Assembly: GCA_902554655.1 (NCBI GenBank)
Contig: CACDPE010000012.1
Location: forward strand, 1 to 34,482
Length of the DNA stretch: 34,482 nt
Direction of reading: 5' to 3'
Source: an uncultured Bacteroidota bacterium
GTDB lineage: Bacteria; Bacteroidota; Bacteroidia; Flavobacteriales; Flavobacteriaceae
The notes beneath the pieces were generated by a model. It saw only the letters and a list, made by a program, of their open reading frames with translations, was not told the origin of the DNA and ran no database searches. Each line of letters opens with the position of its first letter. The stretch's first letter is position 1. Shown here one piece after another: positions 1 through 34,482 of this stretch. A program made the translations under genes and the position numbers.

Positions 1-21
1 AAATTATTTTGAAATTATTCA

Positions 22-1446
22 TTATATTTTTTTGATTTTATATTTAATAAGTGCAATTATTAAAGTTGTTATAGGACTAAGCCAGTTAAAAATAGCGAAT
101 ATAAAATAATCAAGAACATTAACATTCAAAACACTTGCTTGATAAGCACCGCAAGTATTCCATGGAATTAAAACAGATGTAACTGTACCTGAATCCTCAA
201 TTGTTCTACTCAAGTTTAAGGATGATAAACTTCTGTCCCTGTAAGCTTTAGAAAACATTTTTCCAGGAACAACAATTGCTAAATACTGATCAGAAGCAGA
301 AATATTAACTGTCAAACAACTTATGACAGTACTTGAAAATAAACCAAATATTGATTTTGTTTTTTCTAGTAAAAAATAAGAAATACGTTTAAGTGCTCCT
401 ATCGCTTCCATAACACCACCAAAAATCATTGCACAAATTACAAGCCATATTGTATTTAACATTCCCTTCATACCACCTGTATAAAATAAATCATCTAAAG
501 AACTCTTTCCTGTTTCAACTTTTGTTTCACTCACAATAGAATTGATTATAAATTCATATGTACTTAATCCATTTTCAGATGTAAAGCTTGATATTAAATT
601 ACTTTGAAAAACTAAGATTAAAAAAGCTCCAGTTATAATTCCAATAAATAAAGAAATTACTGGGCTAATTTTTTTAATTATTAAAACTATAACAACAATT
701 GGCACAAAAAATAAAATTGGTGATATAAAAAAATAATCTTTTATCGATTCAACATAATTAAGATTCTCAATACTTTCACTTGGCATATTAAAAATATTGT
801 ATGATGCAAAAAAAATTATAGTAATAATTATTGTTGGAAAGGTTGTTATTGTCATATATTTTATGTGCTCAAAAAGATTAGATTCTGTGACTGCAGCCGC
901 TAAATTTGTAGTATCACTGAGTGGAGACATTTTATCACCAAAATAGGCCCCTGAAATTATAGCTCCTGCAACTAACCCTAAATCAAATCCTAAAACCTTT
1001 CCTATACCAATCAAACCTATGCCAATTGTTGCAGTGGTAGACCAACTACTTCCAGTTGAAATAGCAACAATAGCACTAATAATCACACAAGTTGGCAAAA
1101 AGAAACTAACATTAATTAATTTAAGACCATAGTAAATCATTGAAGGAATAATACCACTAATCATCCATGAACCAGATAAACCACCAACAAGTAAAAGAAT
1201 AATTATAGGAGTGCTTATTGATTTTAAATTATTTGAAATAGTATTAAAAATAGTTTCTGCTTTTACTTTATTTTTAATTCCAAAAAAAAATGCAATTGAA
1301 GAACCTATTATTAAAATGAACTGATTAGAACCATTCAGTGAGGAATCTCCGTATATGCTAACATTTATATAGAGTAATGTTACTAGTGCAACTACAGGAA
1401 TAATTGAATCAAATAAGGAAATCAGTTTTTTATTTTCAATACTCAT
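22..1446 (-). CDS. nhaC: Na+/H+ antiporter, NhaC family
   Basis: This 474-residue integral membrane protein probably exchanges sodium for protons across the inner membrane, as NhaC-family carriers do. The sequence is a series of long hydrophobic segments from residue 10 to the C terminus, with polar motifs characteristic of the family, such as STGSSWSTTATIG near residue 130 and GDKMSPLSDTTNLAA near 170. The length matches complete NhaC proteins. The ATG start at 1446 is followed by a short cytoplasmic stretch and the first membrane span. It is divergent from lpd, with about 110 bp between them. Assignment to the family is firm. Ion specificity is inferred, since some members carry other substrates such as malate/lactate with sodium. 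Confidence 0.85.
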   Translation of the reverse strand: MSIENKKLISLFDSIIPVVALVTLLYINVSIYGDSSLNGSNQFILIIGSSIAFFFGIKNKVKAETIFNTISNNLKSISTPIIILLLVGGLSGSWMISGIIPSMIYYGLKLINVSFFLPTCVIISAIVAISTGSSWSTTATIGIGLIGIGKVLGFDLGLVAGAIISGAYFGDKMSPLSDTTNLAAAVTESNLFEHIKYMTITTFPTIIITIIFFASYNIFNMPSESIENLNYVESIKDYFFISPILFFVPIVVIVLIIKKISPVISLFIGIITGAFLILVFQSNLISSFTSENGLSTYEFIINSIVSETKVETGKSSLDDLFYTGGMKGMLNTIWLVICAMIFGGVMEAIGALKRISYFLLEKTKSIFGLFSSTVISCLTVNISASDQYLAIVVPGKMFSKAYRDRSLSSLNLSRTIEDSGTVTSVLIPWNTCGAYQASVLNVNVLDYFIFAIFNWLSPITTLIIALIKYKIKKI

Positions 1447-1559
1447 TTTATTCTATCCTAAACGATATTGCTAATATATTCAAAATTCAACTTTATGCAT
1501 CTTAAAATAAACTATTAAAATCAATTTTAATTATAAGGTATTTGTATTTTTGTATATCA
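1447..1559. promoter_or_regulatory. Divergent nhaC/lpd intergenic region
   Basis: These 113 bp separate the divergent nhaC and lpd starts and must hold both promoters. The lpd side has an exact Bacteroidetes -7 box, TATTTTTG, at 1545-1552. On the nhaC side I see no convincing TAnnTTTG box. No hairpin or operator repeat stands out. Confidence 0.6.
1545..1552 (+). promoter_or_regulatory. -7 promoter box for lpd (TATTTTTG)
   Basis: TATTTTTG is an exact match to the Bacteroidetes -7 consensus TAnnTTTG. It lies 7 nt upstream of the ATG at 1560. Transcription in this phylum normally begins a few bases after this box, so the mRNA would have little or no 5' leader. No clear -33 TTG lies at the usual distance, so the call rests on the -7 box alone. 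Confidence 0.6.
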
Positions 1560-2963
1560 ATGTCACAAAACAAATTTGATGTAGTTGTTATTGGATCAGG
1601 TCCTGGAGGATATGTCTGTGCAATAAGGCTTTCTCAACTTGGATTTAATACGGCAATAATTGAAAAATATAATTCATTAGGCGGCACATGTCTAAATGTT
1701 GGATGCATTCCTTCTAAATCTTTATTAGATTCATCACATCATTATCATGACATTTTAAAAAATGCCTCAACTCATGGTATTGAAATTAATGGAGAAATTA
1801 AACTCGATTTTCATAAAATGATTGAAAGAAAAAACAATGTTGTGAATCAAACTGTTAAGGGAATTGATTTTTTAATGAATAAAAATAAAATTAAAGTTTT
1901 TAATGGTTCAGCATCCTTTTCTAATTCTTCAACAATTTTAATTGATGGAATTGATGAGCCAGTTATTTTCGACAAATGTATAATTGCAACAGGATCAAAA
2001 CCAATTTCATTACCATTTATAAATATCGATAAAAAGAGAATTATAACATCCACTGAAGCTTTATCACTTCATCAAATTCCAAAACATTTAGTTATAATAG
2101 GAGGTGGTGTCATAGGTTTAGAACTTGGACAAGTTTATAGAAGGTTAGGGTCTGATGTTTCAGTTATTGAATATTCAGACAGAATTACTCCATTTATGGA
2201 TGATGATATCTCTAGAGAATTATTAAAAGTATTAAAAAAGGAAAAAATTAATTTTTATTTATCTCACGAAGTTTTTGAGGCAGTAAATCAAGGCGAACAT
2301 GTTAGTGTGAAAGCAAGGGATTTAAATGGAGATATAAAGGATTATAATTGTGATTTTTGTTTAGTTTCAGTTGGAAGAAAGGCTTACACAGAGGGTTTAA
2401 ATCTTGATACAGTTAATGTTGAATTAGACAGTAAAGGAAAAATAAAAGTTGATAACAAATTTCAATCCTCAAATAAAAACATATATGCTATTGGCGATGT
2501 AATTAGTGGACCCATGCTTGCTCATAAAGCTGAAGAAGAAGGTATTGCAGTTGCAGAAATTTTAAAAAATCAAAAAACACATATTGATTACAATTTAATT
2601 CCTAATGTTATATATACATGGCCTGAAGTTGCATCGGTTGGAAAGACAGAAAAAGAGTTAATTAAAGAAAATACTGATATTAAAGTAGGTAAATTCCCTA
2701 TGAGAGCACTAGGAAGATCTCGGGCTAGTAGTGACTTAGACGGTTTTGTAAAAATTATTGCTGATAAAAAATCTGATGAAATTCTTGGAGTTCATATTAT
2801 TGGTGCAAGAGCAGCTGATTTAATTATTGAGGGCGTAACAGCAATGGAGTTTAGAGCTTCATGTGAGGACATTTCAATGATGAGCCATCCACATCCAACA
2901 TACTCTGAGGCCATGAAAGAAGCAGCATTATCTGCTCTTGAAAATAGACCTTTACATATTTAA
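1560..2963 (+). CDS. lpdA: Dihydrolipoyl dehydrogenase (E3)
   Basis: This is the FAD-dependent E3 subunit that reoxidises dihydrolipoamide in the pyruvate, 2-oxoglutarate and branched-chain 2-oxoacid dehydrogenase complexes and the glycine cleavage system, passing electrons to NAD+. The N-terminal FAD site GSGPGG is at residues 12-17. The redox disulfide is C44/C49 in GGTCLNVGC. A second nucleotide fold, IIGGGVIGLELG, is near residue 180, and the C-terminal His-Glu pair is H445/E450 in HPHPTYSEAMKEA. At 467 residues it has normal length. I chose the ATG at 1560 over a TTG 18 bases upstream because MSQNKFDVVV fits the family N terminus and the -7 box would overlap the longer form. It converges with the sulfatase and overlaps it by 4 bp. 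Confidence 0.95.
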   Translation: MSQNKFDVVVIGSGPGGYVCAIRLSQLGFNTAIIEKYNSLGGTCLNVGCIPSKSLLDSSHHYHDILKNASTHGIEINGEIKLDFHKMIERKNNVVNQTVKGIDFLMNKNKIKVFNGSASFSNSSTILIDGIDEPVIFDKCIIATGSKPISLPFINIDKKRIITSTEALSLHQIPKHLVIIGGGVIGLELGQVYRRLGSDVSVIEYSDRITPFMDDDISRELLKVLKKEKINFYLSHEVFEAVNQGEHVSVKARDLNGDIKDYNCDFCLVSVGRKAYTEGLNLDTVNVELDSKGKIKVDNKFQSSNKNIYAIGDVISGPMLAHKAEEEGIAVAEILKNQKTHIDYNLIPNVIYTWPEVASVGKTEKELIKENTDIKVGKFPMRALGRSRASSDLDGFVKIIADKKSDEILGVHIIGARAADLIIEGVTAMEFRASCEDISMMSHPHPTYSEAMKEAALSALENRPLHI

Positions 2964-4426
2964 AATGGCCCCTTATTATTGTTATTAACGGCATTAGTTA
3001 ATTTTCCTGGCATTTCTCCTCTAATTCCATGATGCTCAGTTTTTAGTAAAGATGACTCATTATAAGGCTCTTGTTCTCTTTGATACCAATCCTTAGTTAA
3101 ATTGATTGGCAAATTGTCGCCCGTTTCTTTAATCCACTTGTCCAAAATTATTTTTAATTCATTGTATTTTTCTGATTTATAAATTCCAGGTTCAGAAATT
3201 ATTAAATTATTATATTGATAGGGGTCTTTATTTAAATCATAGAACTCTTCAGAAGGTCTTGGCTTTAAAAATATTTCAGCTTGTAAATCAGAAAGTGTGT
3301 TGTTTTTTTTACCATTTTTTAGATCAAGGTAGGTCGTGCTATTTATTGCATCAAGAGGTCCTTCTTGAGGGGATGAAGGTCTCGAATTTTTTATATACAA
3401 ATAATTTTTATTTCTAACCATTCTTTGATGTGATTCATAATCATGCCAATTATGCTCTGAAAAAATATAATTCCTGAATGGATTTTCTGGTTTTTTTATT
3501 ATATCTAAAAAACTTTCACCTTGGAAATTATCAATTTTATTTATTTTGGCAAGTTCAATAATCGTTGGTGCTATATCAATTGAACTTATTAGACTAACGC
3601 TTGTTTTATTTACTTTATTCAGTTTTGGATAGTTAATGATGAATGGTGTTTTAACACCCTGATCATTTAGTCTTGTTTTACTGTGAGGAAAAGGTCTTCC
3701 GTTGTCTGCCATAACAATAATCATTGTGTTTTCTAAAACATTTTGCTCTTTAAGTTCCTTTACCACTTCTCCGATATAAAAATCAAATCTTGAAATCTCA
3801 TCATAGTATTTACTGAGATCGACTCTTGTTAATTCATTGTCTACTAAATATTTAGGAACTTTAATTGTATTAGGATCATGAGTTCCAGAAAACTGATTCT
3901 CTCCCCAAACCCTATGTGCATCATATGAAGAAAACCACATAAAAAATGGTTTATTTTTTGGTCTTTTTTTAATTGCTTTTGTCCAATATTTTTCGCCTCC
4001 GTCACCATTTATTTTTCTATTATCATGAATTTCATCAAAACCTTTTCTTGCATACTCTCCCATATGAAACTTACCAGCTAATAATGAATAGTATCCTTTT
4101 GTTTTTAAAATTTCCGGAATTGAAATCATTTCAATTGGGGGTTCTGTATGAAGTTCAGCAGCACCAGTATTGTGAGGGTATCTTCCAGTTAAAATAGAAT
4201 TTCTACTAGGACTGCATGAACTTGTTGTGAGATAAGTGTTTTTAAAAATTATTCCATTCTTGGCAAGATTATCAATATTAGGTGTTTTGACATCAATATT
4301 CCCATAACATGCTAAATCATCCCAGCTAACATCATCAGCGATAAAAATTATAAAATTTGGACTAGATTCTTTTATTTCACAAGAATAAATTATGATGGAA
4401 ATTATTATTGCTATTATTTTTCTCAT
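2960..4426 (-). CDS. Type I (formylglycine) sulfatase, predicted lipoprotein
   Basis: This 488-residue sulfatase probably removes sulfate esters or N-sulfates from a sulfated polysaccharide fragment. The N terminus (MRKIIAIIIS..YSC) is a short signal peptide ending in a lipobox with Cys16, so the enzyme is probably lipid-anchored. Metal ligands are expected at D31/D32 (ADDVSWDDL). The active-site motif C71-S-P-S-R75 is the Cys type, needing conversion of C71 to formylglycine. GRYPHNTGA follows at 81-89, and another metal segment, MADNG, lies about halfway. The overall form resembles heparan N-sulfatase-like flavobacterial enzymes, but the substrate cannot be read from sequence. It starts 4 nt after argH, so it may be the last gene of the arginine transcript. 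No maturase or polysaccharide-utilisation genes are near it. Confidence 0.88.
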   Translation of the reverse strand: MRKIIAIIISIIIYSCEIKESSPNFIIFIADDVSWDDLACYGNIDVKTPNIDNLAKNGIIFKNTYLTTSSCSPSRNSILTGRYPHNTGAAELHTEPPIEMISIPEILKTKGYYSLLAGKFHMGEYARKGFDEIHDNRKINGDGGEKYWTKAIKKRPKNKPFFMWFSSYDAHRVWGENQFSGTHDPNTIKVPKYLVDNELTRVDLSKYYDEISRFDFYIGEVVKELKEQNVLENTMIIVMADNGRPFPHSKTRLNDQGVKTPFIINYPKLNKVNKTSVSLISSIDIAPTIIELAKINKIDNFQGESFLDIIKKPENPFRNYIFSEHNWHDYESHQRMVRNKNYLYIKNSRPSSPQEGPLDAINSTTYLDLKNGKKNNTLSDLQAEIFLKPRPSEEFYDLNKDPYQYNNLIISEPGIYKSEKYNELKIILDKWIKETGDNLPINLTKDWYQREQEPYNESSLLKTEHHGIRGEMPGKLTNAVNNNNKGPF

Positions 4427-4430
4427 AATA

Positions 4431-5714
4431 TTATTTAAAATTTTTTTTCATTTTTAACTCAATTTGATCTAAACACAAATTGTGTATTCCCCCAATTAAA
4501 GTATGCTTTATGGTCTTATTTGGTTTAAAAGAACTGTTTTTTATTTCATTTGAAATTTGGTTATAAGAATCTCTGAAAGTCTTTCCATTTTTAACTAATT
4601 CGTTGAGGTTTTCAACTGAAAAAATAAACTTGTACTTATCATCATCTAAAATATTTTTTCTCACTTTAATTTTATTAATAGAATAGTTAAAAACTTGTAT
4701 GCATTCAATTGTATCTAATATTGCATCAATGATCTTCCCTTTAAAAATTTGATAATCTCTGTGGTATCCACTTGTTAAGTTATTTGACATCAAAATCAAT
4801 TCATTTGGCAAAGCTTTAATCGAATTACATTTTGCTCTAATTAGTTCAAAAACATCTGGATTTTTTTTATGAGGCATGATGCTTGAGCCAGTTGTCATTT
4901 CATTAGGAAATGATATAAAATTTAATTCTTGCGTCATATAAAAACAAATATCAGAACAAAATGTTGAAAGAGTAGTAGCAATTGAACTTAAAGCGATACT
5001 TAAACTTTTTTCAATTTTTCCTCTGTTCATTTGAGAGGCAAGCACATTGTATTTCAATTCTTTAAAACCTAATTTTTTAGTAGTAAATTCTCTATCAATT
5101 TCAAAAGAGGAGCCGTAACCAGCAGCACTTCCCAAAGGATTTTGGTCATTAATTTTATAGGCAGTATTCAAAAATAATATATCATCAATCAAACTTTCTG
5201 CATATGAAGAAAACCATAAACCAAAAGATGATGGCATCGCTGTTTGTAAATGCGTATATCCAGGAAGTAGATAATTTTTATTTTTTTTTGATAGTTTAAT
5301 TAATGATTTGAAAAGTTTATTAATTTCCGATTTAATATTTAAAATTTCATCCTTTAATAATAACTGAATAGATACTAAAACTTGATCATTTCTTGATCTA
5401 CCAGTATGAATTTTTTTCCCTAAATCACCTAAATTTTCAGTTAAATAGCTTTCTATTTTAGAGTGAATGTCTTCAAATTTTTTATCAATTATAAATTTAT
5501 CCTCATGAATTAGTTTGTTTATTTTATTTAGCTCATTTACAAGTAAATTCTTCTCTGCAGAACTAATCAAATTTATTTTTTTTAGCATTTTCGCATGTGC
5601 TATGCTTGCAATTACATCATACTTTGCAAGGAACATATCATAAAATCTATCTTTCCCAACAGTAAATTTTTCTATTATTTTATCTAATTCGTCGTTTTTA
5701 CTCCAAAGCTTCAT
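4431..5714 (-). CDS. argH: Argininosuccinate lyase
   Basis: This enzyme splits argininosuccinate into arginine and fumarate, the last step of arginine synthesis. The protein is a member of the fumarase/aspartase superfamily. TGRSRNDQV lies near residues 104-112, TH (154-155) sits in the catalytic region, and the superfamily signature GSSIMPHKKNPD lies at 276-287. At 427 residues it is a little shorter than typical 460-residue homologues but shows no obvious gap in the core. Its ATG overlaps the argE stop by 4 nt, which points to translational coupling. The sulfatase follows after 4 nt. Confidence 0.94.
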   Translation of the reverse strand: MKLWSKNDELDKIIEKFTVGKDRFYDMFLAKYDVIASIAHAKMLKKINLISSAEKNLLVNELNKINKLIHEDKFIIDKKFEDIHSKIESYLTENLGDLGKKIHTGRSRNDQVLVSIQLLLKDEILNIKSEINKLFKSLIKLSKKNKNYLLPGYTHLQTAMPSSFGLWFSSYAESLIDDILFLNTAYKINDQNPLGSAAGYGSSFEIDREFTTKKLGFKELKYNVLASQMNRGKIEKSLSIALSSIATTLSTFCSDICFYMTQELNFISFPNEMTTGSSIMPHKKNPDVFELIRAKCNSIKALPNELILMSNNLTSGYHRDYQIFKGKIIDAILDTIECIQVFNYSINKIKVRKNILDDDKYKFIFSVENLNELVKNGKTFRDSYNQISNEIKNSSFKPNKTIKHTLIGGIHNLCLDQIELKMKKNFK

Positions 5715-6778
5715 AATGAGTATTCTTCTAAAAGTTTAATGTATTTTTTTATACCATTGTTTATTTCATCTATAAAAATAAATTCATCTGCAGTATGAGA
5801 TCTTAAAGAATCACCAGGACCTAATTTTATTGAGTCACAATTTATTTTAGCTTGATCCGAAAGAGTTGGTGACCCATATGTTTTAAATTTGAGTTTTTTG
5901 GAACAATGGATAATTCTATGATCATTTGAAATTGAAGATGAGTTTAGCTCTAGATTTCTAGGAATAATTTGACAATCTAATACTTTTTTTAATTCATTAA
6001 ATATTTCCTTATTGGAGTATTTATCGTTTACTCTAACATCTAATACGAGATTAACATCGCTGGGAACAACATTATGCTGAATTCCAGCATTAATCTGAGT
6101 TACTGTTAACTTTACATTGCCTAACAGATCTGATTTTTTTTCAAATTTTATGTTAGAAATTATATCAATTACTTTCGCTGCCTTGTAAATTGGGTTGTTT
6201 TTATTTGGGTGTGCAGCATGACTTGAGGTTCCTTTTATGATTAAATCAAATACTATTAGTCCTTTTTCAGCTATGGCGATATCCATTAATGTTGGCTCAC
6301 CAACAATAGCAAGATCAATTTTAGGTAGAGTAGGTATGACACTTTTTATTCCATTAGGTCCAGATCTTTCTTCCTCTGCTGATGCGAGTAGAATAAAATT
6401 ATAATTCAGGTTTTTTTTCTCATAAAAATAAACAAATGTTGAGATTAAACAAACCAGTGCCCCACCAGCATCATTACTTCCTAAGCCATACAATTTTCCT
6501 TCAGAAACTATTGGATTGTATGGGTCTAGTGTATATGCAGAATTTGGCTCAACAGTATCATGATGTGAATTTAGAAGTATAGTTTTTTTGTTTTTATCAA
6601 AAAATTTATTGTATGAAATTATATTATTTGCTTTTCTCTCGCATTTGATTTTTCTACTGCTTAGAAAATTTTCGATTTCATCAGCAGTTTTATCCTCTTC
6701 AAAAGAAAATGATTTAATACTTATTAATTTTTTAAGCAAATCAATTGCATCACTTTGTAATTTATTTATATCAAACAT
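5711..6778 (-). CDS. argE: N-acyl-ornithine/citrulline deacylase, M20 family (ArgE-like)
   Basis: This zinc-dependent M20 amidohydrolase removes the acyl group from the pathway intermediate. In an operon with a transcarbamylase that uses N-acylated ornithine, the likely substrate is N-acyl-citrulline rather than N-acyl-ornithine. Family metal ligands are visible: H72 and D74 in SHHDT, D103 in SNDAGG, the acid pair E135/E136 in AEEERSG, and a C-terminal histidine in SHTADEF. Its 355 residues match bacteroidetal homologues. The ATG lies inside the last codons of argB (13-nt overlap), so the two are probably coupled. Whether the group removed is acetyl or succinyl is not shown by this sequence; see the note on the carbamoyltransferase. 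Confidence 0.88.
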   Translation of the reverse strand: MFDINKLQSDAIDLLKKLISIKSFSFEEDKTADEIENFLSSRKIKCERKANNIISYNKFFDKNKKTILLNSHHDTVEPNSAYTLDPYNPIVSEGKLYGLGSNDAGGALVCLISTFVYFYEKKNLNYNFILLASAEEERSGPNGIKSVIPTLPKIDLAIVGEPTLMDIAIAEKGLIVFDLIIKGTSSHAAHPNKNNPIYKAAKVIDIISNIKFEKKSDLLGNVKLTVTQINAGIQHNVVPSDVNLVLDVRVNDKYSNKEIFNELKKVLDCQIIPRNLELNSSSISNDHRIIHCSKKLKFKTYGSPTLSDQAKINCDSIKLGPGDSLRSHTADEFIFIDEINNGIKKYIKLLEEYSL

Positions 6779-7533
6779 ATTTCAGTGTTATTATTTGATT
6801 TTTCAAATATATCAATATCTCCTATGAATACCTTTTTTACTCCATTTCTAATTGAGTGAAATGAATTTTCAAGTTTTGGAATCATCCCATCCTTGATTTG
6901 ATTTGTTTTTAAATATTTTATGTAGTCATTTTCGTTTAATCTATTACAAACTTTGTTGTCAATAATCACTCCTTTTTTATCAAAACAATAATATAAGTAT
7001 ACATCAAAGTATTTAGTCATTTCAATTGATATTTTTGTAGCAATTGTATCAGCATTGGTATTTAATAAATAACCTTTATTGTCATATGTAATAGGACAAA
7101 AAACTGGGTAGGTTTTGCTTTTAATCAATTTTTTTATGAATTCACTGTCTATCCTTTTAATATCACCTACATACCCATAGTCAATATTTTCAACTTTTCT
7201 TTTATCACTTATTATTACTTTTGAATCAGCCCCTGATAATCCTATAAAATTATTATTTGAATTATTTAATTTTGAAACCAGATTTTTATTAATTATTCCT
7301 GCATACAACATTACTAGAACATCAAGAGATTTTTTATCAGTTATTCTTCTTCCATTAAACATTTTGATTGGTAAATTATGTTTTGAAAAATATTGATTAG
7401 CAATATTTCCACCACCATGAATTAAAATAATATTTTCATTAATATTTTTTATTTTATTGATATATTTTTGAAGTATTTTATTATCAGAAATAATTTTTCC
7501 ACCTATTTTAATGATTTTCAACTCAGATTTCAT
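6766..7533 (-). CDS. argB: N-acylglutamate kinase
   Basis: This enzyme phosphorylates N-acetyl- or N-succinylglutamate at the gamma carboxyl, the second step of arginine synthesis. It is an amino-acid-kinase fold protein of 255 residues. The N-terminal KIGGK phosphate-binding lysine region, the glycine-rich LIHGGGN loop near 40, and a C-terminal NADTIATKIS segment are all present. I start it at the ATG at 7533; a TTG lies one codon upstream and would give a 256-residue form. The start overlaps the end of argF' by 11 nt and the stop overlaps argE. Confidence 0.92.
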   Translation of the reverse strand: MKSELKIIKIGGKIISDNKILQKYINKIKNINENIILIHGGGNIANQYFSKHNLPIKMFNGRRITDKKSLDVLVMLYAGIINKNLVSKLNNSNNNFIGLSGADSKVIISDKRKVENIDYGYVGDIKRIDSEFIKKLIKSKTYPVFCPITYDNKGYLLNTNADTIATKISIEMTKYFDVYLYYCFDKKGVIIDNKVCNRLNENDYIKYLKTNQIKDGMIPKLENSFHSIRNGVKKVFIGDIDIFEKSNNNTEICLI

Positions 7534-8470
7534 CAATAATTTTTTTTAGTACTATTTGAGCGCTAAATATTCTATTCTCGGCTTGATTTAAAATTAAAGA
7601 ATTACTACTATCTAAAATTTCGTCAGCAACAACTACGTTTCTTCGAACTGGAAGACAATGCATAAATTTAGCATGGTTTGTTAGTTCCATTTTTTCTTTG
7701 TTTATTATCCAATTGCTTTCAGTTTCCATAACCTTTCCATAATTATCATAACAACACCAGTTTTTCGCATAAATTAAATCAGCATTTGTAAATGCTTTTT
7801 CTTGGTCATGAATTATTTTTATGTTTTTTGTTACAGATTGACTCAAATTATAACCTTTTGGATTAGTTACTGTAATATCATAGTTTAATCTTAATGCCAT
7901 TTTAACAAATGAGTTAGCTACAGCATGTGGAAGTGGCTTAACATGTGGAGCCCATGACAATACAATTTTTGGTTTTTTTAATAAAATATTTTCTTTAATT
8001 GTAATTGCGTCAGCTAATGCTTGGAGCGGATGACTACATGAGCTTTCTAAATTAATTACTGGAATTTTTGAATATTTTCTAAAAGATTCAACAATTAATT
8101 CTTTCTCATCATACTTTCTGTTTTTGAGTTCTGGAAAACATCTTATTCCAACAATATCACAATATTGACTTATCACACCTGCAGCATCTTTAACATGTTC
8201 CGATTTGTTTAAATTCATAATTGAACCTTCTTCGAACTCTAATTTCCAACCATCATTATTAAGATTGATTTGAATAACATTAATACCTAAGTTTTTAGCA
8301 GCTTTATATGTACTCATCCTAGTTCTTAAACTTGGATTGAAAAAAATTAGTCCGAGAGTGATGTCTATATTTGTTTTATTAAATTTTAATTTGTTTTTTT
8401 TCAAAATCAATGCATCATCAACTAGTTTTTGATAATTTTTAATGTCATTAATATTTATAAAATTTTTCAT
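7523..8470 (-). CDS. argF': N-acylornithine carbamoyltransferase, probably N-succinylornithine type
   Basis: This enzyme transfers a carbamoyl group to N-acylated ornithine. The carbamoyl-phosphate loop FFNPSLRTR is at residues 43-51, HPLQ is near 147, and the C-terminal HCLPVRRN is present. The sequence aligns without gaps over its first 100 residues with the Bacteroides N-succinylornithine transcarbamylase as I remember it, including W75. The residue known to set acyl specificity (Glu92 in the Xanthomonas acetyl enzyme, Pro90 in the Bacteroides succinyl enzyme) is Ser90 here. Published substitution of that Glu by Ser, Pro or Val shifted the acetyl enzyme to succinylornithine, so the succinyl substrate is favoured. 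Length is 315 residues. It overlaps proC by 4 nt with no aminotransferase gene between them. Confidence 0.9.
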   Translation of the reverse strand: MKNFININDIKNYQKLVDDALILKKNKLKFNKTNIDITLGLIFFNPSLRTRMSTYKAAKNLGINVIQINLNNDGWKLEFEEGSIMNLNKSEHVKDAAGVISQYCDIVGIRCFPELKNRKYDEKELIVESFRKYSKIPVINLESSCSHPLQALADAITIKENILLKKPKIVLSWAPHVKPLPHAVANSFVKMALRLNYDITVTNPKGYNLSQSVTKNIKIIHDQEKAFTNADLIYAKNWCCYDNYGKVMETESNWIINKEKMELTNHAKFMHCLPVRRNVVVADEILDSSNSLILNQAENRIFSAQIVLKKIIDEI

Positions 8471-9255
8471 TTTATTTTATTAATTTTTTCATGAGATGAT
8501 ATTAAACCATGAATAATCGCAGAGCTTAATCCTTTATTTTCCATTTCTATTATCCCTTTTATTGTACATCCACTTGGGGTTGTAACCTTGTCAATCTCTT
8601 CCTCAGGATGAGATTTATTAGTTTTAAGGAGATTTATTGCTCCTTCTGCAGTTCTAAAGGATATTTCTAATGAGTCTTTTGCTTCAAAACCTAGTTCTAC
8701 ACCGCCCTGTGCCATAGCTCTTATAATTCTCATCCAAAATGCTATACCACTTGCGCACATTACAGTTGCAGATTGCATTTTTGATTCATTAATTATAATT
8801 GTTTTACCAATACTATCAAAGATTGAAACGCATAGATCAAGATAATCTTTCCCAGTTTCATTTGAGCAAATACACGTTAATGATTTTCTAACTGAAACAG
8901 CTGTGTTAGGCATTGATCTTATAATTTTTTTATCATTTCCTAATGCTCTTTCAATTGAAGAAATTTTTAATCCTGTAATTGTTGATATAATAATATGATT
9001 TTCACTTATATAATCTTTTATCTCATCAAATATGTTTAATGCAATATTCGGCTGCACTGAAATTATTATAATATCAGAATTTTCAACTGCTTGTACATTA
9101 TTACTAGATACTACTACGTTTTCTATTTCGTTATATTCCTTAATAGATGATGTTTTATTTTTAGTTAGATATAAGGTTGTTATTTTATCACTAATCAATA
9201 AACCTTGAGCAATACTTAATCCTAGATTACCAGCTCCAATAATTCCTATTTTCAT
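8467..9255 (-). CDS. proC: Pyrroline-5-carboxylate reductase
   Basis: This enzyme reduces 1-pyrroline-5-carboxylate to proline with NAD(P)H. The dinucleotide-binding motif GIIGAGNLG is at the N terminus, and the C-terminal signature includes TTPSGCTIKGIIEMENKG. Length is 262 residues, normal for ProC. Its position inside the arginine operon is usual in Bacteroidetes and links proline with ornithine/glutamate semialdehyde metabolism. It begins 1 nt after the argC stop and its TGA overlaps the argF' ATG. Confidence 0.93.
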   Translation of the reverse strand: MKIGIIGAGNLGLSIAQGLLISDKITTLYLTKNKTSSIKEYNEIENVVVSSNNVQAVENSDIIIISVQPNIALNIFDEIKDYISENHIIISTITGLKISSIERALGNDKKIIRSMPNTAVSVRKSLTCICSNETGKDYLDLCVSIFDSIGKTIIINESKMQSATVMCASGIAFWMRIIRAMAQGGVELGFEAKDSLEISFRTAEGAINLLKTNKSHPEEEIDKVTTPSGCTIKGIIEMENKGLSSAIIHGLISSHEKINKIK

Positions 9256-9256
9256 T

Positions 9257-10249
9257 TTAATAAATAATTGATTTTAAATTAATTCCTACTAAATCTTCTA
9301 TGCCAAACATAATGTTCATGTTTTGAATTGCTTGTCCAGATGCTCCTTTAATTAAATTATCAATGACTGAAGTTACAAGTATTTTGTCATTGATTTTTTT
9401 CAAATTAATTAAGCATTTATTTGAATTAACAACATTCTTAAGATCAATCTCATTTTTTGATATTTTAACAAATGAAGCTTTTAAATAAAACTTTTTATAG
9501 CTTTCTATTATCTCTTCAATTGTTTTAGATGATTTAAAATAACTTGTACAATAAATTCCTCTTGAAAATGGCCCTCTGTATGTTATAAGATTTAAATTAT
9601 GTTTTTTTTCATTAACACCTTTTAACGTATTATTAATTTCTTCTAGATGCTGATGTTCAAAAGGTTTATACCAAGTAATATTATTGTTTCTCCAACTAAA
9701 GTGTGTGCTTTCTTTTGGAATGATTCCAGCACCAGTACTTCCTGTAATTGCATTTATGTGAATATCATCTTCAGGAAAATTAAATTTTACACTAGGAATT
9801 AATCCTAATAAAATTGCTGTTGCAAAGCAACCTGGATTTGCAACATTTTTACTTTTGCTTATAATTTTTTTATTAATTTCAGGAAGTCCATAAATAAATT
9901 TTCTATTTGATTTTTCATGAAAATTATTATTTCTAAAATCCTGACTTAAGTCAATTATTTTTGTTGTGCTTTTTATTTGATTGTTATTAATAAATTCAAT
10001 GGACTTGTTATGTCCAGAACATAAAAAAATTACATCAACATCATTATTAAATTTATCAATAAAACTTAAATCGGTTTCATCAATCAAATCATTATATAAG
10101 TCAGTAATTTTCTTCTGGTTATTAGTTTTGCTTAATGCAAATGAAATATTAACGTTAGGATGATTTAAAAGAAGTCTAATCAACTCACTTCCTGTGTAAC
10201 CTGATGCGCCAACAATCCCGACTCTAATTTTTTTTGTTTTCATTGACAT
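9257..10249 (-). CDS. argC: N-acyl-gamma-glutamyl-phosphate reductase
   Basis: This enzyme reduces N-acylglutamyl-phosphate to the semialdehyde with NADPH, the third step of arginine synthesis. The cofactor motif VGIVGASGYTG is at residues 10-20, and catalytic Cys141 lies in the family motif NPGCFATA. Length is 330 residues. The start may be the ATG at 10249 or the second ATG two codons later (MSMKTKK). Either way it lies within the last codons of argG, so coupling is likely. Confidence 0.93.
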   Translation of the reverse strand: MSMKTKKIRVGIVGASGYTGSELIRLLLNHPNVNISFALSKTNNQKKITDLYNDLIDETDLSFIDKFNNDVDVIFLCSGHNKSIEFINNNQIKSTTKIIDLSQDFRNNNFHEKSNRKFIYGLPEINKKIISKSKNVANPGCFATAILLGLIPSVKFNFPEDDIHINAITGSTGAGIIPKESTHFSWRNNNITWYKPFEHQHLEEINNTLKGVNEKKHNLNLITYRGPFSRGIYCTSYFKSSKTIEEIIESYKKFYLKASFVKISKNEIDLKNVVNSNKCLINLKKINDKILVTSVIDNLIKGASGQAIQNMNIMFGIEDLVGINLKSIIY

Positions 10250-11414
10250 TTTGATAAATTTTATTTTGATTTGAAAGTATTTTTATAAATCCTTTAGCAT
10301 CTTCTGCATTCCAAAGTTTATTTTTTTCCCCATATAAACCAAATTTCGTATTCATTAGATCATTTTCAGAAACTATTCCTTCTAATTCAAATCTGTATGG
10401 GTGTAAAGTAACAATTACACTTCCACTTACCTTTGATTGACTTGAACTTAAAAATGATTCAACATCTCTCATTACTGGATCTAAATATTGCCCTTCATGC
10501 AGCAGCATTCCATAAAAATCAGAAATTTGATCCTTTTGGAATAATTGCCATTTTGTAAGCGTATGTTTTTCTAAAAGATGGTGTGCTTTAATTATCAGCA
10601 TAGGTCCACCTGCTTGAAAACCAACTCTCCCTTTAATTCCAATAATTGTATCACCTACATGAATATCTCGTCCTACACAATAAGAATCACATATTTTGGA
10701 AACATATTCAATTGCTTCGATTTTATCCATTTTTTTATCATTAACACCGTGTATTTCTCCCTTTTTAAAATTTATTGTAAGTTTTTTTGGACTAGTTTTT
10801 TCTAATGAACTTGGATATGCGTTTTCTGGAAGTTTTGTGTTTGACGTTAATGTTTCATATCCGCCAACACTAGTTCCCCACAAACCTTTATTTACGGAGT
10901 ATTTTGCTTTATTCCACTTTAAATCAATATTATTTTGTTTGAGATATTCTAACTCATCTTCTCTTGAAAGATTGTTATCTCTGATTGGTGTTAATATTTT
11001 TATTTCGGGTGCTAATATTTGGAAAATCATATCAAATCTAATTTGATCATTTCCAGCTCCAGTACTTCCATGAGCTATGAAATTAGATTTATTATCCTTG
11101 GCATATTTAACTATTTCAATTGCTTGAATTATTCTTTCTGAACTAACGGAAAGAGGATAAGTATTATTTCTCAGCACGTTTCCATAAATTAAGTACTTAA
11201 TAATTTTTTCATAAAACAAATTAACTGCTTCAATAGATTTATATTTATTTGCTCCTAGTTCATATGCATTTTCTTCAATTTGTTTTAATTCACTGGCTGT
11301 AAAGCCGCCAGTATTGACACTTACAGCGTCTACAATGTAGCCATCATTGGATAATTTTTTTAAACAATAAGATGTGTCTAGACCACCACTATAAGCAAGA
11401 GTAATTTTTTTCAT
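10224..11414 (-). CDS. argG: Argininosuccinate synthase
   Basis: This enzyme joins citrulline and aspartate using ATP to form argininosuccinate. The PP-loop AYSGGLDTS at residues 7-15 and the second ATP/aspartate motif HGSTGAGNDQIRF near 115-127 are clear. The 396-residue length is normal. It is the second gene of the block. Its ATG overlaps the GNAT gene stop by 4 nt (ATGA). Arginine codons here are mostly AGA, in contrast with the CGN codons of the upstream leader ORF. Confidence 0.95.
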   Translation of the reverse strand: MKKITLAYSGGLDTSYCLKKLSNDGYIVDAVSVNTGGFTASELKQIEENAYELGANKYKSIEAVNLFYEKIIKYLIYGNVLRNNTYPLSVSSERIIQAIEIVKYAKDNKSNFIAHGSTGAGNDQIRFDMIFQILAPEIKILTPIRDNNLSREDELEYLKQNNIDLKWNKAKYSVNKGLWGTSVGGYETLTSNTKLPENAYPSSLEKTSPKKLTINFKKGEIHGVNDKKMDKIEAIEYVSKICDSYCVGRDIHVGDTIIGIKGRVGFQAGGPMLIIKAHHLLEKHTLTKWQLFQKDQISDFYGMLLHEGQYLDPVMRDVESFLSSSQSKVSGSVIVTLHPYRFELEGIVSENDLMNTKFGLYGEKNKLWNAEDAKGFIKILSNQNKIYQNVNENKKN

Positions 11415-11941
11415 TTAATTTTTTTTGGGTTATATAACATTCCTGTGCATAGGCACATTTTTCTTTTTGTTCGTTGAAGAATATCATAATTCTTACATGT
11501 CTGACAACCTTTCCAGAATTCTTTATCATCTGTCAACTCAGAAAAAGTTACAGGTTCATATCCTAAGCTATAATTAATTTTCATTACGGCTAAGCCTGTA
11601 GTAATTCCAAATATTTTTGTATGAGGATATTTTTCTTTTGAATAATTGAAAGTTTTTTTCTTTATTTTTTTTGCGAGACCTATTCCTCTGTATTCAGGCG
11701 AAACAATGAGTCCAGAATGAGCGACATATTTACCATGACCCCATATTTCAATGTAACAAAAACCTGCAAATTTTTTACCATCAATTGCTATAATTGCATT
11801 GTTGTTCCTAATTTTTGTTTCAATATATTCGGGTGTTCTTAAAGCAATGCCAGTTCCTCTTACTTTTGCTGAATCCGAAATGGTATCAGAAATGATTTTA
11901 CAATATTTTATGTGCTTCAAGGAAGCTATTTCAATTTTCAA
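11411..11941 (-). CDS. GNAT acyltransferase, candidate first enzyme of arginine synthesis
   Basis: This is a 176-residue GNAT-fold acyltransferase. Motif A, with the acyl-CoA-binding loop YRGIGLA at residues 84-90, is clear. The C-terminal region carries four cysteines in a C-x2-C (C146, C149) and C-x-C (C163, C165) pattern, which could bind a metal. Because no argA or argJ is seen in the block, this protein is a good candidate for acylating glutamate in the first step; that is inference from position. The start is TTG at 11941: an in-frame TAA lies two codons upstream and no ATG occurs near the N terminus. It is the first enzyme gene after the arginine leader region. Confidence 0.8.
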   Translation of the reverse strand: MKIEIASLKHIKYCKIISDTISDSAKVRGTGIALRTPEYIETKIRNNNAIIAIDGKKFAGFCYIEIWGHGKYVAHSGLIVSPEYRGIGLAKKIKKKTFNYSKEKYPHTKIFGITTGLAVMKINYSLGYEPVTFSELTDDKEFWKGCQTCKNYDILQRTKRKMCLCTGMLYNPKKIK

Positions 11942-11994
11942 TTTTAAGAGTTTTTAATTAATTTGTGAATATAATATCAAACAGACATGTGGAT

Positions 11995-12031
11995 GTACAT
12001 CAATTAGCGACGTACCTTACTGGGATAACGT
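11995..12031 (-). promoter_or_regulatory. Competing hairpins in the arginine operon leader
   Basis: Read on the minus strand, two stem-loops share one arm. Hairpin A pairs ACGTTATCC (12031-12023) with GGTACGT (12016-12010), with two single-base bulges and loop CAGTAA. Hairpin B pairs GTACGTC (12015-12009) with GATGTAC (12001-11995) around a 7-nt loop, 7 bp with one G-U. They cannot form together. Both overlap Arg codons of the leader ORF. No poly-U terminator follows, so any control would be translational or through another termination route. Confidence 0.4.
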
Positions 12032-12057
12032 TGTGTTGTAAAATTTACTGATATCAC
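12004..12057 (-). CDS. Probable arginine leader peptide (17 residues)
   Basis: This short ORF starts with GTG at 12057 and would encode MISVNFTTQRYPSKVRR, then TAA at 12004. Three of its 17 residues are arginine, two of them adjacent just before the stop, and all use CGT or CGC in a genome that otherwise prefers AGA. It lies 62 bp before the GNAT start. A near-consensus -7 box is 4 nt before its GTG, the same spacing as several other genes in the window. The locally higher G+C of this segment also marks it as special. An attenuation leader that senses charged tRNA-Arg is the natural reading. The peptide is too short for homology evidence, and the GTG start is not proven. Confidence 0.5.
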   Translation of the reverse strand: MISVNFTTQRYPSKVRR

Positions 12058-12061
12058 AATG

Positions 12062-12069
12062 CAAATATC
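12062..12069 (-). promoter_or_regulatory. Candidate -7 promoter box of the arginine operon (GATATTTG)
   Basis: On the minus strand GATATTTG matches TAnnTTTG at all fixed positions except the first. A TTTTG (12090-12086), about 16 nt upstream, could serve as the -33 element, slightly closer than usual. Transcription would begin at or next to the GTG of the leader peptide. Confidence 0.45.
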
Positions 12070-12115
12070 AAAAAAAAATATTAAACAAAATATTTTTTAT
12101 AATTATTTTTAATTA

Positions 12116-13387
12116 TTGGAAAGATTAAATAAAGTTTTTACAGTTGATGACATTGAGGTTTTTAAAAGAAAAATCATTCATATTTCCACTCATTTTGAAA
12201 ACTCTATTATTCTAAACTCAAATTATTCAAGTACTGATTATGATTTAATTTTTGCATATGGAGTGCATTCTTTTTTGTCATCAAAAAAAAATTCTCTTAA
12301 AAAATTAGATGACTATGTTTCCCAATGTAAAGATTGGTTATTTGGTTTTTTCTCTTATGATTTAAAAAATGAAATTGAAACTTTAAAAAGTCAAAATTTA
12401 CTTTGTCATGATCTTCCAAATCTTTATTTTTTTCAACCTCAGGTCATTATAATTATCAAGGAAAATACAGTTGATTTAAAATATGTTTTAGGAATAAAAC
12501 CTGATGACGAGTTAAATAAGATTCTAAATTTTAAATATTCTTTTAAGAATCAGTCTGTCAAAGATAATTTAGAACTAAGATTTAAAAAAAGTGATTATGT
12601 GAAGTCAATAAATAATATTAAAGAACATATAAGAATTGGAGATATTTATGAACTTAATTTTTGTATAGATTATTATTCTAATGACATAATTATAGATCCA
12701 GTTAAATCATATATTTCTCTTAATTCCCTGACCGAATCACCTATGAGTGCTTTCATTAAATTAAAATCTTTTCATTTATTGTCCTCATCACCTGAAAGAT
12801 TTATTAAAAAGAAAAATAATAGAATAAAAACTCAACCAATTAAAGGAACTGTAAGAAGAGATAAGAACATTAATAATGATTTAAAAAATATTAATTATTT
12901 AAACAATAATTCTAAAGAACTTTCGGAAAATCATATGATAGTTGACTTAGTAAGAAATGATTTATCTAGAATTGCAAAAAAAGGCACAGTCACAGTTAAA
13001 GAACTTTCAACATTGTATTCTTTCAAGAATGTACATCAATTAATTTCAACAATCGAAGCTGAGATTAATAATTCAACAAAGATTTCAAAAATTTTGGAAA
13101 GCACATTTCCTATGGGGAGTATGACAGGTGCACCAAAAATTAGATCAATGGAATTAATTGAGAAATTTGAAAAAACTCAAAGAGGTATATATAGTGGGGC
13201 AGTTGGATATATTAGCCCAAAAATAGATTTTGATTTTAATGTTGTAATTAGATCAATAATTTATGACTCTCAAAAAAGTAATTTAAATATTAATGTTGGA
13301 AGTGCGATAACATTTGCTTCTGATCCTAATAAAGAATTTGATGAGTGTAAACTTAAGGCTGAAGCAATGATTAGTTCATTGAAATAG
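12116..13387 (+). CDS. pabB: Aminodeoxychorismate synthase component I
   Basis: This chorismate-utilising enzyme makes 4-amino-4-deoxychorismate for folate synthesis. The 423-residue protein has the conserved C-terminal chorismate-binding half, with QPIKGTVRR, ENHMIVDLVRNDLSR, FPMGSMTGAPK and YSGAVGY. The lysine in PIKGT is the catalytic Lys of PabB proteins; anthranilate synthases have alanine there. The divergent N-terminal half is typical of flavobacterial PabB. The start is TTG at 12116: an in-frame TAA lies two codons upstream. A TATTTTTA box 4 nt before the start suggests a leaderless transcript. tilS follows after 12 bp. Confidence 0.88.
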   Translation: MERLNKVFTVDDIEVFKRKIIHISTHFENSIILNSNYSSTDYDLIFAYGVHSFLSSKKNSLKKLDDYVSQCKDWLFGFFSYDLKNEIETLKSQNLLCHDLPNLYFFQPQVIIIIKENTVDLKYVLGIKPDDELNKILNFKYSFKNQSVKDNLELRFKKSDYVKSINNIKEHIRIGDIYELNFCIDYYSNDIIIDPVKSYISLNSLTESPMSAFIKLKSFHLLSSSPERFIKKKNNRIKTQPIKGTVRRDKNINNDLKNINYLNNNSKELSENHMIVDLVRNDLSRIAKKGTVTVKELSTLYSFKNVHQLISTIEAEINNSTKISKILESTFPMGSMTGAPKIRSMELIEKFEKTQRGIYSGAVGYISPKIDFDFNVVIRSIIYDSQKSNLNINVGSAITFASDPNKEFDECKLKAEAMISSLK

Positions 13388-13395
13388 TATATTTG
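13388..13395 (+). promoter_or_regulatory. Possible internal -7 box before tilS (TATATTTG)
   Basis: TATATTTG fits TAnnTTTG exactly and fills most of the 12-bp gap between pabB and tilS, 4 nt before the tilS ATG. It could give tilS its own leaderless transcript. In such AT-rich DNA a single match may be chance. Confidence 0.35.
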
Positions 13396-13399
13396 AATT

Positions 13400-14662
13400 A
13401 TGCTAAATAGATTTAAGAAGAGGTTTAAAAACCTAAAACAGAAATTACTTGTTTCAGTTAGTGGAGGTTTAGATAGTATGGTTTTATGTGATCTTTTATT
13501 AAAATTGAATTTAGATTTTTCAATTGCGCATGTAAATTATAAGTTAAGGATACAAGAAAGTGATTTTGATGAAAATTTTGTAAAGAATTATGCTAATCAA
13601 AAAAAAATTAATTTTTATTCAATATCTCATGATTTGTCAACTTACAATAAATCTATTCAAGCTAAAGCTAGAGAAATAAGATACAATTACTTGTATAAAC
13701 TTAAAGATGAGAATAAATTCGATTATATTTTAACCGGACACCACTTTGATGATAACATAGAAACTGTTTTTTTGAATCTGCTAAGAGGTAAAAAGAATAA
13801 TCCATTTTTAGGAATAAGAGAAAAACATAATTGTCTTTTAAGACCGCTCATAAATTTCACTAAAGAGGATATTAAAAAATATGCACTTGAACACAATTTA
13901 TCCTGGCGAGATGATTCAACTAATAAGGAAAATAAATACGAAAGAAATAAAATTAGAAATTTAATTATCCCAGTATTATATAAAGTCAATACTCAATACA
14001 GATCTAATTTCAGGGATCTTTTTGAAATTGCAAAAATTGAACTTAATATAAAAAATAAATATTTTGATCTTGACTTATCTAAATATTTCAAAGAAAATAA
14101 ATCAGGTCAATTATTGTCAAAGAAAAAATTATGGAAAGCTTTTGATTTAGAATCATTTGAGCTCGATTATTTTCAAAGATTTGGTTTTTTTGATAAAATG
14201 GAATTATTTAAAATTTTTAGATCTGATTCTGGAAAATCAATAACATCTCATTCACATACTATCTTATCTAATAGGGATGATATCATTATTTATAAAAATT
14301 ATTCTGAAATAATTGATGAATTTTTATTGCAAGATGGATCAAATGATTATCCAATAAAGATTGATCTAGTTTTTTCAAAAAATGCTTCAAAACCAACAAG
14401 AAATCATATCTGTATTTCTCAAACTATTGATAAACCACTTAAGCTTAGAAGATGGAAAGAAGGAGATTTTTTCTATCCTAGTGGAATGATTGGTAAAAAA
14501 AAGCTTAGCAAATTTTTTAAAGATGAAAAAATGTCGATTTTTGACAAAAAAAATCAATGGATTTTGTCAAATTATAAAGATGAAGTTTTATGGATTGTTG
14601 GATTAAGAGCAGATAGAAGAAATTTAGTAAAAAGTGGTAAATGTATAAGGGTATCTATTTAG
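13400..14662 (+). CDS. tilS: tRNA(Ile)-lysidine synthetase
   Basis: This enzyme modifies C34 of the CAU-anticodon tRNA-Ile to lysidine so that it reads AUA, which should matter in a genome rich in ATA codons. The N-terminal PP-loop VSVSGGLDSM lies at residues 18-27. Further motifs include HVNYKLR, TGHHFDDNIETVFLNLLRG and WRDDSTNKENKYERNKIRN. The C-terminal tRNA-binding part (LRRWKEGDFFYPSGM, KLSKFFKDEK) is intact. Its 420 residues are normal. The end overlaps the dsbD-like start by 22 nt. Confidence 0.94.
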   Translation: MLNRFKKRFKNLKQKLLVSVSGGLDSMVLCDLLLKLNLDFSIAHVNYKLRIQESDFDENFVKNYANQKKINFYSISHDLSTYNKSIQAKAREIRYNYLYKLKDENKFDYILTGHHFDDNIETVFLNLLRGKKNNPFLGIREKHNCLLRPLINFTKEDIKKYALEHNLSWRDDSTNKENKYERNKIRNLIIPVLYKVNTQYRSNFRDLFEIAKIELNIKNKYFDLDLSKYFKENKSGQLLSKKKLWKAFDLESFELDYFQRFGFFDKMELFKIFRSDSGKSITSHSHTILSNRDDIIIYKNYSEIIDEFLLQDGSNDYPIKIDLVFSKNASKPTRNHICISQTIDKPLKLRRWKEGDFFYPSGMIGKKKLSKFFKDEKMSIFDKKNQWILSNYKDEVLWIVGLRADRRNLVKSGKCIRVSI

Positions 14663-16602
14663 TTTTACTTTTTTTAGCCAATTTAATATATTCTCAGGAA
14701 AACCCTATTAATTGGTCAACATCTGTAATAGACAATGGAAATAATGAGTATACATTAGTTACCAGAGGCGAAATCAAAGAAGGATGGAGGTTATATGCAC
14801 AAAATCTTCCTGAAGGTGGAGCTCTTCCTACAGAGTTTGTATTAGAAGATAAATCTCCGTTTAGTTTTTATGGAAATGTTGTTGAACCAACACCTATAAC
14901 CAAGTTTGATCCAATATTCAATATGGATCAATCCTATTTTATTGATGATATAACTTATTATCAAGATGTGATACTAAAAGAAGATTTTACAAATGAAATT
15001 ATTAATCAGAAACTTTTTTATCAGGTTTGCGATGATAGAGTTTGTATCTTCAGAGATGTTGACTTGGAATTTAATTTAAAATCTAATTCATTTATTTATT
15101 TAAAATCTTTTGATTACGGTTCTGTAACTAGTGATTTAATAAAAGATTTTGGAAATAAAGATTTAATCGTAAACAACATCTCATTAATTAGTGATGATAG
15201 TTTTTCAAGAAGACTCAATATTCTTTTATTGGGACTCATAGGGGGTTTTTTAGCATTATTGACACCATGTGTTTTTCCAATGATTCCTCTTACTGTTTCT
15301 TTCTTTTCTTCAAAAAAAGAGAATGCAAAATTTTATTCAATTTCATATGGTTTGTTTATTATTTTGATTTATTTGTCATTAAGTATTCCTTTTTATTTTC
15401 TTGAAAATATTAACCCTGAAATTCTTAATCAAATATCTACAAGTCCAGTCTTAAATTTTTTGTTTTTTACAATATTTATAGTTTTTGCTCTTTCACTTTT
15501 TGGATTATTTGAAATTACTTTACCTAATTCGTGGGTTAATAGTACAGATTCTAAATCAAACGCCTCAAAAGGATTAATATCTACTTTTTTTATGTCTTTA
15601 ACTCTTGTATTAGTTTCCTTTTCATGTACTGGACCAATACTTGGAACTTTATTGGTAGGAAGCATTTCAGGTGATGGAGGGTCTGTTGATCTTACTTATG
15701 GGATGTTAGGTTTTGGCATAGCTCTTTCAGTACCGTTTACTCTATTAGCTTTTTTTCCAAATGTATTAACTAGGTTACCAAAGTCAGGTTCATGGACAAA
15801 TACTGTAAAAGTAGTTTTAGGTTTTATTGAGTTAGCTTTAGCTTTCAAGTTTTTATCAAATGTAGATTTAGTTCAAGGTTGGGGTATATTAAAAAGAGAA
15901 GTTTTTGTTTTAATTTGGGTTATAATATTTATTGCGTGTGGAATATTTCTTTTAAAAGATCTAAGAAAAAGTTTTTCATCAATTATTAGTTTAAAATCTA
16001 TAATTGCTACACTTTTTATATTGTCTGGTCTTTTTATGTTTAAATCTCTTAATAAGAATTCTGAAACTAAATTAAGTTTTTTAAGTGGTTTATTACCTCC
16101 CGAGTTCTATTCAATCTATGAAGTTAAAAATGATTGTCCACTATCATTAGATTGCTATAAAAGCTTTGACAAGGGATTAGAATTAAGTAAAAAATATAAT
16201 AAACCAATTTTACTAGATTTTACTGGATGGGCTTGTGCAAACTGCAGAAGGGTAGAAGAGAACACATGGTCAGATCCCTCAGTTTATGATTTAATAAACA
16301 ATAGATTCATTTTAATATCATTATATGTAGATGATAGAACTAAATTAGGGGATGGCATAATAACTTTAAGAGATAAGAATGGTAACAAAAAGATATTAGA
16401 GACAGTAGGTGAAAAATGGTCAGCTTTTCAAACTCTAAACTTTAAAATTAATTCTCAACCATATTATGTCTTAATTTCTCCTGATCTAAAGATTTTAAAT
16501 TCACCAATTCAGTATACGGATACTGAGAGTTATGAAAGGTGGTTAAATGAGGGTTTAGAATCTTTTACTTCTCAATATAAACTTCCTCAAAAGGAACTCT
16601 AA
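14641..16602 (+). CDS. dsbD: DsbD-like thiol:disulfide interchange protein
   Basis: This inner-membrane protein probably carries reducing power from cytoplasmic thioredoxin to the periplasm, for disulfide repair or cytochrome c maturation. A signal peptide (MYKGIYLVLLFLANLIYS) leads an N-terminal DsbD-alpha-like domain with C130 and C135. A multi-span membrane core follows with C210 in LTPCVFPMIP and C329 in SCTGPILG. The C-terminal thioredoxin domain has C532-A-N-C535 in GWACANCRR. So all three cysteine pairs of DsbD are present. The length is 653 residues. It begins inside the last codons of tilS, and its end overlaps the opposing nitroreductase gene by 38 bp. Confidence 0.92.
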   Translation: MYKGIYLVLLFLANLIYSQENPINWSTSVIDNGNNEYTLVTRGEIKEGWRLYAQNLPEGGALPTEFVLEDKSPFSFYGNVVEPTPITKFDPIFNMDQSYFIDDITYYQDVILKEDFTNEIINQKLFYQVCDDRVCIFRDVDLEFNLKSNSFIYLKSFDYGSVTSDLIKDFGNKDLIVNNISLISDDSFSRRLNILLLGLIGGFLALLTPCVFPMIPLTVSFFSSKKENAKFYSISYGLFIILIYLSLSIPFYFLENINPEILNQISTSPVLNFLFFTIFIVFALSLFGLFEITLPNSWVNSTDSKSNASKGLISTFFMSLTLVLVSFSCTGPILGTLLVGSISGDGGSVDLTYGMLGFGIALSVPFTLLAFFPNVLTRLPKSGSWTNTVKVVLGFIELALAFKFLSNVDLVQGWGILKREVFVLIWVIIFIACGIFLLKDLRKSFSSIISLKSIIATLFILSGLFMFKSLNKNSETKLSFLSGLLPPEFYSIYEVKNDCPLSLDCYKSFDKGLELSKKYNKPILLDFTGWACANCRRVEENTWSDPSVYDLINNRFILISLYVDDRTKLGDGIITLRDKNGNKKILETVGEKWSAFQTLNFKINSQPYYVLISPDLKILNSPIQYTDTESYERWLNEGLESFTSQYKLPQKEL

Positions 16603-17290
16603 ATTGTTCTGAATAAATACCTTTTTTAGATCTTAATCCACATCCAATTATCATATTTATCTCTGCTGACCCAGGAAGATTAAGTAATTTTTTAACTCTA
16701 ACAGAGTCAAAACCTTCCATTGGACAAGTGTCATAGCCTGAAGATCTCATACTTAGCATGAAGTTTTGAGCAGCTAATGCAGCACTTTTATGAACAACAA
16801 CTCTCAAATCTGATGAAGTAACTTGTCTGTACATTGGTCTAAATAAACCTAAAATAGATACATTCAAATATTTTAAAAATCCTGTAATTTTCAAAAAGTT
16901 TCCATAAAGTGTTGGAATTAAAAATTTGTAATAATTAATTGCATTCTTTTTCTTTCTCATTGATTTTTTGTCTTTCAAATCTTTAAATTTATTCACTATA
17001 TAATTTAAATTAAAATCTCTTCTATTTTTCCATAAATCTATTCTGGTAACAATTACTACAAATTGATTAGCTGTTTTTGCAGCAGGTTGATCAAAACATG
17101 ATTTAGAAATATTCATTTTTATTTCATCATTTATAACATGATAAAATTCCCATAGTTGTAGATTACTACTATTTGGTGCTAAAGTTGCATTTTTAATGCA
17201 TTCTTTCACTATTGAAGTTTTTATATTTTTACCTAAAAAAAATCTTACTGATCTCCTAGATTTTATTACTTCATTAAAATCTTTAATCAT
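16565..17290 (-). CDS. Nitroreductase-family FMN oxidoreductase
   Basis: This is a 241-residue flavoprotein of the nitroreductase superfamily that probably uses FMN and NAD(P)H. The FMN phosphate-binding SRRSVRFF is at residues 11-18, and NSSNLQLWEF is near 38-47. Conserved C-terminal segments AALAAQNFMLSMRSSGYDTCPMEGF and a glycine motif before the end are visible in part. A basic insertion (KDLKDKKSMRKKK, near residue 85) departs from the core fold. The physiological substrate is unknown. Its start overlaps the aldehyde dehydrogenase stop by 4 nt, so the two are co-transcribed and may act on related reactive compounds. Confidence 0.85.
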   Translation of the reverse strand: MIKDFNEVIKSRRSVRFFLGKNIKTSIVKECIKNATLAPNSSNLQLWEFYHVINDEIKMNISKSCFDQPAAKTANQFVVIVTRIDLWKNRRDFNLNYIVNKFKDLKDKKSMRKKKNAINYYKFLIPTLYGNFLKITGFLKYLNVSILGLFRPMYRQVTSSDLRVVVHKSAALAAQNFMLSMRSSGYDTCPMEGFDSVRVKKLLNLPGSAEINMIIGCGLRSKKGIYSEQFRVPFEEVYIEK

Positions 17291-18705
17291 ACTGATATAT
17301 ATCTAAAAATTTTTTTCATAATTCTAAACGAAAGCGATTTTTGATTAACCTTATATTTGAAATTTAGATCTAAGAATTTAGATTTAACAATGTAAGGTTT
17401 AAAATGGCTAAAAGTATTAAAAGATTCCTTTCCATGATATTTTCCCTGACCTGAATCTCCAATTCCACCAAAGGGTAGTTTGTGATTTATAATTTGTCCA
17501 ATTGTATCATTAATTGCACCACCTCCAAAAGAAAAATCTTGCATTAGTTTTTCACCAAATTTCTTTCTGTTTGTAAACACATAAAAAGCTAGTGGGTTTT
17601 TATAAAAATTTAAAATATTGTATAATTCATCATCATTATTATATTCGACGATTGGAAGAATAGGTCCAAAAATTTCTTCCTCAAGAAGTTTATTTTTATC
17701 ATTTTCAATTTCAACAATTGTAGGTTCAAAAAACTTAGTTTTAACATTAAAATTTCCACCATAAATTATTTTACTGTTATCCATTAAATCTTTTAATCTT
17801 TCAACATGTTTCGAGCTTATAATTTTAGAATAGTTTGATGAATTATAGGCATCAGAATTATATATTTTTTTAAGTCTATCAATTAATAAGCTTGTAAATT
17901 TATCTTTATTATTTTTGTGACACAAAATAAAATCAGGAGCAATACAAGTTTGACCACAATTTAAGAACTTGCCCCAAACTATTCTTTTTACAGCAACTTT
18001 TAAGTTTACTTTTTCATCAATTACACAAGGATTCTTTCCGCCAAGTTCAAGTGTAACTGGGGTTAGGTTTTTTGCAGCTTTTTTAGCTACAATCTTTCCA
18101 ATTTTGGTACTTCCAGTAAAAAATATGTAATCCCAATTTAAATCTAAAAGATCTGAACCAACTTCAGGTCCTCCTAGTACAACATCTACATGTCTTTTAT
18201 CAAAACTTTCATTGATAATTTTTTTTAAAAGCTTGGAAGTGCTTTTAGAATATTCCGAAGGTTTTAATATTACAGTATTTCCTGCTGATACTGCTCCTAT
18301 AATTGGTGAAATCGCTAATTGAAAAGGATAATTCCATGGCGATATATTCAAAATTGTTCCATATGGTTCTGGCAATATATAATCCGATGATAAAAAATTA
18401 ATTAATGAAGATGAAATTCTTTTTTTTGATGACCATTTATTTATGTTTTTTAGTGCCAAATTTATTTCATTGTAAAGTAATGAGATCTCGGAAAAATAAG
18501 TTTCGGCCTCACTTTTACCTAAATCTTCTTTTAAAGCTTTAAAAATTTCATTTTCATATTTAATGATATTTGCTTTTAACCTTTTTAATGAATTGATTCT
18601 AAATGATATAGGGTATGTTTTTTTTGAATTAAAAAACTCCTTTTGCTTCTTATGTAAAATGTAATGTTTTTTCAATTTCGATATCAAAAATATATTTATT
18701 TTCAA
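17287..18705 (-). CDS. Aldehyde dehydrogenase, ALDH3-like
   Basis: This enzyme oxidises an aldehyde to its acid with NAD(P)+. Motifs are complete: N125 in SPWNYPF, the cofactor segment FTGSTKIG, general base E220 in ELGGKNP, and nucleophile C254 in GQTC. The C-terminal PFGGIGDSGQGKYHG and a hydrophobic/basic tail resemble ALDH3 (fatty aldehyde type) enzymes, some of which are membrane-associated. The length is 472 residues. The start is TTG at 18705; no nearby ATG fits the family N terminus. The substrate is not determined by sequence. The gene is divergent from ilvD with 97 bp between them. Confidence 0.9.
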   Translation of the reverse strand: MKINIFLISKLKKHYILHKKQKEFFNSKKTYPISFRINSLKRLKANIIKYENEIFKALKEDLGKSEAETYFSEISLLYNEINLALKNINKWSSKKRISSSLINFLSSDYILPEPYGTILNISPWNYPFQLAISPIIGAVSAGNTVILKPSEYSKSTSKLLKKIINESFDKRHVDVVLGGPEVGSDLLDLNWDYIFFTGSTKIGKIVAKKAAKNLTPVTLELGGKNPCVIDEKVNLKVAVKRIVWGKFLNCGQTCIAPDFILCHKNNKDKFTSLLIDRLKKIYNSDAYNSSNYSKIISSKHVERLKDLMDNSKIIYGGNFNVKTKFFEPTIVEIENDKNKLLEEEIFGPILPIVEYNNDDELYNILNFYKNPLAFYVFTNRKKFGEKLMQDFSFGGGAINDTIGQIINHKLPFGGIGDSGQGKYHGKESFNTFSHFKPYIVKSKFLDLNFKYKVNQKSLSFRIMKKIFRYISV

Positions 18706-18802
18706 TATAATAAGATATTGTTAGATAATAATAGATAATTAAGAACATAAATACTATATTTACTTTTTACTCCATTTATATGGAGTTTTTTTTTACTCAT
18801 TA
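18706..18802. promoter_or_regulatory. ALDH/ilvD divergent region with ilv leader
   Basis: This 97-bp region holds the promoters of the divergent ALDH gene and ilv operon and the ilv terminator hairpin. TATATTTA at 18755-18762 resembles a -7 box; another copy at 18691-18698 lies at the edge of the ALDH gene. Neither has a clear -33 element, so the ilv start site cannot be placed. I find no convincing leader ORF rich in Ile, Leu or Val. Confidence 0.5.
18769..18794 (+). terminator. Intrinsic terminator just before ilvD (candidate attenuator)
   Basis: ACTCCAT (18769-18775) pairs perfectly with ATGGAGT (18780-18786) around the loop TTAT. The stem is followed by nine T residues (18786-18794). The T tract makes it directional, toward ilvD. 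The gene upstream is on the other strand, so the only transcript this could end is the ilv leader itself. That makes it a candidate attenuator. The ilvD ATG is 8 bp after the T tract. Confidence 0.7.
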
Positions 18803-18803
18803 A
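18780..18803 (+). CDS. Mini-ORF overlapping the ilvD start (MEFFFTH)
   Basis: ATG at 18780, in the 3' arm of the terminator stem, opens a seven-residue ORF, MEFFFTH. Its TAA at 18801 overlaps the ilvD ATG at 18803 by one base. Translation of it would couple to ilvD and would cover the terminator. It may also be chance: the three Phe codons are simply the T tract. Confidence 0.25.
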
Positions 18804-20473
18804 TGGAGCTAAATAAGTATAGTAAAGTAATTACAACACACGGTTCTCAGCCAGCTGCCCAAGCTATGTTGCATGCTATTGGATTGAAAAAAGATGATTT
18901 TAAAAAACCTTTCATAGGAATTGCTAGTACGGGCTACGAGGGTAATCCATGTAATATGCATTTAAATGACTTATCCACGCAAATAAAAAAAACAATTGAT
19001 TCTAAACTTGCAGTGCCCTTAATATTTAATACCATTGGAATAAGTGATGGTATATCTATGGGAACTGATGGAATGAAATTTTCTCTTCCATCTCGAGAAA
19101 TTATAGCTGACTCAATTGAGTCTGTAGTTTCAGGGATGTCTTATGATGCATTAATTTCTGTTGTCGGATGTGATAAAAATATGCCTGGTGCTCTAATGGC
19201 GATGATTAGATTAAATAGACCTTCAATTTTGGTTTATGGCGGTACAATTGCTCCTGGCTGTTATAAGGGAAAAAAATTAGATGTAGTTTCAGCTTTTGAA
19301 GCTTGGGGAGAAAAAGTTTCAGGAAAAATTAGTGATGAAGACTATGATAATGTAATTAGTAAATCATGTCCTGGACCGGGAGCTTGTGGAGGAATGTACA
19401 CTGCAAACACAATGGCATCAGCAATTGAAGCTATGGGTTTGTCTTTACCATTTAATTCTTCAAATCCAGCTGTAAGCAGACATAAAGTTGAAGAAAAAAA
19501 AATAATTTCAAAATCAATACTAAATCTAATAGAAAAAGATATAAAGCCCTTAGACATTTTAACAAAAAGTTCGGTTGAAAACGCTGTAAAGTTAATAACC
19601 GTGTTAGGTGGATCAACGAATGCGGTTTTACATATCTTAGCTATTTGCAAAACTGCTAATATTGATTTTACAATTAATGATTTTCAAAGAATTTCAAATA
19701 ACACTCCGTATTTAGCTGATTTGAAGCCAAGTGGGAAATTTTTGATGGAAGACTTACATAATGCAGGTGGGATTCCTGCTGTTATGAAATTTATGTTAGA
19801 TAATAATATGCTAGACGGCGATTGTTTAACAGTAACCGGAAAATCTATTGAGGAAAATTTAAATGAAATAAACGGGTTGAAGAAAAATCAAAAAATAATA
19901 ATGCCAATTAATAAACCTATTAAAAAAACCGGTCATATTAGAATATTATATGGAAATTTAGCTGGCAATGGTTCTGTTGCTAAAATTACGGGGAAAGAAG
20001 GTCTCTATTTTAAAGGTTCCGCTAAAGTTTTTAATTCAGAAGTTGAAGCTAACAATGCTATAAGTAAGGGATCAATAAAAAAAGGTGACGTAATCGTAAT
20101 TAGATACGAAGGTCCAAAGGGAGGACCAGGAATGCCTGAAATGTTAAAACCAACATCTGCTATTGTTGGTGCTGGATTAGGTAAAGATGTAGCCTTAATT
20201 ACCGATGGAAGATTTTCTGGTGGAACTCATGGTTTTGTAGTTGGTCATATAAGCCCTGAGGCTTTTGTTGGAGGTAATATAGCTTTAATTAATAATAATG
20301 ATACGATCGTTATTGATGCTGAAAAAAATGAAATTAATGTTATGATTGATAGCTATGAATTAGAAAAAAGAAGAAAAAGTTGGTCTAAACCTAAATTAAA
20401 TATTTCAAACGGCACATTAACTAAATACTCAAAATTAGTTTCTGATGCGTCGAATGGATGTGTAACTATTTAA
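18803..20473 (+). CDS. ilvD: Dihydroxy-acid dehydratase
   Basis: This iron-sulfur enzyme dehydrates dihydroxyisovalerate and dihydroxymethylvalerate to the 2-oxo acids, the penultimate step of valine and isoleucine synthesis. Three cluster-related cysteines are in place: C50 in GNPCNMH, C123 in VGCDKNMPG and C195 in [14 protein letters not shown]. The C-terminal [10 protein letters not shown] and GHISPEA motifs are intact. Length is 556 residues, normal. The ATG at 18803 gives the MELNKYSK N terminus expected in flavobacteria. ilvB follows after 11 bp. Confidence 0.96.
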
Positions 20474-20484
20474 ACTAAACTATA

Positions 20485-22176
20485 TTGAAAAATATATCTG
20501 GAGCAGAGGCAGTAATTAGATCCTTAATAAGTGAAGGTGTTGATGTATTATTCGGATATCCTGGAGGAGCAATCATGCCTGTATATGACGAACTTTATAA
20601 ATTTGAAAAAGAAATAAATCATATTTTAGTTCGTCACGAACAAGGCGCTACTCACGCTGCACAAGGGTATGCTAGATCCTCAGGAAAAGTAGGAGTTGCT
20701 ATTGCCACGTCTGGACCTGGAGCTACAAATCTTGTTACTGGAATTGCTGACGCGCAAATTGACTCAACTCCTATGGTTTGCATTACAGGTCAAGTAGCAA
20801 CATACCTATTAGGATCTGATGCTTTTCAAGAAACTGATATAATTGGTATCTCAACCCCTGTAACTAAATGGAATTACCAAATAACTAAAGCCTCAGAAAT
20901 AGCTGAGATTTTTGCAAAGGCATTTTTTATAGCTAAATCTGGAAGACCAGGACCTGTTTTAATTGATATTACCAAGGATGCTCAATTTGAGATGGTTGAT
21001 AATTTTAAATATAAAAAATGTAATAAAGTAAGAAGTTATATTTCAATCCCAGAAACAGATTCTAAATCAATTTCTGATGCTGCGGCACTAATTAATAAAT
21101 CCAAAAAACCTTTTATAGTTTGGGGTCAAGGTGTCATTTTAGGAAATGCTGAAAAAGAGTTTACTGAGTTTATTGATAAATCTGGAATACCATCAGCATG
21201 GACTATTTTGGGTTTGTCTGCAATTCCAACTGACCATCCTTTAAATGTTGGAATGCTTGGAATGCACGGCAATTATGGCCCTAACAAATTAACAAATGAA
21301 TGTGATTTATTAATTGCAATAGGAATGAGATTTGATGATAGAGTAACTGGAGATTTAAAAACCTATGCGAGACAAGCTAAAATAATTCATTTTGAAATTG
21401 ACCCAGCTGAAATAAATAAAAATGTTAAAGTTGATGTTCCTGTTCTTGGAGATGTAAAAAAAACATTAAAAAAAATCTTACCTAAAATTATCAAAAAGAA
21501 TCACTCATCATGGATTGAAAAATTCAGAGAACTTAATAAAATTGAATTTAAAAAAGTTATCGATACTGAGTATAATAAAACTAGCGGGGGACTTTCAATG
21601 GCTGAAGTGATAAAATCTATTAATCAAAACACCAACGGTGAATCTATTTTAGTGACTGATGTAGGACAACATCAAATGGTAGCATGTAGATACACAAAAT
21701 TTAATAAAAGTAAATCAAATATTACTTCTGGAGGCTTAGGTACTATGGGATTTGCACTTCCTGCAGCTCTCGGAGCTAAAATCGGAGACCAAAAAAGAGA
21801 AGTTATTGCTGTAATTGGTGATGGAGGATTTCAAATGACAATTCAAGAGCTAGGAACGATTTTTCAAACAAAAGCTGCAGTTAAAATTATAATACTAAAT
21901 AATAATTTTTTAGGAATGGTTAGACAATGGCAACAACTTTTCTTTGAAAAAAGATACGCTTCCACGGAAATGATAAATCCTGATTTTGTTGCTATTGCTA
22001 AAGGATACTTCATAGAATCTAGTAAGGTTTCAATTAGAGAAAATTTGAATAAAGAGATAATTAAAATGTTGAATCATGATGGACCATACTTGTTAGAAGT
22101 GATAATTGAGAAAGAAGAAAATGTATTTCCTATGATACCAACTGGATCTTCAGTCGCTGACATAAGACTTGAATAA
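20485..22176 (+). CDS. ilvB: Acetolactate synthase, catalytic subunit
   Basis: This ThDP- and FAD-dependent enzyme condenses pyruvate with pyruvate or 2-oxobutyrate, the committed step of branched-chain synthesis. Catalytic E52 lies in RHEQGATHAAQGYA. The FAD/substrate segment SGPGATNLVTGIADA and the ThDP motif GDGGFQM..NNNFLGMVRQWQ near residue 445-475 are all present. Length is 563 residues. The start is TTG at 20485; no ATG in this frame precedes MKNISGAEAV. Its stop overlaps the ilvN ATG by one base. Confidence 0.96.
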   Translation: MKNISGAEAVIRSLISEGVDVLFGYPGGAIMPVYDELYKFEKEINHILVRHEQGATHAAQGYARSSGKVGVAIATSGPGATNLVTGIADAQIDSTPMVCITGQVATYLLGSDAFQETDIIGISTPVTKWNYQITKASEIAEIFAKAFFIAKSGRPGPVLIDITKDAQFEMVDNFKYKKCNKVRSYISIPETDSKSISDAAALINKSKKPFIVWGQGVILGNAEKEFTEFIDKSGIPSAWTILGLSAIPTDHPLNVGMLGMHGNYGPNKLTNECDLLIAIGMRFDDRVTGDLKTYARQAKIIHFEIDPAEINKNVKVDVPVLGDVKKTLKKILPKIIKKNHSSWIEKFRELNKIEFKKVIDTEYNKTSGGLSMAEVIKSINQNTNGESILVTDVGQHQMVACRYTKFNKSKSNITSGGLGTMGFALPAALGAKIGDQKREVIAVIGDGGFQMTIQELGTIFQTKAAVKIIILNNNFLGMVRQWQQLFFEKRYASTEMINPDFVAIAKGYFIESSKVSIRENLNKEIIKMLNHDGPYLLEVIIEKEENVFPMIPTGSSVADIRLE

Positions 22177-22688
22177 TGAATAATACAAATTATACAATAT
22201 CAATTTATACTGAAAATAATGTTGGTCTATTAAATAGAATTTCTGCAATATTTTTAAAAAGACATATAAATATTAATAGTATAACATGCTCTGAATCTGA
22301 AATTTCTAACGTTTACAGATTCATAATTGTAGTGAATGTTAATGATTTACAGATTTTAAAACTTGTTAGACAGATTGAAAAACAAATTGAAGTTATTGCC
22401 GCTTTCTTTCACACTGATGATGAAACGATATTTTTGGAAACCGCTTTATACAAGGTTAAGTCCAAATCTTTATTTGAAGAGCGACAGATACAAAATATCA
22501 TTAAGGAAAGTAGGGCAAATATGGTTACTGTTAAGCCAGATTTTTTTGTTATTGAAAAAACTGGTTGGAGAGATGAAACTGAAGATCTCTACCAAAAGCT
22601 TAAACCTTATGGTCTTTTGCAGTTTGTAAGATCTGGAAGAATATCAGTGTCAAAAAAATCAATGGAAATATCAAAATTTTTAAAATAA
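22176..22688 (+). CDS. ilvN: Acetolactate synthase, regulatory subunit
   Basis: This small subunit activates IlvB and confers feedback inhibition by valine. An N-terminal ACT domain spans about residues 6-75 ([18 protein letters not shown] at its start). The C-terminal half contains the typical FLETALYKV and EKTGWRDE-like segments. Length is 170 residues, which is the usual size. The TAATG junction with ilvB indicates coupled translation and matched subunit production. ilvC follows after 5 bp. Confidence 0.93.
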
Positions 22689-22693
22689 AAAAT

Positions 22694-24163
22694 ATGGAAA
22701 ATTATTTTAATACTCTTAGTAATTCTGAAAAAAGAAAACAACTCAATATGTGCAGATTCATGAATAATGATGAATTTTCAGATGGTGTTAGTTCACTACT
22801 AGGAAAAAAAATTGTTATTGTAGGTTGTGGAGCTCAAGGATTGAATCAAGGTCTTAATATGAGAGATTCTGGTTTAGATATTTCATATGTGTTAAGACAA
22901 TCTTCAATTGATTCTAAAAAACAATCTTTCATCAATGCAACTGAAAATAATTTTGTTGTTGGTAATTTTAAAGAATTAATACCTAATGCTGATCTAGTAA
23001 TTAATCTAGCACCTGATAAAAACCATACTTCTGTTGTTAATCAAGTTGTACCTTTAATGAAAAAAAATTCTATTCTATCATACTCACACGGTTTTAATAT
23101 TGTGGAGGAAGGAACAATTATAAGAGATGATATTACAGTTATTATGGTTGCTCCAAAATGTCCAGGAACTGAGGTTAGAGAAGAGTTTTTAAGAGGTTTT
23201 GGAGTTCCTACATTAATTGCTGTACACCCGGAAAATGATCCAAACAAAAATGGGTTAGAAATTGCAAAATCATATGCAGTTGCTACCGGTGGTCATCGTG
23301 CCGGTGTACTTGAGTCATCCTTTGTCGCTGAAGTTAAATCTGATTTGATGGGTGAGCAAACAATACTGTGTGGTGTACTTCAAACTGGTTCATTACTATG
23401 TTTTCAAAAAATGATCTCGAATGGTATGGACCCATCATATTCTGTAAAATTAATTCAATATGGATGGGAGACGATAACTGAGGAATTAAAACATAATGGA
23501 ATAACAGGAATGATAAATAGATTAGATAATGAATCTAGATTTGCCGTTCATATTATATCAAATGAACTTAAAGAAATCATGACTCCATTGTTTAATAAAC
23601 ATATGAGTGATATTTTAGATGGAACATTTTCATCTGAAATGATGGAAGATTGGGATAATGAAGATAAAAATTTATTGAAATGGAGAGAAGAAACAGGAAA
23701 AACCTTATTTGAAAAGACTGATGAAAGCTCAAAAACGATTTCAAATCAAGAGTTTTTTGATCATGGTATTTTGATGGTTGCTTTTGTAAAATCTGGTGTT
23801 GAACTTGCCTTTGAAACAATGGTTAAAAACGGAATTATTGATGAATCTGCTTACTATGAATCCTTACATGAACTTCCTCTAATTGCTAATTTAGTTGCAA
23901 GAAAAAAACTTTATGAAATGAATAGAATAATTTCAGATACAGCTGAATACGGATGTTATTTATTTAATCATAAATGTCTTCCATTGCTAAGTGAGTACGT
24001 AAAAAATCTTAACAGAGGATTTATTGGAGAACCTATTAGGACAACAGAAACGTTTGATATTGGAACATTAGAAAATTTAGATAAAATAAGTGAAAATCAT
24101 CCCATTGAAAAAGTAGGTAAAATTCTCAGGAGAAATATGAGCGCCATGAAAAAACTAAAATAA
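22694..24163 (+). CDS. ilvC: Ketol-acid reductoisomerase, class II (long form)
   Basis: This enzyme isomerises and reduces acetolactate or acetohydroxybutyrate with NADPH and Mg2+. At 489 residues it is the long class II form with a duplicated C-terminal domain. The Rossmann motif [18 protein letters not shown] is near residues 38-56, and basic/polar residues that usually select NADPH follow it ([14 protein letters not shown]). [11 protein letters not shown] and the acidic Mg2+-binding segments ([12 protein letters not shown]) are present. The N-terminal NMCRFM segment fits the family. Confidence 0.95.
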
Positions 24164-24168
24164 AAGAT

Positions 24169-25410
24169 GTGATTCCAATTGACGAAATAAAAAAAGCCAT
24201 TTCGAACTTAAATAATATAATTTTAAGCACACCTCTTAATTTAATTGATAGTTATTCAAATAAATATTCATCAAATGTTTATGTTAAAAGGGAAGATCTT
24301 CAAATAACAAGATCTTTTAAAATTAGAGGTTCCTACAACAAAATTTTTTCGCTAAATAATGAAGAAAAAAAAAGGGGGGTAGTTTGTTCTAGTGCTGGAA
24401 ACCATGCCCAAGGTGTTTCATTTTCATGCAATAAATTAAAAATTAATGGAACAATATTTATGCCTAATACTACTCCAACAATAAAGGTTAATAAGGTTAA
24501 GGAATTTGGTGGAAAATACATCAAAGTTAAACTAATAGGAGATTCTTACGATGATTGTTACAAAGATGCTATTGAATACTCAAATAAAAATAAAAAAATA
24601 TTTATTCACCCTTTTGATGATGAAAAGGTGATTTCTGGACAAGGAACACTAGCATATGAAATTTATAAAGAATTAAGTGATACAATTGATTACATGTTTA
24701 TTCCAATTGGTGGTGGTGGACTAGTATCTGGATTTATATCTGTTTTTAAAAAACTTTCCCCAAAAACCAAAATAATTGGAGTAGAACCAACCGGTGCAGC
24801 ATCAATGCATGTTTCTTTAAATAAAAAAAGATTAGTTGAATTAAAAGAAATTGACACTTTTGTAGATGGAGCAGCTGTAAAAAAATCTGGAAAAATTGCA
24901 TTTGAACTTTGTAAAAAATATTTAGATGGCATAATTCTTGTCCCAGAAGGTTATATTTGCCAAACTATTCTAGATATGTATAATAATGATGGCATCATTG
25001 CAGAACCCGCAGGAGCTATGAGTTTAGCTTCTCTCGATTTTTACAAAAACAAAATAAAGAACAAAAAGGTTTTATGTCTTGTTTGTGGTGGTAATAATGA
25101 TATTACTAGAATGGGAATAATCAAAGAGAAAGCTCTATTACATTCAAACCTTAAACATTACTTTATCATTAAATTTCCTCAAAGAGCAGGTGCTCTAAAA
25201 GATTTTGTAACTAATATACTTGGACCAAATGATGATATAACATACTTTGAGTATTCAAAAAAAACGAACAAAGAAAACGGTCCAGCAGTTGTTGGAATTC
25301 AACTAGAAAACCAAAATGATCTCAAACCTCTAATCAAGAAAATGAAAAAGTATAATTTCTACAGTGGTTATATAAATTCTGATGAATCACTTTTTAATTT
25401 TTTAATATAA
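24169..25410 (+). CDS. ilvA: Threonine deaminase
   Basis: This PLP enzyme converts threonine to 2-oxobutyrate, the isoleucine-specific entry step. The PLP lysine is K51 in [12 protein letters not shown]. The tetraglycine phosphate loop [11 protein letters not shown] lies near residue 175-185. The C-terminal ACT-like regulatory part is present ([24 protein letters not shown] in pieces), so isoleucine control is likely. Length is 413 residues. The start is GTG at 24169: the ATG two bases upstream is out of frame and is followed at once by TGA. An A8-G6 run near residues 66-70 is a possible slippage site. Confidence 0.93.
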
Positions 25411-26993
25411 TGAAACACACTATACCAAGTAAATATTCAATAAATAAACCAATAAATCATAAGACTTTTCTAATAAATGGAGAGATTGGTGAATGGAATG
25501 GAGAGATGGTTGATGTATACTCAACAATTTTAAGCCAAAATGATGCGGATGAATATACATTTTTAGGAACTACACCCAAGATGGATGAAGCTCATGCTTT
25601 AATGGCACTAGATTCAGCAGATAATGCTTTCAAAAATGGAACAGGCAAATGGCCAACAATGAAAGTTTATGAAAGAATTAAATGCATGGAAAAATTTGTT
25701 TCAAAAATGAAATCAAAAAGAAGTGAAGTTGTTAAACTTTTAATGTGGGAAATTGGTAAAAATTTAAATGATTCTGAAAAAGAATTTGATCGAACAGTTG
25801 ATTACATAAATGAAACCATTGACGAATATAAAAGAATAGACAGAGATGGAGCTATTTTTAAAAACAACAATGGGGTAAGAGCTTTAATCAGAAGAGGGCC
25901 ACTCGGTGTAGTACTATGTTTAGGTCCATACAATTATCCATTAAATGAAACTTTTGCATTACTAATTCCTGCTATAATTATGGGTAATACAGCAATTTTT
26001 AAGCCTGCTAAACACGGTGTTCTTTTAATTGCTCCATTACTTGAGGCTTTTAAACAATCATTTCCTGCAGGAGTTGTAAATATTGTTTTTGGAAGAGGTC
26101 GTGAAATTGCGTCACCAATAATGAAAACTGGAAAAATTAATGTTTTGGCTTTAATTGGACACAGTTCATCGGCAAATTCTTTGCAACAACTGCATCCACA
26201 GCAAAATAGACTCAGATTAGTTCTAGGATTAGAGGCAAAAAATCCTGCAATAATTTTGGACGATGCTGATATGGATTTAACAATTAATGAGTGTATTAAC
26301 GGAACATTGTCTTTCAATGGACAAAGATGTACAGCTATTAAAATAATTTATGTAAGTGATAATATTCTTGATGAGTTTTTAGAAAAATTTTCAAAAAAAG
26401 TTGATAGTTTAAAGCTTGGATTACCTTGGGAAAATACTCTGTTAACCCCCTTGCCTGAACCCAACAAGCCAAGATATATTAAGTCATTGATTCAAGATGC
26501 AATTGATAAAGGTGCTAAAGTAATTAATAAACGTGGTGGTAAAACTAAGAAGAATTTTGTATTTCCAGCTATACTCTATCCAGTTAATAGTGATATGGAT
26601 GTTTATAATGAAGAACAATTTGGTCCAGTTATCCCAGTTGTTTCATTTAATAATATTGAAGAGCCTATTAAATATATGGCTGAGTCAAATTATGGTCAAC
26701 AGGTTAGTGTTTTTGGTAACAATGAGAGTAAAATTGGTCCACTTATTGATTCTTTAGTAAACTTAGTTTGCAGAGTAAATCTAAATAGTAGTTGTCAAAG
26801 AGGACCTGATGTGTTTCCGTTTACAGGAAGAAAAGATTCTGCAGTAGCTACTCTAAGTGTCCATGATGCCCTTAGGTCTTTTTCGATAAGAACATTTGTA
26901 GCTTCAAAAGACAATGATGAAAATAAAGAAATACTAAGAAAATTAATTGATAATAAAAAATCAAATTTTGTGAGAACCGATTACTATCTCTAA
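25410..26993 (+). CDS. gapN: NADP-dependent non-phosphorylating glyceraldehyde-3-phosphate dehydrogenase
   Basis: This ALDH-superfamily enzyme oxidises glyceraldehyde-3-phosphate directly to 3-phosphoglycerate with NADP+, gaining NADPH but no ATP. Key residues are N175 in [10 protein letters not shown]275 in GLEAKNP and C307 in FNGQRC. The 527-residue length and the C-terminal [20 protein letters not shown] region match flavobacterial proteins annotated as GapN. It overlaps the ilvA stop by one base (TAATGA), so it belongs to the ilv operon. Substrate assignment comes from family resemblance. It converges on dnaN with a 4-bp overlap. Confidence 0.85.
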
Positions 26994-28105
26994 TTTAGCA
27001 TAATTGGCATAACTAACATTAAGATTTCCTCACTTTGATCATTTGATTCGATTGGTGATATAATTCCTGCTCTATTTGGAGATGACAGCTCTATTTTTAT
27101 TGACTTACTTTCCAAATTGTTAAGCATCTCATTAATAAACCTAGAGTTAAAACCAATTATTATATCTTCTCCGTCATAATTGCAATCAAGAATTTCTTCA
27201 GATTTGTTATTAAAATCTAAATCTTCTGCACTAACTTTTAATGAATTTCCTTTAATATCCAGTTTAATTTGATGAGTAGATTTACTAGAAAATATGCTTG
27301 CTCTTTTTGTGGCTTGTAATAATAAATTTCTATCAATTTCTAGTACATTTGGATTTTCTTTGGGTATAACAGCATCATAATTAGGGTATTTACCTTCAAT
27401 TAAACGGCAGAATAATTTGAAATTTGCAAAATTAAAAATTGCATTTGATTTATTAAATAAAATTTTAACTGTACCTGTGTCATCAGAAAAAATATTTTTC
27501 AAAATTGTTAAAGGCTTATTTGGAATGATAAACTCAACTGATTCGGAAGAATTAATATCAGATCTAGAATATTTAACAAGTTTATGAGCATCTGTGGCTA
27601 CAAAGCAGGACTTTGATGAATTAATTTGAAAAAAAACTCCTGACATGACTGGTCTTAAATCGTCGTTACCTGAGGCAAATAATGTAGATGATATGATCTT
27701 TTGTAAACTAATTGACTCAATATTTAATTCAGAAGCATCTTCTATAATTTGAAGTTTAGGATACTCTGATCCATCCATATAAGCAATTGCGTATTTACCA
27801 TTTGAAGAATTTATTTCAATAGTATTATTATTATTAATTGAAAAAGTTAATGGTTGTTCAGGTAATGTGCGTAAAATATCAATTAATAATTTAGCAGGAA
27901 TAGCAATTTTGTTTGTAATTGATGAATCAATTGTCATTTCACAAGACAAGGAAGTTTCTAAATCTGAAGACGTTATATTCAATGTATTATTGTCAATCTC
28001 AAAGAGAAAATTATCTAAAATAGGTAATGTGTTGTTAGTATTAAGTATGGACCCTAAAACTTGTAAATTTTTAAATAAAACAGAACTAGATAATATGAAT
28101 TTCAT
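26990..28105 (-). CDS. dnaN: DNA polymerase III sliding clamp (beta subunit)
   Basis: This is the ring-shaped processivity clamp that ties DNA polymerase III and other repair factors to DNA. The 371-residue protein has the three repeated clamp domains expected. Recognisable parts include the N-terminal [17 protein letters not shown], the central [12 protein letters not shown]-like segment ([16 protein letters not shown]), and the C-terminal VMPIMLN, which resembles the usual VMPMRL end. As usual in Bacteroidetes it is not beside dnaA. The ATG at 28105 lies 5 nt after a -7-like TATATTTA on the minus strand. Confidence 0.96.
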
Positions 28106-28110
28106 ATCTA

Positions 28111-28118
28111 TAAATATA
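28111..28118 (-). promoter_or_regulatory. -7-like box before dnaN (TATATTTA)
   Basis: On the minus strand TATATTTA matches TAnnTTTG except for the last base. It sits 5 nt before the dnaN ATG in the 52-bp gap after the SAM hydroxide adenosyltransferase gene. dnaN may therefore be transcribed without a leader. Confidence 0.4.
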
Positions 28119-28157
28119 TTCTATTTGATTTATTCTTTAAAATTTAATTATTAACAT

Positions 28158-28967
28158 TTAAATGAACTGAATAGAAATTAAATCCCCATAGTTTAAACCA
28201 AATAAAGTTTGAGCTGAACCAACTGTTTTTGGATTACTCTTATAAACACCAATTTCTAGAAAACCACTAGAGTTAAAAATTGCTATTTTTTTACCATCCT
28301 CCTCTCTATATTTTTTTTCAATACTAAAATTTATTGCTTCAGTGTAACTATTAAAAATTTTATCAAAAAGAATATTTCTAGCATTAATTTCAAAATTTCT
28401 ACCACTTTTAAACTCCTCAAAAAAATTTCTAGTAATGTTTGTAACTATATTACCATAATTGTCAATGTAAATAACACTTCCTATTATATGATTGCTTGAT
28501 TTAATTCTAACCTTCAATTCTTTTAGTGTTTTTAATTTATTTAATTCTTTTCCAACTAAATTTATATTTCCACCTCTATAGATATGAGAAGCAACTTTAG
28601 AAAAAATCTCCTTTTTACTTCCATTAAAATTAATTTCTATTACTTTATTTGGCTTCAAATCCTCTGAGAAAAGAGACATCAATCCATTATTAGCAGTTAT
28701 AAAAAAATGGTTATCGTAATCGACTACGATTAACTCTTGTTCAGGGGTTTTTGCAGAGTCAACATCAACTATGTGAATACTTCCCCTTGGAAAACTCCTA
28801 TAGCAATTTTTTATTGTATAAGATGCTTCAATGATATTAAATGGAGATATAGAATGAGTAATATCAATCACAGTTGGATTATTTAATTCAGAATGCAATA
28901 ACCCTTTTAAAAAACCTTTATTAAAATCTTTTTCTCCATAGTCTGATGTTATTGAAATAATTGACAA
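28158..28967 (-). CDS. S-adenosyl-L-methionine hydroxide adenosyltransferase family protein
   Basis: This 269-residue protein belongs to the family (formerly DUF62) that includes SAM chlorinases and fluorinases. Ordinary members hydrolyse SAM to adenosine and methionine using water. Family segments are visible: ITSDYGEKDFNKG at the N terminus with the early aspartate, ITHSISPFN, HIVDVDSAKT, ANNGLMSLF and the conserved histidine in SHIYRGGN. There is no sign of halogenase-specific context. The start is TTG at 28967, preceded by an in-frame TAA; a TACTTTTT box lies 4 nt before it. The neighbours phoH and purC are the same as in many flavobacteria. Confidence 0.88.
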   Translation of the reverse strand: MSIISITSDYGEKDFNKGFLKGLLHSELNNPTVIDITHSISPFNIIEASYTIKNCYRSFPRGSIHIVDVDSAKTPEQELIVVDYDNHFFITANNGLMSLFSEDLKPNKVIEINFNGSKKEIFSKVASHIYRGGNINLVGKELNKLKTLKELKVRIKSSNHIIGSVIYIDNYGNIVTNITRNFFEEFKSGRNFEINARNILFDKIFNSYTEAINFSIEKKYREEDGKKIAIFNSSGFLEIGVYKSNPKTVGSAQTLFGLNYGDLISIQFI

Positions 28968-29032
28968 TTATAAAAAGTATTATATATTAATATTTCATAA
29001 ATTTACTTAATTAGTTAATTATTGTAATTTTT
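28968..29032. promoter_or_regulatory. Divergent region between SAM hydroxide adenosyltransferase and phoH
   Basis: These 65 bp are nearly all A/T and must carry two promoters. On the minus strand TACTTTTT (28979-28972) is a one-mismatch -7 box 4 nt from the TTG start. On the plus strand there is no TAnnTTTG at a sensible distance from phoH. No hairpin is evident. Confidence 0.45.
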
Positions 29033-29980
29033 TTGGAAAAATTTGAGTATTACATCAAGGATATTCATCCTTCTGATTTTTTTTCTTGTGAAATTGATAT
29101 TATAAAAGCTCTAAAATCAAAATTTAATTTATTAAAATTTATTTCTAAAGGCGATAAATTAGTAATAGAAGGTGTTGAAGATGAAATAATGAGCGCATGT
29201 ATAGTGCTGGACTCTTTGACTTTTTTTATAAAAAAAAATGAAAATATTAATGAAGCTAATATCTCAGAAATAATTAATGGAAATGGTGATAAGTTATTAA
29301 ATCATGAGAACGGTAGAGTAATTTTGTATGGTGTTAACAAAAAAAAAATCAAAGCTCATACTCTCAATCAAATTAGATTAGTTGAATCTTTTGATAAAAA
29401 TGATATGGTTTTTGCAATAGGACCTGCAGGAACAGGTAAAACATATACTGGTATTGCGATTGCAGTAAAAGCTCTAAAATCAAAAATTGTAAAAAGAATA
29501 ATATTAACCAGACCAGCTGTTGAAGCTGGAGAAAACTTAGGTTTTTTACCTGGAGACCTAAAAGACAAACTTGATCCATATATGCAACCCTTATACGATG
29601 CTTTAAGAGAAATGATTCCTGTAGAAAAACTTGAAGACTACATAAAAAGGGGGATTATTGAAATAGCTCCACTTGCATATATGAGAGGAAGAACGCTTGA
29701 TAATGCTTTTGTAATTTTAGATGAAGGACAAAACACAACGCATAATCAAATGAAGATGTTTTTAACAAGAATGGGTAAAAGTGCAAAGTTTATGATTACT
29801 GGTGATCCTGGACAAATTGACTTGCCTAGATCTGCTATTTCTGGACTTAAAGAAGCTAATTTGATATTACAAAATATTGAAGGTATTGATATAGTATACC
29901 TAGATGATAAAGATGTAATTAGACACAAAGTAGTAAAAAAAATTATAGAAGCTTATAAAAGAACTGAACACGCTAATTAA
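29033..29980 (+). CDS. phoH: PhoH-family ATPase
   Basis: This is a 315-residue cytoplasmic P-loop ATPase of the PhoH family, often linked to RNA metabolism or helicase-like functions; its exact role is not settled. The Walker A motif GPAGTGKT is at residues 130-137 and Walker B VILDEGQN near 220. ILTRPAVEAGENLGFLPGD and TGDPGQIDL are also classic PhoH motifs. An N-terminal KH-like region precedes the ATPase. The start is TTG at 29033; no ATG is available before residue 53. Its stop overlaps the purC ATG by one base. Confidence 0.93.
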   Translation: MEKFEYYIKDIHPSDFFSCEIDIIKALKSKFNLLKFISKGDKLVIEGVEDEIMSACIVLDSLTFFIKKNENINEANISEIINGNGDKLLNHENGRVILYGVNKKKIKAHTLNQIRLVESFDKNDMVFAIGPAGTGKTYTGIAIAVKALKSKIVKRIILTRPAVEAGENLGFLPGDLKDKLDPYMQPLYDALREMIPVEKLEDYIKRGIIEIAPLAYMRGRTLDNAFVILDEGQNTTHNQMKMFLTRMGKSAKFMITGDPGQIDLPRSAISGLKEANLILQNIEGIDIVYLDDKDVIRHKVVKKIIEAYKRTEHAN

Positions 29981-30927
29981 TGAGCCAAGTATTAATAGAT
30001 TCTAACTTTAATTTTAGAAATCAAATATCAAAATATGTAGGTAAGGTAAGAGATGTGTATGAGCTAAAGAATGATATTTTAGTTATGATTGTTTCTGATA
30101 GAATATCTGCTTTTGATGTTGTAATGCCTAAAGGAATAAAATCTAAAGGACAGGTTTTAAATCAAATTGCCATTGAAATGCTAAATATGACCAATGATAT
30201 TATTGATAATTGGTTAATTGATTCACCAGACCCTAATGTTTCTGTTGGAAAAAAATGTGATCCAATTAAAATCGAAATGGTTGTCAGAGGATTTTTATCT
30301 GGTCATTCTTACAGATTTTATGATAGTGGTCAAAGGAATTTATGTGGTAATATTCTTCCTGAAAACATGAAGGAAAATGATAAATTTAAATCCCCCATTG
30401 TAACACCAGCTACTAAAGCTGAAAAAGGATTTCATGATGAGGATATATCTCCAAAATCAATCATTGAGAAAAATATAATTGACAAAAATGATTATGAATA
30501 TCTACACGAAAAAAGTTTAGAATTATTTAAAAGAGGGACTGAATTAGCATCGAAAAATGGTTTGATATTAGTTGATACTAAATATGAATTTGGTTATGAT
30601 TCCAATGGTAATATTAATTTAATTGACGAAATTCACACTCCTGATTCATCCAGATATTTTTACAAAGACTCATATGACGATTTGCAAATTAAAGGCGAAA
30701 AGCAAAAACAATTATCTAAAGAGTTTTTTAGAGAATGGTTAATAAAAAATGGTTTTCAAGGAAAAAACAATCAGATTATCCCAGAAATGACTGATGATGT
30801 TGTTGAAATGGTTAGTGCAAGATATATTGAGTTATATGAACAATTGACTGGAAAAAAGTTTAAAATCATTAACAGTGATAATATTATTGAAAGAATTAAT
30901 AATAATTTAAAAGAATTTATTATTTAA
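29980..30927 (+). CDS. purC: SAICAR synthetase
   Basis: This enzyme adds aspartate to CAIR using ATP in de novo purine synthesis. The 315-residue form, longer than the E. coli enzyme, is usual in Bacteroidetes. Typical motifs include GKVRDVYEL near residue 21, SDRISAFDVVM, RGFLSGHS and the C-terminal LIDEIHTPDSSRY. It is coupled to phoH by a TAATGA junction. Its 3' end overlaps the opposing miaA end by 21 bp. Confidence 0.95.
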   Translation: MSQVLIDSNFNFRNQISKYVGKVRDVYELKNDILVMIVSDRISAFDVVMPKGIKSKGQVLNQIAIEMLNMTNDIIDNWLIDSPDPNVSVGKKCDPIKIEMVVRGFLSGHSYRFYDSGQRNLCGNILPENMKENDKFKSPIVTPATKAEKGFHDEDISPKSIIEKNIIDKNDYEYLHEKSLELFKRGTELASKNGLILVDTKYEFGYDSNGNINLIDEIHTPDSSRYFYKDSYDDLQIKGEKQKQLSKEFFREWLIKNGFQGKNNQIIPEMTDDVVEMVSARYIELYEQLTGKKFKIINSDNIIERINNNLKEFII

Positions 30928-31815
30928 ATTTTTTAGTATCAAATCTAAATTATAATCTGTATCTATCCAATGATGTTTTTCATCTGAATTTTTTAACCAA
31001 GTAATTTGTTTTTTTGCAAATCTTCTTGTGTTTTTTTTTATTTCATTAATTGCAAAATCTTTTGAACACTGATTTTTGAAATAATTAAATAACTCTTTGT
31101 ATCCAACTGTATTTAATGCATTGACATTCTTATACCTGTAGAGTTGTTTAGCTTCATTAATTAAACCGGAATCGATCATCATATCAACTCTTTTGTTGAT
31201 TAATTTATATAATTTACTTCTGTCCGTATTTATAGCAATTGAGTAATGGTTAAATTTTTTCTCTTTATTTTTTGTTAAAAAATATGTATAAGGTTTTTTT
31301 GTGAACTCAATTACCTCCAACGCTCTAATTAATCTTCTTGGATTGTTTAAGTCAACTATTTCATAGTATTCAGGATCATTTGTAAGTAGAGTTGATTGTA
31401 AAAACTCTATACCATTAATTTTAAAGTTTTCATTTAACTTATTTCTAATTTCAATTGGTGTTTTGGGTATTTCGTCTATTCCATAAATGATTGATTTGAG
31501 AAACATATACGAACCACCAACCAGTATAATGTTGTCGTAAAGCTTGAACAATTTTTTAATTAACTTCTTGGCATCCAATGAGAAATCATAAACGGTGTAT
31601 GGATGTATAATTGATCTATGCTGAATAAAATGATGTTTTACTTCATTTAATTCAATTTTTGAGGGGACTGCTGTTCCTATAGACATTTCTTTATAAAACT
31701 GTCTAGAATCAAATGAAATAATCTCTGTTTTTAATGATTTGGCTAATTTTATACCAAGTTTAGTTTTGCCAATTGCGGTAGGACCTGAAACACAAATTAA
31801 TTTTTTATTACTCAT
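30907..31815 (-). CDS. miaA: tRNA dimethylallyltransferase
   Basis: This enzyme prenylates A37 of tRNAs that read codons beginning with U. The P-loop GPTAIGKT is at residues 10-17, DSRQFYKEMSIGTA is near 40-53, and NPRRLIRALE and TVGYKEL are present. I start it at the ATG at 31815 (302 residues). An ATG 39 bases upstream is in frame but would add a tail absent from the family and would read far into the exonuclease gene. With the chosen start the two genes overlap by 8 nt. Confidence 0.93.
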   Translation of the reverse strand: MSNKKLICVSGPTAIGKTKLGIKLAKSLKTEIISFDSRQFYKEMSIGTAVPSKIELNEVKHHFIQHRSIIHPYTVYDFSLDAKKLIKKLFKLYDNIILVGGSYMFLKSIIYGIDEIPKTPIEIRNKLNENFKINGIEFLQSTLLTNDPEYYEIVDLNNPRRLIRALEVIEFTKKPYTYFLTKNKEKKFNHYSIAINTDRSKLYKLINKRVDMMIDSGLINEAKQLYRYKNVNALNTVGYKELFNYFKNQCSKDFAINEIKKNTRRFAKKQITWLKNSDEKHHWIDTDYNLDLILKNLNNKFF

Positions 31816-32296
31816 TACACAATTTAAGTAATTCAAGAGTTGCTTTAGCATCATCCATGGCCCTATGATGTTTTAATAGATTAATATCAAATTCTTTACT
31901 CAATGATTTTAATTTATAAGAACTTAAATTTGGATAAGACCGTCTTACTAATTCTAGAGTACATAAAAACTCATTCTTAAGTATAAAATTATTTTTTTTT
32001 AATTCATTTTGTAATACACGGTAATCATATTTAACATCATGTCCAACAATAATTGAATTCTTTAAAAAATTATTAACATCAGCACTGTAATAATTGAATC
32101 CTTTGGATTTTTTTAATTCATTATTTTTAATTCCAGTTAACTTTTCAACAAAAGGATCAATTTTTACAAATGGATTTATTAAAGCTTCAAATGTGTCAAC
32201 CACTTTTGACCCATCATATTTAATCATTCCGATTTCAATAATTTTTTCTTTATTGTAAACTCCACCGGTTGTTTCTAAATCTACAACTACAAACAT
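31808..32296 (-). CDS. DnaQ-like 3'-5' exonuclease (DEDDh)
   Basis: This 162-residue protein is a bare DEDDh exonuclease domain, like the proofreading epsilon subunit. The catalytic set is complete: D6 and E8 in VDLETTG, D91 in GHDVKYD, and H144/D149 in HRAMDDA. No extra domain follows; many Bacteroidetes relatives are longer and carry a C-terminal UvrC-like nuclease part, which is missing here. It could act as a polymerase III proofreader or in RNA/DNA end trimming; the sequence does not decide. It is coupled to yggS by a TAATG junction. Confidence 0.88.
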   Translation of the reverse strand: MFVVVDLETTGGVYNKEKIIEIGMIKYDGSKVVDTFEALINPFVKIDPFVEKLTGIKNNELKKSKGFNYYSADVNNFLKNSIIVGHDVKYDYRVLQNELKKNNFILKNEFLCTLELVRRSYPNLSSYKLKSLSKEFDINLLKHHRAMDDAKATLELLKLCNE

Positions 32297-32928
32297 TAGT
32301 TTCTAGAACCAAAAATTAAACTACCAATTCTAATCATATTTGAATCGTATTTTATGGCTAGCTTGTAATCATTACTCATTCCAAGTGACAAATACTTTAG
32401 GTCATAAATTTGATTTATCTCTTTAAAATAATTAGAAATTTTTTTAAACTCTTCTTCATTTTTTGAGTAGTCAACAGATCCCATACCCATAAACCCAAGA
32501 ACTTTGACAAACTTATATTTTAGAAATAAAAAACTAGAAAACATATTATCTAATTCAGAAAAATTAAATCCTGTTTTTAGTGGGTCATTTGATATTTTGA
32601 TTTGTAATAAAACATTTATAATTCTATTGTTTTTTTCCGCTTCTTTATTTATTTGACTTAGTAGTTTTTCAGAATCAACAGAATGAATTAAGTGTATAAA
32701 TGGAGCAATGTATTTAACTTTATTTCTCTGAAGTTTGCCAATTAAATGCCAATTAATATCATCTGGTAGTTCTTGATGTTTTCTAACCATTTCCTGCACT
32801 TTGTTTTCACCAAAATCTTTATGACCTAAATCATATATTTGTTTTATTTTTTCGACGGGCTTAGTTTTTGAGACTGCTACAATTTTAATGTTTTCTGGAA
32901 CGCTTCTTTTGAATAAATTAAAATCCAT
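32296..32928 (-). CDS. yggS: PLP homeostasis protein, YggS/PROSC family
   Basis: This small PLP-binding TIM-barrel protein keeps the level of pyridoxal phosphate balanced and is not itself a classical enzyme. K21 in VAVSKTKP binds PLP. FGENKVQE, WHLIGKLQRNK and the C-terminal phosphate-binding RIGSLIFGSR are conserved. At 210 residues it is slightly short for the family, close to the usual 215-230. The ATG follows the upstream oxidoreductase stop after 2 bp. Confidence 0.92.
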   Translation of the reverse strand: MDFNLFKRSVPENIKIVAVSKTKPVEKIKQIYDLGHKDFGENKVQEMVRKHQELPDDINWHLIGKLQRNKVKYIAPFIHLIHSVDSEKLLSQINKEAEKNNRIINVLLQIKISNDPLKTGFNFSELDNMFSSFLFLKYKFVKVLGFMGMGSVDYSKNEEEFKKISNYFKEINQIYDLKYLSLGMSNDYKLAIKYDSNMIRIGSLIFGSRN

Positions 32929-32930
32929 TT

Positions 32931-33887
32931 CTAATTTTCAATAATTTTTAATATTTGGATAGCTAACTCAAGAGCATTTCTTCCCTTTTCAAATGAGACG
33001 ATTGGATCTTCTTTGTTAATAATAGAATAATAAAAATTTTTATGTTCTTCCTCAATTGAATTAATATTTTCGTTATTGACATTTTCAATTTGAATTTCCT
33101 TTTCCACACCTTCTGAATCATGAATAGTCATTGCATATTTATTCTTTCCATCAAAGTTTTTGATTTTAATTATTTCACTAGATCCACTGTCAAAATCTAA
33201 TGAAATATATGAGTCACTTTGAAAAACTCTCATTTTTCTCATTTTTTTAAGTGACAATCTGCTTGAGGTAAGGTTAGCTACGCAACCATTTTCAAATTCA
33301 ATTCTAGCATTTGCTATATCAGGAGAACTACTAATTATTTTTGTTCCATTAGCACTTATTTTGGTGATTTTAGAATCAACCAATGATAAAACAATATCAA
33401 TATCATGTATCATTAAATCCAATACTACTGAAACATCAGTTCCCCTTGAGGGATATGATGACAACCTATGAGATTCAATAAACATTGGATTTAACGCATC
33501 TTTAATATTTATTAATGCTGAATTGAACCTTTCAACATGTCCAACTTGACCTACAAGTTTATTGTTTTTTTTAATATCAATAAGTTTTTTAGCCTGTTCA
33601 ATTGTTGAGGCGATTGGCTTTTCGATAAAAACATGTTTTTTGTTATTCAAAAAATTTACTGCTGTTTCAAAATGAAACGATGTTGGAGTTGATATTATAA
33701 CAGCATCAACTAAAGAGCTAATCTTATCAATTTCAAAAAAGTTAACATTGTATTTATCAATTATTTCTTTAACTCTTGATTTGTTGGTGTCAAAAAAACC
33801 AATAAGATTAAACAGTTTTGAACTTTTTAAAAGTTTTATATGAAATTCTCCTAGGTGACCAGCACCAATTACTGCAATGTTTAACAT
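32931..33887 (-). CDS. Gfo/Idh/MocA-family oxidoreductase
   Basis: This is an NAD(P)-dependent dehydrogenase of 318 residues that probably acts on a sugar or cyclitol derivative. The Rossmann motif VIGAGHLGEFH is at residues 6-16. The catalytic EKPIA lysine is near residue 97, and a putative active-site histidine lies in LMIHDIDIV near 165. The C-terminal alpha/beta domain is complete. The substrate cannot be named. It is the first gene of the block leading to yggS, the exonuclease and miaA. An exact -7 box lies 7 nt before its ATG. Confidence 0.9.
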   Translation of the reverse strand: MLNIAVIGAGHLGEFHIKLLKSSKLFNLIGFFDTNKSRVKEIIDKYNVNFFEIDKISSLVDAVIISTPTSFHFETAVNFLNNKKHVFIEKPIASTIEQAKKLIDIKKNNKLVGQVGHVERFNSALINIKDALNPMFIESHRLSSYPSRGTDVSVVLDLMIHDIDIVLSLVDSKITKISANGTKIISSSPDIANARIEFENGCVANLTSSRLSLKKMRKMRVFQSDSYISLDFDSGSSEIIKIKNFDGKNKYAMTIHDSEGVEKEIQIENVNNENINSIEEEHKNFYYSIINKEDPIVSFEKGRNALELAIQILKIIEN

Positions 33888-33894
33888 TATATAA

Positions 33895-33902
33895 CAAATT
33901 TA
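33895..33902 (-). promoter_or_regulatory. -7 promoter box for the oxidoreductase operon (TAAATTTG)
   Basis: On the minus strand TAAATTTG matches TAnnTTTG exactly and lies 7 nt before the ATG at 33887. That is the same spacing as at lpd. It implies a leaderless or nearly leaderless transcript for the four-gene block. Confidence 0.6.
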
Positions 33903-33923
33903 CAATTATATATAATTAATTGA

Positions 33924-33931
33924 TATTTTTA
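33924..33931 (+). promoter_or_regulatory. -7-like box before pcm (TATTTTTA)
   Basis: TATTTTTA matches TAnnTTTG except for the last base and lies 4 nt before the pcm ATG. The 48-bp divergent gap leaves little room for anything else. Confidence 0.45.
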
Positions 33932-33935
33932 TTTA

Positions 33936-34482
33936 ATGTATGACTCTCCCAAACTCATAGGTTTGAGAAACGAATTAATAAAAAAACTTCTAAGCAAGGG
34001 TATTAAAAATAAAGACATTCTTGAAGCGTTCTTTAAAATTCCAAGACATCTATTTATTCATAAAGATTTTGAATCATATGCTTATAAAGATGAGGCATTT
34101 CCAATAGATGAAAACCAAACAATTTCACAACCATTTACAGTTGCATTTCAAACTCAACTTCTTGATGTTTGTAAAGGTGATAGAGTCTTAGAAATCGGTA
34201 CTGGATCTGGATTTCAAACCGCAGTTTTAGTTTTTTTAGGAGCAGAAGTATATACCATTGAAAGAATTCATAATTTATACAAAAAATCAAAAAAAATACT
34301 AGATCAAATTAATCTAATGCCAAAAAAAAATATTTGGGATGATGGACACAAAGGCTTTGAAAGTTTTTCCCCTTTTGATAGGATTATAATTACTGCTGCT
34401 TGTGAAACACCTCCAAATAATTTATTAAAACAATTAAAAATAAATGGAAAAATGGTTGTTCCTATTGGAAAAGATGTTCAGA
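33936..34482 (+). CDS. pcm: Protein-L-isoaspartate O-methyltransferase (partial, runs off the window)
   Basis: This SAM-dependent enzyme methylates isoaspartyl residues in aged proteins so that they can be repaired. The first 182 codons are present, from the ATG at 33936 (MYDSPKLIGLRNELIKKL) to the window edge. IPRHLFI, QTISQPFTVAFQ and the SAM-binding VLEIGTGSGFQTAVL near residue 86-100 are typical. The end near MVVPIGKDVQ is also family-like, so only a short C-terminal part should lie outside. It is divergent from the oxidoreductase gene. Confidence 0.93.
   Translation, partial: MYDSPKLIGLRNELIKKLLSKGIKNKDILEAFFKIPRHLFIHKDFESYAYKDEAFPIDENQTISQPFTVAFQTQLLDVCKGDRVLEIGTGSGFQTAVLVFLGAEVYTIERIHNLYKKSKKILDQINLMPKKNIWDDGHKGFESFSPFDRIIITAACETPPNNLLKQLKINGKMVVPIGKDVQ

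What the first reader, a model, noticed from the sequence alone, without database searches (positions are those of the whole stretch)
12004..12069. Arginine-rich leader peptide in front of the arginine operon
Sequence: a 17-codon ORF on the minus strand ends in Val-Arg-Arg-stop and has a third Arg at position 10, all CGT/CGC in a genome using mostly AGA. It lies directly upstream of the GNAT-argGC-proC-argF'BEH block. A near-consensus Bacteroidetes -7 box ends 4 nt before its GTG. Knowledge: amino-acid leader peptides with codons for the end product control biosynthetic operons by attenuation, known for several pathways but not, to my knowledge, established for arg in marine flavobacteria. Inference: ribosome stalling at rare CGN codons senses arginine.
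Basis: partly seen in the sequence, partly recalled or inferred. Interest (0 to 1): 0.72.

Follow-up and report, generated by a model that had tools for sequence, protein, structure and literature searches.

The report
Arginine-sensing leader peptide before arginine genes
A tiny gene packed with arginine codons sits at the very start of the arginine-making operon in this marine bacterium and in many of its relatives, and probably lets the ribosome sense arginine shortage and switch the operon on.

Summary
Observation correct; the idea survives its named refuter. A 17-codon GTG ORF (12057-12004, minus; VISVNFTTQRYPSKVRR*) precedes a GNAT-argGC-proC-argF'BEH block. Its three Arg codons are CGN, against 17 of 320 in 30 window genes. 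All 8 same-genus GNAT loci have such an ORF. An ORF with at least 3 Arg near its end occurs in 90 of 105 upstream regions of relatives (21 reverse complements) and in 40 of 54 class-level loci outside the family (13). The frame is open, Arg codons change synonymously, and where a perfect -7 box was found it mostly lies 4 or 7 nt before the start: a (near-)leaderless leader. In many Flavobacteriaceae the Arg codons run into a short hairpin (P1), a U-rich linker and a covarying hairpin (P2); no Rfam match. 32 of 105 loci appear to hold two Arg leaders. ArgR's domain was found in 0 of 60 relatives. Best reading: ribosomes stalling on CGN codons sense arginine and control the operon in cis. The read-out is unshown; leader:P2 antitermination was tested and not supported. 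F. psychrophilum work already suspects such leaders at amino-acid operons.

The parts
12062..12069 (-). -7 promoter box GATATTTG (TAnnTTTG with one mismatch); by the -12 to -5 geometry transcription would start at the GTG
   Evidence: TATTTG, 4 nt, GTG in 6 of the 8 same-genus loci (L005-L010; not in L011 and L013); perfect box 1-14 nt before an Arg-rich ORF in 34 of 105 loci against 1-3 for six control boxes; geometry from PMC9723704 (passage)
12004..12057 (-). leader ORF, GTG start, 17 codons, VISVNFTTQRYPSKVRR, TAA
   Evidence: conserved in L006 and L007 without frame-breaking indels and, in diverged form, in most relatives examined
12028..12030 (-). Arg codon 10, CGT
   Evidence: CGT also in L006 and L007
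12007..12012 (-). Arg codons 16-17, CGT CGC, just before the stop
   Evidence: CGT CGC in L006, CGC CGC (synonymous) in L007
11995..12015 (-). P1-like 8-bp hairpin: last two Arg codons in the 5' arm, stop codon UAA in the loop
   Evidence: in the minimum free energy fold and centroid; whole-leader z -0.18, so not unusually stable; L006 folds a similar hairpin at the same place with its stop at the loop edge
11411..11941 (-). GNAT acetyltransferase, first operon gene
   Evidence: Pfam PF00583
10224..11414 (-). argG
   Evidence: Pfam PF00764/PF20979
9257..10249 (-). argC
   Evidence: Pfam PF01118/PF22698
8467..9255 (-). proC
   Evidence: Pfam PF14748/PF03807
7523..8470 (-). ornithine-type carbamoyltransferase (argF')
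   Evidence: Pfam PF02729/PF00185; substrate not tested
6766..7536 (-). argB-type amino-acid kinase
   Evidence: Pfam PF00696
5711..6778 (-). argE-type M20 deacylase
   Evidence: Pfam PF01546/PF07687
4431..5714 (-). argH
   Evidence: Pfam PF00206

Best explanation
The ORF is a cis-acting regulatory leader peptide (an 'argL') of the arginine operon. Supported by comparative sequence: (1) a promoter box places the start codon at or within a few nt of the predicted RNA 5' end; (2) the ORF ends in a conserved cluster of Arg codons, almost all CGN; (3) the last Arg codons run into a hairpin (P1) that often has the stop codon in its loop, and in many Flavobacteriaceae a U-rich linker and a covarying hairpin (P2) follow before the GNAT start. 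Inferred: the first ribosome loads directly on the new RNA end. With charged Arg-tRNA it runs to the stop and leaves, P1 forms with its U-rich flank, and transcription of the operon is ended or stalled. With scarce Arg-tRNA it stalls on the CGN run, covers the 5' arm of P1, and transcription goes on. The leader as arginine sensor is the firm part; P1 as the attenuator is my preferred but weaker step (about 0.4); the role of P2 is not explained.
For: Arg-rich ORF enriched: 90 of 105 upstream regions have an ORF with at least 3 Arg in its last 15 codons against 21 of 105 reverse complements; outside the family 40 of 54 class-level loci against 13 of 54. Frame: open for at least 20 codons in 63 of 63 loci that end Arg-Pro-stop, other frames 26 and 19. 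In these, codon -3 is Arg in 59 of 63 (CGT 41, CGC 17, CGA 1), codon -4 in 37 of 63. CGN 179 of 187 leader Arg codons against 204 of 415 in GNAT of the same 63 loci. Promoter box before the Arg-rich ORF in 34 of 105 against 1-3 for control boxes. P2 covariation on 23 loci: 7 of 12 P1/P2 pairs with changes on both sides (1 of 500 shuffles), covariation score reached by 0 of 500. Model R1: hits at E <= 1e-5 only at the arg operon, one each in 9 of 60 genomes, which are the 9 GNAT-bearing family members outside the genus. ArgR domain in 0 of 60 relatives, control genomes positive in 8 of 14 including a Bacteroides. P1 plus U-rich flank scores terminator-like: 37 of 105 loci against 3.0 expected, all 37 at a P1-type hairpin; P1-P2 linker 54% T.
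Against: No expression, TSS or ribosome data for this organism. The own leader RNA folds no better than shuffles (z -0.18) and shows no clear P2; model R1 has no hit in the own genome and in only 1 of the 22 other same-genus genomes. P1 has little covariation support: 1 of 4 pairs with changes on both sides, and the consensus fold of 83 matches drops it. One shuffle measure, further pair types, does not stand out (128 of 500). P2 lacks a U-tract (at least 5 T of 8 in 9 of 77 loci), and a leader:P2 antiterminator pairing is not supported (mean z 0.03, n 77). P1 is short (mostly 4-5 bp) and its U-rich stretch does not always start at the stem. In the 240-nt test 15 of 105 loci had fewer than 3 Arg; L023, L025 and L094 had none. 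The TAnnTTTG box is itself commoner in these regions (65 occurrences) than the control boxes (22-44).
Confidence: 0.82

Rival explanations
1. Arginine-sensing leader, but the switch is Rho-dependent termination, RNA decay or translation of GNAT, with P1/P2 shaping the RNA, as in Salmonella speF orf34, not an intrinsic terminator.
For: No U-tract after P2 in most loci and no supported leader:P2 antiterminator; the P2-to-GNAT stretch is G-poor (A 39, C 17, G 7, T 37%); orf34 acts through Rho, RNA structure and RNase G (PMC6386406, passages).
Against: P1 with its U-rich flank is terminator-like far above chance (37 of 105 against 3.0).
Confidence: 0.4
2. Nascent-peptide arrest: the peptide's C-terminal (R)RP senses free arginine in the exit tunnel and arrests at the stop codon, as the fungal arginine attenuator peptide does (recalled).
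For: 63 of 105 loci end in Arg-Pro-stop.
Against: Pro before stop is not general: own genus ends RR*, RRQ*, LRLRQ* or RPxWVVSI*, others VRA*, RRLVRV*, RRPLGV*, so the stop position moves while Arg codons stay; the Pro codon can be explained by P1 pairing.
Confidence: 0.08
3. A conserved RNA or DNA element (CGYCGCCC... P1/P2) with no translated ORF; the Arg codons are a by-product of the sequence motif.
For: P1 fixes CGC CC(C); P2 is conserved beyond pairing.
Against: Frame openness (63 of 63), synonymous changes at codons -3 and -4, promoter box set just before the ORF, and Arg-rich ORFs where P1/P2 were not found: most of the own genus, the upstream ORF of the tandem loci, other families.
Confidence: 0.06
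4. Chance ORF in this genome.
For: 13 of 2000 shuffles of the own intergenic region give as many Arg.
Against: All 8 same-genus GNAT loci and 90 of 105 loci in all have an Arg-rich ORF there.
Confidence: 0.02

Closest known systems
Ribosome-mediated attenuators of amino-acid operons (trp, his, leu, thr, ilv; PMC1183508, abstract and passages)
   Same: Short leader ORF between promoter and operon with codons for the end product near its end; hairpins after it.
   Different: Arginine; (near-)leaderless leader; short P1 plus a conserved P2 without U-tract; no supported leader:P2 antiterminator; apparent tandem leaders in 32 of 105 loci.
Salmonella speF orf34 (PMC6386406, passages)
   Same: Consecutive Arg codons in a leader ORF sense arginine through ribosome pausing.
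   Different: Controls polyamine synthesis in a proteobacterium; 34-codon ORF with a Shine-Dalgarno site, start site 516 nt before speF, Rho and RNase G; kinship of the peptides not tested.
Staphylococcus aureus rbfL (PMC13009471, passages)
   Same: GUG-started tiny leader with rare Arg codons senses arginine shortage.
   Different: Overlaps the RBS of a biofilm regulator and represses it under shortage; AGA/AGG codons; not a biosynthetic operon.
Leader-peptide candidates in Flavobacterium psychrophilum (PMC9723704, passages)
   Same: Flavobacterial 5' regions with 'strong clues' for leader-peptide attenuation upstream of amino-acid biosynthesis operons.
   Different: The passages seen do not name an arginine operon; the supplement with the list could not be read here, so overlap cannot be excluded.
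Pseudomonas aeruginosa carA leader (PMC4997734, passages)
   Same: A leader peptide before a gene that also feeds arginine synthesis.
   Different: The passages tie the attenuation to pyrimidines; arginine acts at the transcriptional level there.
Bacteroid-trp (RF01692) and GUCCY-hairpin of Weinberg 2010 (PMC2864571, table lines only)
   Same: Bacteroidetes RNA motifs; P2 holds GUCC.
   Different: No Rfam hit in the loci scanned; in P2 GUCC is mostly followed by A or G; the table gives no Rfam number for GUCCY-hairpin and I did not see its structure, so kinship is open.

Membership tests
Ribosome-mediated transcription attenuator (trp/his type) | Leader ORF with clustered codons for the operon's end product | tested here: met
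   (sequence level)
Ribosome-mediated transcription attenuator (trp/his type) | Leader lies between the operon promoter and the first gene, on the same strand | tested here: met
   sequence level only:
Ribosome-mediated transcription attenuator (trp/his type) | Intrinsic terminator (GC-rich hairpin plus U-tract) between leader and first gene | tested here: inconclusive
   P1 plus U-rich flank 37 of 105 against 3.0 expected; P2 without U-tract; own window: no minus-strand site in the scan
Ribosome-mediated transcription attenuator (trp/his type) | Mutually exclusive antiterminator pairing | tested here: not met
   leader:P2 duplex mean z 0.03, n 77; P2-loop with Arg-codon stretch not associated (Fisher p 0.24); other pairings not tested
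Ribosome-mediated transcription attenuator (trp/his type) | Operon expression falls with arginine and depends on leader translation | not testable with these tools
   needs reporter or RNA-seq work
Known Rfam cis-regulatory RNA (T-box, riboswitch, Bacteroid-trp, Flavo-1) | Match to the covariance model | tested here: not met
   no hit in the window or 8 relatives at gathering score, none at E <= 1 in 6 further relatives
ArgR-controlled arg operon | ArgR encoded in the genome | tested here: not met
   PF02863 in 0 of 60 relatives including the own, 68% complete genome; control positive in 8 of 14; only this domain model searched
Arginine attenuator peptide (fungal AAP type arrest) | Arrest at a fixed position at the stop codon by a conserved peptide domain | tested here: inconclusive
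   stop position and C-terminal residues vary between clades; arrest itself not testable

The most novel reading that the evidence does not exclude
Arginine synthesis in Flavobacteriaceae, where no ArgR was found in the genomes searched, is run by a leaderless, arginine-coded leader whose read-out is not a terminator/antiterminator switch but a new conserved two-hairpin element (P1 with the stop codon in its loop, U-rich linker, P2 with the GGUGNGUCC loop) recognised by a factor or the ribosome, with a second Arg leader in series in part of the family.
Probability: 0.3. Interest if true: 0.75.

Novelty: new variant of a known kind. Interest (0 to 1): 0.62.

Why it matters
Arginine is the classic ArgR-controlled pathway (recalled). 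Here a large bacterial family in which no ArgR was found appears to sense arginine with the ribosome, through a leader that starts at or near the RNA end. This would name the arginine regulator of an abundant marine group, give an RNA motif with no match in the Rfam release searched, and offer a clean test of how attenuation works without Shine-Dalgarno sites or a clear terminator.

Tried and rejected
Antiterminator between leader and P2 5' arm: rejected as a general feature; L012, L020, L043 and L030 look good singly but the mean z over 77 is 0.03. Kissing of the P2 loop with the CGYCGCC codons: no association, p 0.24. P2 as intrinsic terminator: U-tract missing in most. P1/P2 as a general amino-acid element: of 27 hits (E <= 0.1) in 60 genomes 11 lie at the arg operon; the other 16 are weak (E 0.004-0.1); I printed all 16 with the nearest long ORF where there was one and saw no amino-acid leader among them, but ran no family search on them. 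Known RNA family: none. tRNA in the window: none. Upstream hairpin P0 inside the leader: moderate support (mean z 0.89, n 77), left out of the core claim. My regex for codons between Arg-Pro and stop (last line) mixed frames and is not used.

Rows and sets: the 105 loci are 25 (own included) and 80 (the best 80 of 592, a capped list); 104 are distinct in the last 200 nt and many are close kin, so counts are not independent. One search was given 99 of the 105 (L103, L105-L109 left out) and gave 83 matches; the model was built from 23 of these loci. One search used 68 of the 77 motif loci, 23 of them. Class-level set: 29 loci plus 40 regions chosen from the more than 100 further hits listed there; 67 of 69 kept, L213 and L214 dropped because the RGTGI anchor was not found; 13 of the 67 are of the own family, so the outside count is 40 of 54 against 13 (all together 50 of 67 against 14). 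GNAT starts there are placed approximately (78 nt before RGTGI). Tandem count 32 of 105 includes one doubtful case (L091) and 0 in reverse complements. In one search my script mis-set the start of L009 by one base; its leader is read. Of the 37 terminator-like loci 27 were placed at P1 by script and 10 by eye.

Literature: ten searches; no listed title or abstract opening names an arginine leader peptide at a Bacteroidetes arg operon. Passages of eight papers were seen; no paper was read whole; subscription journals and supplements were not searchable.

Full report
What is there. The minus strand holds GTG ATA TCA GTA AAT TTT ACA ACA CAA CGT TAT CCC AGT AAG GTA CGT CGC TAA at 12057-12004, in the gap between a divergent chorismate-binding gene (12116 onward, plus strand) and the GNAT gene. 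The genes that follow the GNAT carry Pfam domains for argG, argC, proC, an ornithine-type carbamoyltransferase, argB, argE and argH. Arg codons in 30 window ORFs are CGN in 17 of 320 cases; the leader has 3 of 3. Shuffles of the own gap reach as many Arg near the end of a short ORF in 13 of 2000 cases, so the decision rests on relatives.

Same genus. A GNAT gene was found in 8 of the 23 same-genus genomes, own included; argG in 9 of 23 (these genomes are 55-87% complete). All 8 upstream regions have a short ORF with two or more CGN Arg codons near its end: VISVNFTTQRYPSKVRR, VISINFTIQRKPSNVRRQ, VINKxNLKKRNQRKTRR...LARIFRRFRPYWVVSI...LRINRGVRPLWVVSI...TRSARCFRPLWVVSI, and twice KKSSTYFSFLRLRQ. 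Between own and L007 the 60 nt before the GTG are 95% identical and the ORF only 66%, yet length in codons, Arg10, Arg16 and Arg17 are kept, with CGT to CGC at Arg16. L005-L010 share TATTTG followed after 4 nt by the GTG; L011 and L013 do not.

Family and class. Over 105 upstream regions (25; 80 named ones, such as Zobellia, Maribacter, Gillisia, Polaribacter), an ORF with at least 3 Arg in its last 15 codons is present in 90, against 21 in reverse complements; mean Arg 3.76 against 1.68 and, in shuffles, 1.30. In the 63 loci that end Arg-Pro-stop the frame is open for at least 20 codons in 63 of 63 (26 and 19 in the other frames); codon -3 is Arg in 59 of 63 with CGT 41, CGC 17, CGA 1; codon -4 in 37 of 63. 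Leader Arg codons before the last CGC are CGN in 179 of 187, those of GNAT in the same loci in 204 of 415. Outside the family, 40 of 54 class-level loci have such an ORF against 13 of 54 reverse complements, with endings such as RRPILPRA, SRRRLFIPRV and VPFFPRR, so the trait is wider than the family.

Promoter. A perfect TAnnTTTG box lies 1-14 nt before the start of an Arg-rich ORF in 34 of 105 loci; six permuted boxes give 1-3, though they are also rarer overall (22-44 occurrences against 65). The commonest gaps are 7 nt (15) and 4 nt (12). With the box at -12 to -5 (PMC9723704, passage) a 4-nt gap puts +1 on the start codon. The own leader has this gap, with one mismatch in the box. Leaderless mRNAs are otherwise uncommon: 5.5% in F. 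psychrophilum (same passage).

RNA structure. In many Flavobacteriaceae the last Arg codons run into P1 (CGCCC GUAA GGGUG in many species, stop codon in the loop), a linker with 54% T, and P2, a hairpin with covarying stem and near-invariant GGUGNGUCC. The strict motif GGTG[AT]GTCC is in 66 of 105 loci, a relaxed form in 77. On 23 aligned loci 7 of 12 pairs (6 of 8 in P2, 1 of 4 in P1) have changes on both sides; the covariation score 0.31 is reached by 0 of 500 shuffles and exceeds all slid versions, while the number of further pair types does not stand out (128 of 500) (the structure was drawn from these sequences). On 83 model matches RNAalifold keeps P2 (7 of 8 pairs with compensatory changes) and drops P1, so P1 rests on its sequence and position. 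In 60 genomes the model's hits at E <= 1e-5 are 9, one per genome, all at the arg operon, and these are the 9 family members outside the genus that have the GNAT gene. Two weaker hits (G019, G038) are also arg loci; 16 weak ones lie elsewhere. The own genome has no hit. There the last two Arg codons and the stop form an 8-bp P1-like hairpin (11995-12015) with UAA in the loop, but the leader RNA as a whole is not unusually stable (z -0.18), and I see no clear P2. L007-L010 do show a second hairpin in single folds. No Rfam family matches in the window or 14 relatives.

Tandem leaders. In 32 of 105 loci (one doubtful) a second Arg-rich ORF such as MNTLKNKIRPSSPGLRARSPRRRF lies about 100 nt further upstream, in several cases right after the promoter box; 0 reverse complements show this. 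The model found no second P1/P2 there, which speaks for the codons as the selected feature.

Regulator. The ArgR C-terminal domain was found in 0 of 60 relatives, control positive in 8 of 14 genomes including a Bacteroides. Only this one domain model was searched.

How it probably works. The firm step is a translated, arginine-coded leader in cis; translation itself is inferred from frame and codon conservation. The preferred read-out is that a ribosome stalled on the CGN run masks the 5' arm of P1, while a ribosome that finishes lets P1 form; P1 with its U-rich flank counts as terminator-like in 37 of 105 loci against 3.0 expected. Against it: P1 is short, P2 has no U-tract, and no antiterminator pairing with P2 is supported. 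Rho, RNA decay or translational control remain open; Salmonella orf34 is a known case of that sort.

What is known. Codon-cognate leaders are established for trp, his and others (PMC1183508, abstract and passages). Arg-codon leaders are known for speF in Salmonella (PMC6386406, passages) and rbf in S. aureus (PMC13009471, passages), neither an arginine biosynthesis operon. The F. psychrophilum transcriptome paper reports strong clues for leader-peptide attenuation at amino-acid operons without naming an arginine operon in the passages seen; its supplement could not be read here. None of my ten searches listed a title or abstract opening that names an arginine leader at a Bacteroidetes arg operon, so the case looks like a new variant of a known kind, with the caveat that the supplement may hold it.

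Noticed in passing
upstream of GNAT in L015-L018, L034, L040, L051, L054, L058, L059, L061, L063, L065, L070, L072-L074, L077, L080, L082, L085-L087, L089-L092, L097, L098, L106-L108: A second, promoter-proximal Arg-rich ORF (e.g. MNTLKNKIRPSSPGLRARSPRRRF*) about 100 nt before the main leader in 32 of 105 loci (L091 doubtful): apparent tandem arginine leaders.
   Followed up: partly
L022, L024, L026-L028 and part of L149-L212 (other families and orders): Other Bacteroidia carry different but Arg-ended leaders (RRRPVRV*, PRA*, FIPRV*, VPFFPRR*) before the same GNAT gene; their RNA structures were not analysed.
   Followed up: partly
L099, L103 (Wenyingzhuangia, Ochrovirga): Leader ending RRRRIRE* or RRRIRE* without the P2 motif but with another possible stem after the stop (AGCCTG...CAGGGT).
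   Followed up: no
L094, L104, L105 (a Bacteroidia MAG and two Aquimarina): Leader and/or P1-P2 lie about 190-360 nt before GNAT, with extra sequence in between.
   Followed up: no
same-genus genomes G001-G022: argG found in 9 of 23 same-genus genomes although seven lacking it are above 80% complete: possible arginine auxotrophy in part of the genus.
   Followed up: no
LR756504.1:454070-454588: A 636-kb record labelled uncultured phage encodes a GNAT 61% identical to this one; could be a mislabelled bacterial contig.
   Followed up: no
window 4431-11941: No argD-type aminotransferase domain appears among the Pfam hits of the block between GNAT and argH.
   Followed up: no
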